Source: Thermomicrobium sp. CFH 73360
GTDB lineage: Bacteria > Chloroflexota > Chloroflexia > Thermomicrobiales > Thermomicrobiaceae
Length of the DNA: 64,000 bases
Assembly: GCF_023806465.1 (NCBI RefSeq)
Contig: NZ_JAMSLS010000004.1
Span: forward strand, 156,486-220,485
Direction of reading: 5' to 3'
Both the position numbers and the translations under genes were made by a program. How positions within the stretch are numbered: the stretch's first letter is position 1; the number at the start of each line of letters is the position of its first letter. The notes under the pieces are model-generated. The model saw only the letters and a program-made list of their open reading frames with translations. It was not told where the DNA came from and did not search any database. Below are positions 1 through 64,000 of this stretch, piece after piece.

Positions 1-2
1 TG

Positions 3-122
3 AATGGTTCACTGCGCGAACGTCTCAGTCGCACTGCAAGGGAGCGTGCTCAACTCTTCACCTGGCGAAGATCGGCCGAGAGACATGTCGAGGTGTATCG
101 TCAATTTGCACGATCCAGCTAG
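3..122 (+). CDS. C-terminal fragment of a group 1-type glycosyltransferase (cut by window edge)
   Basis: The frame is open from the window edge to a TAG at 120-122 and gives about 39 residues containing RERAQLFTWRRSAERHVEVY. This arrangement (Ala-Arg-Glu-Arg-Ala, Phe-x-Trp, then Ala-Glu and a Tyr-rich helix) is typical of the last helix of GT4/GT-B family glycosyltransferases that build polysaccharides. The flippase gene that follows on the same strand fits a cell-surface polysaccharide locus. The donor and acceptor cannot be inferred from so short a tail. Confidence 0.6.
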   Translation, partial: NGSLRERLSRTARERAQLFTWRRSAERHVEVYRQFARSS

Positions 123-213
123 AGCATTGAGCGAGATTCGTCCTGTCGCTGTTAGAGTGCACAGAAAACACGGCTGGAGCTGACGCGGTCCATCATTCGC
201 TCGACGGTGCAAA

Positions 214-1794
214 ATGCTTACTACAGAGTGGATACTCGGATCGGCTTTCGTCCAATGGGGATTAATCGGCGCTACGGCGGTTAGCTTCCTCTCGCTCTTC
301 GGCATCGCGTCTCTTGGATCGACAACCATCGATCGATTTGCCGATAATCAGGCTCGACGAATTCTGGCGAACTCGGCCACTCCGCTTGCCGCACAACTTC
401 TTAACCGCTTTGTCGACCTCATCTTCGCAGCCATTGCCCTTCGGATTCTTGGCGTCGAAGGGAATGGCCAGTACGCGATTGCGACCGTCACCTGGCTCTA
501 TCTGAAAACGATGTCAGACTTTGGACTCTCAATACTTGTTGCACGGGAAGTTGCCAAGCATCCGGAGTCAGCCGGACGACTTGTTGGCACCACAACCCTT
601 TTTCGTCTTTTTGTCCTCACTCTTCTTCTCCCCATCCTGATCTCATTCCTCGTACTCGGAAGTTATTGGCTCAATCTGTCTCACCCTAGTGTTTTGGCAA
701 TCCTACTCTTGACCTTTTCTATTATCCCTGCAAGTTATGCTGAAGCAATTAACTCAGTTTTTACTGGTGCTGAACGCCTCCACCTGCCAGCGATCCTCAC
801 CGTCTTCACCAACCTGATTCGTTTTTCCCTCGGATTGCTTGCTCTCGGCCAAGGGTTCGGCGTGCCAGGTATCGCAGGCGCGGCTGTGCTCGCCACCTTG
901 TGTAATGCTGCGGCCCTCCACATTGCCGTCCAGCGCCAGAATGTGCGGATCCTGTGGGAATTCTCAGCAACCGAAGCGAAGGCTCTTACTCAAACCGCCT
1001 GGCCGCTCTTGCTCAACGGGCTGCTCATCACGGTTTTCTTTCGGATTGACACGTTCGTGATCCAAGGCTTTGCAGGCACACGTGCACTCGGTATCTACGA
1101 TGCAGCCTACAAGCTTCCCAATCTTCTTCCCTTGCTTCCGTCTTACTTTGTGCTCGCCATCTTCCCACTACTGTCCCGTCAATCTGGATCTGACTTGCGT
1201 CGAACCTTCGAACTCGGAGCAAAATTCCTTGTCGTTATTGCCTGGCTGATCGTCTTGGTGACACTCTTCGCCGCACCCCTCTTCATCAGAATTCTCGGCG
1301 GTAGAGCCTTTCTACCAGACGCCGCAGACACGTTGCGCATTCTCATTTGGTTCGCGCCACTGCACTACCTGAACGGTATCGCCCAGTACGCGGTGATCGC
1401 AGCGAATCGCCAACGCGAAATTGCTCCGGCATATGCGGTGGCGACAACCTTCAATGTCGTCGCGAATCTGATCGGTGTACCGCTCTTTGGCTATCGTGCC
1501 GCTGCAGTCGTCACCGTTCTGACCGAAATCGTGCTGTTCTCGTTCCTCCGCAGGTCACTCCAGCGGGGGTTGGGTGCGATCGACTGGAAAAGTCTCCTCC
1601 TGCGGCCATTCGTCGCCTTTACGGTTGCATACCTTGGGAGTCTTGTTGTACCAGGGCTGCTTTGGCTTTCGATACCCTTTGCCGTCCTCCTTTACATCAT
1701 CGCGCTTCGCCTCACCGGAACCATTCGTAACGAAGAACTGGCCCTGCTCCGCCCTCTCCTCCCGCGTTCCAGTTCTTCGCGCCTTCAGCCTTGA
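214..1794 (+). CDS. Wzx-like polysaccharide flippase, MATE/MurJ-like superfamily
   Basis: A 526-residue, strongly hydrophobic protein with about 12-14 predicted membrane segments. It carries the typical N-terminal pattern of lipid-linked oligosaccharide flippases: a basic ARRI stretch followed by a helix with RFVDLIFAAIALRILG and a Gly-x-Gly-x-Tyr turn near residue 85. Family members move undecaprenyl-linked sugar units to the outer face of the membrane. The ATG at 214 has no strong ribosome site. The first 45 residues add one extra hydrophobic segment ahead of the conserved region, so a later start is possible. It lies downstream of a glycosyltransferase tail and overlaps the convergent lipoprotein gene by 10 bases. 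Confidence 0.75.
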   Translation: MLTTEWILGSAFVQWGLIGATAVSFLSLFGIASLGSTTIDRFADNQARRILANSATPLAAQLLNRFVDLIFAAIALRILGVEGNGQYAIATVTWLYLKTMSDFGLSILVAREVAKHPESAGRLVGTTTLFRLFVLTLLLPILISFLVLGSYWLNLSHPSVLAILLLTFSIIPASYAEAINSVFTGAERLHLPAILTVFTNLIRFSLGLLALGQGFGVPGIAGAAVLATLCNAAALHIAVQRQNVRILWEFSATEAKALTQTAWPLLLNGLLITVFFRIDTFVIQGFAGTRALGIYDAAYKLPNLLPLLPSYFVLAIFPLLSRQSGSDLRRTFELGAKFLVVIAWLIVLVTLFAAPLFIRILGGRAFLPDAADTLRILIWFAPLHYLNGIAQYAVIAANRQREIAPAYAVATTFNVVANLIGVPLFGYRAAAVVTVLTEIVLFSFLRRSLQRGLGAIDWKSLLLRPFVAFTVAYLGSLVVPGLLWLSIPFAVLLYIIALRLTGTIRNEELALLRPLLPRSSSSRLQP

Positions 1795-2996
1795 CTGCTA
1801 GCACGACAATCGGATAGCGGCTCGACCACCACACGTTGGTCACGCATCCGCCAGTACGCAATCCAGCGACCGTCGGGGGCAATCTCCCACATGTCCGACA
1901 GAACCTGATCGCCAAGCTCCGCTGATGCACACACCTCCAGGTCGGGAAGAGAATAACCGATGAGTCGATCGTGTTCCTTCCCCCACTGAAGCACCCATAC
2001 CGACTTCTGTGCCACCCGGTAATTCGTCTCGATCGGCAAATGCTTCGAGGTTCCTGTCTCAAGGTCAATCAGCCACACGCCATCGTCCTTCGGTTCGCCA
2101 GACAATACTTGAGTCACAAGCACACTGCGAGTTCCCGGGACTGGTCGCAGATTGACAAAAAATCGACCATTCTTCACAAGATGCAGACCACTGCTCGGTG
2201 GTGTTGACACCCAGAGCCCGGCCTGTGAGTCCTCTGGAGTTTCGCCCACCACGAGGAGCTCCGAACCGGCACCCGACCATGCGAGCGCACTCACCCGCAA
2301 ACGTCCGACGAAATACGTCTCACCACTTGCACGATCCAACACCATTACCCGTGCGATACGACTGACCGCCGAACTCGGAACCGATGATTCTTCAGGCACA
2401 GACCAAGCGAGCCAACGGCCGGTCGCATCCGGGTAGACGATGGCGCCTCCGTTCTCAATGCTCCCACTGCTTGAACCATCCCATTTGAACAGCGTGGTTC
2501 GCCCTGATATCGGATCAGGGACGGCAATGACGTTCGGACCGGGAACACCAAATCGTGGAGCAACCCAACGGCGCTCCCCTGATACCACGTTCACAAGCCA
2601 CCCACCAGGTCGCGGCTCGACATCGTAGACCAGTAGCCAATCGACACCAGCCCAGGCAAAGACACCGCAGCACTCTGCAGCAACGATCTCACTGCGATCC
2701 TCAGCAGTGGGCTGTACTGTAGGAGAAGCTGTCCAATCCCCCAACGCCTCTTTCGGCACCGTGCGCGTCAGTAGCTCTCTCCGGCTAGTTGGTGTCGGTG
2801 TCGACACCATCCCGTCCAACGAAGCGGGAGTACTGGAAGGGAGAGCAGTTGCGGAGTATAGCGCCGTCGGATACGCGGCAGGTCCTATGCCTTGGAAACG
2901 ACAGCTCACTAGTATCCCAAACAATGTGGCGGCAAGAATCGGTAGGTAGTACCGCCAGAGCACGCGCTCACCGTGGCCAGGTGTCCTGCCACTCAT
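1785..2996 (-). CDS. Predicted lipoprotein with beta-propeller-like repeats
   Basis: 403 residues. An N-terminal membrane segment ends in GILVSC, which fits a lipobox (Leu-Val-Ser-Cys). It is followed by a Ser/Thr/Pro-rich linker with several TPT-type motifs. The remainder has repeated short beta patterns such as DRASGETYFVGRL, IDLETGTSKHLP and APDGRWIAYW, as in TolB/DPP-type propellers, so an extracytoplasmic propeller is likely. No catalytic residues are recognised. The start ATG at 2996 lies inside the 3' end of the upstream M23 gene (29-base overlap), indicating translational coupling. Function unknown. Confidence 0.6.
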   Translation of the reverse strand: MSGRTPGHGERVLWRYYLPILAATLFGILVSCRFQGIGPAAYPTALYSATALPSSTPASLDGMVSTPTPTSRRELLTRTVPKEALGDWTASPTVQPTAEDRSEIVAAECCGVFAWAGVDWLLVYDVEPRPGGWLVNVVSGERRWVAPRFGVPGPNVIAVPDPISGRTTLFKWDGSSSGSIENGGAIVYPDATGRWLAWSVPEESSVPSSAVSRIARVMVLDRASGETYFVGRLRVSALAWSGAGSELLVVGETPEDSQAGLWVSTPPSSGLHLVKNGRFFVNLRPVPGTRSVLVTQVLSGEPKDDGVWLIDLETGTSKHLPIETNYRVAQKSVWVLQWGKEHDRLIGYSLPDLEVCASAELGDQVLSDMWEIAPDGRWIAYWRMRDQRVVVEPLSDCRASSQG

Positions 2997-3660
2997 TCAG
3001 GAGTATCCCTCCAAAGGTCACGTCCGGCTGATCCCAAGGCGTTCGCCATTGCATTGGGCTTTCGTAGGGCAACACGAACCGTTGCCCTGGAAGCGTCAGC
3101 CCGAGTGTCAGCCGACGCCAGTCTGCCTCGATCAGGGACACAGGGTTGAATGCCCGTCTCATACTGGCGTCGCGAATTTCCAGATGGAGATGGGGCGCTC
3201 GATCACAGTTCGGGCTCGCGGGATCCCCAACTTTGCCAACCGGATCGCCTTGCTGGACACGCTATCCCACCTGAAGCGGAGAGCGCTCCAGAAGGTGTCC
3301 GTAAAGCGATCGATACCCGTTCGGATGCGCGATAACGACGTTGTGAGGCGCCGCACCATATGGCCCATCGACTGCGACGACGATACCGTCTCCGATGGCT
3401 CGCACGATCGTGCCACATCGGGCAGCAAAATCCACACCGAAATGCAGGCCTTGACCAGCCCGGTAAAGGACGGCCCGATTGCGGTAGGCGGTCACCGTGT
3501 TGCCGTACCACTGACTCACAAACCAGGTTGAGACTCCCGGAGGCTCCGCGAAAGGCAAAGCGAACGGCGCACTTCCGTGGACTTCCCCTTCCGCGAGGGG
3601 AAGGACACTGGCAAACACGAGGATTACCAATCCTAACGCGGTGTTCCGGGCGCGTACCAA
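2968..3660 (-). pseudogene. M23-family peptidase interrupted by an in-frame TAG
   Basis: The frame runs from a TTG at 3660 through a signal peptide (LGLVILVFASVLPLAEG) into an M23 domain: LHFGVDFAARCGT (zinc His and Asp), then VVIAHPNGYRSLYGHL. It meets TAG at 3262-3264 right after LQVG. The same frame continues without another stop to 2968 and contains RVQQGDPVGKVGD and the second zinc motif PHLHLEIRD. The family consensus has Gln or a similar residue where the stop lies, so a CAG to TAG change is the simplest explanation. Without the second part the HxH zinc ligand is lost. Alternatives are a recent nonsense mutation, a sequencing error or suppression. Confidence 0.8.
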
Positions 3661-3731
3661 GAGACCGACTCCGTGCTGGTGTCCCGTGCGAAACGATACA
3701 CTGATGACGGGGTGGGACGCCGGAGGCGAAT

Positions 3732-4766
3732 ATGCTCACTGTCCTCCACGGCAACAGCGAACTTCTCCGGCGAGAGACACTAGCGTCTCTCACGAATCGC
3801 GAAGACCCGAGCGGATTCGCGACGACACGTTTTCCTCCTGGCACCCCGCTTGCTTCAATCGCCGCAGCAGCACGCACTCCTGCATTCTTTGCGGAGCGTC
3901 GACTCATCGTGGCTGAAGGACTGCTATTAGACACTCTGCGTGTTAATACTCTGGACCAAGAGCTCCTGGACTTACTCCGGACTCTCCCAGAATCCTGCCA
4001 CCTCATAACCATTGAGCCACTCCTTCCCCAAGAAGTGATCCAACGGCTCACGACACACCTCGGAGCCTCCGTTCAATTTATTCGCTGCATTGTCCCATCC
4101 GGGAAGGAGATGGTTCGTTGGGTTCGCGAGCGAGCGCGCTCGTACGGTGTAGAGATTGAACCTGACGCAGCGGAAGAGTTTGTCCTTGCCCTTGCGCCAA
4201 CGGCACTGCAGGATCGTCACGCCGAGATTAATTCTGATCGAAGCGAGACAAACTCAGTGGATCTCACCCGGATCAATACAGAACTGGCGAAGCTCGCTGT
4301 TGCGGTGTATCCGGCTACCGTCATTCGCGTGGCCGACGTGCGCACGTTCGTGAGTCCGGATGAACCGCCGCTCGAATGGGCACTGATCGACGCTGTGCAA
4401 CGAGGACAGTCCGACGTCATCGTTCGTGAGCTGGAGCGCGCCCTCGACACAGGAAACCCGCCGGAATTGTTGCTCGGCCAACTCGCTGGCTACTTCGAAG
4501 GTCTGGTTGCGGCGCTGACGCAACCAGACCTCTCGCCCGACGTAGTTGCAGCAGTGACAGGCGTAGCGGCGAGGAGGATTGCGCAGCTACGGCGGCAGCG
4601 AAGCCAGCGAACTATCGAACAGGCCCGCGAGGCGCTCGCGATGCTGCGCACGATCGACGCGGGTTTTAAGCGTGGTCTTGTGCCCGACATGGAGGCCGCG
4701 CTCGTTGCCGCTCTTCTGTCCTTTGGGCAACAAGCGCGGCCGTCGCCCGGATCGCCGAAACGTTGA
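3732..4766 (+). CDS. holA: DNA polymerase III delta subunit (clamp loader)
   Basis: 344 residues with the family opening (MLTVLHGNSELLRRETLASL), an internal motif around a Pro-Ser-Gly-Lys-Glu-Met stretch (VPSGKEMVRWVRERARSYG), and a C-terminal helical region with LLGQLAGYFEGLVAAL and LRTIDAGFKRGL. In the clamp loader, delta opens the beta sliding clamp. The gene is convergent with rpsT only 10 bases away. A holA-rpsT neighbourhood is seen in many bacteria and supports both calls. Confidence 0.85.
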   Translation: MLTVLHGNSELLRRETLASLTNREDPSGFATTRFPPGTPLASIAAAARTPAFFAERRLIVAEGLLLDTLRVNTLDQELLDLLRTLPESCHLITIEPLLPQEVIQRLTTHLGASVQFIRCIVPSGKEMVRWVRERARSYGVEIEPDAAEEFVLALAPTALQDRHAEINSDRSETNSVDLTRINTELAKLAVAVYPATVIRVADVRTFVSPDEPPLEWALIDAVQRGQSDVIVRELERALDTGNPPELLLGQLAGYFEGLVAALTQPDLSPDVVAAVTGVAARRIAQLRRQRSQRTIEQAREALAMLRTIDAGFKRGLVPDMEAALVAALLSFGQQARPSPGSPKR

Positions 4767-4775
4767 CTTTGCTGC

Positions 4776-5078
4776 TCAGGATGCCTGTTGCTGCTGTTGT
4801 TGCTGCAGGCGCGCCTTCACCAGAGCGTTGAAGCGCTTCATCAGACGCGACTTCCGGCGAGCAGCATTGTTCTTGTGGATAACCCCTTTCGCTGCTGCGC
4901 GATCGAGCGTCGAGATCGCATCGCCAATTGCTCGCGCTGCAGCTTCGAGGTCGCCGGCTTCCATGAGTTTTCGCGCCTTCTTGATGAATGTGCGTGCCGC
5001 AGAGCGCCACATCCGGTTACGGATACGTCGCCGCTCCGATCGACGGAGAGCTTTCGCAGCAGATTTCGTGTTCGGCAA
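4776..5078 (-). CDS. rpsT: 30S ribosomal protein S20
   Basis: 100 residues beginning MPNTKSAAKALRRSERRR, with the S20 signature KNNAARRKSRLMKRFNAL near residues 68-86. S20 binds 16S rRNA in the small-subunit body. The C-terminus ends in seven consecutive glutamines encoded by mixed CAG/CAA codons, which is an unusual tail. The ribosome site is GTAAGGAG, 10-12 bases upstream of ATG 5078. The gene is expressed away from murJ, and the shared upstream region (5079-5228) should hold both promoters. Confidence 0.95.
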   Translation of the reverse strand: MPNTKSAAKALRRSERRRIRNRMWRSAARTFIKKARKLMEAGDLEAAARAIGDAISTLDRAAAKGVIHKNNAARRKSRLMKRFNALVKARLQQQQQQQAS

Positions 5079-5228
5079 GGCTCCTTACCCCCTTGGTTTC
5101 TCGAACCTGCACGCGTTGTCCTGGCTCCAAAGTCTAGCATGAAAAGGATTTCGCTGCCGCTCCAGCATTCCCGATCACCGGTACGACGGAGCTCCCAGTA
5201 AGATACCGCGGGAGTCACAGGAGGCTCC

Positions 5229-6839
5229 ATGACGGTCGAGCAGCAGAAAAGGCAGCATCTCGCTCGCGCGACGCTCGTTGTCGCCGCGCTGTTTGTCGCA
5301 AGCCGCCTCCTCGGTCTACTACGCGACATCCTCATCGCGGCAAGATTCGGGACCTCACCGGACTACGATGCCTATGTTGCAGCCTTCCGGATCCCTGATC
5401 TCATCTTCCTTGTGGTGATGAGCGGTGCTTTCGGTTCGGCATTCATTCCGGTCTATGCTGAACTTCTGACGAAGGGGCAGCGTCACTCGGCTTGGCGACT
5501 AGCCAACACGCTCCTGAGCATGACGGTCGCCATGTTTCTGCTCGCCTCTCTAACTGTGCTGATCACCGCAGATAGCTTGATCGGTACTCTCGTTGCACCA
5601 GGGCTCAGCCCCGAAAGCCGTGCGCTGGCAGCGGATCTCACCCGCCTGCTTATGCTCTCACCGTTGTGCCTCGGAATCGGAGCCGCTGCCAAGGCTATGC
5701 TCGAGTCGAAATCCCGCTTTACGGAACCAGCAGTTGCACCGCTCCTCTATAACCTAGGCATCATCGCCGGAACGGTCGCCCTCGCCCCTTTCGCCGGTGT
5801 CTACGGCCTGGCTATCGGCGTCATCGTGGGTGCCGCGGGTTATGCGGCTCTGCAACTTTGGGCGCTCTACCGGACTGGGTGGCAGTTTCGCCTATCCTTT
5901 GACCGCTCTGTCACCGGCCTCCGCGATGTCCTATCTCTCCTTGGACCACGCCTGCTTGCTCAAGCTGCCATGCAGGCAAATCTCCTGATTACCACCAACC
6001 TTGCCTCGCGAATCGGCCACCAGTACATTGCCTCATTGCAGTATGCCTATCAAATATTTCTCCTCCCACACGGTATTTTCGCGCTTAGCGTAGCCACAGT
6101 TCTCTTTCCTACCCTGACACGCTATCGGTCAGCGGGAGACTACCACCAGCTCCAACGGACAGTTGGCCAGACGTTGCGTGTGCTGGTTCTCATTACGATC
6201 CCAATGACAGTACTCTTTGGCGGATTCTCGCGCAGCATCGTGCAAACACTTTTCCAGTTCGGTGCCTTCACCGCCACCTCGACATACCTGGTCTCGGAGG
6301 CCCTCCGCTGGTTCGCACCCGGGCTCCTCGCTTATGCAATCGTGGAACTCCTCACACGCCTGTCCTACGCTTTTAAGGACAGCCGCTCGCCCGTCATCGC
6401 CGCGCTCGTCGCAGTTGGGACAAATCTTGTGCTCAGTCTCACACTCATCGGAGTCCTCGGTCATCGTGGCTTGGCCCTCAGTCTCGCACTGGCAACGACA
6501 GTCGAAATGGTTGTCCTCGGTCTCCTTGTGCACCGACGGGTACGCCTGAACCTAAGCGAGACACTCAGAGGATTAGCGCGAGCACTTCCAGCCCTCGCAA
6601 CGCTCACCATAGCCACTCTGTGGTTTGCAACTCCCCTAGCGCTGGCAACGGATCCCACGCGCGGACGCTCGTTCGCACAATTCTTCGCCTTTGGATACAC
6701 AGTGGCAGCCGTCCTCGCGGCCTATGTGCTCATTGCTCTTGTCTTTGGTCAACCTGACATCACACGCCTCGCCGCCACCTTCAAGCGAATGCTTCGCCGG
6801 CCGATGAGGCAAATCGTGGCAGCTATACTTGGACGGTGA
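5229..6839 (+). CDS. murJ: Lipid II flippase MurJ
   Basis: 536 residues with about 14 membrane segments. The N-terminal pattern is diagnostic: SRLLGLLRDILIAARFGTSPDYDAY, then the stretch PDLIFLVVMSGAFGSAFIPVYAELL. These residues line the central cavity of MurJ, which moves lipid II for peptidoglycan synthesis. The start ATG follows the ribosome site AGGAGG by 6 bases. It heads the same-strand run murJ-lepA-mazG-aspS. Confidence 0.93.
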   Translation: MTVEQQKRQHLARATLVVAALFVASRLLGLLRDILIAARFGTSPDYDAYVAAFRIPDLIFLVVMSGAFGSAFIPVYAELLTKGQRHSAWRLANTLLSMTVAMFLLASLTVLITADSLIGTLVAPGLSPESRALAADLTRLLMLSPLCLGIGAAAKAMLESKSRFTEPAVAPLLYNLGIIAGTVALAPFAGVYGLAIGVIVGAAGYAALQLWALYRTGWQFRLSFDRSVTGLRDVLSLLGPRLLAQAAMQANLLITTNLASRIGHQYIASLQYAYQIFLLPHGIFALSVATVLFPTLTRYRSAGDYHQLQRTVGQTLRVLVLITIPMTVLFGGFSRSIVQTLFQFGAFTATSTYLVSEALRWFAPGLLAYAIVELLTRLSYAFKDSRSPVIAALVAVGTNLVLSLTLIGVLGHRGLALSLALATTVEMVVLGLLVHRRVRLNLSETLRGLARALPALATLTIATLWFATPLALATDPTRGRSFAQFFAFGYTVAAVLAAYVLIALVFGQPDITRLAATFKRMLRRPMRQIVAAILGR

Positions 6840-6869
6840 TGCTGCGGTAGATGGGACGACGAGCGGGCG

Positions 6870-8693
6870 ATGACGGAACAGGAACGAATTCGCAACTTCA
6901 GTATCATCGCGCACGTCGACCACGGGAAGTCGACGCTCGCTGACCGTCTCCTTGAGTTCACACAGACGATCAGCGATCGGGAGATGGTCGAGCAAGTGCT
7001 CGACTCGATGGACCTCGAACGCGAGAAAGGTATCACCATCAAGGCACGCGCGGTTCGGATGCAGTATCGAGCGCGTGACGGGGAGACTTACGTCTTGAAC
7101 CTGATCGACACCCCGGGACATGTGGATTTTTCAGCGGAAGTTTCTCGCAGTCTGGCTGCCTGCGAGGGTGCGCTTTTGGTCGTCGATGCAACACAGGGGA
7201 TCGAGGCCCAGACACTCGCCCACGGTATGCTGGCCATCGATCTCGGGCTTACGATTATCGGCGTAGTCAACAAAATCGATCTTCCGAACGCAATGCCAGA
7301 ACGCGTTGCACAAGACTTGATGGATCAATTCGGTTTATTACCGGACGAGATCATCTTCGCCTCCGCAAAGGAGGGGATTGGCGTCGAAGAAATCCTCGAA
7401 GCGATCGTGCGTCGTGTACCACCGCCGCGCGGCAATCGCGAAGCACCTCTCCGTGCACTGATCTTTGACTCCCACTATGATCCGTATAAGGGAGTCGTTG
7501 CCTACATTCGTGTAGTCGACGGAACTTTGCATACCGGTGAGCCGATTCTCATGATGGCGAGCGGCGCGAATGGGGAAGCCTTAGAACTCGGTCAGTTCCG
7601 GCCGCTTATGACACCAGTTGCAGCTTTGGCTGCTGGGGAAGTTGGCTATGTGGCGACTGGGCTCAAGGTTGTGCGTGACTGCCAGGTCGGAGACACCGTC
7701 ACGCACGCTCAACGCCCAGCTCGCGAACCACTGCCTGGTTACCGCCCAGTCAAGCCGATGGTCTTCGCCAGCTTCTATCCCGTGAACAGTGACGACTACG
7801 AGGCGCTGCGCGACGCTCTGGAGAAGCTTCGGCTCAACGATGCGGCTTTGGTTTTCGAACCGGAATCATCCGAAGCACTCGGCTTCGGTTTCCGCTGCGG
7901 CTTCCTGGGACTTCTTCACATGGAGATCATTCAAGAACGACTCGAGCGCGAGTACGAGCTGGAGCTGCTGGCGACGGCACCTAGCGTGCAATACGAGATT
8001 GTGAAACGAGATGGCACGACCGTACTCATTGATTCCCCGGCCGAGATGCCGCCAGCGGGCGAGATCGAAGAGATCCGTGAGCCTTGGGCACGAGCCACGA
8101 TCTTGACACCCAGCCGGTATATCGGCGGACTCATGGATCTCGTCACCAGCCGGCGCGGTCAGCTCGTCGAAATGGAGTACTTTGGTGAAGACCGGGTCCG
8201 TTTGACCGTCGACGTGCCACTGGCCGAACTCATTGTCGACTTCTACGATCAGCTTAAGTCGCGCTCTCAGGGCTATGCATCGATGGATTACCAACCGATC
8301 GGTTACCGGGCCGGCGATCTGGTCAAGTTGGACATCCTCGTCCATGGGCGGCGTGTCGACGCCCTGTCGCTCATTTGCCACCGTGATCAGGCCTACGCCC
8401 GTGGGCGAGAGCTGGTCGAGAAGCTTCGCTCTTTAATTCCGCGACAGCTGTTCGACGTACCGATCCAGGCTGCGATCGGCAGTCGAGTCATCGCGCGCGA
8501 AACGATCCGGGCCATTCGGAAGAATGTGCTCGCCAAGTGCTACGGAGGCGATGTCACCCGGAAGCGCAAGCTACTGGAAAAGCAAAAGGAAGGAAAGGCC
8601 CGCATGAAGCGGATCGGCAGTGTCGAGATCCCACAGGAAGCCTTCCTCGCTGTTCTCAGCCTCGGCGATTCATCAAGTCACTCCTCGCGGTGA
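6870..8693 (+). CDS. lepA: Elongation factor 4 (LepA), ribosome back-translocating GTPase
   Basis: 607 residues. The G1 motif AHVDHGKST is at residues 14-22, the GITIKARAV switch region follows, then DTPGHVDF and NKIDLP. The LepA-specific C-terminal domain contains the [12 protein letters not shown] and [28 protein letters not shown] region (residues about 530-588). Length and domain order match the family. No strong ribosome site precedes ATG 6870. The gene ends 4 bases before the mazG start, so the two are co-transcribed. Confidence 0.97.
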
Positions 8694-8697
8694 CGAT

Positions 8698-10074
8698 ATG
8701 CCTGCACGCGCACGCCTCACGATTGTCGGCCTCGGGCCAGGCGCACCTGAGCATCTTACAACTGCTGCTGCCGCTGCTCTTTCTGAGGCGCGCGTCTTGG
8801 TCCGTACCCGTCTCCACCCAGTTGCCCAGTCCTTCCCTCATGCAGACCGCTGGATGACGTGCGACGATCTCTACGAAGCAGCAATCTCCTTTGAGGAAGT
8901 CTATGACCGGATTGTAGGTCGTGTGATCGAGGAGGCTCGCCGAGCCCCGCTCGTCTACGCTGTACCCGGTCACCCCCTTGTCGGCGAAGCGACGGTGCGC
9001 CGTCTCCTGGTTGATGCCCCACAGCACGGGATTGAGTTCTCCATCGTGCCCGGTTTGAGCTTTGTCGACGCAGTCTTGCCGATTTTGGGCATCGACGCCT
9101 TGGCAACAAATCTGCAAATCGTCGATGCGCTTGAACTGGTGAGCTGTCTGGAAGCAGCGCCCTTCGCAGCCGGCCGGTCTCCTCTCTCTCCACTGCGACC
9201 AGCCTTGTTGGGTCAGCTCTATGATCGGCCGCTTGCCTCCCAGGTCAAGCTGGCACTGGAGCGCCTCTATCCTCCAACCATCACTGTCAGCATCGTGCGC
9301 CAGGCAGGTACAAGCTCACCGCTGGTACTGCACGTTCCGTTGCACGAACTCGACCACTACCACTACGATGCCTCGACCGCTGTCTATCTCCCTCCGGTCG
9401 ATCCACTCGACGCGCGTGTAACCGATGCACTGCAACAGGTCGTGGCGCGACTCCGGGCCCCAGGGGGATGCCCCTGGGACCGTGAACAGACACATCAGAG
9501 CCTCCGACGGCACCTCCTGGAAGAGACGTACGAGGTATTGGAAGCGATTGATCGTGAGGATGACGAGGCGCTGTGCGAGGAACTTGGAGATGTCCTCTTG
9601 CAGGTCATCATGCATGCACAGCTGGCCGAGGAGCGAGGCACCTTTGTCTACGAGGACATCGTCGCTGCAGTGATCGAGAAGCTCGTGCGTCGTCATCCGC
9701 ATGTCTTCGGAGAAACAAAAGCCGAATCGGTGGGCGTCGTTTTGACACGATGGGAACAGATTAAGGCAGCTGAACGGGAGGAAGAGGAGCCACCACGTCA
9801 CGTTGTCCCGCTCACACTACCGGCGCTTGCACGAGCGCAAGAACTGGTCGAACGGCTCCGACGACTTTATCCGGAACGCTATGAAGCCCTGCGACAACAC
9901 GTGGCAGGTATGACACCGGAGACAACGGCCGACACGATCCGGCAGCAACTCGTGAGTAGCGTGCTAGCTGCCTCTGAGCAGGCGCTCGACGCAGAGGCAG
10001 TGCTTCGCCTGTGGACGCTGGAACTCGAACGAACACATTTTAGTGACGCATCCGCATATCAATCCGATGCCTGA
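8698..10074 (+). CDS. mazG: Tetrapyrrole methylase-like / MazG nucleotide pyrophosphohydrolase fusion (YabN type)
   Basis: 458 residues from ATG 8698, chosen because the protein then begins with LTIVGLGPGAPEHLTTAAA, the start of the methylase fold. Residues 1-240 are a TP-methylase-like domain with VYAVPGHPLVGE and VPGLSFVDA. Residues about 250-380 are a MazG domain with LRAPGGCPWDREQTHQSL, the EETYEVLEAI and EELGDVLLQV metal-binding EExxE/ExxD helices and HPHVFG. MazG hydrolyses NTPs to NMPs and may clean damaged nucleotides. The role of the methylase-like half is unknown in this family. A 56-base gap separates it from aspS. Confidence 0.9.
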   Translation: MPARARLTIVGLGPGAPEHLTTAAAAALSEARVLVRTRLHPVAQSFPHADRWMTCDDLYEAAISFEEVYDRIVGRVIEEARRAPLVYAVPGHPLVGEATVRRLLVDAPQHGIEFSIVPGLSFVDAVLPILGIDALATNLQIVDALELVSCLEAAPFAAGRSPLSPLRPALLGQLYDRPLASQVKLALERLYPPTITVSIVRQAGTSSPLVLHVPLHELDHYHYDASTAVYLPPVDPLDARVTDALQQVVARLRAPGGCPWDREQTHQSLRRHLLEETYEVLEAIDREDDEALCEELGDVLLQVIMHAQLAEERGTFVYEDIVAAVIEKLVRRHPHVFGETKAESVGVVLTRWEQIKAAEREEEEPPRHVVPLTLPALARAQELVERLRRLYPERYEALRQHVAGMTPETTADTIRQQLVSSVLAASEQALDAEAVLRLWTLELERTHFSDASAYQSDA

Positions 10075-10130
10075 CGGATCTGGAAGGGCTTGAGGGGCAC
10101 GATTCATCGCGCCCAGAAGGGAGCAAGAGC

Positions 10131-11969
10131 ATGACCGATGGGCTGACTTCGACGCAGCGGGCCGGAACTCGCCGTTACACTACCTGCGGGGAACTCCGCC
10201 GCGAACACGTTGGTCGCACAGTTACGCTCAAAGGCTGGGTCCATCGCCGGCGCGATCATGGTGGGTTGATCTTCCTTGATCTCCGTGATCGGTACGGGAT
10301 CACCCAGGTGGTGGCTAACCCGGCGCACTCAAGTGAAGCGCACGGGATGGCCGAGCGCGTCAGGGCCGAGTATGTCCTGTCCGTGACCGGCCAGGTTGTC
10401 GCTCGACCGGAGGGAACCGTCAACCCGGCTCTCGCTACGGGGGAAATTGAAGTCCTCGCAGACCAGATTGAGATTCTTAACCCGGCGAAGACTCCACCTT
10501 TCCCAATCGCGGAAGAGACGGATGTTGACGAGTCGTTACGTCTCGAGTTCCGCTACCTCGATCTGCGACGAGCGCGCCTCCAGCGGAACCTCTTGCTTCG
10601 CCACCAAGTGGTGCGCTTCATTCGCCAGTACCTCGAGGAGCGCGAATTCGTCGAGATTGAGACACCAATGCTCATTAAGAGCACGCCGGAGGGTGCTCGA
10701 GACTACGTTGTTCCCAGTCGTATCTTCCCAGGGCATTTCTATGCCTTACCTCAGTCCCCACAACAGCTCAAGCAACTATTAATGGTGGCAGGTTTCGATC
10801 GTTATTACCAGATCGCCCGCTGTATGCGCGACGAGGATCTGCGCGCCGACCGGCAACCCGAGTTCACTCAAATTGACCTCGAGATGTCCTTCGTGGATGT
10901 GGAAGATGTCATCGAACTCGTTGAGGGTCTCTACACGGAACTCTTCGAGCGTTTTGCTTCAAAGCCACTCCTCTCAAAGCCGTTCCCCCGGCTCACCTAT
11001 TCGGAAGCGATGCTCCGCTATGGAAGCGACAAGCCAGACCTGCGGTTTGGCCTGGAAATTGAAGACGTCTCAGATGTGTTCCGAGGAACCTCATTTGGCG
11101 TGTTCCGCACAGCCCTAGAACACGGGGGGGTAGTCCGTGGCTTCGCCGTGCCCGGCTTCGCTGATGCCTCGCGCTCTCAGCTTGATCAGTTGACCGAGGT
11201 GGCACGAACCTTCGGGGCGAAGGGACTCGTCTGGCTGGCACTGCATCAGGAAGAGAGCCGTGTAAGCGCCCGCTCCCCTGTCGCCAAGTTCCTGCAGCCA
11301 GAGGAAATCGCGGCGACTGCCCAGCGCCTGGGAGCCGGCCCCGGCGACCTTCTCTTGCTTGTGGCAGACGTCGAGAGTGTCGCAGCCAATGTGCTCGGCC
11401 GACTGCGCAACCATGTGGCGCGGGAACGAAAGTTGATCAACGAGAGTGTTCACGCCTTCTGCTGGGTTGTCGATCCGCCACTTTTCGAGTGGAACGAGGA
11501 AGAACAGCGCTGGGAAGCTATGCATCACCCGTTTACAAGTCCTTTGGACCAGGACGTTCCGCTTCTCGACACTGATCCCGGCCGAGTGCGCGCCAAGGCC
11601 TATGATCTGGTCGCGGATGGCTACGAACTTGGAACCGGGAGTATTCGAATCCACCGCCGGGAAGTACAGAACAAGATTTTCGCCATTATGGGATACGACG
11701 ATGCAGAGATTGAGCGACGGTTCGGACATCTCTTGCGAGCTTTTGAGTATGGGGCACCACCGCACGGTGGAATGGCACCGGGCTTGGATCGAACCGTCAT
11801 GATCCTCGCTGGAGAGTCTTCGCTCCGCGAGGTGATTGCGTTCCCGAAGAACCAACGGGCGCAAGATCTCATGCTCGGAGCCCCCTCACCCCTCGACGAG
11901 AAACAACTCCGAGAATTGCATCTCCTCGTGATTTACCCTGAGGAGCAAAACGATGCGACCGCGTCGTGA
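10131..11969 (+). CDS. aspS: Aspartyl-tRNA synthetase, bacterial type
   Basis: 612 residues. The N-terminal OB-fold anticodon domain has GWVHRRRDHGGLIFLDLRDR. Class II motif 1 is in the FVEIETPMLIKSTPEGARDY region and motif 2 in RCMRDEDLRADRQPEFTQID. A bacterial GAD insertion is followed by motif 3, GGMAPGLDRTVMIL. It charges tRNA-Asp in the cytoplasm. The start ATG follows GAAGGGAG by about 6 bases. The bacterial length (about 590-610) and insertion separate it from the short archaeal form. Confidence 0.96.
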   Translation: MTDGLTSTQRAGTRRYTTCGELRREHVGRTVTLKGWVHRRRDHGGLIFLDLRDRYGITQVVANPAHSSEAHGMAERVRAEYVLSVTGQVVARPEGTVNPALATGEIEVLADQIEILNPAKTPPFPIAEETDVDESLRLEFRYLDLRRARLQRNLLLRHQVVRFIRQYLEEREFVEIETPMLIKSTPEGARDYVVPSRIFPGHFYALPQSPQQLKQLLMVAGFDRYYQIARCMRDEDLRADRQPEFTQIDLEMSFVDVEDVIELVEGLYTELFERFASKPLLSKPFPRLTYSEAMLRYGSDKPDLRFGLEIEDVSDVFRGTSFGVFRTALEHGGVVRGFAVPGFADASRSQLDQLTEVARTFGAKGLVWLALHQEESRVSARSPVAKFLQPEEIAATAQRLGAGPGDLLLLVADVESVAANVLGRLRNHVARERKLINESVHAFCWVVDPPLFEWNEEEQRWEAMHHPFTSPLDQDVPLLDTDPGRVRAKAYDLVADGYELGTGSIRIHRREVQNKIFAIMGYDDAEIERRFGHLLRAFEYGAPPHGGMAPGLDRTVMILAGESSLREVIAFPKNQRAQDLMLGAPSPLDEKQLRELHLLVIYPEEQNDATAS

Positions 11970-12002
11970 GCCGACCTCTAAAACAGGCTTCCGCGGTAAA
12001 GA

Positions 12003-12026
12003 GGGGACCGGCACCGGCCGGTCCCC
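12003..12026. terminator. GC-rich hairpin between convergent aspS and Mn-catalase genes
   Basis: The arms GGGGACCGG and CCGGTCCCC pair perfectly over 9 bp around a 6-base loop. The hairpin sits midway between two convergent genes. On the minus strand it is followed by CTCTTTA, only a weak U-tract, so bidirectional termination is likely but not certain. Confidence 0.55.
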
Positions 12027-12058
12027 AACTTGTGGTGAGCAGCGAGGAGTATGCGCTG

Positions 12059-12946
12059 TTAGCTTGCGGCCAGCTTCTTCGCGAGCTCAGCGATCTCCTC
12101 TGGGGCAAGGCCTGGTGCAAACTCTTCCGGAACCTCGGGCAAGTCGGGCACCGGTCCTCCTGCGGGCGGCCCATCGACCACCTCGAGCTCGCCATCTCCA
12201 GTTGGCGAGGGTCCTCGCCAGATCCGGGCGATCTCCTTGTAATCCTCAGGACTGAACCGGTAGAGGCGTCGGTGCACTCCCATGTTCTCGTACTTCCGGG
12301 CTTCCGGGAACTTACTATTCTCGATGTTCGGGATCGGCAGCAATTTCGTCACCTGCACGCCCGTCAGTGTCTCAAGCGCCTTAGCGTAGGCGGTGGCATG
12401 TACGCCACCGCGGACCAGCAGATAACCAATCATTTCACGCGCGACCGGGTTCGTTGTCATCTCATAAACACGGATCTTGTGCAAGCGAGCTCCACACTCA
12501 AGGAAAAAGTTATGCAACAGATCGAGCACCAGATTACCGCTGGAGAAAACGTAGTCGCCGTGCCAGAACGCCCCCATCGAGTTCCCAACGAAAGCTGTCT
12601 GCGCAGTGGCAATAAAGTGGTGCGTGTTGCGCAGATTCACTGCAGGTGCCAGCGGTGCAGTGTCCGGAGCACCCGGCTTGGTCGTACCAGTGAGCATGAG
12701 ATTGACCGTCGCTGCGACCAGCTCAATGTGCCCAAGCTCCTCCGTCGCGATGTTCGCGATGAGATCGTAATACGGACGCAGCTTGTCGCGCCCCCGAAAG
12801 TTGAAAGATTGATAGGTATAGTTCATGAGCGTCGACATCTCGCCGAACCGCCCGCCGAGGAGCTCCTGAACCGCCGCCGCGGCATTCGGATCCGGCTCCT
12901 TTGGTTGCGGCAACTCGATCTGCAGCCGATCGATGCGCAGGTACAT
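12059..12946 (-). CDS. Manganese (non-haem) catalase
   Basis: 295 residues, the usual length. It has the family's ferritin-like helices with metal-binding glutamates and histidines: ELLGGRFGEMSTLMNYTYQ (Glu ligands), IATEELGHIELVA (ExxH) and GGVHATAYAKALE near residue 180. It converts hydrogen peroxide to water and oxygen in the cytoplasm. A Fur-family repressor gene lies 18 bases upstream on the same strand, so peroxide- or metal-dependent control of both genes as one operon is probable. The C-terminal 40 residues are acidic and Pro/Gly-rich. Confidence 0.93.
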   Translation of the reverse strand: MYLRIDRLQIELPQPKEPDPNAAAAVQELLGGRFGEMSTLMNYTYQSFNFRGRDKLRPYYDLIANIATEELGHIELVAATVNLMLTGTTKPGAPDTAPLAPAVNLRNTHHFIATAQTAFVGNSMGAFWHGDYVFSSGNLVLDLLHNFFLECGARLHKIRVYEMTTNPVAREMIGYLLVRGGVHATAYAKALETLTGVQVTKLLPIPNIENSKFPEARKYENMGVHRRLYRFSPEDYKEIARIWRGPSPTGDGELEVVDGPPAGGPVPDLPEVPEEFAPGLAPEEIAELAKKLAAS

Positions 12947-12964
12947 GGTACTCCCTCCCTTGTT

Positions 12965-13483
12965 TTAGTGCCTCTCCGCCATCGGACCAGGTCGCCCAAA
13001 CGCTCGTCGGTCAATCACGGTGGTGCTCGCCCCGGAGGAAATCGTCTCCGCATGGCTACCACCTCCCGTTGCTGAGCGCATGACACAGCGTGGACATCGG
13101 CCGCGCCAAATCACCTGGGCTTCATCGACCTCAGCACCAGGGAGATCGGGCTGCAGACAAGGCTTCGCTCCGACGACGCACGGGACGTCGATAACACTAC
13201 CGCATTCTCGACAGACAAAGTGATGGTGCCACACCCTCGCTGGCTCCAGGAGCATTCGTCCCGGCCCTGTGTCCGCAATCATCACGAGTCCGGACGACAC
13301 CAAAGAGTGAATGACGTTATAGACGGTCGCACGGGAGAGTCGGAAACCGCGGGCACGCAGGCGAGCCAACACTTCATCCGCGGCCAGATGCCCGCCAGCA
13401 CGATCCAACACATCGAGCACAAGGATCCGCGGTCGAGTGGCACGCAGTCCTGCTCTCCGCAGTCGCGCCACGAGCTGGCTCAT
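12965..13483 (-). CDS. Fur-family transcriptional repressor, probably PerR-like
   Basis: 172 residues from ATG 13483, chosen over GTG 13534 because it follows GAGGAG by 3-4 bases and the longer form would start inside the operator palindrome. It has the winged helix LRATRPRILVLDVLDRAGGHLAADEVLARL with recognition helix LSRATVYNVIHSL. The HHHFVCREC metal site with Cys-x2-Cys follows, and a second CPRC pair comes near residue 135. The C-terminal 35 residues are a low-complexity tail unlike typical Fur proteins. The Mn-catalase partner favours a peroxide sensor (PerR) role over iron control. Confidence 0.85.
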   Translation of the reverse strand: MSQLVARLRRAGLRATRPRILVLDVLDRAGGHLAADEVLARLRARGFRLSRATVYNVIHSLVSSGLVMIADTGPGRMLLEPARVWHHHFVCRECGSVIDVPCVVGAKPCLQPDLPGAEVDEAQVIWRGRCPRCVMRSATGGGSHAETISSGASTTVIDRRAFGRPGPMAERH

Positions 13484-13526
13484 CCGCTCCTCAGGGAGAT
13501 TGTGACTCACCGAAGGACGATCCTTT

Positions 13527-13570
13527 CTTGACACTGTCCAACATAGCAGACTCGTTTGGACAGTGTCAAG
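13527..13570 (-). promoter_or_regulatory. Promoter with perfect 15-bp inverted repeat operator for the fur-catalase operon
   Basis: The 15-base arms 13527-13541 and 13556-13570 are perfect inverted repeats (CTTGACACTGTCCAA and its complement) separated by 14 bases. Read on the minus strand, TTGACA in the outer arm and TATGTT 18 bases later form a good sigma-70-type promoter, so a protein bound to the repeat would cover both boxes. It lies 44-87 bases upstream of the repressor start. Autoregulation is inferred. Confidence 0.75.
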
Positions 13571-13776
13571 ACTGTTCGGTGCGGATCATCGGCGTGGTTG
13601 GACTCGGCTCTCGCCAGACCGCACGTGATGGCGTGCGATCGCGCCTCGCCGACGGCCTTGTCCCACGAAGCCCGTAGCTCATTGGGGCAAGACAAGGGCA
13701 CAGAGTTGGTGACGCCGGACTCGTTGGAACCAGCGTCCAGTTTGGTTTAAAGGTTCCGAGCCCTGCACGCCGCCCC

Positions 13777-13806
13777 TTGACAGCGCACCCAGCTGCTGCC
13801 TATACT
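13777..13806 (+). promoter_or_regulatory. Promoter of the tRNA-Leu/Val/Phe cluster
   Basis: TTGACA at 13777-13782 and TATACT at 13801-13806 with an 18-base spacer, ending 29 bases before the first tRNA. These are near-consensus -35 and -10 boxes. The interval back to 13571 shows no convincing gene. Confidence 0.75.
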
Positions 13807-13835
13807 CTATGGTGCTGCCGAGGCGGCAGGGACGT

Positions 13836-13922
13836 GCCGAGGTGGCGGAATAGGCAGACGCGCTACCTTGAGGGGGTAGTGCCCGAAAGGGCGTGGGGGT
13901 TCAAATCCCTTCCTCGGCACCA
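13836..13922 (+). tRNA. tRNA-Leu (anticodon GAG)
   Basis: Acceptor GCCGAGG pairs with CCTCGGC, discriminator A, and CCA is encoded (13920-13922). The anticodon loop CTTGAGG gives GAG. The long variable arm (TGCCCGAAAGGGCG) is as expected for leucine tRNA. The T-loop is GTTCAAATC. First gene of a three-tRNA transcript. Confidence 0.95.
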
Positions 13923-13928
13923 CTTCGC

Positions 13929-14001
13929 GGGCGATTAGCTCAGCTGGTAGAGCGCCACGTTTACACCGTGGAAGTCAGAGGTTCGAGTCCTCTATCGCCC
14001 A
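13929..14001 (+). tRNA. tRNA-Val (anticodon TAC)
   Basis: Acceptor GGGCGAT pairs with ATCGCCC. The D-arm is TAGCTCAGCTGGTAGAGC, the anticodon loop TTTACAC gives TAC, and the T-arm is GAGGTTCGAGTCCTC. CCA is not encoded. Six bases follow tRNA-Leu. Confidence 0.95.
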
Positions 14002-14023
14002 CGAGTGCCCCCAGGCAGCATGA

Positions 14024-14099
14024 GCCGAGGTAGCTCAGTTGGTAGAGCACGTGACTGAAAATCACGGTGTCGGCGGTTCGATCCCGCCCCTCGGCACCA
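14024..14099 (+). tRNA. tRNA-Phe (anticodon GAA)
   Basis: Acceptor GCCGAGG pairs with CCTCGGC, the anticodon loop CTGAAAA gives GAA, and the T-arm is CGGCGGTTCGATCCCGCC. CCA is encoded at 14097-14099. A strong terminator follows immediately. Confidence 0.95.
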
Positions 14100-14114
14100 A
14101 AACAGAATGAGAAG

Positions 14115-14138
14115 CCGGCTCAATTGAGCCGGTTTTTT
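14115..14138 (+). terminator. Intrinsic terminator of the tRNA cluster
   Basis: A perfect palindrome of 18 bases (CCGGCTCAATTGAGCCGG, 14115-14132) is followed by six T residues. It lies 16 bases after tRNA-Phe. Confidence 0.85.
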
Positions 14139-14218
14139 GTTGCTTTTCTCCTGTTAGAGCGGCACGAGCATCGAGTGGCTCGATGCTCGTGCCGCTCGCG
14201 ATTCAACCTTGCTCTATC

Positions 14219-15139
14219 TCATCGGACGACGGCCTGGGAAGCCTCCACAAAGAGATCAATTGCGCGGCGATAATTCGCCGCGATCTTCTCCGCAGCAGCT
14301 TCGCGCGTCAGCGTTCCGTTCAAAAAGCCCTGCACACCTTCCCACCACAGCGTGCGGCCGATCGCAAATCCTATGTACCCCGGCACGCCCGCTCCCATGC
14401 GCAGCCAATGATCCACCCGCGCCGGATCGGCACCGCGACCAAGCACAACGCAACTCACTGCGTCGCGGCCACCGCTCCGCACCTTGGCCGCCATACGCTC
14501 GCAGTCTTCCCGACGATCGAGTCCCTCGATCTTCCAGATGTCCGGTACAACACCTGCCGCATAAAACTCGTCGATGGCCTGCAGGGTGAGGTCTGGACGG
14601 ACTTCTCGGTCATAACGCTCGGCATCTCCGCCCACCTGCTCAAGCTGGCCCTTCGTCGCCGGCACAAGCAGCTCAAGCAAGAAAAGCCGCTCCCGCTCCC
14701 GGAGCCAATCGTGGAGCCGCTTGAGGCGCTCAAGTTGTATCTTCTTGGTATCGGAGGGATCATCCGGGTTGTACCGGACAAGCGCCTTGGTAAACGTCGG
14801 GTCGAAGGCCAGGATGTGCTCGCCAAACCGCTCTCCATACTCGAAGTCGAAAACCTTTTGCCCACTCTTCTCGACCGGCATAGCGAAAAGGTAACCACGC
14901 TCCCGCGCTCGGCGAGCCACCTCAGCTCCGTATTGCTCGTCAACGAGGATCCCCGCTGACTCACGTGGAGCCCCCTGCGTGATCGCCACTTCGAACCCTT
15001 CGAAGATCACCTGCTTCGCCTGACGGATCTTCTCCACTCGCTCTTCTTGGCCTATTCCGGCCTTGGCTGCCATCTCCTCAAAAGAACTCCGATGGTCGAA
15101 GGCCAGGATATACAGCGGTCGAGCGTATCCCACTTGCAT
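14219..15139 (-). CDS. DUF2090 family protein, aldolase-like (IolC C-terminal domain type)
   Basis: 306 residues from ATG 15139, which follows GGAGG by 7 bases. It opens with PLYILAFDHRSSF and contains GILVDEQYGAEVARRARERG, ELLVPATKGQ, PDIWKIEGLDRREDCERMA and VVLGRGADPARVDHWLRMG. This pattern matches DUF2090, found free-standing or fused to the kinase IolC, a TIM-barrel relative of class I aldolases such as LacD. A lysine in IWKIEG is in the place expected for a Schiff-base residue. The substrate may be a keto-sugar phosphate, but no inositol genes are near. Confidence 0.7.
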   Translation of the reverse strand: MQVGYARPLYILAFDHRSSFEEMAAKAGIGQEERVEKIRQAKQVIFEGFEVAITQGAPRESAGILVDEQYGAEVARRARERGYLFAMPVEKSGQKVFDFEYGERFGEHILAFDPTFTKALVRYNPDDPSDTKKIQLERLKRLHDWLRERERLFLLELLVPATKGQLEQVGGDAERYDREVRPDLTLQAIDEFYAAGVVPDIWKIEGLDRREDCERMAAKVRSGGRDAVSCVVLGRGADPARVDHWLRMGAGVPGYIGFAIGRTLWWEGVQGFLNGTLTREAAAEKIAANYRRAIDLFVEASQAVVR

Positions 15140-15250
15140 CACGGCACCTCCCATCCTGCGCCGTCTCCTGCCCCAACCCTAGCGCACACTGGGTGCGACT
15201 GCAAGCCTTGACATGCGTTGTGCAGATCGATTACACTTCATCGCGGTCGT

Positions 15251-15324
15251 TGGGGAGTCGTCTAACGGTAGGACGGCTGACTCTGGATCAGCTAGTTGGG
15301 GTTCGAATCCCTACTCCCCAGCCA
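15251..15324 (+). tRNA. tRNA-Gln (anticodon CTG)
   Basis: Acceptor TGGGGAG pairs with CTCCCCA, the anticodon loop CTCTGGA gives CTG, and the T-arm is TTGGGGTTCGAATCCCTA. CCA is encoded at 15322-15324. The missing pair at position 1 (T-A rather than G-C) is typical of glutamine tRNA. Confidence 0.93.
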
Positions 15325-15328
15325 CGAG

Positions 15329-15356
15329 CCACCGTCGCCTTGGACGGTGGCCTTTC
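15329..15356 (+). terminator. Terminator between tRNA-Gln and hflX
   Basis: CCACCGTC (15329-15336) pairs with GACGGTGG (15343-15350) and is followed by CCTTTCT. The stem starts 4 bases after the tRNA CCA end. Confidence 0.7.
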
Positions 15357-15367
15357 TAGTCAAGACT

Positions 15368-16747
15368 ATGCGCACGATTGCTCGACCAGCCACCTCGGAC
15401 CGAAGCAGAGTACGCGGCCTGCACGGGAGGAGCACCACGCACGAGACAAATCGCTCCACGGCTGTTGAGCGCGCACTCCTCGTCTGCGTCCATTGGCGAC
15501 GAGACGGTTGGGATCCTGTATCCTCTCTCGCGGAACTCGCTCAGCTGGCTGAAACTGCCGGACTCCAGGTCGTTGGCGCAGTCACGCAGCATTTGCCTCA
15601 TCCCCACCCACGACAGTACGTCGGACCGGGCAAACTGGCCGAGATCGCCGCTCTTCGTCGTGAGCTCGACTTTTCCGTCGTCCTGGCGGACGACGAGCTG
15701 AGCCCAGCGCAGCTCCGGCACCTCGAGGATGCGTTGCAGGTGAAAGTCCTGGATCGTACGGCGCTCATCCTCGACATCTTTGCTCGGCGCGCACAGACTC
15801 GCGAAGGTCGCTTGCAAGTAGAGTTGGCGCAGTTGGAGTACCGTTTGCCGCGCTTGACCCGCATGTGGACACATTTGTCCCGCCAGGCTGTTGGTGGAGT
15901 CGGATTGCGCGGGCCTGGCGAGACACAGCTGGAAATCGACCGCCGGCGCGCCCGAGAGCGGATCGCTTGGATCCGTCGTCAGCTCGAAGATGTGCGGCGG
16001 CATCGTGAGCGATATCGCCAGCGGCGCCGGCAAGAGCGACTACCTGTGGTGTCGCTCGTCGGCTACACCAACGCTGGGAAGTCAACGCTCCTCAATGCAC
16101 TAACTGGCGCGTCTGTCCTTGTCGAGGACAAGCTGTTCGCGACCTTGGATCCCACCACTCGCCGACTTGCCCTGCCAGACGGGCAACTTGCTCTCTTGAC
16201 CGATACCGTCGGATTTATCCATAAGCTTCCAACATCTCTTGTCGCTGCATTTCGGGCCACCCTGGAAGAGATTCTGGATGCTCACTTGCTCCTGCATGTT
16301 GTGGATGTCACACATCCTAAAGCCGCCGAACAGGCAGCGACCGTCCGTAAGGTGTTACGGGAACTCGGGGCAGATAGTTACCCGACGATTACTGTGCTGA
16401 ACAAGATCGATTTACTGACACCGGACGTCGATCCTGAGCAGCTTGCCCAAGAACTCGGGCTTCCCCCGAACGCGCTCCTTGTCTCTGCAGTGACCGGTCA
16501 GGGATTGGACGCACTACGGCAACGCATCGCCGCAACGCTACGGGAGATCACGACACCTATCTCAGTTCGATTGCGTATCCCGTACCGCGAAACAAATCTC
16601 CTGGCACTTATCGAGGAGCGGGGTACAATTGCCGAGCGGCGATACTGTGCCAACGACATCATCGTTGATGCTCAGGTCCCAGTCGCGCTTCTACCTCGGC
16701 TCGACCGCTATGTTGTACCGCGACTGCGCACGCATGAAACACCTTGA
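15368..16747 (+). CDS. hflX: Ribosome-associated GTPase HflX
   Basis: 459 residues from ATG 15368. The open frame reaches back into tRNA-Gln, which cannot be coding. The ATG has no clear ribosome site, so an alternative start near 15440 (after GGGAGGAG) is possible. The HflX N-terminal domain has HPRQYVGPGKLAE and the linker GVGLRGPGETQLEIDRRR. The G domain follows, with VGYTNAGKST (G1), DTVGFIHKLP (G3) and NKIDLL (G4). HflX binds and splits stalled ribosomes, notably after heat shock. Confidence 0.92.
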   Translation: MRTIARPATSDRSRVRGLHGRSTTHETNRSTAVERALLVCVHWRRDGWDPVSSLAELAQLAETAGLQVVGAVTQHLPHPHPRQYVGPGKLAEIAALRRELDFSVVLADDELSPAQLRHLEDALQVKVLDRTALILDIFARRAQTREGRLQVELAQLEYRLPRLTRMWTHLSRQAVGGVGLRGPGETQLEIDRRRARERIAWIRRQLEDVRRHRERYRQRRRQERLPVVSLVGYTNAGKSTLLNALTGASVLVEDKLFATLDPTTRRLALPDGQLALLTDTVGFIHKLPTSLVAAFRATLEEILDAHLLLHVVDVTHPKAAEQAATVRKVLRELGADSYPTITVLNKIDLLTPDVDPEQLAQELGLPPNALLVSAVTGQGLDALRQRIAATLREITTPISVRLRIPYRETNLLALIEERGTIAERRYCANDIIVDAQVPVALLPRLDRYVVPRLRTHETP

Positions 16748-16849
16748 CAGTGCGGATGAAGAGCTGGGACGAAATTCCCGTCGCACCTTCACCGCTAGCA
16801 GTCGATAATGAGAGCTGAGGCGATCGGCACAAAGGAACAGGAGTTGGAC

Positions 16850-17218
16850 GTGACATTCAGCGAACTTGTCCAAAAGTTGCAAAAGGACTACGGTCTTGAG
16901 GCCGCCCTCGTCGTCACCACCGACGGTTTAGTCGTGGATGCAGCAACAGCGAGTAGATCTGAAATTGACGCCGAGGCGATTGCTGCAAATGCCGTGAGTG
17001 GGCTTTTGATGCTCGAGGCACTGGGACAAGAGTTCGCAAGTGCGCCCCGCCAGGCAATCATTGAGTTTGATCGCCATCTCGTGCTTGTCGCACCACTCGA
17101 CCAGGACACCGCATTGGTTCTCGTTGCTGCTGGCAGTGCGAACCTAGGACGCCTGCGGCTAGCCGTTCGTCGTCTGGGTACCCTGACCAGCCAGGCCACG
17201 CCACCCATATCAGCCTGA
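16850..17218 (+). CDS. Roadblock/LC7-domain protein, MglB-like
   Basis: 122 residues from GTG 16850, preferred to ATG 16808 because AACAGGAG lies 6 bases upstream. A single roadblock fold: DYGLEAALVVTTDGLVVDAA, then IAANAVSGLLMLEALGQEF, then RHLVLVAPLDQDTALVLVA. MglB proteins act as activators or partners of MglA-type GTPases. An MglA homologue lies two genes downstream, separated by purM. Confidence 0.8.
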   Translation: MTFSELVQKLQKDYGLEAALVVTTDGLVVDAATASRSEIDAEAIAANAVSGLLMLEALGQEFASAPRQAIIEFDRHLVLVAPLDQDTALVLVAAGSANLGRLRLAVRRLGTLTSQATPPISA

Positions 17219-17230
17219 TAAGGAGCCCTC

Positions 17231-18304
17231 ATGGAACCGCTGTCGTACGCCCGGAGTGGGGTCGATCTCGCACGGGCGAAAACTCTTAAAGAACGTATCA
17301 CTCGCGCAGTAGAGAGCACATTCGGTCCGGATGTTCTCCGACCGCTCGGGTTCTTCGGCGGCTTCTTTGCTGCCCCCGGAGGCAACGGTACCCTCGCGCT
17401 GGTCGCGACGATTGATAGTGTCGGCACAAAAGTGCTTCTTGCTGCAACACTGGGTCGCCACTATGGCATCGGTGTTGATCTGGTGCATCACAGCGCAAAC
17501 GACCTGCTTGCCTGCGGTGCGCAGCCGCTGTTCTTCCTGGACTACTTCGCTGCTGCCAGCCTCGAGGAGAGTATCCTGGAGGAACTCGTCCACGGTATGG
17601 CCGATGCTTGTCGAGCTTTGCACTGCTCGCTCATTGGGGGCGAAACAGCGCAGCTCCCCGGCATCTACCAATCAGGAACCTATGACCTCGCTGGTTGCAT
17701 GGTCGGTGTGGTGTCGACTGATCGAATCATTGATGGGCGTCACATCACAGCTGGAGATCTTGTCCTTGGGTTGCCGAGTAGTGGGTTACACACGAATGGC
17801 TATACGCTCGCGCGAGCCTGCCTCGGTTTGACCGGAGAACGCGAACGCGACCGGCAGATACTCTCGGAGATCCCGGTATGGTCCCAGCACTCGCTGGGCG
17901 AGCTCCTGCTCGAGCCTCACCGATGCTACTATCCGCTCTTACGCGCGTGGTTAGATCACCCAGGCCTACATGGGCTTGCTCACATCACTGGCGGAGGGTT
18001 AGTTGAAAACATCGCCCGCATCGTTCCTCAAGGTCGCCGTGTGGAGATAGACGCAACAAGATGGACTGTCCCCCCGCTTTTCCTTGAGCTCCAACAACGG
18101 GGTCAAGTACCGCTCATCGAAATGTATCGTGTGTTTAACATGGGAATCGGCTTCGTTGTCATTGGGGAGGCACCGTTCATTCGCGAACTTCAGCAAGCGA
18201 TCGGAGAAGGATGGATCATCGGACAAGTTGGCGAAGGAGATACACCGCGCGTTCTTGTGCGCGTTAGAACAGACCCGGAACTGGTCTTGACGAGTGGTTC
18301 CTGA
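17231..18304 (+). CDS. purM: Phosphoribosylformylglycinamidine cyclo-ligase (AIR synthase)
   Basis: 357 residues. SYARSGVDLARA opens the protein, then ATIDSVGTKVLLA, HHSANDLLACGAQPLFFLDYFA, LIGGETAQLPGIY, GLPSSGLHTNGYTLAR and HITGGGLVENI follow. All are hallmark ATP-grasp-like PurM motifs. It performs the fifth step of purine synthesis, forming AIR. The start follows AAGGAG by 6 bases, 12 bases after the roadblock gene. Confidence 0.95.
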   Translation: MEPLSYARSGVDLARAKTLKERITRAVESTFGPDVLRPLGFFGGFFAAPGGNGTLALVATIDSVGTKVLLAATLGRHYGIGVDLVHHSANDLLACGAQPLFFLDYFAAASLEESILEELVHGMADACRALHCSLIGGETAQLPGIYQSGTYDLAGCMVGVVSTDRIIDGRHITAGDLVLGLPSSGLHTNGYTLARACLGLTGERERDRQILSEIPVWSQHSLGELLLEPHRCYYPLLRAWLDHPGLHGLAHITGGGLVENIARIVPQGRRVEIDATRWTVPPLFLELQQRGQVPLIEMYRVFNMGIGFVVIGEAPFIRELQQAIGEGWIIGQVGEGDTPRVLVRVRTDPELVLTSGS

Positions 18305-18368
18305 GATCGTAGAGCTGGCTAATACAGTTCGACCGAGAACCACCGCCGTGACTCGGTGGTGAAGAGCT

Positions 18369-18944
18369 ATGGCACTGATTGACATAGCGGCTCGAGAAAT
18401 TCACGGGAAGATCGTCTACTATGGACCCGGGCTCAGCGGAAAAACAACCAATTTACAAGTCATTCACCAATCGCTCCCGGACCATGCCAAAAGCGAGCTG
18501 ATTTCGATCGAAACAGATCGCGAGCGAACTTTGTTCTTCGATTTTTTGCCTCTGGATGTCGGCACCGTGCATGGGTATCGGCTCCGTTTCCAGTTGTACA
18601 CCGTTCCGGGACAAACACTCTATCGGCAGACTCGGATCGCGGTCCTCAGTGGTGCTGATGGGGTCGTCTTCGTGGCAGATGCCCAGCGGGAGCGATTGGC
18701 AGAAAATCTCCAGAGCCTGCGGGAACTCGCACAGAACCTGGCAAAGCAGGGTAAGCGTCCACTCGACTTTCCCTTGGTGCTCCAATACAACAAGCTGGAT
18801 CTCCAGAACGCGTTACCAGTTCCAATACTCGATCGCTATCTCAACCCAATGCGCGCCCCTCGTTTTCCAGCTATCGCGGTACGGTCTATCGGCGTCATCG
18901 AAACACTCCGCGCCATCATGAAGCTCGTTGTCGACCGACTTTAA
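18369..18944 (+). CDS. MglA-like small Ras-superfamily GTPase
   Basis: 191 residues. The P-loop is YYGPGLSGKTTN (residues 17-28), the switch II equivalent is LYTVPGQTLYRQTR (as in MglA, with Val-Pro-Gly replacing the Ras DxxG), and the guanine-binding box is QYNKLDL. MglA GTPases set cell polarity and motility in Myxococcus and also occur in many non-motile thermophiles with unknown roles. The roadblock gene upstream is its probable partner. Confidence 0.88.
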   Translation: MALIDIAAREIHGKIVYYGPGLSGKTTNLQVIHQSLPDHAKSELISIETDRERTLFFDFLPLDVGTVHGYRLRFQLYTVPGQTLYRQTRIAVLSGADGVVFVADAQRERLAENLQSLRELAQNLAKQGKRPLDFPLVLQYNKLDLQNALPVPILDRYLNPMRAPRFPAIAVRSIGVIETLRAIMKLVVDRL

Positions 18945-18994
18945 TCCCAACAACGCTCGCTCAGGCATACTTGCCCCAAGTGGAGGCGGACCGT

Positions 18995-19597
18995 ATGACT
19001 CGCGCCGATCCATCACTCGAGCGGGCACGGGCAGCCGCGTCGATCGAGACACCCGATCACGAGCACAGCGAGCACGTTGCTTTTCTCGCTCTCCAGCTCT
19101 TTGATCAGCTCCGAGACCGTTTTCACCTTCCACCAGAGGGCCGTGATCTCCTGGCTGCAGCCGCACTCTGGCATGATTGCGGGCAATTCCGTTCGCTTCC
19201 AGAGCACCACCGATACAGTTTCGATCGAATCATGGCAATTCCCCTCAAGGGATTTGACCGTACCGAACAGCTGGCTATTGCGAATATCGCACGGTATCAT
19301 CGCGCTGCCGAACCCTCACTCCGCCATCCACAGTTCCAGCGTTTACCACCCCGATTCCGCCACCTCGTCGAACAACTGGCAGCGATTCTTCGTATTGCCG
19401 AGGGACTTGATGCGAGCCATCAGCAATTCGTCAAGGACGTCCTCATCGAGTTTTCCGATGGGTACATCACCATCTACGCAGTGTCGAACACATACCCCTC
19501 ACTGGAAGTCGAGAAGGCACAGGCTCGCGCAGGTCTCTTCCGAACTGTCTTCGGGAAGGACGTTCTGATTCTGCCTCAGCGTATCGAATCGGTATGA
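18995..19597 (+). CDS. HD-domain phosphohydrolase resembling the Ppx/GppA C-terminal domain
   Basis: 200 residues from ATG 18995, which follows GGAGG by 9 bases. Metal-binding motifs are in the usual order: H at DHEHSEHVA, HD in LWHDCGQF, H in LPEHHRYSFDRI, then IARYHRA and a D in IAEGLDASHQQ. The fold matches the stand-alone HD domains related to the C-terminal half of exopolyphosphatase/guanosine pentaphosphatase. Substrate unknown. It lies 13 bases ahead of purH. Confidence 0.75.
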   Translation: MTRADPSLERARAAASIETPDHEHSEHVAFLALQLFDQLRDRFHLPPEGRDLLAAAALWHDCGQFRSLPEHHRYSFDRIMAIPLKGFDRTEQLAIANIARYHRAAEPSLRHPQFQRLPPRFRHLVEQLAAILRIAEGLDASHQQFVKDVLIEFSDGYITIYAVSNTYPSLEVEKAQARAGLFRTVFGKDVLILPQRIESV

Positions 19598-19610
19598 CGA
19601 GGGAGGTTCA

Positions 19611-21125
19611 ATGCGCGCACTTCTTTCGGTCTATGAGAAGTCCGGCATCGTGGAGTTGGGCCAGCAACTTGTCGCCCTTGGATGGGAACTGCTCTCCACA
19701 GGCGGAACAGCACGGGTTCTGCGCGAACATGGCGTCCCGGTTCGCGAAATCTCCGAACTCACCGGGTTTCCGGATCTCTTGGGCGGCCGTGTGAAAACGT
19801 TGCATCCAGCCATTCATGCTGCGATCCTTGCCCGTCACAATCACCCGGAGGACCTCGAACAGCTCGCACAGTACGGGTTTGAGCCAATTGAACTAGTCGT
19901 TGTCAACTTGTACGCATTCGATCGAGCGGTGACCTCCGAGACACCGGAAGGCGAAGCGATCGAACTGATCGACGTCGGCGGACCGACTTTGCTTCGCGCT
20001 GCAGCCAAAAACTTCCATTGGGTCCTTCCTGTCGTCGACCCCTCCGACTACGAGCGCATTCTCGCCGAGCTCGCGCGAGGCGGCCCCCGATCCGTCCCAT
20101 ACGCTCTCCGCCGCGAACTCGCTGCGAAAGCTTTCGCACACCTTGCAACCTACGACGCGCAGATTGCAGCCTACTTGCGAACTGAGCCCTTCCCCGACCT
20201 CCTACCGTTACCATTACGCAAGATTCGGGCACTTCGTTATGGGGAAAACCCCCATCAGATGGCCGCCTTATACCAGCTCGCAGGCTTTCCGTCGCAAATC
20301 AATCGCTGGCACACGGTTGGCGAAGTCGAACTGTCCTACAATAACGTCCTCGATGCCTCCGCTGCCTGGCAGCTCGTCAACCGCTTCGCTGAGCCAGCAG
20401 TGGTGATCGTCAAACACGTTGCTCCGTGTGGTGTCGCTGTTGCCTCGACAATCGAGGTAGCATTCGCTCGTGCCTTCGACGCGGATCCGATTTCTGCCTT
20501 CGGCGGTATTGTGGCCTTTAATCGTCCGGTCGATACCCCAACGGCCCGAGCACTCGCTCAGCATCTCTTCGACCTTATCGTGGCCCCGTCGATCGATCGC
20601 GAGGCCGAAGATGTGCTGCGACGACGAAAGGCCCTCCGCCTGATTTTCGCTCCTCCGTGGGTCGATCCCCCTTATGTGGTTCGAAGTACTGGCGACATCG
20701 CACTCGTGCAGTCACCAGATAGGCCTGTTCGCCCGCAAGAGTCCTGGCAGGTCGTGACAACGCGGCATCCGAACGAGACCGAGTGGCGCGATCTCTTGTT
20801 CGCCTGGACCATCGTGCCGTTCGTCCTCTCGAACGGCGTCGTTCTTGCGCGTGACGGGCAAACAGTCGGAATCGGTGGTGGCCAACCAAATCGCGTGGAT
20901 GCCGTTCGTTTAGCCATCTGGCGAGCTGGAGAGCGAGCCCGCGGTGCAGTGCTGGCCAGCGATGCTTTCTTTCCCTTCCCCGACAGCATCGAGGTTGCAG
21001 CCGCTGCTGGCATCACTGCAATCATCCAACCGGGGGGATCACGCCGCGATGGAGAAGTGATCACAGCAGCAGAACGCGCGGGCATAGCAATGGTGTTCAC
21101 CGGAGAGCGGCATTTTCGCCACTAA
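19611..21125 (+). CDS. purH: Bifunctional AICAR transformylase / IMP cyclohydrolase
   Basis: 504 residues. The N-terminal cyclohydrolase (MGS-like) domain has ALLSVYEKSGIVELGQQL, LLSTGGTARVLREHG, GRVKTLHPAIHAAILAR and NLYAFD. The C-terminal transformylase has LRYGENPHQMAALY, VIVKHVAPCGVAVA and DPISAFGGIVAFNR, plus SNGVVLARDGQTVGIGGGQ near the end. It uses 10-formyl-THF, linking purine synthesis to the formate-THF ligase gene at the right end of the window. Confidence 0.96.
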   Translation: MRALLSVYEKSGIVELGQQLVALGWELLSTGGTARVLREHGVPVREISELTGFPDLLGGRVKTLHPAIHAAILARHNHPEDLEQLAQYGFEPIELVVVNLYAFDRAVTSETPEGEAIELIDVGGPTLLRAAAKNFHWVLPVVDPSDYERILAELARGGPRSVPYALRRELAAKAFAHLATYDAQIAAYLRTEPFPDLLPLPLRKIRALRYGENPHQMAALYQLAGFPSQINRWHTVGEVELSYNNVLDASAAWQLVNRFAEPAVVIVKHVAPCGVAVASTIEVAFARAFDADPISAFGGIVAFNRPVDTPTARALAQHLFDLIVAPSIDREAEDVLRRRKALRLIFAPPWVDPPYVVRSTGDIALVQSPDRPVRPQESWQVVTTRHPNETEWRDLLFAWTIVPFVLSNGVVLARDGQTVGIGGGQPNRVDAVRLAIWRAGERARGAVLASDAFFPFPDSIEVAAAAGITAIIQPGGSRRDGEVITAAERAGIAMVFTGERHFRH

Positions 21126-21751
21126 CGATCAAGTTCACGCTGCAGGACCGCCTCCAGCGTGCCAAGCACTCGGAGTGAGCGCTCATAGTCCCGTTTCGAG
21201 AGCCGCGCTATCTCCTTGGCCGCTCGTTCGAGCCAATCCCAGTCTTGGCCACGCTTGCGGTACACGTAGTAGAGGTGCGCTGCAAGGAGTTGTTCGGCAG
21301 GCACCGGACCTGTGAAATCGAAAAGAAGCGCGAAATACGCACATCCATCGGTCAACCGCCCAACGTCGCTCTCTGGCACGACTTCCACGCTGTAATGCAG
21401 GGGGGGCGGAAACGGCGGCACCAAGAACATAAGGTTCCCAGAGTGCTCGTACGCCATGGCCACCGCCAAAAACAGTGAGCGGAGGACGAAGCGCAATTCC
21501 GGATTTGCTTCGTAGAGCGCGCGATCTTGAAGTTGCGCTGATCCACGGCGAACGACACGCCGGCCTGGATCAACCGCCGTGGTTTCCGCATACGCCACAA
21601 TCCCGTAGATAGCATCGACGCCTGTCCCGCCAACCCGTACGAACGATCCCAGCTCAGGCACCACATCGAGTTCATCGCACTCGACAGCAAATTGCACCGT
21701 CGAGGTCTCAACAACTTCACCAATACGACGAGACTTATGCAAAGCGCACAC
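21122..21751 (-). CDS. HAS-barrel-like protein paired with NurA
   Basis: 209 residues from GTG 21751 (AAGGAG 9 bases upstream). The N-terminal 90 residues form a small beta domain (GSFVRVGGTGVDAIYGIVAYAET), similar to the HAS barrel found at the start of HerA-type ATPases. The rest is helical and rich in Arg/Glu. The ATPase domain is absent. It overlaps the end of nurA by 17 bases, so the two proteins are likely made together. Confidence 0.6.
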   Translation of the reverse strand: MCALHKSRRIGEVVETSTVQFAVECDELDVVPELGSFVRVGGTGVDAIYGIVAYAETTAVDPGRRVVRRGSAQLQDRALYEANPELRFVLRSLFLAVAMAYEHSGNLMFLVPPFPPPLHYSVEVVPESDVGRLTDGCAYFALLFDFTGPVPAEQLLAAHLYYVYRKRGQDWDWLERAAKEIARLSKRDYERSLRVLGTLEAVLQRELDR

Positions 21752-22928
21752 GCTTGCTTCGCTCCTTCGCTGAACGCTCCTGGATCAGACCTGCATCAGC
21801 GAAGAGCTGGTCAACGAGAGCCTCAATTTGAAGCCGTTCTTCCCGATGCACCACTGCCTGCTCATGAGCTTCTTGGAGAGCGAGCGGGTAGCCACGCGCC
21901 CGACAGCACTGATCCCAAATGATCCCGTGGATCGCTTCCAGGAGGCGATGATCGGCAGCAATCCAAAGTGGCATCTCCACACGCGCAATCTCTGAGCCGG
22001 TGTGGAGGTAGAAAAACACAATCTGGTCCTCTTCCGGAAGTTGCCGCAAAATAGTTGACCGGCTGCGGTAGCAGGCACTGCGTTCGCCGGGACTCAGCTG
22101 TATCCCCTCAAATCGTCCAAAAAGCCAGCGATCCGTCACGTCAGGGACAATCCTGCACGCCTGGTGTCGCTCCCCTCGCTGGACACGGGCAAGACAGTCG
22201 TCGCAGTCTACCGTACGACCGAGTTGCGGGTAGTCGCACGCCGCAACGCGAAGCACATTCACGACATCCCTCGACCCTGGGTAGCTGATCACTCCAGCCA
22301 CTGGAATCTTTCGCTGGCGGTACTCCTGGAGAACGGTCGCGAAGCGTTCAAGGGCCCATGCAACAACTGGCCCTGTTTGACCTTCTAGCCCCCAGGGAAT
22401 GAGTGTCCCATCCTGCAAGACCGCCACTGGCGACTGCACGTCGCCACACAGGCGCAAACTGGTCTCCAACTCCATAACCGCGCGTCGTGCGGCGAGAGCA
22501 GCTCCGGTGACCGGAATTCGCCGCGCACCGTCCGTGATCCAAAGATCCTCGTCTTTCCAAAGCACAGTCGGTTCCGCACCAAGTCGCGCTCGGGGATGGG
22601 GACCGTACTCCAGAACACAATACCCGATATTTACGATCGCGTAGTGCAGTGGCCCATGCCGATCACTGGCAACGATTGACCCGTCAGTCGCGACACAGCT
22701 GTAGTTCACCGGGTGGAACTCGGGAACACCATAGCGCGCAAAATACCGCCCGAGCGCGACTGCAAGAAGCCAAGAGGTTCGAGCTTCCTCAACCCGTTGC
22801 AGGACTTCCGTATCGTCGAATCGCCGAAGCAAATCGACAAATTCGTCTGCCCCGCTCTGCGCATGGGCAACGGCAAGCGCAACAGCGCGTCGCAATTCAC
22901 TGACGATTTTCGTTAGGTCCAGCGTCAT
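21735..22928 (-). CDS. nurA: NurA-domain DNA repair nuclease
   Basis: 397 residues. The NurA signature YSCVATDGSIVASDRHGPLHYAIVN carries the first metal-binding Asp. A second acidic site appears in VAVLQDGTLIPWGLEG, and a late stretch FFYLHTGSEIARVEMPLWIA resembles the conserved C-terminal strand. NurA nucleases work with HerA to resect DNA ends in archaea and some bacteria. The start overlaps the DUF2342 gene end by 32 bases. No HerA is seen here. Confidence 0.75.
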   Translation of the reverse strand: MTLDLTKIVSELRRAVALAVAHAQSGADEFVDLLRRFDDTEVLQRVEEARTSWLLAVALGRYFARYGVPEFHPVNYSCVATDGSIVASDRHGPLHYAIVNIGYCVLEYGPHPRARLGAEPTVLWKDEDLWITDGARRIPVTGAALAARRAVMELETSLRLCGDVQSPVAVLQDGTLIPWGLEGQTGPVVAWALERFATVLQEYRQRKIPVAGVISYPGSRDVVNVLRVAACDYPQLGRTVDCDDCLARVQRGERHQACRIVPDVTDRWLFGRFEGIQLSPGERSACYRSRSTILRQLPEEDQIVFFYLHTGSEIARVEMPLWIAADHRLLEAIHGIIWDQCCRARGYPLALQEAHEQAVVHREERLQIEALVDQLFADAGLIQERSAKERSKRVRFA

Positions 22929-24099
22929 GCTGCTCGCTGCTCCGCCTTACCCGCTGGAGCCATACAATGGGATCCGAAAGCTCCGTGTAACTCGGCAAGC
23001 AATCCGGTCCACGCCAAAGAAGCGTGAGAGCGTCCCGCCCATACCGCTCAGCGATGGTGCGACAGAACATCTCCCCTCGTCGATACTGTTCAAGCTTGAT
23101 GTCCAACCCCGTCAGGCGAAGGACAAGTTGCTCGGCGGGCGTGCGCATTCGCTCACGTTCTTCAAACTTCCGCTCGATGACCTCGTACTCGCTGACCAGA
23201 TGTCGCCCTACCTGCCGCATGACGAAATTACTGTACCCCTCTATAACCGCCATCACCGCCTGCAGCGCTCGAAACAGGCGACGTTGCTCGGGCGACATCA
23301 GGAGTTCGATCCACGTTCCTTCATGGCCGACTTCACCTCGAGTTGCGGAGCGTACGGCCTCGATGAATCGCCGTCCCAGATTTCCGTCCAGACGAAGGGC
23401 CTCCACCCATTCGCGCAGGAGTCCATTAACGTGTTCGCGTAGCCAAGGGTACGTTTCGAACTCGAAGGCGTGCGTCACCTCATGCAGCACGAGCCATCGG
23501 CGGAAATCAGCTTCGGGCAGCCGCCACGTCCGAATGAGCCACCGTACATTCGGCTCGACAAAGTACAGTTTACCCGTTGTGACCGGTTCACGCCCGAGAA
23601 TAGTAATATCGTATTGGCCCAGCACACGGCGGGAGAGAAAACCCAGCGCCATACCGATTTCCACGGTCGCGGCCGATCTCCCAGCATACGCCCACGCCAG
23701 CGCCCCCACCCGGGCCAGCGGATGCTGTGGGAGAGATACCAGTGTCTCGAGTGGTCGCAGGATCTCCGCAAAACCCTCAAGATTCGCATCGATCCAGTCG
23801 ATGCGATCAAAGGCATAGACACGGTGAATTCCTGGCGGAACCGGAGCTCCTACAAAGGTGGCAATCGCCGGTGCCAACTCCTCAATCAACCGTCGGTAGG
23901 TCGCAGTGGCTTCTTCCCTCTCTTTCGCGCCTAGTCGCACTTCTCCCGCGAAGCGCACCGCGAGCTCTCGAGCACGTCCCCAATCGATCAGTCCCGGCGG
24001 TTCCCAAGTTGCAACCCGATCCCGTGCCCGTCGCCCGACCCACTGCCCCAGAGAAAGTCCGACAAGTAGTCCGATGACTCGTGCAGAGCGTTCACTCAT
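22897..24099 (-). CDS. DUF2342 zinc-dependent metalloprotease-like protein
   Basis: 400 residues from ATG 24099, which follows GTGGAGA by 5-6 bases. The GTG at 24111 would add 4 residues. A short N-terminal hydrophobic stretch (VIGLLVGLSLGQWVG) is followed by a mostly helical domain. The HEVTHAFEF motif (HExxH) lies near residue 205, with a downstream glutamate in AVIEGYSNFVMRQVG that could complete the site. The family occurs in actinobacteria and Chloroflexota near coenzyme F420 or tRNA genes. Its substrate is unknown. Confidence 0.75.
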   Translation of the reverse strand: MSERSARVIGLLVGLSLGQWVGRRARDRVATWEPPGLIDWGRARELAVRFAGEVRLGAKEREEATATYRRLIEELAPAIATFVGAPVPPGIHRVYAFDRIDWIDANLEGFAEILRPLETLVSLPQHPLARVGALAWAYAGRSAATVEIGMALGFLSRRVLGQYDITILGREPVTTGKLYFVEPNVRWLIRTWRLPEADFRRWLVLHEVTHAFEFETYPWLREHVNGLLREWVEALRLDGNLGRRFIEAVRSATRGEVGHEGTWIELLMSPEQRRLFRALQAVMAVIEGYSNFVMRQVGRHLVSEYEVIERKFEERERMRTPAEQLVLRLTGLDIKLEQYRRGEMFCRTIAERYGRDALTLLWRGPDCLPSYTELSDPIVWLQRVRRSSEQHDAGPNENRQ

Positions 24100-24142
24100 G
24101 ATTGTCTCCACTTCCGCGCCTCGCGAGTCACGCGTCGGCTTA

Positions 24143-26464
24143 TCAGGGAGTCGGCGTTGCCGTTGATGCAGGACTATCCTGCAATGTCGGCTCAGGTTCA
24201 GGTGTCGATTGATTCGACGCTTCCTCTGGCGTTTCAGTCGGAGTTGGCGACAGCTGTGGCCCTACCAGTGTCACGTTTTGCGATGGCTGATAGGTGCTCC
24301 GCAATGTCAAGTCGTCGATCAAGCGCTCTCCCTTGTAGACACGCCGACGAATAGTGACTGTGAAGCCATCGCGCGCACGTTCCACAACGACCTGCTCACC
24401 CGGCGCAAGATCAGGAGACTCTCGGAACACAGGCGTCGGGTCAGCCTTAACCACATTTGTTACGACGGGATCCTCCACTTCGACTCGCCAGTTCGGCTTC
24501 GTACCCCAGATCTCAAAGTACACCCACGCGCCGTCCGCCCAGGCCACAATCGCGATCCAGTCGTTCGTTGCGTTTCGGAACTTGAAATCCAGCCCATAGT
24601 CGGTATCAACTGTGGCATCGAGCCCAATGAGCCCACTCGGTGGCTGACCATAGAGCGGAATCCAGTAGAGATGCCAGTTCCGTTCCACAATCGGGAACCC
24701 GCCCCAGAAAGCCGCGTGAAACAAAGTCGTCGATACCTGACAGACACCCCCACCAACCGATGGGACCGTTTGCACACGGCCGTTCGTCGCAACGATTCCG
24801 TATCCGACCTTGTACCCGCTATCAAGGTTGATCGGGCCGACTGTCTGATTGAACGAAAAGATCTCCCCAGGCGGCACAAGTGCCCCATTCACACGCTGAA
24901 CCGCGAGTTCCACGTTGTGCCGTCGATTCGAAGCCGAGTCGCCATAGTACGTTGCACCGGAGGATATCCGTTCCCGGATGACGATTTGCGCCCCAGACGC
25001 AGCGGTGATCTTGGGAGCAATGCTCCGCAACGAGAGAACAACCGTCGTCTGACCCGTTCGGAGCGCACGATCCATTGCCTCAAGGGTCGCGTCGATATCG
25101 ATTTCTCTTCCTTCCTGCTCCGGGGTCACAACACGCACGCGTCCATCGATGTAACGGAGAACCGCATCGCGCGCCTCGCGCCGGACGCTCGATGCTAGCG
25201 ATTCCAAGTACTGTCCTCCCACCCCACGATTTACAACAATGTCCAATGCCACAACTCGCCCAGCTTCTTCTCGGGGACTGAAGGCAAGAAGCTTTGCCAG
25301 TGCGTCGCCACGAAGCAGCTGTTCCCCCTCCGGCCATCTCAGTACCAATCCTCGTTCGATGATTCCTGTAGCCCTGGCTCTCGCCTGTTCTGCCATCTCG
25401 TTGGTTACCGCGGGATCTGCAGGCCGTGCGCGGGCTGGAACCGTCCGCTCGCCCCGCGCGAGACGGGCTAGGAACTCATCAACAGTCGCAGACACGTCAA
25501 GGACTGCTCCCGACTGGGCCGGTACAACCACAAAACTCGTGCCGTTCCAACGCACCTGTGCATCGCTTGCCGGTGCGACCACCACATCAGCAATCTCGCT
25601 CAGATAACGCTCGACCTTCGTACGCTCGAGCCGCACCTCTAGCCTTTCTCCCCGTCGTGCCACGACCAAGAGTGCCGCAAGATCTTGTGGAGTAACTATC
25701 CAGCGCGGCTCTCCTTCGACCGTCAGCGTCACCGGCCCATCGAGAAGACGCTGTACGTCCGGAAGAACGGCCTCCAACTCTGCCCGGTGGAGGGACGGTT
25801 CGAGTGGAACCGGCTCTAGTTCGATGATTCCACTGCGCCCTGCGGCGAGCGATCGCTCAACGGCGCTGAGCGCTACCCCGACATCGATGCCGGTGCCTTG
25901 TTGTTCGGGTATGATGCTCACCTTGCCATCTTCATCGGCAACGAAATACGCGTCACTGGGTGGCGTTGCTGCGACTTCGGCGAGGTGCGTCAATGCCCGT
26001 TCCACCGGTTTGGAATCGAACGTCACCGGAACCAGCACGTCCTCTCGTCCAAGTCGTGCACGAACCCATGTGAGGGAGTCATTCCACAAGTTACCGCTAC
26101 GACCAAGTTGCTGAGCGCGGCTCACAGCACTGGCTGTTTCCCAACTCGGTTGCAGTTCCTCGATTGGGACAGTTACCTTGCGCCCTTTGAAAACAAGCAC
26201 GAGTTCCGTTTCACGGATCGCTCGCAGCGCTTCATCAACACGCTGCGTCGCCTCCACGCTCCGAAGTCCTCCAACATCGACCCCGGCGACGCGTACCCCT
26301 GGGTAGATCCGGTCCCCCTGTGCCAAGCCATAGCTTAGGAGCGCTGTACCAGTAACGAGTAGAATCGTTCCCAGCGCGGCGCTCACGACGACGAGGATGC
26401 GACGTAGTGCCCCCCACCGCAGCTGCGTCTTGACGACCTCACGGGCAACCTCGGCAATGCTCAC
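24143..26464 (-). CDS. VanW-family protein with PG-binding repeats and C-terminal G5 domain
   Basis: 773 residues from GTG 26464, chosen because GGGGGG sits 4 bases upstream. One membrane segment near residues 25-45 (ILVVVSAALGTILLVTGTAL) anchors it. Four repeats of a putative peptidoglycan-binding type follow, each opening with a phrase like GVRVAGVDVGGLRSVEA or GTGIDVGVALSAVERSL. The VanW domain contains VPSVGGGVCQVSTTLFHAAF and RNWHLYWIPLYG. A G5-like stretch and a Thr/Pro/Glu-rich tail end the protein. It probably acts on or binds the cell wall outside the membrane. Confidence 0.85.
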   Translation of the reverse strand: MSIAEVAREVVKTQLRWGALRRILVVVSAALGTILLVTGTALLSYGLAQGDRIYPGVRVAGVDVGGLRSVEATQRVDEALRAIRETELVLVFKGRKVTVPIEELQPSWETASAVSRAQQLGRSGNLWNDSLTWVRARLGREDVLVPVTFDSKPVERALTHLAEVAATPPSDAYFVADEDGKVSIIPEQQGTGIDVGVALSAVERSLAAGRSGIIELEPVPLEPSLHRAELEAVLPDVQRLLDGPVTLTVEGEPRWIVTPQDLAALLVVARRGERLEVRLERTKVERYLSEIADVVVAPASDAQVRWNGTSFVVVPAQSGAVLDVSATVDEFLARLARGERTVPARARPADPAVTNEMAEQARARATGIIERGLVLRWPEGEQLLRGDALAKLLAFSPREEAGRVVALDIVVNRGVGGQYLESLASSVRREARDAVLRYIDGRVRVVTPEQEGREIDIDATLEAMDRALRTGQTTVVLSLRSIAPKITAASGAQIVIRERISSGATYYGDSASNRRHNVELAVQRVNGALVPPGEIFSFNQTVGPINLDSGYKVGYGIVATNGRVQTVPSVGGGVCQVSTTLFHAAFWGGFPIVERNWHLYWIPLYGQPPSGLIGLDATVDTDYGLDFKFRNATNDWIAIVAWADGAWVYFEIWGTKPNWRVEVEDPVVTNVVKADPTPVFRESPDLAPGEQVVVERARDGFTVTIRRRVYKGERLIDDLTLRSTYQPSQNVTLVGPQLSPTPTETPEEASNQSTPEPEPTLQDSPASTATPTP

Positions 26465-26616
26465 GGTCCCCCCATGCCAGAAGTGTCCGGACACCGAACC
26501 GGCCAAGAGTGTACCAGAGGGGACGCCTGCTGCACCGGTCCACGGTTGTCAGACGGCAACATGCATGGTAGGGTCCGTCGATGGTGGTGGCCTTAGGGCG
26601 AGGAGGGAAGAACGGA

Positions 26617-27000
26617 ATGACGCGACAGGTGATCGAAACAGACCGCGCACCACGCCCCATCGGCCCATACGTCCAGGCCGTGCGGGTCGGTCAGTTCATC
26701 TTCACAGCGGGACAGATTCCCCTCGATCCGACGACGGGAAAGCTTGTCGAAGGGGGAATTGAAGAGCAGACGGAGCGCGTGCTGGAGAATCTTAAGGCCA
26801 TACTCGAAGCAGCTGGGAGCTCACTCACACAGGTCGTGCGGACGACCTGTTTCCTGGCCAATTTGGAGGATTTCCCGGCTTTCAATCGAGTCTACGCTCG
26901 CTACTTTGGGGAGAATCCGCCCCCACGCACGACCGTGCAAGCAGCACGACTACCGGCTGGCGCGCTGGTCGAAGTCGACTGTATTGCCCTTGTCGAGTGA
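26617..27000 (+). CDS. ridA: RidA/YjgF family reactive-imine deaminase
   Basis: 127 residues from ATG 26617 (GAGGAGGGA upstream). Signatures are PRPIGPYVQAVRVGQFIFTAGQIPLDP, then EEQTERVLENLKAILEAAG, VVRTTCFLANLEDF and PPPRTTVQAARLPAGALVEVDCIA, with the conserved Arg near residue 105. RidA hydrolyses 2-aminoacrylate and similar imines formed by PLP enzymes. Confidence 0.93.
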   Translation: MTRQVIETDRAPRPIGPYVQAVRVGQFIFTAGQIPLDPTTGKLVEGGIEEQTERVLENLKAILEAAGSSLTQVVRTTCFLANLEDFPAFNRVYARYFGENPPPRTTVQAARLPAGALVEVDCIALVE

Positions 27001-27050
27001 GCATGTAGTTGCTGAACCGTGCGCTCGTTTGCTATACTGCGTGCGGGTGA

Positions 27051-27124
27051 GGGTGAGTAGCTCAGCCGGTTAGAGCGCGCGGTTCACATCCGCGAGGTCA
27101 GGGGTTCGAGTCCCTTCTCACCCA
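27051..27124 (+). tRNA. tRNA-Val (anticodon CAC)
   Basis: Acceptor GGGTGAG pairs with CTCACCC, discriminator A. The anticodon loop TTCACAT gives CAC, and the T-arm is CAGGGGTTCGAGTCCCTT. A promoter-like pair TTGCTG (27009-27014) and TATACT (27033-27038), 18 bases apart, lies just upstream. This is the second valine tRNA in the window and reads GTG codons. Confidence 0.93.
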
Positions 27125-27260
27125 CCGAGGGAGTACGGGAATCGGTGAAGTGGCGCGGTGCATAACCGCGGCCACTGTTGTGTTACGTGAAGACCAGATA
27201 CCGTTTGAGGCGATCCTCCACACGCGCCGGTGCCTGGTCGGCCGTCCTCCCGGTATGCTC

Positions 27261-27287
27261 CCTCTCCAGGGGAAGTGGCTGGAGAGG
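27261..27287 (+). promoter_or_regulatory. Stem-loop in the greA leader
   Basis: CCTCTCCAG (27261-27269) pairs with CTGGAGAGG (27279-27287) over 9 bp around a 9-base loop, with no T-run after it. It ends about 28 bases before the greA start, ahead of the GAGGTG ribosome site. A role in premature termination or translation control of greA is inferred only. The rest of 27125-27260 shows a second weaker hairpin near 27150 and no gene. Confidence 0.45.
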
Positions 27288-27315
27288 CGAACGAACGACA
27301 GGCGAGGTGTCGAAG

Positions 27316-27786
27316 ATGGTTCGTGAGCGACCGATTGTGCTCACCCCCGAAGGTAAGGCAGCACTAGAGCAGGAGCTTGAGCAACTTCGTCACGTCAAGC
27401 TCCCAGCGTTGCTCGAGCGCCTGCAGCAACTCAGCAACGAGGGTGATATTTCCGACAATAGCGAGTACGAGGATACGAAAGAGGAGCTCGTGCTCACGGA
27501 GGCTCGCATTCGCGAAATCGAGCATATTTTGCGCCGCGCTCAGATGGTGGCTCATACCGGCCCCGGGGACGAAGTGCGCCTTGGCTCACGGGTGACCGTG
27601 ATCGATGACGAGGGTGTAACCGAACACTGGGTCATTGTGAGCCCCGAGGAAGCAAATGCCGCGCAAGGCCGGATCTCTATCGAGTCCCCAGTCGGTGCTG
27701 CTCTGCTGGGTAAGCGCGCCGGGACAACCGTGGTTGTGAAGGCTCCTGGCGGCGAGATTCGGCTAACGATTCAGCGGATCGAGTAA
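27316..27786 (+). CDS. greA: Transcription elongation factor GreA
   Basis: 156 residues from ATG 27316 (GAGGTG about 7 bases upstream). The N-terminal coiled coil has LTPEGKAALEQELEQLR and the acidic tip SNEGDISDNSEYEDTKEE. The C-terminal FKBP-like domain has GSRVTVIDDEG, WVIVSPEEANAAQGRIS and PVGAALLGKRAG. GreA rescues backtracked RNA polymerase by stimulating transcript cleavage; the tip Asp and Glu are present. Confidence 0.95.
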   Translation: MVRERPIVLTPEGKAALEQELEQLRHVKLPALLERLQQLSNEGDISDNSEYEDTKEELVLTEARIREIEHILRRAQMVAHTGPGDEVRLGSRVTVIDDEGVTEHWVIVSPEEANAAQGRISIESPVGAALLGKRAGTTVVVKAPGGEIRLTIQRIE

Positions 27787-27873
27787 TCATGGAACAATTG
27801 GGGAGCGCTGACGGTGCCGCACCGCGGCGCTCTCGTGCTGCCGTGTGGCGTTCTCGACGAACAGGGAGGACGC

Positions 27874-29463
27874 ATGCCGCTTAACGATCAGCAGCGAGCG
27901 CGTCTCGAGAAGATCCGCGAGCTTCGCGCACAGGGTATAGATCCTTACCCGGCTCGATCATCACGAACTCTGACCGCCGCCGATGCTGTAGCACGATTCG
28001 CTGAGCTCGAACCGCACCTTGGTGGCGAACCAGACCCCGAGCCGGTGACGGTGGCAGGTCGGGTCGTTTCGATTCGTGACATGGGTGGCACCGTTTTCAG
28101 CCACATTCGTGACAGCTCAGGATCGATCCAGCTCTTTCTCCGCCGCGATGCGGTAGGTCCCGAGCAGCTGGCATGGTTCAAGCGGTACATCGATCTCAAC
28201 GACTTCGTTGAAGCCGACGGGCATCTCTTCCGCACGCGGACCGGTGAGATTTCGCTCCAGGTGACTGCGCTCCGGCTCCTCAACAAGGCGATCAACCCAC
28301 CACCAGACAAGTGGCACGGTCTGACCGATGTCGAGACCCGATATCGCCAGCGTTACGTCGATCTCATGACGAATCCCGCAACACGCGAAGTCTTCGTGAC
28401 GCGGGCACAAGTCATTCGGGCTATCCGGCGGTACTTAGACGAACGAGGTTTCTTAGAGGTCGAGACACCCACGCTTCAGCCCATCTATGGTGGCGCTGCC
28501 GCACGTCCCTTTACGACCTACTACCATGCGTTAGACCAAACATTCTATTTGCGCATCTCCGACGAACTCTACCTGAAACGCCTCATTGTTGGTGGCTACG
28601 ATCGTGTCTATGAGATATGCAAGGATTTTCGCAATGAGGGAATTGATGCCCGACACAATCCTGAATTCACGATGCTAGAGTTCTATGTCGCATATGCCGA
28701 TTATCGAGACATCATGCAGATGTGCGAAGAACTCATTGTCTTTGCAGCTAAGGAGGCGCTCGGTACGCTCCTCCTTCCCTGGGGCTCGCATACCATCGAC
28801 CTCACGCCACCCTGGACGCGAATGAGCTTCCGTGAGGCCCTCCTGCGCTACACTGGGATCGATTTTCTGGCGGTCACTGACCAACCGACCCTGTATCGCC
28901 TCGCGCGCGAACTTGGGGCCGACGTCCGTCCTGACACAGTTTGGCCACGAATCCTCGATGAACTCCTCAAAACCTTTGTCCGTCCCGCATTGATTCAACC
29001 TACCTTTGTGTACGATTACCCCGTGGCGCTTTCGCCTCTTGCCAAGCGGAAGCCTGACGATCCACGCCTGGTCGAGCGATTCCAACTCTTTGTTGGGGGC
29101 CTTGAATTGGCCAACGCCTACACCGAGCTCAACGATCCGCTTGACCAGTTTTACCGCTTTCTCGAGCAGGCCCGCGATCGTGCGCGCGGTGATGAAGAAG
29201 CGATGCCGATCGACGAGGACTTCATCAATGCACTCATGTACGGCATGCCTCCAACCGGTGGCTTCGGTCTGGGGATTGATCGGCTCGTCATGCTTTTCAC
29301 GAATCGGCAAACGATTCGCGAAGTCATTCTCTTTCCGCAGCTGCGCTCAAAGCCCGAGCCACTCGGATTAACCGAGGATCTTCAACCGTATCTCGATCTT
29401 GTGCCGGGTGTTCAGGATTCATTGGCGTGCGAAGACTCACCGACTGAGGCAAACTCGGCTTGA
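27874..29463 (+). CDS. lysS: Lysyl-tRNA synthetase, class II
   Basis: 529 residues from ATG 27874 (AGGGAGGA 4 bases upstream). The OB-fold opens at VTVAGRVVSIRDMGG. Class II motifs follow: motif 1 around LDERGFLEVETPTLQPIYGGAAARPF, motif 2 in YEICKDFRNEGIDARHNPEFTMLE, motif 3 in GFGLGIDRLVMLFTN. Its last 52 bases overlap the convergent AI-2E gene. The C-terminal 30 residues extend beyond the usual end. Confidence 0.96.
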   Translation: MPLNDQQRARLEKIRELRAQGIDPYPARSSRTLTAADAVARFAELEPHLGGEPDPEPVTVAGRVVSIRDMGGTVFSHIRDSSGSIQLFLRRDAVGPEQLAWFKRYIDLNDFVEADGHLFRTRTGEISLQVTALRLLNKAINPPPDKWHGLTDVETRYRQRYVDLMTNPATREVFVTRAQVIRAIRRYLDERGFLEVETPTLQPIYGGAAARPFTTYYHALDQTFYLRISDELYLKRLIVGGYDRVYEICKDFRNEGIDARHNPEFTMLEFYVAYADYRDIMQMCEELIVFAAKEALGTLLLPWGSHTIDLTPPWTRMSFREALLRYTGIDFLAVTDQPTLYRLARELGADVRPDTVWPRILDELLKTFVRPALIQPTFVYDYPVALSPLAKRKPDDPRLVERFQLFVGGLELANAYTELNDPLDQFYRFLEQARDRARGDEEAMPIDEDFINALMYGMPPTGGFGLGIDRLVMLFTNRQTIREVILFPQLRSKPEPLGLTEDLQPYLDLVPGVQDSLACEDSPTEANSA

Positions 29464-30569
29464 ACGGTCGTTGCAGGTCCGGGATCGCTCCACCGCCGGT
29501 AAAGGTACCGGAAAACGTCGCGGAACACTGCCGCCAGCGGAACCGCGATGACCATACCGGGTATGCCCCAAAGTGCCCCGCCGGTCACCACAAGTACCAT
29601 CACGACTGCTGGGTTCATTTCCACTACATAACCGTGAACCCTCGGCACTAGAAGATTATTCTCAAGCTGCTGGATGATGATGAAAGCAAGGCCTACCCAT
29701 ACCAGCTTGCTGGGATCAGTGGCCAACGCAACAAGTCCAATCACGATGAACGTCAAGATCGGTCCGAGAATCGGCACAAGTTCCAGTACCCCTGCGATCA
29801 ACCCAAGAACGATCGGTTGTGTCAACCCGATCGCCCACATAGCACCTCCGACCGCAATGCCGATGATCAATCCGAGAAAGAGTTGGCCACGAATGTACGC
29901 GGCCAGCGTTCGATCGACAATACGGACGATCGCTTGCACGTCCGGCCGCCAACTCTCCGGCCACAACCCGTAGAACCACTGTAGCGCCCGACTACTGTCC
30001 TTCAGCACGTAATACATCCAGAAGGGTACAAGGACAACTGCTGAAAAGAACCCGATCGCTGCACCCACGGCTCCAAATGTCAAGCGCATCGCACGCTGGA
30101 GGGCTGCAAGAGCCATCGACCACAGACTTCCCAGAGCCCCTTCAATCTGTGCACGGACAGCCGGTGGCACATTAGCCTCGTACTCAGCCAACCATCCGTT
30201 CACGTATTCATTCACCGCTTGCCAGTAGCCGGGCGCAGCCTGAATAAACTCGCTCGTCTGTCGCACCAGCGGTGGGACGAAAAGCATAGCCACGCCGGCG
30301 ACAATCGCTGCCGCGGTGAGATATGTCACCAGAATGGCAACTGTCCGCGTCAGACCTGGGAAACGAGCCCGGAACGGGAGTAGCCGTTCGTAGATCCCCA
30401 CTAGGGGAGCCAGGAGATAGACGAAAATAGCCCCGACAATAAACGGCAAGAGGGCACTGCGTGCCGACCATCCGATCCAGGCAACAATGATCAGGGCGAG
30501 CGCGACGAGGCCACGGCGCAACCACCGTTTCCCGGTCGGCTGCGCTGAAGGGCGCTCGATTGGCTGCAC
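29412..30569 (-). CDS. AI-2E/PerM-family membrane transporter
   Basis: 385 residues with about seven membrane segments. The PerM signature region runs from residue 200: YIRGQLFLGLIIGIAVGGAMWAIGL, VLELVPILGPILTFIVIGLVAL, IQQLENNLLVPRVHGYVVEMNPAVVMV. Family members include the Na+/H+ antiporter-like and autoinducer-2 exporters, so the substrate is not predictable. It is the last gene of the minus-strand pot operon, 27 bases after potC. Confidence 0.85.
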   Translation of the reverse strand: MQPIERPSAQPTGKRWLRRGLVALALIIVAWIGWSARSALLPFIVGAIFVYLLAPLVGIYERLLPFRARFPGLTRTVAILVTYLTAAAIVAGVAMLFVPPLVRQTSEFIQAAPGYWQAVNEYVNGWLAEYEANVPPAVRAQIEGALGSLWSMALAALQRAMRLTFGAVGAAIGFFSAVVLVPFWMYYVLKDSSRALQWFYGLWPESWRPDVQAIVRIVDRTLAAYIRGQLFLGLIIGIAVGGAMWAIGLTQPIVLGLIAGVLELVPILGPILTFIVIGLVALATDPSKLVWVGLAFIIIQQLENNLLVPRVHGYVVEMNPAVVMVLVVTGGALWGIPGMVIAVPLAAVFRDVFRYLYRRWSDPGPATTVQAEFASVGESSHANES

Positions 30570-30596
30570 CAGAGCCCTCCCACCGCTCGCTTCGTG

Positions 30597-31448
30597 TCAA
30601 TCTCCGCGGCTACGCCGACGGGCAAACTCAGCCGAGGCCAAAATCAGCACCGAGAACGTGATCAGCATCGACGAAACCGCCGCGATCGTCGGATCGATCT
30701 CCATGCGCAACCCTTCGAACATGCGCATTGGTAAGGTACGACCGCGGGCACCAGCAATGAACAACGCAACGATTAACTCGTCGAACGACGCAATGAAGGC
30801 GAACACGGCACCGGCAAAGATTCCCGGGCTAATCATCGGCAACGTTACATACCGGAAGGTTTGCCAAGCATTTGCCCCAAGACTCTGGGCCGCCTGCTCG
30901 AGGCGAATGTCGAAGCCCCGCAGCGTTGCCGATACGTTGACGACGACATAGGGCACGGCAAGTACCGTATGCGCCAGCACCAGTCCCCAAAACGTCTGCA
31001 CAAGATACAGACGCACATAAATCCCATAAATTGCGATGGCAACAATAATGGCCGGAACGACGAGCGGTGAGACAATGATCAGGTTGACGATGTCCTTTCC
31101 GGGAAATGAGCCTCGCACGAGCGCGAGCGATGCTGCAACCCCCAGCACCGTCGCAAGGATCATGACTGTAAAGGCAACTCGAATGCTCTGGATCGTCGCG
31201 GATGTCCAGTCCGCGCGAGCGAAGAAATTCTGATACCACTGTAACGAAAGTCCCGGCGGCGGAAACGATAAGTACTTCGCTGCGCTGAAAGACATTGGGA
31301 TGACGATCGCCACGGGTGCTACCAGGTACAAGAGGACAAGTGCGCTAAAGAGGCCTAAAATGACGCGAGACCATGAAATCGACCACCTGCGCCTCGCCGG
31401 CTGTGTCGCGACAACTGCTCGCTGCAATGGTGCAGCGGTCTCAGCCAT
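30597..31448 (-). CDS. potC: ABC transporter permease, spermidine/putrescine type
   Basis: 283 residues with six membrane segments and the EAA-type loop EQAAQSLGANAWQTFRYVTLPMISPGI that contacts the ATPase. The N-terminal PMSFSAAKYLSFPPPGLSLQWYQNFF is typical of PotC/PotI. The start overlaps the potB stop as TAATG, so the two permeases are translationally coupled. The true substrate may be an amine or amino-acid derivative rather than a polyamine. Confidence 0.85.
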   Translation of the reverse strand: MAETAAPLQRAVVATQPARRRWSISWSRVILGLFSALVLLYLVAPVAIVIPMSFSAAKYLSFPPPGLSLQWYQNFFARADWTSATIQSIRVAFTVMILATVLGVAASLALVRGSFPGKDIVNLIIVSPLVVPAIIVAIAIYGIYVRLYLVQTFWGLVLAHTVLAVPYVVVNVSATLRGFDIRLEQAAQSLGANAWQTFRYVTLPMISPGIFAGAVFAFIASFDELIVALFIAGARGRTLPMRMFEGLRMEIDPTIAAVSSMLITFSVLILASAEFARRRSRGD

Positions 31449-32350
31449 TAGTAGCCACCCCCGAACATCTTATCGATCCCGAGCAAGCGATTGTAAATCG
31501 CGAAAATCACAAGCGTGATGACGAGGAGTACTGCCGCCAGGGCAGCAGCGAACGGAAAGTTGAGTTGCGTGCGGATTTGTGTCTCGATTAACTGCGCGAT
31601 CATCATGTCAGTTCGCCCGCCCATCAGTGCAGGCGTGATGAAGAACCCAAGCGCGAGGATAAAGACGAGCAAACTTCCCGCCGCCACCCCCGGCAGACTC
31701 AACGGGAGAAACACCCTGAGAAAGGCTTGGAAGGGTGAGGCCCCGAGATTATAAGCCGCTCGCAACAGATTCCGATCGATTCCGCGCATCACCGCATAGG
31801 CTGGGAGGACCATGAAAGGCAGGAGAACATGAGTCATACCGACGAGGACCCCGATGCGGTTGTACATCATCCGGAGCGGCTCGTCGATCAACCCTAGCTC
31901 CAGAAGCCAACGATTGAAGACACCCTGTCTCTGGAGGAGCACCATCCAGGCATACGTGCGCACAAGAATGCTTGTCCAGAACGGAATCAGCACAAGGATC
32001 ATGAGCAGACGAGCCGTTCGCGCGCGTAGGGTTGCGAGAAAATACGCAAGCGGATAACCCAGAATCAGACAGAGCAGAGTCACCTGCAAAGCGATGGTAA
32101 AGGTTGTCTGCAAAACACGAAGGTAGAGGTCAACTTCGACGATGCGTCGGTAATGCACCAGCGTGAAGTGGTTTCCGTCATAGACGCTCGTCACAATCAG
32201 GCGAACGATCGGGTAGACAAAGAGCACAAGGAGCAAGAGCAACGTGGGGAGTAGTAAAAGAAAGTACCCCAGTTGACGCCGAAATTCTAGTCGGCGACTC
32301 GTGGTGCTCTCCCGATACGCTCGCCCAGCCAGGACCTCACCGGTGGTCAT
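31448..32350 (-). CDS. potB: ABC transporter permease, spermidine/putrescine type
   Basis: 300 residues, six membrane segments. The EAA-type loop is [28 protein letters not shown]. The family phrase [25 protein letters not shown] is clear. It pairs with PotC to form the membrane channel. A gap of about 113 bases separates it from potD; it begins with a low-complexity Ser/Arg stretch before the first helix. Confidence 0.85.
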
Positions 32351-32463
32351 AGGCGTTATCCTTCACGCTTGCTGGCTTTCGCTGCAGTCAACAGTACCGT
32401 CAACGATGCTGTTTTGACAAGCGTCCGGAGGGACAAATGTCCCCCCGGACGCCACCACAGCAA

Positions 32464-33696
32464 CTACTTGGTCAACCAATCATTAAATTGCTCAGTCAGC
32501 CGATCCAGATTTTCCAGCCAGAACGATGCATCCGCAAGCAGCTGCTTGTCCTTCTGTGCGGGCGCACTTGGCAGGCGCGCTTTCAATTCCTCCGTCATGA
32601 GGTCGAACGCCTTGGCGTTTGTCGGGCTGTAGGGAATGTACTTCGAAAGTTCAGCCTGCACCTCGGGACGGGTTGCGAAGTTGATGAAGTCCATTGCCAG
32701 TTCCTTCTCCTTCACCCCTTTGGGGATGATGAAGGAGTCAGTCCGCAACAGCCCCTCATTCCACTGGATGGCAATTGGGGCGCCCTGGCGCTGGGCAGCG
32801 TCAATTCGACCATTCCACGCCTGGGCCATATCCACTTCACCGTCGGTCAACAACTGAGCCGGCTGCGCCCCCGCTTCCCACCAGACGGTCACGTGCGGCT
32901 TAATCTCATCCAGCTTCTTGAAAGCTCGTTCCACACCCTCCGCGGTTCGCAGAACCTGATACACCTGATCCTTCGGAACACCGTCCGCCATCAGTGCAAA
33001 CTCAAGATTGCCCACCGGACCGTCGACTTTATCCATCGCTCGTGGGCCGGGAAAGTTTTGCACATCCCAGAAGTCCTTCCAGCCCTGCGGCGGATTGTTC
33101 CCGAATTTGTCGGTTCGATAAGCGAGAATGAGTGACCAGTAAATCACTGCAACGTCAAATTCTCCAGCAACATCCTCAAAGAAGTTCGTCTTATCGACCA
33201 CTGAGTAGTCGATCGGCTCGAGATACCCCTGCTTCCCGAGGACACGGCTTTCGAACGTTCCTTGCTGAGCAACTGTCCATTCGACGGCACCGGCATCAAC
33301 CATCGCCTTGAGTTTGCCGATGTCCGTGGTGTCTTCCACGATCGTCGCCCCAGTCAAGCGTGCAAACGGCTCAAGTACTGCTTTGCGTTGTGCATCCTGC
33401 ATTGCTCCACCAAAACCGGCGAAGACAAGCGTTTTCCCCTTCCACTTATTCGGATTGTCGTACCCTGCAACTTTGAGTTCACCGCCGGCTGCCGCCGTTG
33501 GACTCGCTGCGGCTGGCGTTTGACCGGCCGCCGGTGCCGTCGTCGGTGTAGCCTGCTGTCCGCCAGCGCAGGCAACTAATCCACTAGCACCCGCGACAGT
33601 CAGACTAGAGGCAAGCAGCGCCCGCAGGAACTGGCGACGACGCAGCCGCCCCTCCCGCTCGAGTCGTCGAAGCAACTGTTCCCATTCGGTGGCCAC
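32464..33696 (-). CDS. potD: ABC transporter substrate-binding lipoprotein, PotD-like, Tat-type signal
   Basis: 410 residues from GTG 33696 (GGAGGG 6-7 bases upstream). The N-terminus carries RRRQFLRAL, a twin-arginine motif, then a hydrophobic stretch and a cysteine in SGLVAC (lipobox), then an Ala/Thr/Pro linker. The binding domain has GKTLVFAGFGGAMQDAQRKAVLEPF, GVWTYP-like turns and MAQAWNGRIDAAQ. It captures the ligand outside the membrane for PotB/PotC/PotA. Confidence 0.85.
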   Translation of the reverse strand: MATEWEQLLRRLEREGRLRRRQFLRALLASSLTVAGASGLVACAGGQQATPTTAPAAGQTPAAASPTAAAGGELKVAGYDNPNKWKGKTLVFAGFGGAMQDAQRKAVLEPFARLTGATIVEDTTDIGKLKAMVDAGAVEWTVAQQGTFESRVLGKQGYLEPIDYSVVDKTNFFEDVAGEFDVAVIYWSLILAYRTDKFGNNPPQGWKDFWDVQNFPGPRAMDKVDGPVGNLEFALMADGVPKDQVYQVLRTAEGVERAFKKLDEIKPHVTVWWEAGAQPAQLLTDGEVDMAQAWNGRIDAAQRQGAPIAIQWNEGLLRTDSFIIPKGVKEKELAMDFINFATRPEVQAELSKYIPYSPTNAKAFDLMTEELKARLPSAPAQKDKQLLADASFWLENLDRLTEQFNDWLTK

Positions 33697-33753
33697 GGAT
33701 CTCCCTCCTTCCTCACGTGCCAACCCTTTACCACAACTATGCCACCAACGGCG

Positions 33754-35364
33754 TTACAAGAGGTGATATGCATCCAGGTTCGGCGTGGGAATCCACCATT
33801 CCTCGCCGCGAACCGTCGTAATATATTCTGGCCAACGTAAATCAATCGGCGGCGCAAAATCAGCCGGAAGCAACGGTGCCACCCAGTGTTGTCCGCCAAT
33901 TCCGCCTCCGGTCCGCTCCCGGAATTCGACCCACGCTTGCTCCAGCAGGGCGGGATAGGTCACAAGGTCGAGAATCGTTGCCGCAATCACTTTCCCAGCC
34001 ACGAACATCCCCGGATCAACGATCTCTGGCCGCCCCCCAAGTGCATTGTCCGCCCAGGCCGGATAGGCATAGTCCGGTGTCGGCGGACGCAAGCGCGGCC
34101 GCGCAGTGTACAGCCGGACTGTTGGCGCATGCCACGTGTATTCCACGTAATCGTCTGACGTGAAGTTCCGTTGCCATTCAGGTAGGGCCAAACGGAACTT
34201 CGACTCATACTCCTCCGGTGGGATCACTCGCTCCACGTCGTCGATGAACGGGTCCTCCATCGGCTCCAAGCCAAGATTCCGTTGAATCTCCCGCGCGAAC
34301 GCCCGCGCTGCCTCACTGTAACGCGGCGGGCCCACGAGCTCCAGATTATCGTAGGCAACGCGAGATACCGTGAGATTTGGTAACCCCACGCGGGTCTTCG
34401 TCACCCAGCGCACTGATGCACGACAACCGGTCGCTTCCGCTGCGCGTTTCGCGTTGTTGACAAGGACCCGATAGATTTGCTCCTGAATTCCCAGCGTTGG
34501 TGAGCGCCAGGCATATTGGATCTGTGCAAACCTGGGAGGCAAATTATCCGCTGTCGCATCCCCTCCGACCAGAATGAACTCGTTCAGGCTCCAGGACCCA
34601 GTATGGGGAAACATCGCTTCTTTCGTGTACTTGGTCATCGTGTACATGAGGCACAACGCATCGATCGCCCCAGGGCATCGCGCAGCTGCATGGGTCCCGC
34701 CCACATCCGGGAATAAACTGCGGTCGATCCACCGCTCCGGCTCGACACATTCGAAGGTGAACACGCAGCTCCAATAGGAACCACAATGAGTCTCCCATGC
34801 CACGGTGTTCGTGCCTTTAGGGTAATAGGACGGATGATAAGCGATAAAAGCATCGAATCCGTCGTAGTATCCTTTGGCTGCATGCACCGGCTTGGACCCA
34901 CACACCTTTTCCGCTGGTTCCCCAAAGAACCGCAGCGTAGCGCGCAGACCATGCTTCTCCATCGCATACTTCGCCGCCAGGACCCCAGACAGTGCTGCCA
35001 CGCCGAGCATCGAGTGTGGATCAGTGTGTCCCGCTGCCCAGGGGTGCATCCCTTCACGCGGCTTCCGATACGGAACGGGTTCCTGAGAATTTCCAGGCAC
35101 CGCATCATACTCTGCGTACGCACCGAGAACCGGTCTCCCCGTCCCCCAACTGGCCACGAATGCTGTGGGCATCCCCCCGGAACCAACTTCAATGTCGAAA
35201 TTATGACGACGCAAGAGCTCCACATACGCCCGCGCGGACTTGTACTCTCGCCAGGCTGGCTCCGCATATCGCCAGATTTCGAGATCAAACTCCGATAGCC
35301 AGTCCGCATTCTCCTCGATCCAACGAAATGCCGTGTTCTTCGCCTCGTAGAGCGGTGCTGGCAT
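33754..35364 (-). CDS. M20-family amidohydrolase (AbgB/p-aminobenzoyl-glutamate hydrolase type)
   Basis: 536 residues from ATG 35364 (TAAGGAGCG upstream). M20D motifs: LGAYAEYDAVPG (Asp ligand and neighbouring catalytic Asp), GHTDPHSMLGVAALSG, FFGEPAEKVCGSKPVHAAKG (Glu pair and zinc ligand), and the C-terminal ADNALGGRPEIVDPG region. These enzymes cleave amide bonds of N-acyl or N-aroyl amino acids. Its place between the transporter and an amine oxidase suggests it processes the imported compound. Confidence 0.8.
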   Translation of the reverse strand: MPAPLYEAKNTAFRWIEENADWLSEFDLEIWRYAEPAWREYKSARAYVELLRRHNFDIEVGSGGMPTAFVASWGTGRPVLGAYAEYDAVPGNSQEPVPYRKPREGMHPWAAGHTDPHSMLGVAALSGVLAAKYAMEKHGLRATLRFFGEPAEKVCGSKPVHAAKGYYDGFDAFIAYHPSYYPKGTNTVAWETHCGSYWSCVFTFECVEPERWIDRSLFPDVGGTHAAARCPGAIDALCLMYTMTKYTKEAMFPHTGSWSLNEFILVGGDATADNLPPRFAQIQYAWRSPTLGIQEQIYRVLVNNAKRAAEATGCRASVRWVTKTRVGLPNLTVSRVAYDNLELVGPPRYSEAARAFAREIQRNLGLEPMEDPFIDDVERVIPPEEYESKFRLALPEWQRNFTSDDYVEYTWHAPTVRLYTARPRLRPPTPDYAYPAWADNALGGRPEIVDPGMFVAGKVIAATILDLVTYPALLEQAWVEFRERTGGGIGGQHWVAPLLPADFAPPIDLRWPEYITTVRGEEWWIPTPNLDAYHLL

Positions 35365-35405
35365 ACTCTCGCTCCTTACTGAGGACCTCGGTCGTGCAGC
35401 CGAAT

Positions 35406-36641
35406 TTAGCTCTCCAGAGGCTCGTAATAGTGCGTGTACTGCCAGATCGCCGCCTCCACTAATGCCCCCGCATCGATCGGGCCAACAAACCGCCCAGGCG
35501 CAAGGGGACTCAGATCGATGGAAGGGGCGCCACTAACAATCCATTCTGCTAACAGCCGCCCCAAGGCCGGGGAAAAAGAGAAGCCACTGCCGTTGCATCC
35601 GCTCAATACCCAGAGCCCGCGGACCCCCGGCACCGGCCCAGCCACAAAACGCCCATCCGGTGTCATCGTGAAGAGCCCACCACGGTGCTCCTGCACTGCT
35701 GCGTCGAGTAAGGACGGTATGACACCACGTACTAACTGGGCAAAGCGCTCTAGCACGCCAAACTCAAGTGGCACATGCTCAATGCGAAAATCTTGCCCAC
35801 GGTTCGCCGGATCCAGTGGAAGTGGATCTGACTCGAATCCTCCCCACATTAAGCCACCCCGGCAAGGCCGCACGTAAACGGCCGTATCGAAGACACGTGT
35901 GATCGGGTAGGTCGCCTCAATACCAGGAATTGGGTGCGTAATTGCCAGCTGATGACGCATGGGGACTACAGCGAAATCGGCCCCGGCCAACTGACTCACC
36001 TGGCGAACCCATGCGCCAGCTGCATCCACCACAGTTTCTGTCCGAATGTGGCCGAGCGGCGTCTCAACACCGTGTACAGCCGCGTTCCGGACGACAATTC
36101 CCGTCACCGGTACGCCACCGATGACTGTTGCCCCCAAGCGCGCTGCCGCCGTGTGATATGCCTCCAAGAAGCTCACAGGCTCCTCGATATAGATGTCTCC
36201 CGGTACGTAGGCTGCCTGACGAATCTCCTCCGGCTCGACATAGGGTGCAAGACGACTCGCTTCCCGGGGAGAGATGAGTTCGACCTCGACACCCCATCGC
36301 TGCGCCGCAGCCACCTCTTCCTCAATCAGGCGACTGTGGCGGTCATTGCGCGCAATCATCAGGCTTCCAGAGTGGACGAATGCAACCGGCACACCGAACT
36401 CGACTTCGAAGTTCCGCACCGTATCCACCGCCAGCCGCGCCAGACGCGTCCGGAGCTCGTCAGCTTGCACCAACTTAAAAAGACCCGCTGCCCGTGGCGA
36501 GGTCTGCGACGCGATTTCAAAACGATCCAGCGCCACAACACGTCGGACTCCGAGCCGAGCCAACTGCGTCGTAACCGAGAGGCCAAAAGCACCCGTCCCG
36601 ACCACCACCACATCGGCGTCGCGCGGTAGCTCCTGGCTCAT
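35406..36641 (-). CDS. FAD-dependent amine/amino-acid oxidoreductase (DAO superfamily)
   Basis: 411 residues. The FAD-binding N-terminus is VVVGTGAFGLSVTTQLARLG with the acidic end ALDRFE. VDAAGAWVRQVSQLAGAD and the C-terminal FAD motif GLWVLSGCNGSGFSFSPALG complete the fold. Closest relatives are sarcosine/glycine oxidase-like enzymes and the beta subunits of dimethylglycine dehydrogenases. It lies 41 bases after the M20 gene start and 9 bases before the potA end, inside one operon. Confidence 0.8.
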   Translation of the reverse strand: MSQELPRDADVVVVGTGAFGLSVTTQLARLGVRRVVALDRFEIASQTSPRAAGLFKLVQADELRTRLARLAVDTVRNFEVEFGVPVAFVHSGSLMIARNDRHSRLIEEEVAAAQRWGVEVELISPREASRLAPYVEPEEIRQAAYVPGDIYIEEPVSFLEAYHTAAARLGATVIGGVPVTGIVVRNAAVHGVETPLGHIRTETVVDAAGAWVRQVSQLAGADFAVVPMRHQLAITHPIPGIEATYPITRVFDTAVYVRPCRGGLMWGGFESDPLPLDPANRGQDFRIEHVPLEFGVLERFAQLVRGVIPSLLDAAVQEHRGGLFTMTPDGRFVAGPVPGVRGLWVLSGCNGSGFSFSPALGRLLAEWIVSGAPSIDLSPLAPGRFVGPIDAGALVEAAIWQYTHYYEPLES

Positions 36642-36650
36642 TTGATGCCC

Positions 36651-37769
36651 TCACCTTCTTGCGCGCAACAACACCGCGTCTTCAGCCCGCCAACTGAGGA
36701 GCACACGATCACCGCGTTGCCAGCGCATCGTCTCCAGACGGCTCGGCTGCTTGACGCTCAGAATCCGCTCGCCATGCACGCGGACGCGGAACTTCGTCGC
36801 CTCCCCAACGTAAATAATCTCTTCGATGGTCGCCTCAACGCGGTTGTCACCTCGCTCCTCACCGAGGACAATCCGTTCCGGACGCAACGCGATCGTCACC
36901 CGTTCACCTGCGCTGACAGCATCTCCTGACTGCACCGCAATGCGCCAGCCGTCGTCGGTGACGAGATAACCTCGTCCGTCACGTCGTTCGAATCGTCCTT
37001 CGAGGAAGTTCGACTCACCAATGAAGTTGGCCACGAACTCACTGACTGGACTTTCGTAGAGCTCGCGCGGCGTCCCAACCTGCTCGATCCGACCATCCCG
37101 CATGACCGCGATGCGGTCAGACATTGTGAGTGCTTCTTCTTGATCATGAGTCACGTAAATCGTGGTGATATTTAGGGACTCCTGGATGTGCTTGATTTCG
37201 AGCTGCATCTCTTCGCGAAGCTTCTTATCGAGTGCTCCCAACGGCTCATCCATCAGCAGCACTGGCGGCCGGAAGACAAGCGCTCGTGCAAGGGCGACGC
37301 GTTGCTGCTGACCACCAGAAAGCTGCCGAGGGTATCGCTCTTCGAAACCCGGCAAGCGAACAAGTTGCAGCGCCTCTTTCACCGCTCGCTCTATCTCGTC
37401 GCGTCGCCATTTCCGCATTTTTAAAGGAAAAGCAATGTTCTCAGCCACAGTCATGTGCGGGAAGAGCGCATAGTTCTGGAAAACCATGCCAATGTTCCGC
37501 TTGTGAGGCGGTCGGAATGCGATATCTTCTCCATTGACAAGAATTTGCCCCGAGGTGGGAATCACAAACCCCGCCACCATCATCAGCGTCGTTGTCTTCC
37601 CGGACCCCGAGGGCCCCAACAGCGTGATGAACTCTCCCGGCGCGATATCCAGTGTCACGCGGTCAGCGGCAATGACCTCGCCGTAGACCTTTGTCAGCTC
37701 GATTAACTGCAAGCGAGCTCCAACAGTCTGCGCGGCTCCTGGTGTCGTGCTCTCCTTCACGGTCACCAT
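36651..37769 (-). CDS. potA: ABC transporter ATPase, PotA-like
   Basis: 372 residues. Walker A is GPSGSGKTTT (residues about 53-62), the Q-loop GMVFQNYALFPHM, the signature LSGGQQQRVALARAL, Walker B VLLMDEPLGALD, and the H-loop TIYVTHDQEEA. The C-terminal TOBE-type regulatory domain starts near residue 290. It is the first gene after the promoter at 37898-37927. Confidence 0.92.
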   Translation of the reverse strand: MVTVKESTTPGAAQTVGARLQLIELTKVYGEVIAADRVTLDIAPGEFITLLGPSGSGKTTTLMMVAGFVIPTSGQILVNGEDIAFRPPHKRNIGMVFQNYALFPHMTVAENIAFPLKMRKWRRDEIERAVKEALQLVRLPGFEERYPRQLSGGQQQRVALARALVFRPPVLLMDEPLGALDKKLREEMQLEIKHIQESLNITTIYVTHDQEEALTMSDRIAVMRDGRIEQVGTPRELYESPVSEFVANFIGESNFLEGRFERRDGRGYLVTDDGWRIAVQSGDAVSAGERVTIALRPERIVLGEERGDNRVEATIEEIIYVGEATKFRVRVHGERILSVKQPSRLETMRWQRGDRVLLSWRAEDAVLLRARR

Positions 37770-37897
37770 AACTCCACCGCCTCACCGGCTGCACGCTTTC
37801 GCAATACGAGGTGCCGAAAAGATCTCTGCGCGCACCGTCAGCGCCTGAACAAGGAATCGAGACTCTTCGAGAGCGCCCGTGACGGCGTACTACCGCT

Positions 37898-37927
37898 ATC
37901 CTAGACGATTGCTTCTTGCAGCGTCAA
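37898..37927 (-). promoter_or_regulatory. Promoter of the pot/M20/DAO operon
   Basis: On the minus strand, TTGACG (37927-37922) and TAGGAT (37903-37898) are 18 bases apart, about 129 bases upstream of potA. The rest of 37770-38007 shows no gene. Confidence 0.6.
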
Positions 37928-38007
37928 CGCATCAGGGCAGGCACGCTGCACGAGTGCCCCTCCCCAGATCGCTTCTCGATTCATGCACGCTGCAAAACCG
38001 CAGACAT

Positions 38008-39795
38008 TCAGTCGCGAGTGCCCGGCGATCCGTGTCCCACGGCCTCTTCTTCCCGTCCGAACGGTAGGCGTTCGCGCAAGCCTCCCAAGGTGCGACCGAT
38101 TAATCCACTTAGCTCCGCTACCTCTTGCGCTACAAGCTCTCGGAAATAGGTGTTCGTCTGACCCATGCGGCGGAACTTCCGATACCGCTCCCGGACGAGT
38201 CGTTCGGGGGATATGTCGTGAAGCTCGTCCAGCGACTCAACGATCGCATCGAGTAGCAGCACCGCCGCGTAGTCCGGATCTCGATGTGCCCCTCCCTCTG
38301 GCTCCGGCACGATCCCATCGATAACTTCCAACCGCAACAAATCCGGCGCCGTCAGTTTCAGTGACTCCGCAACCTCTGGCGCCCGTGATGCGTCTCGGTA
38401 GAGAATTGCCGCCGCCCCCTCTGGCGATATCACACTGTAAATCGCGTTCTCGAGCATGAGCACCCGATCTGCCACCGCGAGCGCGATCGCTCCGCCACTG
38501 CCTCCCTCGCCGATGATCACAGCAATCGTCGGAACAGGTAGCACGCTCATCATCGCAAGACACTGACTCAAGGCCGAGGCAATTCCCCGCTCTTCAGCCC
38601 CCTCACCCAAATAAACCCCAGGAGTATCGATCAGCGTGATGACCGGCAGCCGTAGCCGAGCCGCCAAATCCATGAGACGCATCGCTTTTCGATACCCTTC
38701 CGGCAGCGCCTGACCGTTTCGCCGTGCCGGATCGCCATGCCCCCGCTCGTGCCCGATCAGGACAACCCCCTGTCCCGCAATCTCTCCGATGCCCCCCACG
38801 ATCGCCGGATCATCCCCGTAGAGGCGATCACCGTGGAGTTCCACAAATTGCGGACTGATCCGTCGGATCAAGTCCAGCGTCGTCGGTCGTTCCGGATGCC
38901 TCGCCAGCTGGACCACTTCCCATGCACGGCGCACCGGAGTATCGTCCGGAATCGCCCGCCGGATCACCGTCCGGGGCACGAGCTCACTCTCCGCCCGTAC
39001 AAGCCGCAGAATCAAACCAATCGTGTCGCGCAGCCGTCGGCGATCGACAATCTGATCAACAAATCCATGTTCGAATACGAATTCGGCCGAGTGCGAGTGA
39101 AGCGCCTCGTGTCCCGCCGTTTCCTTCACCACTCGTGGTCCGGCAAAGCCGATCAGCGCCCCAGGTTCCGCGAGAATGATGTCGCCCTGATTCGCAAACG
39201 ACGCATAAATGCCGCCAGTTGTCGGATGGGTCAGCACCGAGAGGAACGGCACGCTGGAGTCGTGCGCGCGCTTCGCTGCTGCAGTGGTCTTCGCCATCTG
39301 CACCAGACTAAGGACGCCCTCCTGCATCCGTGCGCCACCCGATGCGGAGACGGTCACAATTGGCAATCGGCGCTCTGCCGCGCGCTCGAACGCCAGTGTG
39401 ATCTTCTCGCCAACCACCGACCCCATACTGCCGCCCAGAAACCGAAAGTCGAGTACCGCCAGGACGACCTCATGTCCCCGGATTCGACCAATACCGGTGA
39501 TGACCGCCTCACGGAGGCCCGTCTCTTCACGTGCCTGCAGGATGCGCTTGCGATACGGCAGACGATCCGAAAAGACAAGCGGATCCATAGAAACCAGATG
39601 CCGATTGAACTCCTCAAATGACCCAGGATCAACCAGTAACCGGATCCGCTGCTCGGCCGAGAGGGTGAAATGGTAACTACACTGAGAACACACGCGATAA
39701 CGCTCGTAGATCTCGTCCCCTCCCAACGACGCTTCACAGCGTGGGCAGAAAACCGACTGACCCTCTGTGTCCGCCTTTCGGGAAAGATTTGACAT
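38008..39795 (-). CDS. accDA: Acetyl-CoA carboxylase carboxyltransferase, fused beta and alpha subunits (AccD-AccA)
   Basis: 595 residues. Residues 1-280 are AccD: zinc ribbon FCPRCEASLGG ... YRVCSQCSYHF, then SASGGARMQEGVLSLVQMAKT. Residues about 300-590 are AccA: PQFVELHGDRLYGDDPAIVGGIG, LIDTPGVYLGEGAEERG, IGEGGSGGAIALAVADRVLMLENAIYSVISPEG. Together they transfer the carboxyl group from biotin carrier protein to acetyl-CoA in fatty acid synthesis. In many bacteria the halves are separate. The RBS is GAAAGGTGA before ATG 39795. Confidence 0.93.
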   Translation of the reverse strand: MSNLSRKADTEGQSVFCPRCEASLGGDEIYERYRVCSQCSYHFTLSAEQRIRLLVDPGSFEEFNRHLVSMDPLVFSDRLPYRKRILQAREETGLREAVITGIGRIRGHEVVLAVLDFRFLGGSMGSVVGEKITLAFERAAERRLPIVTVSASGGARMQEGVLSLVQMAKTTAAAKRAHDSSVPFLSVLTHPTTGGIYASFANQGDIILAEPGALIGFAGPRVVKETAGHEALHSHSAEFVFEHGFVDQIVDRRRLRDTIGLILRLVRAESELVPRTVIRRAIPDDTPVRRAWEVVQLARHPERPTTLDLIRRISPQFVELHGDRLYGDDPAIVGGIGEIAGQGVVLIGHERGHGDPARRNGQALPEGYRKAMRLMDLAARLRLPVITLIDTPGVYLGEGAEERGIASALSQCLAMMSVLPVPTIAVIIGEGGSGGAIALAVADRVLMLENAIYSVISPEGAAAILYRDASRAPEVAESLKLTAPDLLRLEVIDGIVPEPEGGAHRDPDYAAVLLLDAIVESLDELHDISPERLVRERYRKFRRMGQTNTYFRELVAQEVAELSGLIGRTLGGLRERLPFGREEEAVGHGSPGTRD

Positions 39796-39933
39796 CTTTT
39801 GTCACCTTTCGGTGCACCCAGCCCTCACGTTCGGCAAACCTCTCCAACGCGTCCTATCATAGCTGATCAGAGCAGCGCGACACGCCGCTGAAGCACAAGA
39901 CCAGGACGCAAGCACAAATGATCGAGGTGCCAG

Positions 39934-41403
39934 ATGCGCATCGGAATCGCCTGGCTTACTTACCGAAGTAATACGTTTGCCTTGACACCAGGAAAACTTT
40001 CCGCCGGATGGGGAGAAGATCCCAAACCAGCGGTGAATTGGCTGCGCACTATGCTCGAGCCTCTCGCCCAACGACTCGGCCTGGAGCTCGTCAACTTGTG
40101 CGACGTTCAAAGCGCCGGAGGTTCCGTCTCGACTGCTGAATTTCTCGCGTTTCTTCAGCAATTCGATGAGACCTTGGACCGTACCAAGCCAATCGATGCC
40201 CTTCTCCTCCATACCTCCGGTACCCTCGTAGTGGATGGCATGAGTGGCGATGTACTTCTCCTGCAACACCTCCGCCAACGCCATCCTACTCTACCGATCG
40301 CTGTATTGGTCGATCATGTGGCGCAGTTGCCACCTGACATCACTGACGTCACGCCGTTGATTCTTGGTCCGCACCGCTGGCCTCCACGGGACCGCCCCCA
40401 GAGGCTCGAACGTGCGTTGGACCTCCTGAGACAATGGGCACGTGGACGCATCCAGCCCACCCTCGTTGTACATCGCCTCCCGCTCGTTTTCCCCCTTGCC
40501 GTGCAGCGAACTGATATTCCTCCATTCGATAGATTGTCGAGAAAGCTCGCCGCATGGGAAGCGCATCCAAACGTTCTCACAACGAGTGTTTTGGGCGGTT
40601 TTCCCTACGCCGACGTCAGCTACGCTGGAGCCAGCGTCATAGTGATCACCGACGGCGACTCCCAACTCGGCAACGCGATTGCGCACGAGCTCGGGCAGGA
40701 ACTACTAGAACTCCGCAACGCTCTTCATTGGCCCACGCTGACCATCGAGGAGGCAATCCATCGAGCCATGACCGCTTCGGACCACCCAGTTGTTCTTCTA
40801 GACACTGGTGACGCGCCTGAGGCTGGAGCACCAGGTGAGGGTACAGCGGCCCTTTGGGCAGCGTTGGATCTCGGAGCACGGGGAACAATTGTGTCCGCCA
40901 TTGTCGATCCCGAAGCTGTCGAGATTGCCCACCGTGCTGGCCCTGGGATCACAATCGAGCTCGAACTCGGCGGGAAGCACGATCATCGTCATGGATATCC
41001 CATCCCAGTTCGAGGCGTGGTGCGCCGGATCGGAGCCGGTATCTACCGGAGACGCTCCCCATTGGCCCCAGGACAACCGGTGGATGTAGGTCCCTCGGTT
41101 TGGCTCGAACTCGAAGGGCGCTATCATGCCCGCGTTGACGTGATTGTCACCTCCAAACCGGGACCTTTCGACGACCCGGAACTGCTCTTTGCACTCGGCC
41201 TCTCTCCCCATTGTGCTTCCGTCCTTGTGCTGAAGTCCGCGCTGGACGCGTTTGCCTGGTGTCATGACAGTCGACTCTGGAAGTCCAATTCTTTCCCCAA
41301 AGAGGTCATTCAGGCGTTAACTCCTGGTATCTCCACAACTGATCTTTCCTTCTTTACCTTTCGTCAGCTCCCACGGCCAATCTGGCCTCTGGATGAGCTC
41401 TAG
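39934..41403 (+). CDS. M81/MlrC-family protein with altered metal motifs
   Basis: 489 residues from ATG 39934 (CGAGGTG upstream). The family outline is clear: RSNTF near the N-terminus, a central LHTSGTLVVDG, GGFPYADVSYAGASVIVITDGD at the domain boundary, and a Gly-rich C-terminal domain (VLLDTGDAPEAGAPGEG). Canonical members have HGAM, DLHAN and YPHTD. Here these positions read LHTSG, VDHVAQ and a Pro-rich WPPRD, so key zinc ligands seem changed. Function is therefore uncertain. Confidence 0.65.
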   Translation: MRIGIAWLTYRSNTFALTPGKLSAGWGEDPKPAVNWLRTMLEPLAQRLGLELVNLCDVQSAGGSVSTAEFLAFLQQFDETLDRTKPIDALLLHTSGTLVVDGMSGDVLLLQHLRQRHPTLPIAVLVDHVAQLPPDITDVTPLILGPHRWPPRDRPQRLERALDLLRQWARGRIQPTLVVHRLPLVFPLAVQRTDIPPFDRLSRKLAAWEAHPNVLTTSVLGGFPYADVSYAGASVIVITDGDSQLGNAIAHELGQELLELRNALHWPTLTIEEAIHRAMTASDHPVVLLDTGDAPEAGAPGEGTAALWAALDLGARGTIVSAIVDPEAVEIAHRAGPGITIELELGGKHDHRHGYPIPVRGVVRRIGAGIYRRRSPLAPGQPVDVGPSVWLELEGRYHARVDVIVTSKPGPFDDPELLFALGLSPHCASVLVLKSALDAFAWCHDSRLWKSNSFPKEVIQALTPGISTTDLSFFTFRQLPRPIWPLDEL

Positions 41404-42245
41404 GCTTCACTGAGACGTTGTGCCATCGCGTACAAGAACTGAGCGAACTCTTCCACTCCGCCCACCAAGATGTCGGCGAGATGTCCGAGTGTTTCTGGAG
41501 CCTCTTCGCTCCAAACACCGATCAGGATTGTATCGATACTCCCAGCCGACCGACGTTCCCGTAGATATCGCATGGCATCGAGGTCCGTCACGTCATCACC
41601 AGCAAAGAGAACGCCCCGCAACCTGTACCTTGTGACGAGCGCATCAACGGCCGTCCCTTTATCGATCGGCACGTTCGGTCGGAGTTCCAGAACCTCCCGG
41701 CCACGACGAACAAGGAGACCATAACGCGTCGCGATCTGCTCTACAACCTTTTCCGCCCGTTGGCGCTCTTCATTCGCGTCGATACCGCGTAGATGGACCG
41801 TCAGCGTCGCCCCCTTTTCCTCAATGAGAAAGTCACCCAGTTCCGCACGTAAGACGCGGGATGCCTCCTGGACGCTGGGGAGCCAGGGAATAATCTCTGC
41901 AGCAATGGTGAGCTGCTCTTCAACCAAAGACTCGGCTCCGTGATTTCCAACAATAACGAGTTCTGGAATGTCCAACCGAGTGGCCACATCCAGCGCCCGA
42001 CGTCCAGACACGACGGCGACCAATTCCACGCGCTTCACAAGGAGGCGTAACGCTTGGGCTGCGAGGGGATGCGGTTGAGCGGTTTCGGGATGCGCCACGA
42101 TGGGACTTAATGTTCCATCGAAATCAGTGATGACACCAGCGGGAAAGAGGCGCAGAACTGCAAGCGATCGCTCGAGGAGCCGATGGATATCGCTCGTGCG
42201 CAGTGGTGTTGCCATGTGGTCATCATCGCTGCAAGGTGCCACCAT
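41400..42245 (-). CDS. otsB: Trehalose-6-phosphate phosphatase (HAD superfamily)
   Basis: 281 residues from ATG 42245 (GAAGGGAG 6 bases upstream). HAD motif I is ITDFDGTLSPI, motif II VVSGR, motif III includes Lys in the IDKGTAVDAL stretch and motif IV LFAGDDVTDLDAM. GNHGAESLVEEQ is the OtsB-specific cap region. It dephosphorylates trehalose-6-phosphate, but no otsA is in the window. It overlaps the M81 gene end by 4 bases. Confidence 0.85.
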   Translation of the reverse strand: MVAPCSDDDHMATPLRTSDIHRLLERSLAVLRLFPAGVITDFDGTLSPIVAHPETAQPHPLAAQALRLLVKRVELVAVVSGRRALDVATRLDIPELVIVGNHGAESLVEEQLTIAAEIIPWLPSVQEASRVLRAELGDFLIEEKGATLTVHLRGIDANEERQRAEKVVEQIATRYGLLVRRGREVLELRPNVPIDKGTAVDALVTRYRLRGVLFAGDDVTDLDAMRYLRERRSAGSIDTILIGVWSEEAPETLGHLADILVGGVEEFAQFLYAMAQRLSEA

Positions 42246-42281
42246 CGTATACTCCCTTCGGCATGGGAGGGACGCTCAGCA

Positions 42282-43574
42282 GTGTCGCTTTTCCAAGGTC
42301 TCATCCGGTATGCGAGATCGCTCCTCGCTTTACCCCGCGACATCCGCCTCTTTTTCGTGTATGCGCTCTTTTCGAACGTCGCGATCGGCGCTTTCACCCT
42401 ACTGTACAACCTCTACCTCATCCAACTTGGATATCGCGAGGACTTCATTGGTCTGGTCAACGCAGCATCGACAGGAGCTCTTGCACTCTCCGCACTCGGC
42501 TTAGGCCGACTGCTTCACCAGCGTGGCTCCTGGTGGTGTTTGACCTACGGTACCGGAGCGTACTTGGCCACCTCGACGATCCTGGCACTCGCCACCCAGC
42601 CTGCCGTGGTTCTGGCCTGTGCAATTCTCCAGGGTATGGCAACAACATTTCTCTTCGTGCCGCTTATGCCATTTGTCATCGACCATGCTCCGACCGTTCA
42701 CCGTGCCACCGTTGCCGCAGTCGCCCTGTCTCTCACTTCCGTCTCGTCGACGATCGGCAGCCTTTTAGCTGGGTGGCTTCCCTCCGCAATCGGTCCCGTT
42801 TTCAACATTCCTGTTCCAAGTGTCCAGTCCTATCGCGTGGCTTTGCTCGCGGGCATCGGTGTTTGTGCTGTCGCGATAGTGCCACTTCTCGTCATGCGAG
42901 AAGCGCGCGATCGCCCACCACAGGCAACGAGCACACTGCACATACACGACCCGCAGTCCAAGTCACTGACCGAGATCCGTCGGTATCTCATCGCGTTCGT
43001 CATTGCTGGCGGACTCTTGAGTATCGGCAACGGAGCAGTCGTTCCATTCTACAACGTGTATCTGGACACCCTCGGGCTTTCCGCCCGCACGATCGGTGTC
43101 ATTTACGCAGTGGCCAGCCTTGTCGGCGCACTCTTTGGTCTTGTCGGCCCGGCGATCGCCCGCATCTGTGGCCCGCTCCGCGCGGTCACCATCATCCGAT
43201 TCGCACCAGTGCCGGTCTTCGCCAGTCTCATGTTGCTTCAAGCAATCCCGCTTGCCATCGCTGCACACGTTATCCGCATGATTTCGATCTCAATGGCTTG
43301 GCCGATCGACTCTATGCTGGTAGCCGAAACGCTCCCTTCGAGAGCGCGGGCGAACGCCTTTAGCTTCCGGAGTGCCGCGTGGAACATCGGCTTCGCCGCC
43401 GCCAGCTTTCTCGGCGGTCGCCTGATCGTCACCTTCGGTTACGTGCCTGTCTTTGCACTCTATACGCTCTTCTGCACCGCAGCCATCGCATATTTCATGC
43501 AGCAATTTCGTCACCATCCAGCTGCGCATGCCCGCGCAGGATCCATCCCTTCGGTGAGTGAACAGCACTCCTAA
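42282..43574 (+). CDS. Major facilitator superfamily transporter
   Basis: 430 residues from GTG 42282 (GGGAGG 11 bases upstream). Twelve membrane segments, with YALFSNVAIGAFTLLYNLYLIQLGYREDFIGL as the first pair. A loop of basic and acidic residues (REARDRPPQATSTLH) divides the two halves. The substrate is not predictable. Its start is only 36 bases from otsB, transcribed the other way, so promoters must overlap the two gene starts. Confidence 0.85.
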   Translation: MSLFQGLIRYARSLLALPRDIRLFFVYALFSNVAIGAFTLLYNLYLIQLGYREDFIGLVNAASTGALALSALGLGRLLHQRGSWWCLTYGTGAYLATSTILALATQPAVVLACAILQGMATTFLFVPLMPFVIDHAPTVHRATVAAVALSLTSVSSTIGSLLAGWLPSAIGPVFNIPVPSVQSYRVALLAGIGVCAVAIVPLLVMREARDRPPQATSTLHIHDPQSKSLTEIRRYLIAFVIAGGLLSIGNGAVVPFYNVYLDTLGLSARTIGVIYAVASLVGALFGLVGPAIARICGPLRAVTIIRFAPVPVFASLMLLQAIPLAIAAHVIRMISISMAWPIDSMLVAETLPSRARANAFSFRSAAWNIGFAAASFLGGRLIVTFGYVPVFALYTLFCTAAIAYFMQQFRHHPAAHARAGSIPSVSEQHS

Positions 43575-43581
43575 CTCGCGC

Positions 43582-44781
43582 TCACGACGGAAGGTCCGTT
43601 TCGAGACGATCGACGATGAGACGACCAATTTCCAGACAGGAAGTCGCCGCTGGCGAGGGCGCATTCCGTACATGCACGATTCCTCGTTGTCGCTCGAGAA
43701 CAAAGTCATCGATCAACTTCCCATCGCGTGACAGGGCTTGAGCACGTACGCCGGACGGACCCGGCAGGAGATCGTCTTCCTCAAGTTCCGGAACAAAACG
43801 ACAGAGCTCCTTCAAGAAGGCGCGCTTGCTGACATCACGCCAGAACTCGGTAATTCCGACACGCCAGTACTGTCGCGCCAGCGCACGAAAACCAGGATAG
43901 GACAGCGTCTCTACCAAGTCTCGCCAGCAGAAGTCAGTTCGCTGATACCCTTCACGGGCAAACGCCAGAACGGCATTTGGTCCGAGGAGCACTGAACCAT
44001 CAAGGCGTGGAGTAAAGTGCACCCCAAGGAATGGAAAGCGTGGATCGGGCACCGGATAGACATTCGTACGCACAAGACACGCCCGCTCCGGCCGGAGCAG
44101 GTAATAGTCCCCGCGGAACGGCACAATCATCGGATCAGGAGATCCTCCACTTGCGCGTGCCAACCGATCACTGTAGAGACCAGCACACACGATCACGAAG
44201 CGCGCCTCATAGTGCCCACCGGTCGTTTCCAGGCCTATCACCCCATTCCGCGAGCGGAAGCTCAGCACGGTGTGGCGAAAAAAGAGTTCTCCATCTGCAT
44301 TTCTCACATCCTCGGCCAACGCCTCCGCGACACGAATGAAGTCGACGATACCGGTCCGGGGCGACCAGATCGCGCGTATGCCCGTCACCGCGGGTTCCCG
44401 TTCCCGAATTTCTTCAGCAGCCAGAAGTTGCAACCCCTCGACGCCGTTCGCCTGCCCTCTCCGGTAGAGTTCCAGGAGGCGCGGTACCTCGTCAGGTGTC
44501 GTGGCAACAACGAGTTTCCCCACCATACGATAGGGAATGCCGCGCTCCTCGCAATACGTTATGAGCCTGGCAGCTCCGGCGACGCAGGCCCGTGCTTTCA
44601 ATGAGCCCGGTCGATAATACAGACCAGAATGAATCACTCCGCTGTTGTGGCCCGATTGATGCGCGGCAACCCGCGACTCCTTGTCGAAGACCGCGATCTT
44701 GAGTCGGGGACGGCGGAGCGCAACTTCACGGGCTGTCGCCAGACCGACAAGGCCAGCGCCAATGATCACAACATCGAACAT
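43582..44781 (-). CDS. lhgO: L-2-hydroxyglutarate oxidase (LhgO-like)
   Basis: 399 residues. The FAD site is VVIIGAGLVGLATAREV with the acidic end AVFDKE. The family-specific HQSGHNSGVIHSGLYYRPGSLKA comes next, then PRTGIVDF, GDYYLLRP and FLGVHFTPRLDGSVLLGPNAVLAF. It oxidises L-2-hydroxyglutarate to 2-oxoglutarate. It lies 8 bases from the convergent MFS gene stop. Confidence 0.88.
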   Translation of the reverse strand: MFDVVIIGAGLVGLATAREVALRRPRLKIAVFDKESRVAAHQSGHNSGVIHSGLYYRPGSLKARACVAGAARLITYCEERGIPYRMVGKLVVATTPDEVPRLLELYRRGQANGVEGLQLLAAEEIREREPAVTGIRAIWSPRTGIVDFIRVAEALAEDVRNADGELFFRHTVLSFRSRNGVIGLETTGGHYEARFVIVCAGLYSDRLARASGGSPDPMIVPFRGDYYLLRPERACLVRTNVYPVPDPRFPFLGVHFTPRLDGSVLLGPNAVLAFAREGYQRTDFCWRDLVETLSYPGFRALARQYWRVGITEFWRDVSKRAFLKELCRFVPELEEDDLLPGPSGVRAQALSRDGKLIDDFVLERQRGIVHVRNAPSPAATSCLEIGRLIVDRLETDLPS

Positions 44782-44793
44782 CGCCTTCGATCC

Positions 44794-45279
44794 TCACATC
44801 CCAGGTGGCTCTCTTTGCAGCGTGAACTCACGGTGCCCACAGGCGCTACAGATCTCAGGTCGATGGAGCCCACGCTCAAAGTAGCCGCAATTGAGACAGC
44901 TCCAACGGGTCATCGCAAACAGCCGTACCAAGTCAGCCCGTGTGATGATCCCCACGAGCCGGCCCTCGCGCAAGACGGGAACACGTCGCACACGTTGCTG
45001 TACGATGAGGTCAGCGATCGTTTCCGCCGGGGTATTCTCCGTCACTGCGATCACATCTCTTGTCATCACGTCAGCTGCTGTGCGACCACGCTTGGCGATC
45101 AGATCGAACTCGGACACGATGCCCAGAACGCGCCCCTCGTCATCGACGACCGGAACTCCCGTAATACGGTGCGCGACCAGCGTCTGGGCGATCTCATCGA
45201 GGGTCGTGTCCGGATGGACAGCGATGACATTGGACGTCATGATCTCTCGGGCATACACCGTGTCGATCGTATCACCCAT
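44794..45279 (-). CDS. CBS-pair protein with C-terminal zinc ribbon
   Basis: 161 residues from ATG 45279 (GCGAGG about 5 bases upstream), preferred to 45345 because of this ribosome site. Two CBS domains: AREIMTSNVIAVHPDTTLDEIAQTL with ITGVPVVDDEGRVLGIVSEFDL, then ADVMTRDVIAVTENT with VRRVPVLREGRLVGIITRADLV. A four-Cys ribbon follows: WSCLNCGYFERG and EICSACGHREFTL. CBS pairs bind adenosyl ligands and regulate partner proteins. Partner unknown; it ends 12 bases before lhgO begins on the same strand. Confidence 0.82.
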   Translation of the reverse strand: MGDTIDTVYAREIMTSNVIAVHPDTTLDEIAQTLVAHRITGVPVVDDEGRVLGIVSEFDLIAKRGRTAADVMTRDVIAVTENTPAETIADLIVQQRVRRVPVLREGRLVGIITRADLVRLFAMTRWSCLNCGYFERGLHRPEICSACGHREFTLQREPPGM

Positions 45280-45402
45280 AAGGAACCTCGCTTCCCACCC
45301 ACGCCTGTTCCGGCACTCGCATCGTACCACTCGACCGGCAACCACACGAGGTCAGTCTTCTATACTTCGTCATGGGCTGATTCAGTGGTGGGAGGCGCCG
45401 CA

Positions 45403-46548
45403 GTGGAACGAGCCGATTTCGTCATTATTGGCGCGGGGATCATGGGATGCAGCGTCGCCTATCACCTCGCGGAACGACGAGCCGGACGCATTGTTGTGCT
45501 GGAACGTGACGAGATTGCGCGGGGCGCTACCGCTGACGCCGCAGGTGGTATTCGCCTGCAATTTTCGACCGAGACAAACATTCGTCTGTCCCTCCTCAGC
45601 TTCGAGTACTGGGAACATTTCACGGAGCGTTTCGGCGTCGATATCGGCCTCCATCAATACGGCTACCTGTTTCTGTTAACTCGTCCCGAGGACGTCAGTG
45701 CGTTCCGCGCCTCGCTCGCCCTCCAGACATCGTTAGGGGTACCTGCACGGTGGGTGGAGCCGCAGGAAATCGCCGAGCTCCAGCCAGCAGTCCGTACAGA
45801 CGACCTCCTTGGCGGCACCTTTTGCCCACGTGACGGCTGGTGTGATCCCTATACGGCGACGATGGGCTTCGCGACAGCAGCCCGTGAACTCGGCGTCGAG
45901 TTTCGCGAGCACTGTCCGGTGACTGGGTTCCGGATTGTCGGTGATCGCCTGCAGGCCGTTCTCACCCCTGAGGGAGAGATCGCCTGTGGCACAGCCATCA
46001 TCTGTGCCGGGCCGTACACTGGTGAAGTCGGAAAACTCGCGGGGCTCGAGCTTCCCGTCGTACCGTATCGTCGCATGTCCTTCGTCACCGAACCCTTCGA
46101 ACTCGTCCCCAAGACCGTTCCCATGACCATCGAGTTCGAATCGTCACTCTACTTCCACCCGGAGGGTGAAGGATTCCTGTTCGGCATGTCCAATCCGAAT
46201 GAGCCTCCGGGATTTCACAAGACTGTGGACCCCGAATGGATGACCCGTACGGTTGAGGCGCTCTGCCGCCGGGCCCCTGTTTTCGAGCAGGCTCGTATCC
46301 GCCGTGGCTGGGCAGGATTCTACGAGGTTACGCCGGACGCCAACCCACTCATTGGCCGCATCGAGGAGATCGATGGCTTGGCAGTCGCTGCCGGATTCAG
46401 TGGACACGGATTCATGCACGGGCCGGCGGTTGGTCGCTGCATGGCAGAGCTCCTACTCGACGGTGTGGCCACATCCGTTGACATTCGTGCCTTCAGTCCG
46501 GCCCGCTTCCGGCGAGGTCAACTCATCCAGGAGCGGAACGTCATCTAG
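45403..46548 (+). CDS. FAD-dependent oxidoreductase, sarcosine oxidase beta/DAO type
   Basis: 381 residues from GTG 45403, with GGAGG 7 bases upstream; longer open frame to 44629 lies over the CBS gene and is rejected. FAD motif FVIIGAGIMGCSVAYHLAER with acidic end VLERDE, then ARGATADAAGGIRLQFSTE as in sarcosine oxidase beta. The C-terminus has GLAVAAGFSGHGFMHGPAVG. It probably oxidises a secondary or methylated amine. A second DAO gene lies in the pot operon. Confidence 0.82.
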   Translation: MERADFVIIGAGIMGCSVAYHLAERRAGRIVVLERDEIARGATADAAGGIRLQFSTETNIRLSLLSFEYWEHFTERFGVDIGLHQYGYLFLLTRPEDVSAFRASLALQTSLGVPARWVEPQEIAELQPAVRTDDLLGGTFCPRDGWCDPYTATMGFATAARELGVEFREHCPVTGFRIVGDRLQAVLTPEGEIACGTAIICAGPYTGEVGKLAGLELPVVPYRRMSFVTEPFELVPKTVPMTIEFESSLYFHPEGEGFLFGMSNPNEPPGFHKTVDPEWMTRTVEALCRRAPVFEQARIRRGWAGFYEVTPDANPLIGRIEEIDGLAVAAGFSGHGFMHGPAVGRCMAELLLDGVATSVDIRAFSPARFRRGQLIQERNVI

Positions 46549-46571
46549 AACAATGTGTTGGAGCTCAGAGT

Positions 46572-46862
46572 ATGGTCGTCGGCATTTCCCGTCTTGCCAT
46601 AGAAATTCCAAGCGCGCACTCCTTAAAAGAGAAGCGGAAGGTCATCAAGTCGATCATCCACCAAGTCCAACATCGCTTTAATGTCTCCATCGCCGAGGTC
46701 GATGGTCACTCACAGTGGCAGTTCGCCGAACTTGGCATCGCTTGTGTGTCAACCTCAGCACAACACGCTGATGAAATGCTCCGTCACGTCCTGCAGTACA
46801 TCGAAGAACATTTGTCGGAGGGATATCTCCTTGACTATCAGACCGAAATCATTCATGTGTGA
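46572..46862 (+). CDS. DUF503 / YlxP family protein
   Basis: 96 residues. The family pattern is complete: ISRLAIEIPSAHSLKEKRKVIKSI, HRFNVSIAEVDGHSQWQFAELGIACVS, then a helix ending in LDYQTEIIHV. YlxP proteins are small ferredoxin-like-fold proteins often next to infB and rbfA, which are not here. The ribosome site GGAGCT precedes ATG 46572. Confidence 0.85.
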   Translation: MVVGISRLAIEIPSAHSLKEKRKVIKSIIHQVQHRFNVSIAEVDGHSQWQFAELGIACVSTSAQHADEMLRHVLQYIEEHLSEGYLLDYQTEIIHV

Positions 46863-47963
46863 GATACCTGGCTCGTTCCTGACAAAAGTGCAGCACGGTT
46901 CTCAGTAAGAATGCGCCGAAGTTCCTCCAGTGCCCAGGAGCCTGGTTCCCTTTGAAGCGTTGCGAGTTCTCGAGCCCGTTGAGCGACCGATGCCGCCGCT
47001 TGCGACGCAGGAATGACTCCCACCCGCTCGACTAAACGAATCCGATACCGTTCGCGTAGCGTTCGCAAGACACCCCTGAGTCCCGACGCGCCACCAAGGT
47101 CGCCGTAACAGGCTAGAAGCGCCTTAACCTCCTCCTTCGACACCGGTGGCTCTAAGAACGGTTCGAGCTCACGCCGTGCTCGCTGGATCGGCTCCACCTG
47201 CTGTGTCCACACCTCGACTACCTGGAATGCACTGGAGGCACCGGCGATCCGTTCCGCGAGAGCCGCAGCGAATTCGTCGTGAACGACGCGAAAGTCCCCT
47301 ACGTCGAGCAACGGCTTCCGCTCTATCTGTGTCGCACCACCGGCAGGCACAAACCAGCCGCAGGTAGTACGTCGCAACCGCTAAGTCCTGCGCCGGGGAC
47401 ACTGGCAGTCGATCGAGCCGCGCCAACTGCCCGACCAATTGTGCTTCAGGAACTGTCCGAAATAGGTCGGGTGGGCGCACTGGTAGACAGAGCACCTGCC
47501 TACGATGCAGTCGCGCATCTCGGCCGTCGAGCTTGGGGAGGAGGGCTCGCGTTGACCAATGCTCCGGCACAGCGACACCCCCTTCGCCCGTCATCAGACG
47601 GCCACAACGACTCACCGTCATTACGCGGCGTGCGATAGACTCCGATCCAGCGAGTAAACGCTCCACGTTCTGTATGCTCACCTGCTCGGCTTCTGCCACC
47701 GAGATGTCAAACTTCGCGTCCAAGGCCCGCACAAACATCCCCGCGGGTTCCTCAATGACGAGCAGAAGATCCGGTATTCGGACGCGGCGTGGGAGCGTCC
47801 CTTTGAGCGACGAATCGAGGTCGAGCGGAATGAGCGCGCGGAGCGTCCCTCGATCTTCCCAAAGATCGATTGGACCCCCGACCAGCGGCTCTAGGTACCC
47901 GACAACGTACCGCGCCCAGGCATCTCCAATGATCCGGCTTGCCCCACCCCAGTCACTCCAGCG
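46853..47963 (-). pseudogene. Unrecognised gene with a frameshift and no conventional start
   Basis: Two overlapping frames encode what looks like one protein. The upstream frame opens after a TAG at 47964-47966, reads SDWGGASRIIGDAWARYVVG and continues through PDLLLVIEEPAG to AVATYYLRL near 47365. The downstream frame then takes over with FVPAGGATQIERKPLLDVGD and runs to 46853, ending in a charged helical region. The shift is consistent with one extra base near 47355-47365. No ATG, GTG or TTG lies between the upstream stop and ATG 47738. I do not recognise the family. A sequencing error is possible. Confidence 0.5.
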
Positions 47964-48119
47964 CTAGACTGGCGGTGAGAGTATTGCAGTGCCCCTAGCG
48001 GCGAGCCGGTCGGCAAGGTTGGACGTTCGAGGTCGGTAGTCAGAATAGGGAGCACTGCGACCTATCGCTGTCCAATGCGACTGTTGGCAGTGCTTACCAC
48101 TGGTCAGGACGAATGGCAT

Positions 48120-48959
48120 TCAGTGCTGGCACCCTGCGCGAAGAGCAAGTTCTCGTCTTCGTTCCTCGATCAGGCGGAGTAATCGCCGCCGTCGCAAACG
48201 TAAAACCGCAATGTCATGCCGGAGAAGCTCCTCTTGCCGCTGGAGATAGCGTTCCACACTTTGGGGACCTCGTTTGAGAAGCTGACCCAGGTCGGAGCGT
48301 TCCAGTTCACGTAACCGGCGAGAGAGTTGCATCTCCTCGACTTCCCGCTGCGCGAGACAGCGACGCAGATCGTCCAAATCGGAGGTAGAGTTCGGCTCTT
48401 CGGCAGCAGACCAGACGGCCACCAGCCGCTGTAACTGTTCGACATCACGGCGCTCCCAAGCCTGGTTCACAAGGCGCATGAGATGTTCACGCTGGAGACG
48501 ATCGTGATCGTCACGCGCCAAATCAGGGTGTAACAGACGGGCCAGCATCCGGTACAACCGGCGAAGCAATTCGGCTTCGTGCCCATTGGGAGAGAGGAAC
48601 TCCTCCGAGCATCCATTTCCGCGGGAACTCTGCTGCCGGCGACACTCCTCTCGCCATGCGTCGTCTTTGCTATCGGCTGTCGCGGAATCAAGTTCTTCGT
48701 CGGAAAGCGGTCTGGACACGCGTAGCAAGCGACTCAGTCGGACCTCGAGGATCTGAACTTCCGCGCGCAGGTCCTCAACTTCCCGCTGTAACGCACCAAG
48801 GCGCTGCTGAATGGTCGCACGGAGTTCTTGCTGTGCAAACTCGAGCAACGTCACGCGATGGCGCAATTCTCGCAGCCGTTCACCCCGCGTCAAATACTCG
48901 AGCTCCAATGTCACACGCTGGAGAAGCGACAACGGCGCTGGCACTGAGCGTTGTTCCAT
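48120..48959 (-). CDS. Coiled-coil protein with J-domain-like segment
   Basis: 279 residues from ATG 48959; the frame also allows GTG 48989. Residues 20-75 are heptad-rich (LEYLTRGERLRELRHRVTLLEF, LQREVEDLRAEVQILEVRL). Near residue 145, LYRMLARLLHPDLARDD gives the HPD tripeptide in a helix-loop-helix like the J-domain of DnaJ, followed by NQAWERRDVEQL. A basic Arg/Leu-rich C-terminus ends the protein. It may bind a DnaK-type chaperone. The region 47967-48119 upstream of the next gene shows nothing clear. Confidence 0.6.
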   Translation of the reverse strand: MEQRSVPAPLSLLQRVTLELEYLTRGERLRELRHRVTLLEFAQQELRATIQQRLGALQREVEDLRAEVQILEVRLSRLLRVSRPLSDEELDSATADSKDDAWREECRRQQSSRGNGCSEEFLSPNGHEAELLRRLYRMLARLLHPDLARDDHDRLQREHLMRLVNQAWERRDVEQLQRLVAVWSAAEEPNSTSDLDDLRRCLAQREVEEMQLSRRLRELERSDLGQLLKRGPQSVERYLQRQEELLRHDIAVLRLRRRRLLRLIEERRRELALRAGCQH

Positions 48960-49082
48960 GGCTTCCGCTCGACTGCACGATCCTATCACAACCGTTCCAT
49001 TCTAGCCGTCGTTGCGCTGCACAACCAACGTCACCTTTCGCAAAACCATCACGTCGAGTATTCTGACACGCGGGGGATCGTC

Positions 49083-50759
49083 ATGGAACGTACAGCGTGG
49101 GAAGAACTGGCTGCAGTTTTCGAACGCGAAGGGATCCGGTACGTTTTCGGCCTACCCGGTTCGCCGAAACACTTGTACGACGCCCTCTACGACTCAGCCG
49201 CCGTCCGCCCCATATTGACTCGTCACGAAACCGCTGGCGCGTTTATGGCCTACGCTTTTGCACGCGTCTCGGGCACAGTCGGTTGTTGCTTTGGCTGCCC
49301 CGGCCCCGGGATAGCGAATCTCGTCCCCGGCATCCTCGAAGCCTGGTCGGGTTGTGTCCCTGTGCTTGCGCTTGGTGTCCGAGCACCAACGCGAACATAC
49401 GGTATGGGAGCATTTCAAGAGGCTGATCAAGTCAGCATGTTCCGGCCCATCACCAAATGGGCGGTGACGGTCGAGCGGCCTGACCGTATCGGTTGGTATC
49501 TTCGTCGCGCGCTCACGCTGGCCACCACCGGACAACCTGGCCCAGTGTATCTGGAGATTCCCGCCGACCGTGCGCTCGAACGCGTCACTATGCCGTCCTA
49601 TACGCCAGCGGATCGCACTGTACGCCCAGCCCCAGATCCCGAACGGATCGCCGAGGTAGTGCGCTTGCTTCGCTCAGCGAAGCGCCCGCTCCTGGTCTGC
49701 GGCGGCGGTGCCATAGCCTCAGGTGCTTACGACGCAGTGCAAGCCTTTGTTGAACGTCTGGGGATCCCGGTCCAAGTCACGCCAGCAGGTCGCGGAATCA
49801 TCCAAGAAGATCACCCGCTCTTCGCGGGTCTCGTCGGTCTCTACCGTACCGAGTACGCCAAAGCGATTTGGGAAGAGTCAGATCTCCTTATCACCGTCGG
49901 ATCACGGATGGAGGAGTTCCAGTCGGGTGTGTGGACCTATTTTCCGAGTGGCGCACACTTCGTGCAAATCGATATCGCGGCCGAGGAGCTCGGCCGGAAC
50001 TGGATACCGGAAGTCGCCATTCAGGCAGACGCGAAACTCGCGCTCCTTGCACTGCTTGAGGCGCTCGAACGAGAAGGGATCCCACGCGATGAGGCTCGTG
50101 TGCGAGAGCTGACCGAGCGACAGCGCGCTGCCATCGCAGCTGCAGAGGCGGACGCGATGACCAGTCAGCAGCCGATACGCGGGAAGCGCGTCGTCGCCAC
50201 CATCAACCGCATCTTTGACCAGAGAACTATTTTGGTACTGGAGAACGGAGCCCAGGACCTGTGGGCCTACTATTGGCCATACTATCGAGTCCGAGACCGC
50301 GGTGCTGTCGTGCCACCAGCAGAACAGACCGCGATGGGCCTTGGTGTGTGTGGAGCGATTGGTGCTGCCTTGGCAAAACCAGAGTGGTACGTTGTCTGCA
50401 CGACCGGTGACGGTGCATTCCAAATGGGGATGCATGAACTCCCAACAGCTCTCGAACACCGCCTTCGTGTGACATGGGTCATCTTCAATGATCACGCACT
50501 CGGTTGGCCGCGCTGGACACAGCGGACACAGCTCGGCGGTCGAGTCATCGCCACTGAATTCGCTGCCACTTTCGATTTCGCTGCCGTGGCACGAGCTTCC
50601 GGCTGCTACGCGGAGCGCGTTGAGCACCCTGAAGAACTAGCACCCGCTCTCGAACGAGCGCGACGGGCCAATGATGCTGGCCAACCAGCAGTCATTGATA
50701 TACTGGTTGACAGTGAGGAACACCATCCGAGTTTCGTCGAGTTCCATAGACTTCGCTGA
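49083..50759 (+). CDS. Thiamine pyrophosphate-dependent enzyme, acetolactate synthase-like
   Basis: 558 residues from ATG 49083 (GGGGGA about 6 bases upstream). The N-terminal PYR domain has YVFGLPGSPKHLYDAL and the catalytic glutamate in LTRHETAGAFMAYAFARVSG. The central domain has RPLLVCGGGAIASGAYDAV. The C-terminal PP domain carries CTTGDGAFQMGMHELPTAL and IFNDHALGW (GDG...N TPP-Mg motif). It could be an acetolactate synthase-, sulfoacetaldehyde- or benzoylformate-type enzyme. No ilv genes are near. Confidence 0.85.
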   Translation: MERTAWEELAAVFEREGIRYVFGLPGSPKHLYDALYDSAAVRPILTRHETAGAFMAYAFARVSGTVGCCFGCPGPGIANLVPGILEAWSGCVPVLALGVRAPTRTYGMGAFQEADQVSMFRPITKWAVTVERPDRIGWYLRRALTLATTGQPGPVYLEIPADRALERVTMPSYTPADRTVRPAPDPERIAEVVRLLRSAKRPLLVCGGGAIASGAYDAVQAFVERLGIPVQVTPAGRGIIQEDHPLFAGLVGLYRTEYAKAIWEESDLLITVGSRMEEFQSGVWTYFPSGAHFVQIDIAAEELGRNWIPEVAIQADAKLALLALLEALEREGIPRDEARVRELTERQRAAIAAAEADAMTSQQPIRGKRVVATINRIFDQRTILVLENGAQDLWAYYWPYYRVRDRGAVVPPAEQTAMGLGVCGAIGAALAKPEWYVVCTTGDGAFQMGMHELPTALEHRLRVTWVIFNDHALGWPRWTQRTQLGGRVIATEFAATFDFAAVARASGCYAERVEHPEELAPALERARRANDAGQPAVIDILVDSEEHHPSFVEFHRLR

Positions 50760-50784
50760 TCATGCGTTGGAGGACTTGTCGAGG

Positions 50785-51060
50785 ATGCGCGATCACACAG
50801 GACGATATCGGACACGGTACGAGGATACGCTCCGTGCCCTCGGGCATTACCTGGATCAGCATCGCTTCACACGTATCGCCGTCATCGAAACTCCTGAAGG
50901 CTTTCTCGTCAAAGGGTATGTGGCCGCGCCAGGCCGAGATGAGGAGAGTTTGTCGTTGGCACCTGAAACGCTGCTCTTCACCGACGCCGATCTCAACCAA
51001 CTCCTCGAAGAAGCCTACCGACGACGCGGCACTAGTGGATCATCAGCGCCCAAACCCTAA
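50785..51060 (+). CDS. Small hypothetical protein after the TPP enzyme
   Basis: 91 residues from ATG 50785. GGAGG lies 11 bases upstream and GAGG abuts the start codon. The protein MRDHTGRYRTRYEDTLRALG then has a short beta/alpha core (RFTRIAVIETPEGFLVKGYVA) and an acidic helix (FTDADLNQLLEEAYRRRG). Codon phase bias continues that of the TPP gene. No family recognised. It begins 25 bases after the TPP gene stop. Confidence 0.6.
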   Translation: MRDHTGRYRTRYEDTLRALGHYLDQHRFTRIAVIETPEGFLVKGYVAAPGRDEESLSLAPETLLFTDADLNQLLEEAYRRRGTSGSSAPKP

Positions 51061-51704
51061 CAGAAGTCGAAGGCGCTGGCAGCGGTCCTAGATAGGCGAT
51101 CAGATGAGGTCATATGGTGCCGTTTGTGGCGACGCGCTGTTGCAGGCCTTTCTGGATCTTGCCGAGAGGGCACCGACGAGCAGGAGTCACAAACGGCGAG
51201 TGGAGACGCCTTACCTCCGCGGGCGAGGGAGACAGCGGATCCTGGAGCAAGGAAAGCGAGAGACGAACTACCCTCACAGAACACTCAACGAGAACAGGAA
51301 TAGACGAGCAGCACCGCTGCCCTGCCGACCTGCATCTCGTTCATGTACTCGTCAAGGGCAAAGCCAACACAGCCACAACGTATGTTCCAAGCGTACCCTT
51401 CCCGATAGAACGCAGACGCGAGCTACCCTCGCTGAGCATCGCTCCATTATCTGGAGCAAAGAGATTGGCGGCGACATTGTTACAGTATTTGCACGCAAGA
51501 AACTGGTCTGCTCGGCACCCTCTCGCCCGACGCGACGAGGAAGCCCGATACTCTTCGGCCAGTCTGCCGAGCTGCGGCTCACATATCGGTGTCACCACAT
51601 GACGGATGAGCGCGCATGAGAGACGAAGTCGCGTTGCCAGCAAAGCTGCTCGCAGCGCCATTCCGAGCGAGAGAGATTGAACGCAGGCCCGGTCAAGCGT
51701 GCAG
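51061..51704. other. Gene-poor interval before the integrated element
   Basis: No convincing gene. The longest open frames on both strands (+51104-51619, -51341-51970) have odd composition, no ribosome site and no family resemblance. A strong hairpin exists: GCCGTTTGTG (51119-51128) and CACAAACGGC (51188-51197), 10 bp perfect, with an alternative GGTGCC/GGCACC pairing inside. A structured RNA is possible but not identified. This was the chromosomal flank downstream of selC before integration. Confidence 0.4.
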
Positions 51705-51791
51705 CGATTTTCGGCTTCGTATTGCGGAACGAGGGCGCATGGGAGTCGAACCCACCGGCGAGGCTCGTCACCCCGCCCACCGGTTTTGAAG
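51705..51791 (+). repeat. Left attachment repeat (relic of the selC 3' end)
   Basis: Matches 60903-60986 imperfectly over 84-87 bases, with a 29-base identical core at 51763-51791 beginning GCTCGTCACCCC and ending GTTTTGAAG. Read on the minus strand it encodes the anticodon loop to the 3' end of a selenocysteine tRNA, with its own variable arm GGCGGGG/CCTCGCC. It is the chromosomal 3' half displaced when the element entered. The match also covers about 20 bases beyond the tRNA. Confidence 0.85.
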
Positions 51792-51822
51792 TCTGCGGAA
51801 AAACATCTTGACTGGTGCTCAA

Positions 51823-51882
51823 ACATCCGGACAGTGCGTCCGTACGCGTAAGACATCCGTTCGAGTGTGCTAGAATGTCCGG
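51823..51882 (+). promoter_or_regulatory. Putative promoter with repeated ACATCCG boxes at the element's left end
   Basis: An extended -10 TGCTAGAAT (TAGAAT 51871-51876) lies 64 bases before the HTH gene. ACATCCGG (51823-51830), ACATCCGT (51853-51860) and the inverted ATGTCCGG (51875-51882) surround it. No clear -35 box. The boxes may bind the element's own regulator; this is inference. Confidence 0.4.
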
Positions 51883-51898
51883 TGAGTGACAATTTATC

Positions 51899-51918
51899 TG
51901 CTAGCAGTATTGCTAGCA
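51899..51918 (+). repeat. Left integrase arm-type sites (paired TGCTAGCA)
   Basis: TGCTAGCA, itself a palindrome, occurs at 51899-51906 and 51911-51918 with spacer GTAT. The pair starts 107 bases inside the left core repeat. A pair with identical 12-base spacing occurs at the right end. See 60832-60851. Confidence 0.6.
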
Positions 51919-51939
51919 GGGCCAAAGAAAGGAGTGGGC

Positions 51940-53067
51940 ATGATGTCCGCTGTGCCGTACCTAATAACATGGCGGGTCGTCGGAGTGGCGACCTTGTGGC
52001 CGGAGGACCTCCTTGATGCGCTCGAGACCGAGATCGTGGCGGCCGGATTCATCCGCCACTTCGATCGTGAGAACACGACATCGGTGGTCGCCGTCCGCGG
52101 TTGGCGTATCTACCAAGACGGAGAAGGTCGGATCTCCCTGCAGGTCATCCCGATCTGGGAAAACGGCCAGTGGGAGCTGCACCTGGTCGCTGTTGGATGG
52201 TCTGATCAGCCGCTGGACGACTCACACTTGGCATACGCCGGGTTCCTCCAGGGGCTACCGGAGCGCTTCCCGGTTCCGAGTACGGGCGGTATCGTTGAGC
52301 GACTGCAAGCGGGGAGACATGTCCCTCTCCTGTGGTCTGCGATCATCGACACGCCGTCAGCCTTCGTCGAAGCTTGGCTACGGGATGAATTCTTCCCGAG
52401 GTGCAGGGACTTCGGCGTCGCTGAGGGAGACCCACAGGTCGTCAAGCTGGACAACACGCGCTGGTGGGTCTGGATGCTGTGGGCAACTCCAACGTGGTTG
52501 TCCACCCGCGGTGGAAACTGGTGGGTGGTTCCGTCAGTAGCCCTCGTGACAACGCCGCAGCTCTGTCCTACCGTCTTGCTCGTACCGAGCGAGCACGCCA
52601 GTTTGTGCCTGAACCTGAAAGAATACAGGGGCAAGACCTTCATCCAGGTGTGCTCATATCTGCCCGTCCACCCCATCGCTTCCTGGCTCGTCATCGACTT
52701 CGCAACCAGGCGGGCGGGTGTCCTCTTCCCTCTCCTCCACCAGCAGGACCACCGCATTCCCGCGATGCAGCTCTTCTCCTGGTGGTGCGGCGTCTCCACG
52801 GACCGCGACTTTCCAGACCTTCATGGCCTGTCCGACGGTCGTCGCCGGGTGGCAGAACTCCTGATGCGTGGGAAGACACTCAAAGAGATCGCTGAAGCGC
52901 TCCGCGGAGTCGTGACGGAGTCGACGGTCCGAACGTATTACTCGGAATTCTGGAACAAAGAGGAATTCGCGTGGCTCCGACCGTACCTGCCGCCCCCAAA
53001 CCCGAAGTATTCCGCATATGGCCGGCTGGCGTGGCAGAGGCCCGCCACGAAACGTGATCGAGGTTGA
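51940..53067 (+). CDS. Element-encoded protein with C-terminal HTH, unknown N-terminal domain
   Basis: 375 residues from ATG 51940 (AAAGGAG 5 bases upstream); ATG 51943 is equally possible. The Trp-rich N-terminal 290 residues (RWWVWMLWATPTWLSTRGGNWWV) resemble no family I know. Residues about 300-338 (GRRRVAELLMRGKTLKEIAEALRG, then STVRTYYSEFW) form a LuxR/sigma-4-like helix-turn-helix. Likely a sequence-specific regulator or replication initiator. Base composition here is less G/C-rich than in the genes downstream, so this gene may have another origin. Confidence 0.6.
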   Translation: MMSAVPYLITWRVVGVATLWPEDLLDALETEIVAAGFIRHFDRENTTSVVAVRGWRIYQDGEGRISLQVIPIWENGQWELHLVAVGWSDQPLDDSHLAYAGFLQGLPERFPVPSTGGIVERLQAGRHVPLLWSAIIDTPSAFVEAWLRDEFFPRCRDFGVAEGDPQVVKLDNTRWWVWMLWATPTWLSTRGGNWWVVPSVALVTTPQLCPTVLLVPSEHASLCLNLKEYRGKTFIQVCSYLPVHPIASWLVIDFATRRAGVLFPLLHQQDHRIPAMQLFSWWCGVSTDRDFPDLHGLSDGRRRVAELLMRGKTLKEIAEALRGVVTESTVRTYYSEFWNKEEFAWLRPYLPPPNPKYSAYGRLAWQRPATKRDRG

Positions 53068-53093
53068 ACGAAACGAAGCCAAAATCAACCCCT

Positions 53094-53156
53094 TATCAAG
53101 CCTTGATATAAAGCTTGGCGCGTCCGTACGCTGATCGTCAGGACGGATCGATCAGC
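53094..53156 (+). promoter_or_regulatory. Control region with two perfect palindromes ahead of the replication operon
   Basis: TATCAAG (53094-53100) and CTTGATA (53102-53108) form a 7-bp inverted repeat with one base between, overlapping an A/T-rich TATAAA (53107-53112) that may be a -10 box. GCTGATCG (53130-53137) and CGATCAGC (53149-53156) form a perfect 8-bp repeat with 11-base spacer, ending just before the AGGGAGG ribosome site of the next gene. These look like operator and leader hairpin of the operon starting at 53173. Confidence 0.5.
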
Positions 53157-53172
53157 TTAGGGAGGACGCGCC

Positions 53173-53427
53173 ATGCCCATAGCCTATAGCAGTGCTTCGC
53201 GCTCCACAACCGTCAGCGTCGGTGAGGCTGCCCAGCTGCTCGGCGTCGGGCGGAGCCTGGCGTATGAGCTCGCGCGCTGGCAGGGCCAGCTTGCGCCGGG
53301 GGTGCCGGTGATCCGCGTCGGTGGTCGCCGGTACCGCGTACCGGTCCGGCCGCTGGCACAGGCGCTCGGCATCGACGAGGACGAGCTGCTCGCTCGCCTC
53401 GGAAGGGAGGGCCGACGGGATGCCTGA
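53173..53427 (+). CDS. Excisionase/MerR-like helix-turn-helix protein
   Basis: 84 residues with AGGGAGGA upstream. The motif VSVGEAAQLLGVGRSLAYELAR is the winged-helix DNA-binding start of AlpA/Xis-type proteins, followed by VPVIRVGGRRYRVPVRPLAQALG, the typical wing and hydrophobic end. Such proteins direct excision by tyrosine integrases or regulate element genes. It overlaps the next gene by 8 bases. Confidence 0.75.
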   Translation: MPIAYSSASRSTTVSVGEAAQLLGVGRSLAYELARWQGQLAPGVPVIRVGGRRYRVPVRPLAQALGIDEDELLARLGREGRRDA

Positions 53428-53707
53428 CACGCGAACGCCCCCAGCCACCTGGCCAGAGGCGCCGCGAGCGCACGTCGTTGTTCTCCAGTCTACCCCATCG
53501 GGACACGACATCGCCGAGCCGGTACTTCAGGCCAACAGTCCTGGCTACGACCCCACCACCACCCGCCGCCCAGTCGGCGCCACCCGCGACTGTCCACATT
53601 GCGGGTCGGTGGTGCCGGTGCCGCTCGCCGCTGACCCTGACGATCCCGCCGCGCCAGGTGACCGGTGCCCATCGTGCGGCTATGACTGGCCCGGGGGTGC
53701 GCCATGA
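53420..53707 (+). CDS. Small zinc-ribbon protein of the replication operon
   Basis: 95 residues from ATG 53420. The first half is low complexity. The C-terminal half has CPHCGSVVPVPLA and CPSCGYDWPGG, a four-Cys ribbon of the two-CxxC type. It overlaps the primase gene as ATGA. Likely a DNA- or protein-binding accessory of replication; function inferred from position only. Confidence 0.55.
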   Translation: MPDTRTPPATWPEAPRAHVVVLQSTPSGHDIAEPVLQANSPGYDPTTTRRPVGATRDCPHCGSVVPVPLAADPDDPAAPGDRCPSCGYDWPGGAP

Positions 53708-56283
53708 CCGTGCGCGATGCAGTGGTGGCCTACGCCCAACGTGGCTGGCAGCCGCTGCTCCTCCGACCCCGCGACAAGCGCCCGCTCGACGGGGGTTGGG
53801 CGTCCGCGCCGCCCACGGTCGACGTGCTCCTCACCCGGCTGGACGGATGCACCGACTTCAACCTGGGGGTGCTCTTGGGCGCACCGAGTGGCGGCCTGGT
53901 CGACGTCGACCTGGACAGCCCAGAGGCGCGCGCCCTCGCAGCCCGGCTGCTCCCGCCGACAAAGTTGGTGTTTGGGCGGCCAAGCGCTCCGGCGTCGCAC
54001 TGGCTCTATCAGGCCGACCCGGTACCGGAGTCACGGGCCTACCACGCGCCGGACGGCCGCGTGCTGCTCGAGCTCCGGGCCGACCGCCACCAGACCATGG
54101 TCCCCCCATCGGTCCACCCCTGCGGCGAGCCAGTGCGCTGGGAGTGCGACGGCGAGCCGGGCCGGGTCACGGCCGAGGAGCTCCACCAGGCCTGCGCTCG
54201 CCTGGCGGCGGCCGCGCTCCTGGCCCGCCACTGGCCGGCGCCGGGGAGCCGGCAGGAGGCAGCGCTCGCCCTCGCCGGCGCACTCGGGCGCCTGGGTTGG
54301 CCTGCCCGTGCCGTCGAGGAGTACGTCCTCCTCGTGGCGGAGGCTGGAGGAGATGAGGAGGCCCGCAAGCGGGCCGCCGCTGCCCGTGACACCGTCGCCA
54401 AACAACAGACCGGCGAGCCGACCACCGGCTGGCGACGACTGGCCGAGCTGCTCGACCCAAGCGTCGTGCGCTGTGTCCGGCGCTGGTTGGAGCCGGCGCA
54501 GCGGCGCGTCGGGCCGTACCAGTTCGGGTCGAGCGGGATCGCCTACATCCGCGAGACCGAGCACGGGCACGAGGCGCGGCCGCTCGCCAACTTCACGGCC
54601 GAGATCGAGGAGGCGATCGTCACCGACGACGGTGCTGAGCCCCGCCGCGTTTTCGTGGTGACCGGACGGGTTGGCGACACCCCGCTCCCGCCGCTCCGGG
54701 TCCCTGCCGAGCGGTTCGCGGCCCTGGCCTGGACCGCCGAGTGGGCACCGCGCGCCGTCCTCTACGCCGGGCAGACCACCCGGGATCGGGTGCGGGAGGC
54801 GATCCAGCTCGTCTCGCTCGATGCCCCAGAGCGGGTCATTTACACCCACACTGGCTGGCGGCAGGTCGGCGGACGGTGGCTCTACCTGCACGCCGGGGGC
54901 GCCCTCGGGGCGGACGGCCCGGCCGAGGGGATCAGCGTCGAGCTGCCGCAGGAACTGGCACGCTACCGCCTGGTCGAGCCGCCGGACGCCGAGACACTCC
55001 GCGCAGCCGTCGCCACGGTCTGGCATGAGCTCCCCACCGTGGCCCCGACTGTCTACGCCGCGCTGTTCGGTGCGGCGGTGACCGCCCCCCTGGCGACCGT
55101 GCTTGACGTCGACGCGGCGGTCTGGGTCGCCGGCGCCACGGGCCTGTTCAAGACCTCGGTCGTCAGCCTGCTTCTCAACCTGTACGGTGAGTTTCCGCCC
55201 ACGACAGCCCCAGCCGGGTTCGAGTCGACGGCGAACTACCTCGAGAAGCTCGCCTTTTTGGCGAAAGATCTCCCGCTCCTCATCGACGACGTCCGCCCAC
55301 CGCAGAGCGTGTCCGAGGCGGCCGAGTGGCGGCGGAAAGTCGAGCGGCTCGTGCGCGCGGTCGGGAACCGCACCGGCCGCGGGCGGATGGCCGGGGATAC
55401 CACGCTGCAGGGCGCCTATCCGCCGCGGGCGTTGGTCATCGTGACCGGCGAAGACGAGCTCGCGGGGAGCTCGACGATCGGCCGCACGCTGCTGGTGCGG
55501 TTCGAGCTGGGAACGGTGGACCCCCAGGCGCTTGGCCGCTGGCAGCGCGATCCCGTCCCGCTCCGGTTCACTGGCGCCGGGTATGTCCGCTGGTTGGCCG
55601 GTCTCCTTGACCGGCACGGTCCGGCGCGGTTCCGGGCGCTGCGCGACGGGCTGACGATCCCGGAGCTCCCGTCCGGGCTCCACCCACGCCTCGCCTCGAC
55701 CCTGCGCCAGCTCCTGGCTGGTTGGACGCTCTACGCCTGGTTTGCGACCGAGACGGGGGCGGTCAGCGAGGCGGCGGCCAATCGCCGGCTCGATGAGGTA
55801 GCGGCCAGCCTCGCTGAGCACGCCGTGGCGACCGGGGAGGAGGTCCGGGCGCAGCGGCCGAGCCACCGGTTCGTGCAGGCGCTGGGGGACCTTCTGGCCA
55901 GCCGGCGGGCCTCTCTCGCCGGGCGCGACGGAAAGCCCCCGCCGGACGCCGAATCGCTGGGGTGGGTGGCGCTCGACGGCGGGACGCTGGTCCCGCGGGG
56001 CGAGCGGGTCGGCTGGGTCGACGAGGACGGGCTGTACCTGATCCCCTCCACCGCGCGCGCGTTGGTCGGTCGGCTGTTGCGCGAGAGCGGAGAGGTGTTC
56101 GCGATCTCGTCTCGGCGTCTGCTGGAGGAGCTCGAGCGGGACGGCTACCTCCTGCCCACCAGCCACCGCGGGCCGACACGCGCCGCGGTTATCAAGGCCG
56201 AGGGCAAGACCTGGCGTGTCTGGGCGCTCCGCCGCCTGGCGGTCGAGCGCCAGTGGGGTCACAAGGACCCGGAAGGAGCCTAG
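53704..56283 (+). CDS. Primase-polymerase (AEP) / DUF927-like helicase fusion
   Basis: 859 residues. Residues 1-180 match a bifunctional DNA primase/polymerase domain: GVLLGAPSGGLVDVDLDS carries the catalytic DxD (Asp67-Asp69) and ELRADRHQTMVPPSVHPCGE (123-142) the second motif. After a linker, a DUF927/superfamily 3-like helicase begins near 330 (RVIYTHTGWRQVGGRWLYLH), with Walker A VAGATGLFKTS near 474-484 and a DD in LLIDDVRPP. Such fused proteins prime and unwind plasmid or virus DNA. It ends 3 bases before the polymerase gene, so one operon. Confidence 0.8.
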   Translation: MTVRDAVVAYAQRGWQPLLLRPRDKRPLDGGWASAPPTVDVLLTRLDGCTDFNLGVLLGAPSGGLVDVDLDSPEARALAARLLPPTKLVFGRPSAPASHWLYQADPVPESRAYHAPDGRVLLELRADRHQTMVPPSVHPCGEPVRWECDGEPGRVTAEELHQACARLAAAALLARHWPAPGSRQEAALALAGALGRLGWPARAVEEYVLLVAEAGGDEEARKRAAAARDTVAKQQTGEPTTGWRRLAELLDPSVVRCVRRWLEPAQRRVGPYQFGSSGIAYIRETEHGHEARPLANFTAEIEEAIVTDDGAEPRRVFVVTGRVGDTPLPPLRVPAERFAALAWTAEWAPRAVLYAGQTTRDRVREAIQLVSLDAPERVIYTHTGWRQVGGRWLYLHAGGALGADGPAEGISVELPQELARYRLVEPPDAETLRAAVATVWHELPTVAPTVYAALFGAAVTAPLATVLDVDAAVWVAGATGLFKTSVVSLLLNLYGEFPPTTAPAGFESTANYLEKLAFLAKDLPLLIDDVRPPQSVSEAAEWRRKVERLVRAVGNRTGRGRMAGDTTLQGAYPPRALVIVTGEDELAGSSTIGRTLLVRFELGTVDPQALGRWQRDPVPLRFTGAGYVRWLAGLLDRHGPARFRALRDGLTIPELPSGLHPRLASTLRQLLAGWTLYAWFATETGAVSEAAANRRLDEVAASLAEHAVATGEEVRAQRPSHRFVQALGDLLASRRASLAGRDGKPPPDAESLGWVALDGGTLVPRGERVGWVDEDGLYLIPSTARALVGRLLRESGEVFAISSRRLLEELERDGYLLPTSHRGPTRAAVIKAEGKTWRVWALRRLAVERQWGHKDPEGA

Positions 56284-56286
56284 GCG

Positions 56287-58437
56287 ATGGCACAGCCAGA
56301 GCGCCCCAAGACTCCAGCGACGCTCGGCACGGCCTACCTCCAGCTCGCAGCCGAGCTGTTCGGGGCGGCGACAAACACTCAGAGGGTCTCTATCCCCAAA
56401 ACGTGTTACTCATGTAACTCATGTAACCGTCCGCATGAGGACGCGGAAATCGAGGGCACGACGGTGACATGTTCGGGGGGCGAACATGTAACCGGAGATG
56501 TAACCAGGAACGGCCGTCCCCCAACGGCGCAACCGGGGTTACATCTGTGGTTACACGTTCCCGGCGGAACATGTAACCGGGCGCGACTGGAAGATCCCAC
56601 AGCCGATGGGGCTACTTTCGAGCAGGTTACACCAGTTACACGAGTTACATCTTCTGGAGGGAGAGATACCCTTGACGTTGGTCCCCAGGCAGTCGCTGCT
56701 GGCCCTGCGCCGCTCGAGGCACCGGTGACGCTGGTGCGCGCACCCGCGGAGCTCGGGGTAGTGCAGCGCCTGGGCCGCCTTGTGGCGCTCGATCTCGAGA
56801 CAGTTGGGCTCGACCCCCACCAGGGGCGGATCCGGCTGGTGGCGCTCTCGGACGGCGAGCAGGTCGTGCTGCTCGACGCGGCGGCCCTCTCACGCAACGC
56901 CCTGGCGGCGGCGCTGCGTCAGCTCGCCCACGGGCGGGTCGTGGCCCTGCACCACGGCGCCTTCGACCTCGGCTACCTCCTGGTCCACGGCCTACCACTA
57001 CCCACAGCGCTTCGCGACACCATGCTCGAGGCGATGCTGCTCGATGCCGGCCAGCGACTGCACCAGCGTGGCACCTTCACGCTGGAGGCCCTCGCTGCCG
57101 AGTGGCTGGGGCTGACGGTGGACAAGCGGCTGCAGACCAGTGATTGGTCGGGGGCGCTCTCGGCCGAGCAGCTCGCCTACGCGGCGCGCGACGCCCTCGT
57201 CACCTGGCGGCTGGCAGAGCGGCTTCAACCGGAGCTGGCCCGTGCCGGGCTCACCGAGGCCGCGGCGCTTGAGGCCCGCGCGCTCCCCTTTGTTGCCTGG
57301 CTCCGCGTCACCGGGCTGCCCTGGGACCAGGAGGCCTGGGAGCAGGCCGTGGCGGGGGCGGAGCGGGAGCAGACCGAGGCGGCCGTCGCGCTGCGTGCAC
57401 TGCTGCCCGCTGACGGGCTCTTCGGTGCGACAGTCAACCTTGACTCACCGAAAGCGCTCAAAGCCGCGCTGAGCCAGCTCGGTCTTGCGCTCGAGGACAC
57501 GCAGGACGAGACGCTGGCCCTCCTCGACCACCCCGTTGCCGCAGCACTTCGCCGCTACCGCAAGGCGGCCAAGTACGCCTCGAGCTACCCGCGTGACTGG
57601 GCGACCGTGCACCCGGTGACTGGTCGAGTGCATCCCGATTGGCGCCAGCTCGGGGCGGCCACGGGCCGGATGAGTTGCTCCGCGCCGCCAGTGCAACAGC
57701 TCCCGCGGGAGGGGGGCTTTCGCCGGGCGGTGGCAGCGCCTGCGGGACGCGTCCTGGTCAAACTCGACTATGCCCAGATCGAGCTCCGCGTCGTGGCTGA
57801 GCTCGCTGACGAGGAACGGCTGATCGAGGCCTTTGTGCGTGGGGAGGACGTGCACCGCAAGACCGCCCGGCTCGTGCTCGGTGTGCAGGAGCCCTCTCGC
57901 GCCGAGCGGCAGAGAGCGAAAGCGTTGAATTTCGGTCTGTTGTACGGCATGAGCACCGAGGGGTTCCGACGGCATGCGGCGGCCGAGTTCGGCCTACGGC
58001 TCTCGCCTGCCGAGGCAGCGCAGCTCATCGAGCGGTTCTTCGCCGCGTACCCCAAGTTGCGGACGTGGCAGGCTCGGCAACAGCGCACGGGGGCAGGTGA
58101 CGTCCGCACCCGGTCGGGGCGGCTGCGGTCCGACGTGCGGCGGCCCACGGAGCGGATGAACACGCCGGTGCAGGGGACGGCGGCTGACGGGCTGAAGGCG
58201 GCGCTGAGCCTGCTCTGGGAGCAGCGCCACCGGCTCGGCTCAGCCGTCCCGGTGTTGGTGGCGCACGACGAGGTGGTGTTGGAGTGTGCCCTCCACGAGG
58301 CCGACCGGGTGGCCTGGGAGGCTGCGGAACTCCTCAGGCAGGGAATGGGGTGGTATCTGCACCGGGTGCCGGTGGTGGTCGAGACGACGGTCTGCCGGGA
58401 CTGGGCAGGGACACCGGTGCGTCAGGAGGAGGCGTGA
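56287..58437 (+). CDS. Family A DNA polymerase with 3'-5' exonuclease domain
   Basis: 716 residues from ATG 56287 (GGAAGGAG upstream). The 3'-5' exonuclease starts near 150: VALDLETVGL (Asp169, Glu171), then AARDALVTW. Polymerase motif A is VKLDYAQIELR (Asp494), motif B RAKALNFGLLYG (about 543-554) and motif C LVAHDEVVLE (His660-Asp661-Glu662). A 5' nuclease domain is absent. Residues 35-125, encoded by the GTTAC/GTAAC cluster, are low complexity (TPVTRVT, CYSCNSC). It probably replicates the element. Length is below that of cellular PolA (about 900). Confidence 0.85.
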   Translation: MAQPERPKTPATLGTAYLQLAAELFGAATNTQRVSIPKTCYSCNSCNRPHEDAEIEGTTVTCSGGEHVTGDVTRNGRPPTAQPGLHLWLHVPGGTCNRARLEDPTADGATFEQVTPVTRVTSSGGRDTLDVGPQAVAAGPAPLEAPVTLVRAPAELGVVQRLGRLVALDLETVGLDPHQGRIRLVALSDGEQVVLLDAAALSRNALAAALRQLAHGRVVALHHGAFDLGYLLVHGLPLPTALRDTMLEAMLLDAGQRLHQRGTFTLEALAAEWLGLTVDKRLQTSDWSGALSAEQLAYAARDALVTWRLAERLQPELARAGLTEAAALEARALPFVAWLRVTGLPWDQEAWEQAVAGAEREQTEAAVALRALLPADGLFGATVNLDSPKALKAALSQLGLALEDTQDETLALLDHPVAAALRRYRKAAKYASSYPRDWATVHPVTGRVHPDWRQLGAATGRMSCSAPPVQQLPREGGFRRAVAAPAGRVLVKLDYAQIELRVVAELADEERLIEAFVRGEDVHRKTARLVLGVQEPSRAERQRAKALNFGLLYGMSTEGFRRHAAAEFGLRLSPAEAAQLIERFFAAYPKLRTWQARQQRTGAGDVRTRSGRLRSDVRRPTERMNTPVQGTAADGLKAALSLLWEQRHRLGSAVPVLVAHDEVVLECALHEADRVAWEAAELLRQGMGWYLHRVPVVVETTVCRDWAGTPVRQEEA
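56405..56648. repeat. Cluster of eleven GTTAC/GTAAC motifs, candidate iteron origin
   Basis: GTTAC or its complement starts at 56405, 56414, 56423, 56488, 56500, 56538, 56550, 56573, 56626, 56635 and 56644. The first triplet and the last are spaced exactly 9 bases; inner pairs are spaced 12. Orientation differs along the cluster. A perfect 9-bp inverted repeat, ACATGTTCG (56467-56475) and CGAACATGT (56481-56489), lies between the first two groups. GAACATGTAACCGG occurs twice. It lies wholly in the coding region of the polymerase. Confidence 0.6.
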
Positions 58438-58682
58438 TGGGTGCCCGCGTCGTGCAGGGGATAGTACGTGTGCCACGTCAGGACGTCAGGGCGCGACCGC
58501 TTGATGGGCTCCTGCGCGGTGCCTGGATGGGGTGCGCGCATCGACAGCGCGCGCGGTGTGGGGAGTCGTCTGCGCACAACGTTACTTATACGCACAACGC
58601 TACCAGGGTTTTCAGACAACGACCGCGACGGATGCCGATGGCCAGTGCGCCAGCATGTTACCATCGTAGACGAGTTCGCTAG
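58437..58682 (+). CDS. Small basic protein, hypothetical
   Basis: 81 residues, with GGAGGAGG upstream and start overlapping the polymerase stop as TGATG. Very rich in arginine (MGARVVQGIVRVPRQDVRAR, ending HRRRVR), so nucleic-acid binding is conceivable. The frame has limited codon evidence and the sequence GCGCACAACG is repeated inside it (58574 and 58592), so a non-coding role remains possible. Confidence 0.35.
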   Translation: MGARVVQGIVRVPRQDVRARPLDGLLRGAWMGCAHRQRARCGESSAHNVTYTHNATRVFRQRPRRMPMASAPACYHRRRVR

Positions 58683-58706
58683 GTGATCTTGACGTTGTGT
58701 CGGGGT

Positions 58707-59282
58707 ATGATGCGGCGTACCACAGATCGCGCGACGCTCCAAGCGGTGTTCGGGCTTGGACGCCGCGGGCCGTTCCCAGGGCAAGGGGCGAACGCTCACC
58801 AGGGCTGGTGGGGGCTCTGCGAAGAGACGCCGCAGCTCTGGGCAAGCTGGCTCGCGGAGTACTGGCGGCGGAAGACCGGCACTCCCCTCCCAGAACGACC
58901 ACCCTTCCGTCTTTTGGTTGACGCGGGACGCGAGCTGGTCATCGAAGGTGTCCGCCTCACCTACGGCTATCGCTGGTTCTTCCGCTGTCCCGTCTGCGGG
59001 CGGCGGACCGAGGTGCTGTACCAGGGCCGGCGGGGACTCGCTTGCCGGCGCTGCAATCGGCTCGGGTACCGCAGTCAGGCACGCCGTGTGCGCGTGCCCG
59101 GGCTGCTCGACCTCGTCTGGGGGCGGGAGTTCGACCGCTGCTGCGGCGACACGCCGCTGCTTGCCGAGCTCGCGCGTGACCTGAAGCAGCACCTGGCAAC
59201 TGGTCTGGAGCGGCTTTTTGGCCAGCTGCAGGTTGAACCGCTGGACCACAGGGAGGTGCAGGATGACGGAGACACGCCGTGA
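58707..59282 (+). CDS. Zinc-ribbon protein of the element, hypothetical
   Basis: 191 residues from ATG 58707. The open frame extends 8 codons upstream to GTG 58683 with weak ribosome sites at either. Trp-rich N-terminus (WWGLCEETPQLWASWLAEYW), then a ribbon: FRCPVCGRRTEVLY and LACRRCNRLGYRSQ, ending in a Leu/Arg-rich helix. Such proteins recur in phages and plasmids next to integrases, role unknown. Confidence 0.6.
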   Translation: MMRRTTDRATLQAVFGLGRRGPFPGQGANAHQGWWGLCEETPQLWASWLAEYWRRKTGTPLPERPPFRLLVDAGRELVIEGVRLTYGYRWFFRCPVCGRRTEVLYQGRRGLACRRCNRLGYRSQARRVRVPGLLDLVWGREFDRCCGDTPLLAELARDLKQHLATGLERLFGQLQVEPLDHREVQDDGDTP

Positions 59283-59712
59283 GCGCCTGGTGCGACAGGA
59301 GGCCGCCCGACAAGCGCGGGTCTGGGAGGAGTACCAGGCGCATCTGCGGCGCTACGAGGCTTGGGCGGTCGCTGAGGAACGGTTGCGCGCGCTCGTACCC
59401 AAGGCGCTCGACGTAGTGGAGCGCACACTCGATGACCCGGCACAAGGACCGAAGGTGGCGCTCGCGCTCCTCCGCGCGGCGGGGCTGTGGGGGCTTGAGC
59501 CGGTGTCGAAGCCGAGTCTCCGGCTGTACCAGCTCAGCGCCGATCTCGAGGACTTCTCCCTGGCATCGTGGGACAGACCCGCCGTGGCGCAGGTCCGCGG
59601 CGTCGACCGAACACCGCGAGCCACGTCGCGCCAGACCGTTGGGCTTGATGCGGCGGAAGGAGCAGCGGATGATGAACAAACCGGAGCAGCCGACAGGACC
59701 GGGCAAGCGTAA
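59263..59712 (+). CDS. Small helical protein of the element, hypothetical
   Basis: 149 residues from ATG 59263 (GGGAGGTGCAGG just upstream, 20-base overlap with the previous gene). Residues 1-70 are charged helix (MTETRRERLVRQEAARQARV, EEYQAHLRRYEAWAVAEERL). The C-terminal third lacks a fold pattern. It may bind DNA or protein. It overlaps the integrase start by 44 bases. Confidence 0.55.
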   Translation: MTETRRERLVRQEAARQARVWEEYQAHLRRYEAWAVAEERLRALVPKALDVVERTLDDPAQGPKVALALLRAAGLWGLEPVSKPSLRLYQLSADLEDFSLASWDRPAVAQVRGVDRTPRATSRQTVGLDAAEGAADDEQTGAADRTGQA

Positions 59713-60871
59713 GCGCCGCGCCAGAGGCGAGGGCTCCATCTTCTGGAACAGCCATCGTCGTCGCTGGATCGCGGAAATCTCGACCGTCGACCCGACCGGC
59801 AAGCCCAAGCGGGTGAACCGCTCGGCCAAGACCCAGGCTGAGGCTCTCCGCCTCCTCCGCGAACTCCAGCGGCAAGCAGAGCAGGGGCTCCTGCCCCTCG
59901 GCCGTCCGCCGACCGTGGCCCAGTTCCTGACCCAATGGCTTGAGGGCCAGCGGCACAGCCTGCGGCCGCGCACCTGGGAAGGATACGAGTCCATCGTGCG
60001 CACGCGGCTCATCCCCCAGCTCGGTCGGTTACGGCTCGACCAGATCTCCCCTGCCCACCTTGCTGCCGCCTACGACCGGCTCCTGGGAGAGGGACTGAGC
60101 CCCAAGTCGGTGCTCAATACGCATCGGCTGCTTCATCGTGTGCTCGGTGACGCGGTGCGCTGGGGCATGCTCGTCCGCAACCCTTGCGACCTTGTCGATC
60201 CACCCCGAGCGACCCGGCCGGCGGTCCGTGCGCTTGACGCGGGCGAGGTCGCTCGGCTGCTCGAGGCCTCGGCCACTGACGACCTGGGGCCCCTCATCAC
60301 CGTCGCGGTGCTGACCGGGCTTCGGCTCGGGGAGCTGGTTGGGTTGACGTGGGACGAGGTGGACCTCGAGCGCGGGGAACTCTCCGTGGTGCGCTCACTG
60401 CAGCGGGTGCGGGGGCGCGGGCTGGTCGTGGTACCACCGAAGACCGCCTCGTCAAAGCGCCTCGTGCCGTTGGCGCCGCAGGCCGTCGCTGCGCTTCGCG
60501 AGCAGCGCAGTCGACAGCTTGCGTCCCGCCTCAAGGCGGGGCCAGCCTGGGCTGGGGGTAACTGGGTCTTCACCACAGCGCTGGGGCTGCCCTACGACCC
60601 AAGCGACGTGACCCACCGCTTCCAGCGGCTGCTCGAGCGAGCGGGGCTGCCGCGGGTGCGCTTCCACGATCTCCGACACACCGCAGCAAGCCTGCTCCTC
60701 GCCGAAGGAGTGCACCCGAAGGTGGTGGCGAGCCTCTTGGGTCACAGTACGGTCTTGATCACCCTTGACACGTACTCCCACGTGATGCCGGGGCTCACAC
60801 GCCAGGCGACGGAGACCCTCGCCGGGCTGATTGCTAGCAGAATTGCTAGCAAGAGCACGTCCGAGGGGTGA
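59669..60871 (+). CDS. int: Tyrosine-family site-specific integrase
   Basis: 400 residues from ATG 59669 (GGAAGGAG upstream). An arm-binding-type N-terminus (GSIFWNSHRRRWIAEISTV) is followed by a core-binding domain (TVAQFLTQWLEGQ) and the catalytic domain: Arg219 in TGLRLGELVGL, Lys near 259 in PPKTASSKR, His333-Arg336 in FHDLRHTAASLL, His359 in LLGHST and Tyr369 in DTYSHV. It recombines attP with selC. Its last residues IASRIAS are encoded by the TGCTAGCA arm sites. Confidence 0.93.
   Translation: MMNKPEQPTGPGKRKRRARGEGSIFWNSHRRRWIAEISTVDPTGKPKRVNRSAKTQAEALRLLRELQRQAEQGLLPLGRPPTVAQFLTQWLEGQRHSLRPRTWEGYESIVRTRLIPQLGRLRLDQISPAHLAAAYDRLLGEGLSPKSVLNTHRLLHRVLGDAVRWGMLVRNPCDLVDPPRATRPAVRALDAGEVARLLEASATDDLGPLITVAVLTGLRLGELVGLTWDEVDLERGELSVVRSLQRVRGRGLVVVPPKTASSKRLVPLAPQAVAALREQRSRQLASRLKAGPAWAGGNWVFTTALGLPYDPSDVTHRFQRLLERAGLPRVRFHDLRHTAASLLLAEGVHPKVVASLLGHSTVLITLDTYSHVMPGLTRQATETLAGLIASRIASKSTSEG
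60832..60851 (+). repeat. Right integrase arm-type sites (paired TGCTAGCA)
   Basis: TGCTAGCA at 60832-60839 and 60844-60851 with spacer GAAT, giving the same 12-base period as the left pair. The pair ends 106 bases before the right core repeat (107 on the left). In the circular form both pairs would flank the core symmetrically, as arm sites of a lambda-type integrase do. Confidence 0.6.
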
Positions 60872-60902
60872 GCCGAGCAGAACCTTCACGACACGACCTC
60901 TC

Positions 60903-60986
60903 GATTTTGGCTTCTCGATGCGGACGAGGGTGCATGGGAGTCGAACCCACCGACGGAGCTCGTCACCCCGCCCACCGGTTTTGAAG
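60903..60986 (+). repeat. Right attachment repeat overlapping the functional selC
   Basis: Counterpart of 51705-51791. The 29-base core 60958-60986 is identical. To its left the sequence differs from the left copy in the variable arm, acceptor and 3' flank, as expected if the element brought its own tRNA 3' half. Confidence 0.85.
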
Positions 60987-61018
60987 ACCGTGCGGGCCAC
61001 CGGGCCCGATCCACCCTC
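60925..61018 (-). tRNA. selC: tRNA-Sec (selenocysteine, anticodon TCA)
   Basis: 94 bases on the minus strand. The anticodon loop CTTCAAA gives TCA (complement of 60982-60984). Acceptor GAGGGTG pairs with CACCCTC; the eighth position is a G-G mismatch. The D-stem is CGGGC/GCCCG, the long variable arm GGCGGGG/CTCCGTC, the T-arm GTGGGTTCGACTCCCAT and the discriminator G. CCA is not encoded. UGA decoding by Sec is therefore expected in this organism. The 3' half lies inside the right att repeat. Confidence 0.88.
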
Positions 61019-61172
61019 ATTCCAAGTATCTCCGACCGTCACCCAGATCGGCAAGTCAAAAGGGGGGTCCACGGCGCCGGGAATCATGCACCTTCACTCG
61101 GATCAGTCGCCATCCTGCCAGGTGATTCCAACCCATCAAGCCGATTTGCCACCCCGACGATCAGTTTAGGGC

Positions 61173-61201
61173 TTGCGAAAAGACACGAGACCCATTACTA
61201 T
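61173..61201 (+). promoter_or_regulatory. Promoter of the one-carbon gene pair
   Basis: TTGCGA (61173-61178) and TACTAT (61196-61201) are 17 bases apart. The 5' leader to the ATG at 61325 is then about 115-120 bases. It holds partial inverted repeats (CTCG...CGAG) but I found no match to a folate, ZTP or glycine riboswitch. The rest of 61019-61172 shows nothing clear. Confidence 0.55.
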
Positions 61202-61324
61202 AGAAATGAAATAACGCCTCGAGGTGAGTCGCCGTGTGTGAGTTGGGCAGTCCGCGAGACGAATGTGTAGCCAGCGATGGGAGGATCAGCCAGTGAAGCA
61301 CGCAAGGAGTGAAAGGGTTGGGTC

Positions 61325-62224
61325 ATGACTGATTCGCCCAGCTCCCTCGTGAGTACAGAAGGACAGATCGACACACGATTTCTCTGTAGTCTCCTCCGCG
61401 AGCTCCGTATCGAGGTTCTCCCGAATGTCGATCTCTCCAAGGTAACGTCGATTGTTCCCCGAGACGCGACTCTCACCGTCACGAGTTCACCAGCCCATGG
61501 GGTGGAAGGCACACTCCAGACAGCCCTCGCCTTGCGGCGTGAAGGGTATCGCGTCGTGCCTCACCTCGCTGCGCGTGCACTTTGTGATCGTTCCCAGCTT
61601 GCTCAGTTGTGGCACCAGTACACCACCGCCGGTATTGACGAAGTGTTTGTTGTCGGTGGTGACCAAGAGCGTCCAGCTGGTGAGTTTCCCAACTCGCTAG
61701 CACTCCTCCAAACGCTAATCGAACTTGAGCCGCCCCCAACACGCATCGGCATCACAGCGTATCCGGAAGGTCATCCGCATATACCGAATGATGTACTGGA
61801 AGCAGATCTTCTCGCCAAACAAGCCTACGCACACTATGCAACGACTCAGATCGTCTTCGATCCCGATGCATTGCTCAGTTGGCTCGTGCGGTCACGTGCT
61901 CGCGGATTCACTCTTCCCGTCTACCTGTGCCTACCAGGGACACTGCGGCTCGATCGTTTGATCCGCATCGGAATGCGTCTCGGCCTCGGCACCTCGCTCC
62001 GATACCTTGAGAAGCAACGAGGTCTGGTCGGACGCCTCCTCACTGGGGGCCTTCGGTACGACCCTGGCGACCTTTTGGACGGACTCGCGCGACGGCCAGC
62101 CACGGCTCACGCTGGCATCGTTGGTGTTCACTGGAGCAGCTTCAACAGCGTTGAAAGTGTTGTACACTGGGTTCTTGCTCGCCGTGAGAGTTTGGGTTGT
62201 GGACAGGAAGGAGCGACCGCATGA
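61325..62224 (+). CDS. Methylenetetrahydrofolate reductase family protein
   Basis: 299 residues. The pattern ATLTVTSSPAHGVEGTLQTALAL, then GYRVVPHLAARALCDRSQLAQL, then GIDEVFVVGGDQERPAGEFPNSLALLQTL, and GITAYPEGHPHIPNDVL fits MetF-type barrels that bind FAD and folate. The usual start of the family (S.E..PP) is not obvious. It overlaps the formate-THF ligase start as ATGA, so the enzymes are made together. The reaction is inferred from fold and neighbour. Confidence 0.75.
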   Translation: MTDSPSSLVSTEGQIDTRFLCSLLRELRIEVLPNVDLSKVTSIVPRDATLTVTSSPAHGVEGTLQTALALRREGYRVVPHLAARALCDRSQLAQLWHQYTTAGIDEVFVVGGDQERPAGEFPNSLALLQTLIELEPPPTRIGITAYPEGHPHIPNDVLEADLLAKQAYAHYATTQIVFDPDALLSWLVRSRARGFTLPVYLCLPGTLRLDRLIRIGMRLGLGTSLRYLEKQRGLVGRLLTGGLRYDPGDLLDGLARRPATAHAGIVGVHWSSFNSVESVVHWVLARRESLGCGQEGATA

Positions 62225-63876
62225 GCGGAACGCAGCTGAAGCAGCTGCGGCCGGTCAGTGAGATCGCCGAAGAACTCGGTCTCCTCCCCGAGGAACTAGA
62301 ACTGTACGGTCCCTTCAAAGCAAAGATTCGGCTCGACGTGCTTCGTCGGCTCAGTACAGCTCGCGCTCGCTACGTTCTGGTAACTGGAATCACCCCTACC
62401 CCCTTCGGCGAGGGGAAGACAACAGTCTCGGTTGGTCTTGGCCAGGCCTTTGGACGGCTAGGTCTTCGTTCAATTGTGACCGTCCGCCAGTCCTCGATGG
62501 GACCAGTTTTTGGCACGAAAGGAGCCGGAGCGGGCGGTGGAGCCGCACAGCTCCACCCGTTCCCTGATCTCGCCCTCCACTTCACAGGCGACAACCACGC
62601 CGTGACTGTCGCCCACAATCTCCTCGCTGCCTTGGTGGACAACGCCCTGTATCAAGACCGTCTATCGATCGACCCGCGCAGCATCACTTGGCCTCGCGTT
62701 ATCGACTTGAACGATCGGGCACTCCGCCAGCTTATCATCGGTCTCGGCGAGACAAATCGGACTGTCCGCGTCTCCCGCTTTGACATCACGCCCGCATCAG
62801 AGGTGATGGCTATTCTTGCTCTTGCCCGGGACTATCGTGACTTGCGCGAACGGCTCGGCCGCATCGTCGTCGGTCGTACATGGGATGGGAAACCAGTCAC
62901 TGCTGAGGAACTCGGAGGCGCCGGAGCGATGGCCGCCCTCCTCGTCGATGCCCTCAAGCCAAACCTGGTCCAGACGAGCGAGGGAACAGCTGCTTTTGTG
63001 CATGCTGGTCCCTTCGGCAACATCGCCACCGGTACGTCGTCAGTCGTAGCAGACATTCTCGCGACACGCCTGGGTGACGTGGTTGTGACGGAGGCAGGTT
63101 TCGGCACAGACCTTGGCGCCGAGAAGTTCTTTCACATTAAGTGCCGCTCTAGCGGCCTCGCCCCGCACGCTGCTGTACTCGTTGCCTCGGTCCGCGCACT
63201 CAAAGTGCAAGGAGGGAAAAGCGTCCGCGAAATCGAAGAGGGTGGCGAAGATCTCGCCGCACTCGAAGCCGGCTTGCCGAATCTGGTCAAGCATATCGAG
63301 AACCTTCGCACGTTCGGCGTGCCAGCGGTCGTCGCGATCAACCGCTTTCCGACCGACTCACCGCGGGAACTTGAGCTACTCGGTAAAACGGCAATCGATG
63401 CGGGAGCTCACGATGCTGCCGTCGTCGAGGTCTACACGCGTGGTGGCGAGGGTGGCGTAGAGCTTGCGCGCGCTGTCCTTCGCGCAGCCAACAGCGAGCC
63501 GTCCTTCCAACCCATCTACGACCTCGAGTGGCCACTCGAGCGGAAGGTTGAAGCAGTGGCGCGCACACTCTACGGCGCCGGGGGTGTCCGCTTTACAGCG
63601 ACAGCTCGGCGCCAACTCGAGGACCTTCGGCGACTAGGCTACGATCGGCTGCCAATTTGCATGGCGAAGACGCCAACCTCGCTCAGCGCCGATCCGAACC
63701 TCCTTGGTCGCCCCGACGGGTTCACCGTCGAGGTGCGCGAGCTCCGGTTGTTCGCGGGAGCCGGATATGTGGTCGTGCTCCTCGGTGATATCCAGACCAT
63801 GCCAGGTCTGGGGCGAAACCCACGAGCCGGCGCCATTGATATCGATGAGAACGGCAATATCCTCGGAGTTTCCTAA
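62221..63876 (+). CDS. fhs: Formate-tetrahydrofolate ligase
   Basis: 551 residues from ATG 62221 (GGAAGGAG upstream). The ATP-binding motif TPTPFGEGKTTVSVGLGQAF is near residues 58-77, then RQSSMGPVFGTKGAGAGGGAAQ, HFTGDNHAVTVAHNLLAA, TEAGFGTDLGAEKFFHIKCR and CMAKTPTSLSADPNLLGRP near the C-terminus. It joins formate to THF, giving 10-formyl-THF for purine synthesis (purH here) or the methyl branch of one-carbon metabolism. Confidence 0.97.
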   Translation: MSGTQLKQLRPVSEIAEELGLLPEELELYGPFKAKIRLDVLRRLSTARARYVLVTGITPTPFGEGKTTVSVGLGQAFGRLGLRSIVTVRQSSMGPVFGTKGAGAGGGAAQLHPFPDLALHFTGDNHAVTVAHNLLAALVDNALYQDRLSIDPRSITWPRVIDLNDRALRQLIIGLGETNRTVRVSRFDITPASEVMAILALARDYRDLRERLGRIVVGRTWDGKPVTAEELGGAGAMAALLVDALKPNLVQTSEGTAAFVHAGPFGNIATGTSSVVADILATRLGDVVVTEAGFGTDLGAEKFFHIKCRSSGLAPHAAVLVASVRALKVQGGKSVREIEEGGEDLAALEAGLPNLVKHIENLRTFGVPAVVAINRFPTDSPRELELLGKTAIDAGAHDAAVVEVYTRGGEGGVELARAVLRAANSEPSFQPIYDLEWPLERKVEAVARTLYGAGGVRFTATARRQLEDLRRLGYDRLPICMAKTPTSLSADPNLLGRPDGFTVEVRELRLFAGAGYVVVLLGDIQTMPGLGRNPRAGAIDIDENGNILGVS

Positions 63877-63972
63877 TCCAGCGCCGGTCATCTCTTAAGA
63901 CTTAAGGGGGTACACCGGAGTCACTTCGCAACGAGTGAGATGTGGTTCGAGTGACAGAAGGAGGGTACTACG

Positions 63973-64000
63973 ATGGCGCGGAACCTCCAAGAGGTGCTTG
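63973..64000 (+). CDS. Start of a gene running off the window
   Basis: ATG 63973 follows AGAAGGAGGG by about 8 bases; nine residues (MARNLQEVL) are visible. The family cannot be told. It lies 96 bases after fhs on the same strand and may belong to one-carbon metabolism. The interval 63877-63972 has a GTCACT/AGTGAC inverted repeat. Confidence 0.6.

Follow-up and report, generated by a model that had tools for sequence, protein, structure and literature searches.

What kind of mobile DNA has inserted itself in the selenocysteine tRNA gene (selC) of this bacterium, and by what means might it copy itself and move? The window analyzed here, a stretch of 64,000 nucleotides, contains a piece of foreign DNA within that gene. 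We consider it probable that this 9.2-kb element is excised by its integrase as a circle which copies itself, from a predicted origin of 12 iterons, with its own primase-helicase and polymerase. It is best described as an integrative element whose replicon is of the SaPI type, probably akin in its replication parts to the Staphylococcus islands that travel with phages, and which, an unusual trait, has a family A polymerase of its own; its excision, replication and transfer are what we infer. The features that decided the matter, both overlooked in the initial annotation, were a helicase fold of the SaPIbov1 Rep/SCCmec Cch kind and a mirror array of 12 repeats. A search of the literature accessible without subscription found no publication on this element, and none that dealt with a primase-polymerase together with iterons, an origin and an integrase, or with an integrative element in Thermomicrobium.

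An identical core of 29 bases occurs at 51763-51791 and again 9195 bases away at 60958-60986; this pair of repeats, one copy of which lies in an intact tRNA-Sec gene, had been noted at the outset and was borne out by repeat comparison and by ARAGORN. The core sits within a 63-nt repeat (59 of the 63 bases identical), and its copy in attR spans the anticodon. The element is 9,195 bp long, with a GC content of 68.8% as against 58.8% in the remainder of the window. The sequence of attL is the allele of the host lineage (100% identity over 63 nt in the genomes G003 and G006, 100% over 62 nt in G001 and G002, 89% in G004), and the allele now found in the tRNA is that of the element. Because the word ATTGCTAGCA is placed only near the att repeats (three occurrences in the 64 kb, each at most 150 bp from one of them) and because joining the flanks in silico re-forms tRNA-Sec, the att structure is taken to be more than a chance resemblance. 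The assembly contains only the two integrated att copies, with neither a circle nor a joined attP. In two sibling species (G003 and G004) the tRNA-Sec site is empty; the lack of such a site had been named as refuting the integrative-replicon reading, which was not refuted and is supported.

Table 1. Features of the element and of its insertion site (positions in the window)
Feature	Position	Strand	Remarks
attL	51729..51791	-	3' part of the host tRNA-Sec, left behind by integration; 63-nt repeat
Candidate integrase arm-type site, near left end	51899..51919	+	putative; words GCTAGCA/ATTGCTAGCA
Cargo gene, possible regulator	51943..53067	+	weak C-terminal HTH (GerE 0.0045, below cut-off); frame open from 51886
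HTH_17 excisionase/AlpA-like protein	53173..53427	+	PF12728 at cut-off (27 bits); TIGR01764 below cut-off
Small CxxC protein (zinc-ribbon-like)	53420..53707	+	weak matches only; 79% identity over 52 aa in L051
Prim-Pol primase fused to SaPIbov1 Rep/Cch-type helicase and C-terminal domain	53704..56283	+	Prim-Pol match; AF2 fold
Family A DNA polymerase with 3'-5' exonuclease	56287..58437	+	N-terminal linker encoded by the iteron array
Mirror array, 12 iterons (GGTTACAY type), predicted origin	56403..56650	.	inside the polA frame
Conserved zinc-ribbon protein	58707..59282	+	occurs in related elements; 19 related protein clusters
Small conserved protein	59263..59712	+	4 clusters counting itself; no PHROG or Pfam match
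Tyrosine integrase	59669..60871	+	PF00589 3.4e-26; phrog_1 1.9e-80
Candidate arm-type sites, right end, within integrase 3' end	60830..60852	+	putative; two ATTGCTAGCA, 12 nt apart
attR	60924..60986	-	3' part of tRNA-Sec brought by the element
Intact tRNA-Sec (selC) after integration	60925..61018	-	ARAGORN

Eight ORFs nearly fill the element, and all were scanned against Pfam, PHROGs and NCBIfam (table 1). The gene set originally proposed for a single strand stands in most of its parts: the integrase, the excisionase-like HTH, the Prim-Pol (5.8e-15) and the family A polymerase with 3'-5' exonuclease (profile match 9.9e-64) are all on the plus strand, but the DUF927 assignment is weak in Pfam (0.035, below cut-off). 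The reported absence of capsid, terminase, relaxase and secretion genes held good. In the three collections none of the eight ORFs gave a meaningful match to capsid, tail, lysis, large-terminase, relaxase or secretion families, the nearest packaging or structural scores being E 0.33 for a small-terminase family (cargo gene) and 0.26 for a tail fiber assembly family (polymerase). The cargo gene does not resemble the genes at the left end of the related elements L050 (the sister element in genome G005) and L051, and was rejected as a conserved part. The zinc-ribbon gene is found in 3 of 400 genomes of the phylum, its own included and one match being weak, and the AF2 model of its product (pLDDT 69.6) had no PDB fold match at E<=0.001. 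Two further candidates were discarded: the small conserved protein as a TerS, profile comparison with a TerS-like protein of L050 being negative and a PHROG match absent, and a defence system, for which PADLOC yielded, apart from hits of polymerase- or exonuclease-like kind, just a single weak one to an HTH.

The AF2 model of helicase residues 267-859 (pLDDT 90.9) has 8tch and then 5dgk as its best PDB matches, and the modeled fold, flanking domains included, agrees with the SaPIbov1 Rep/SCCmec Cch helicase family. Judged by sequence and model, the replication core combines an initiator helicase of this type and an AEP primase, followed by an iteron array. The gene set had at first been given no name, but its replication core can be named. 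The gene set is not bound to selC; the sister element in G005 adjoins a tRNA-Tyr gene.

Just past the helicase gene lie 12 short repeats in mirror order, six per half, spread over 248 bp; two further words with two mismatches in this region were left uncounted as iterons. The center of the array is 74% GC, without an AT-rich stretch. By analogy with the kind of origin described for SaPIs and other PICIs, we regard the array as a predicted origin. In relatives such arrays are kept behind the helicase while the repeat word varies, with a mirror order that is complete in some and partial in others (partial in 4 of the first 10 loci; complete in 1 of these 10, L057, if exact copies only are counted). 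Among 15 later loci, L078, L079 and L081 have no array within 1.2 kb. L080 has a weak array, whose score 2 of 100 shuffles attain; for L084 and L096 the figure is 1 of 100 each, a marginal result, and at L084 the upstream control stretch outscores the downstream one. In two gut phage contigs (L068, L069) and a Streptomyces plasmid (L070) no array stood out, and the idea that they carry the same origin was rejected. The C-terminal domain of the helicase and the iteron words co-vary, and binding of the one to the other is putative; because the C-terminal end of the helicase adjoins the array and the linker of the polymerase, their shared history may reflect one exchanged tract rather than co-adaptation.

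In the mechanism that we favor, the integrase and the small HTH protein would act on the 29-bp core, recombining it across the anticodon arm, and the element would probably leave as a circle. The SaPIbov1 Rep-type helicase would bind the iterons through its C-terminal domain and each half of six would load one hexamer, with the two hexamers head to head; the fused Prim-Pol would then prime and the family A polymerase extend. As to transfer between cells, our first guess is that a helper phage packages the element, as happens with SaPIs.

The array could, alternatively, be an mRNA or single-stranded DNA hairpin that, for example, regulates translation of the polymerase, and in the window its strand does fold much more readily than shuffled sequences (z -5.3 as DNA, -6.6 as RNA). 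The mirrored spacers, however, are no more complementary than shuffles (10 spacer pairs from 5 loci), so that the pairing is that of the repeats themselves. At five loci (L057, L061, L062, L063 and L065) the array follows the helicase with no polymerase relative on the fetched stretch, at three of these (L061, L063 and L065) it lies within the 3' end of the initiator frame, and L050 holds three extra copies that have no mirror partners; we judge a hairpin in place of an origin to be improbable. A prophage remnant stripped of its structural genes, already disfavored, seems very improbable. Family A polymerases and tyrosine integrases are common in phages (3,828 and 2,017 matching records), and related prophages of ~55 kb occupy the tRNA-Sec site in two sibling species, G001 (~54.8 kb) and G006 (~55.8 kb, flanked by the same repeats as the element), with terminases 93% and portals 87% identical to each other. 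Yet the identity of these prophages to the element is just 29-32% in the integrase and 34-37% in the polymerase, and the matches of their primase and DnaB-like helicase lie in other families. The compact gene order, moreover, recurs in G005, where only the TerS-like gene among 9 further ORFs matched anything structural, and partly in G013, as far as its contig end. A prophage like those of the siblings was rejected for the host genome (G000), in which the G006 terminase matches nothing.

How the integrative replicon would travel is a separate question. It may be a strict phage satellite, induced by a helper phage, replicating and then being packaged in helper capsids; this is a real possibility that stops short of probable. 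The SaPIbov1-type initiator with its iteron origin, the AlpA/Xis-like HTH and the lack of recognized structural genes fit such a role; the host genome carries a cluster of large terminase, portal and major head protein on another contig, and the sister L050 encodes a VRR-NUC nuclease and a TerS-like protein (phrog_51 3.4e-9; Terminase_2 25.9 bits, the cut-off being 26.1). In NCBIfam, however, the latter scores best against HTH models of sigma factors and transposases, none of which reaches its cut-off, and neither a TerS nor a capsid-remodeling gene was recognized in the window's element. Its zinc-ribbon gene is without relatives among 50,697 phage records or in IMG/VR, and its att site, unlike those described for PICIs, is held by prophages in G001 and G006. 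Phage-satellite transfer is no more than plausible, since no packaging gene was recognized in the element and prophages use its site too. Possible also, if somewhat doubtful, is a plasmid-like integrative element, independent of phages and spread by infrequent means, for instance natural transformation or mobilization in trans. Neither phage structural nor conjugation genes were recognized, the replication kit is complete down to the polymerase, and a helicase relative in G257 lies next to a tyrosine recombinase and a frame that by eye resembles ParA; against this stand the TerS-like gene of the nearest sister and the lack of a recognized partition or relaxase gene in the window's element. The circular elements of Dehalococcoides may be a parallel for G201.

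The integrative replicon would extend the self-loading initiator and iteron origin of the SaPI/SCC type to the Thermomicrobia and other members of the phylum. With six repeats per half and freely varying words, the arrays supply many natural initiator-iteron pairs on which the model of one hexamer per half can be tested. An element of satellite size with its own polymerase should be useful for replication biochemistry, as should the natural four-in-one replicase of L050, in which a single 1,587-aa frame joins primase and helicase to the polymerase and also contains the predicted origin; its genus belongs to a family containing thermophiles. The broadest reading strikes us as rather unlikely: a family of self-sufficient satellites with a SaPI-type initiator and a proofreading polymerase, with a mirror-iteron dodecamer as origin inside the polymerase or initiator frame, one hexamer to each half and, at the extreme, fusion to a single replicase with its own origin in the gene, riding thermophile phages across the Thermomicrobia and even other phyla (Meiothermus).

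Among known systems, compared here on several published accounts (PMC2764846, PMC10061031, PMC7581432, PMC5862659, PMC6092414, PMC12205980), the SaPIbov1-type islands and other PICIs share with the element an AEP primase with a DUF927-type Rep helicase (8tch), an origin in which two sets of iterons follow rep immediately (here by sequence and fold), a small HTH regulator, a specific attachment site (here att repeats in selC) used by a terminally placed tyrosine integrase, and the lack of phage structural or lytic genes (here among 8 ORFs). The element differs in bringing its own family A polymerase with a proofreading domain, in having its array within a coding frame, in lacking an AT-rich region between the iteron sets and in its size (9.2 kb against ~15 kb). 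By the published definition, PICI attachment sites are never occupied by prophages (PMC6092414), whereas this one is in G006 and G001. Genes for terS or interference are sometimes present in PICIs; of these the window's element has none recognized and L050 a TerS-like gene. The available parts of the PICI accounts make no mention of the element's host group. The SCC elements resemble it in their Cch helicase, the second-best fold match (5dgk), but use large serine (Ccr) recombinases where the element has a tyrosine integrase in a tRNA gene. As with the element, a few operons combine a DUF927 helicase with an A-family polymerase (PMC10061031); unlike SCC and CCPol-MP, the element has its Prim-Pol fused to the helicase and a 3'-5' exonuclease domain in its polymerase. 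The relaxase and/or secretion genes of ICEs and integrative mobilizable elements were not recognized among the 8 ORFs, nor were the capsid, terminase, tail and lysis genes of prophages. phiR73 also uses selC as its integration site. So do enterobacterial islands (PMC6174562). The satellite P4 encodes an Int, a primase-replication protein and, in Vis, a homologue of AlpA (PMC6092414). The element thus has its site in common with the selC islands and genes of the Int, AlpA and primase kinds in common with P4, but its helicase is SaPIbov1 Rep-like. The four kinds of domain in the L050 frame recur in GP55 of lactococcal phage 1706, a single chain of helicase, AEP primase, polymerase and 3'-5' exonuclease (PMC12205980), where the polymerase is of family B and the word iteron is absent from the main text. 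By its description, ICETh2 of Thermus is likewise a mobile element with a Prim-Pol beside a helicase.

The 9.2-kb element in the selenocysteine tRNA gene (selC) of Thermomicrobium sp. CFH 73360, presented in the initial annotation as a compact integrative replicon, is real and well bounded: it is an integrative element with SaPI-type replication, its own polymerase, and a predicted origin hidden in the polymerase gene. It lies in the window G000:C33:156486-220485, the right edge of which is the contig end. The two copies of the 63-nt repeat that bound it are identical at 59 of 63 bases, including a 29-bp identical core into which the anticodon of tRNA-Sec falls, and they enclose 9,195 bp.

Bounds of the element and position of its predicted origin in the window
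Feature	Position	Strand	Remarks
Left repeat copy	51729-51791		
Right repeat copy	60924-60986		
tRNA-Sec gene	60925-61018	-	Right repeat copy is its 3' part
Predicted origin	56403-56650		12 GGTTACAY-type words inside the polymerase frame, 10 with exact GTTACA and two degenerate

When compared with the other genomes of the genus (G001-G006), the left repeat copy is identical to those of G003 and G006 (63 nt) and of G001 and G002 (62 nt), with 89% in G004, whereas the copy inside the window's tRNA gene reaches 94%; judged by sequence, the left copy is the host lineage's own allele. The flanks joined in silico give a tRNA-Sec accepted by ARAGORN, and the occupied gene is a tRNA-Sec as well; the element has thus swapped the 3' end of the gene for its own version. 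The host encodes a SelB scoring over the curated cut-off and two formate dehydrogenase-like frames (G000:C23:107276-108025 and G000:C12:765155-765943), both under the family's cut-off, with one in-frame TGA each; these two are probably selenoproteins, and with SelB they suggest that selC is probably in use.

A survey of seven genomes of the genus, its own included, found the site empty in G003 and G004 (L048 and L049), where left flank, tRNA-Sec, and right flank are contiguous, and occupied with both ends visible in G000, G001, and G006. G002 (L047) shows the left junction only, the right flank not being next on its contig, and the search gave no match in G005, whose assembly is 62% complete. 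In G006, the nearest genome by DNA (94-95% in both flanks), the insert between the repeats measures about 55.8 kb (G006:C4:3085-58903, L044-L046); matches among the nine proteins scanned to a large terminase, portal (weak, 6.7e-4), tail fibre, peptidase/endolysin, DnaB-like helicase, and primase identify it as a prophage. The insert of about 54.8 kb in G001 (G001:C1:65322-120221, L041-L043) has relatives of all seven G006 prophage proteins compared (terminase 93%, portal 87% identical). The integrases of both prophages are 29-32% identical to that of the window, and selC is an integration site common to different elements in this genus. In both sibling species the prophage also encodes a family A polymerase, which shares 34-37% identity with that of the window. 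The integrase of the sister element in G005 (L050) is 60% identical to the window's and adjoins tRNA-Tyr; members of the family thus differ in where they integrate.

The genes of the element are, in order, a cargo gene, an HTH_17/Xis-like gene, a CxxC protein, a Prim-Pol-helicase, and a family A polymerase that includes an exonuclease, followed by a zinc-ribbon protein, a small protein, and lastly the integrase; the cargo gene is of lower GC (61.6% in the 52-53 kb stretch of the window). Three copies of ATTGCTAGCA occur in the window, close to both element ends, two of them in the integrase 3' end at a spacing of 12; they look like candidate integrase arm sites, and L050 has ATTGCTAACTCG twice at the corresponding position in its own integrase gene. 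The primase-helicase and polymerase frames share a phase, with TAG and one codon between them; in L050 (1770-6533) they are continuous, and one 1,587-aa open frame runs from Prim-Pol through the SaPIbov1 Rep-type helicase, the iteron-coded linker, and the 3'-5' exonuclease to the family A polymerase.

The words of the array follow the mirror-symmetric order ---+--++-+++, spaced by 9 nt in the outer copies and 12 in the inner; the first has two mismatches and was counted since it keeps the 9-nt register, two further two-mismatch words being left uncounted. All 10 exact GTTACA copies of the element fall inside the array, and the window's remaining 14 lie outside the element. Six words per half would suit the loading of one hexamer on each half. 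Word and order recur in L052 of G004; L050 has the same order with the word GGTTACCC and three additional copies upstream, and L051 (TGTCCCCG), L057 (GTCACATR), and L065 (TGTCCCTN) have mirror orders of their own. Among the 10 loci on which the idea was formed (relatives with sequence behind the helicase end, leaving out the Prim-Pol-only L054-L056, L058, L059, and L067 and the cut L066), six are anti-palindromic with one mismatch allowed, the window and L050 under the stated counting conditions, and L053, L061, L062, and L063 are partially so. On exact copies alone the complete order appears in one of the 10 (L057), because missed copies shift the pairing. Searched against 21 relatives, the array DNA itself has matches in G000, G004, and G005 and in no other; the GC of its centre is 74% in the window, 43% in L057, and 38% in L065. 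An inverted half array also lies directly behind the polymerase stop of L052 (7703-7844), about 2 kb from the full one, and L065 has a second cluster of GGTTACA words (16211-16436) about 4.3 kb upstream of its initiator frame.

As for a hairpin rather than an origin, the array strand does fold strongly (z -5.3 as DNA, -6.6 as RNA); the complementarity of 10 mirrored spacer pairs from five loci is not above that of shuffles (lowest fraction 0.1), and the pairing therefore comes from the repeats themselves. With regard to the predicted origin, the helicase's last residues agree at 73 of 97 positions between window and L052, which share a word, against 55 of 99 between window and L050, which do not, and 52 of 95 between L050 and L052; kinship in the polymerase core is reversed (window versus L050 376/551, versus L052 264/537). 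By these alignments, a change of iteron word goes along with a change at the C-terminal end of the helicase. No polymerase relative was found on the fetched stretches of the helicase loci L057, L061-L063, L065, L097, L100, L102, L104, and L106, and the polymerase is thus a non-fixed partner of the helicase.

For a count test, exact occurrences of whichever 7-mer is commonest within 420 bp were tallied over the 1.2 kb that follow the helicase, with 100 dinucleotide shuffles as control, and all 10 idea-forming loci exceeded every shuffle. The helicase profile matches in 16 of 400 phylum genomes, which gave 15 new loci after dropping L090 and L094 (further L082-like copies), L088 and L093 (further fragments of a broken G244 gene), and L074-L076 and L089 (already used). 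Nine exceeded all shuffles (L077, L082, L083, L085, L086, L087, L091, L092, and L095), spanning five genera with the sister groups L082/L083, L086/L087/L092, and L091/L095; the count was reached by one shuffle in 100 for L084 and for L096 and by two for L080, and L078, L079, and L081 showed no array in this stretch. Upstream control stretches reached 3-5 copies, except for L084, whose seven exceed its downstream five. Opposed halves are evident in L095 (six versus six, one copy mismatched), L091 (three versus six), and L087; L082, L083, and L085 lack a clean split of this kind. The same test found no array in L064 (truncated) or in L068, L069, and L070, from outside the phylum.

Within the class, 16 of the 158 genomes have relatives of the primase-helicase, several of which match it in just one half. 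The zinc-ribbon protein forms 19 protein clusters among 5.8 billion sequences, with Thermomicrobiaceae bacterium CFH 74404, Thermorudis peleae, and Meiothermus taiwanensis among the source names; it occurs in three of 400 phylum genomes (its own counted, one match weak) and in a single genome with a name, Thermalbibacter longus CFH 74404 (NCBI phylum Thermomicrobiota; Chloroflexota in GTDB). Searches of collections of phages, plasmids, and viral contigs found no relative. The 1.47-Mb genome G201 carries on contig C1 three elements with like helicase loci (L097, L098, and L099), possibly a family of viruses or mobile elements; L097 and L099 are nearly identical in gene order, with a resolvase-like frame, numerous small frames, and a GTTTCCA-word array behind the initiator.

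No transfer gene was recognised in the window. L050 additionally encodes a TerS-like protein (phrog_51 3.4e-9; Pfam Terminase_2 just below cut-off) and a VRR-NUC nuclease, and contig C12 of the host (L121:6671-13415) has a cluster that encodes a large terminase, a portal, and a major head protein, possibly a prophage or gene transfer agent and a possible helper; a phage-satellite life is therefore possible. PICIs are expected to have an att site that prophages do not use, but here prophages share it; for this reason, and because no packaging gene was recognised, the element is not filed as a PICI. We claim no membership in that family; as far as its sequence indicates, the element would work like a SaPI replicon.
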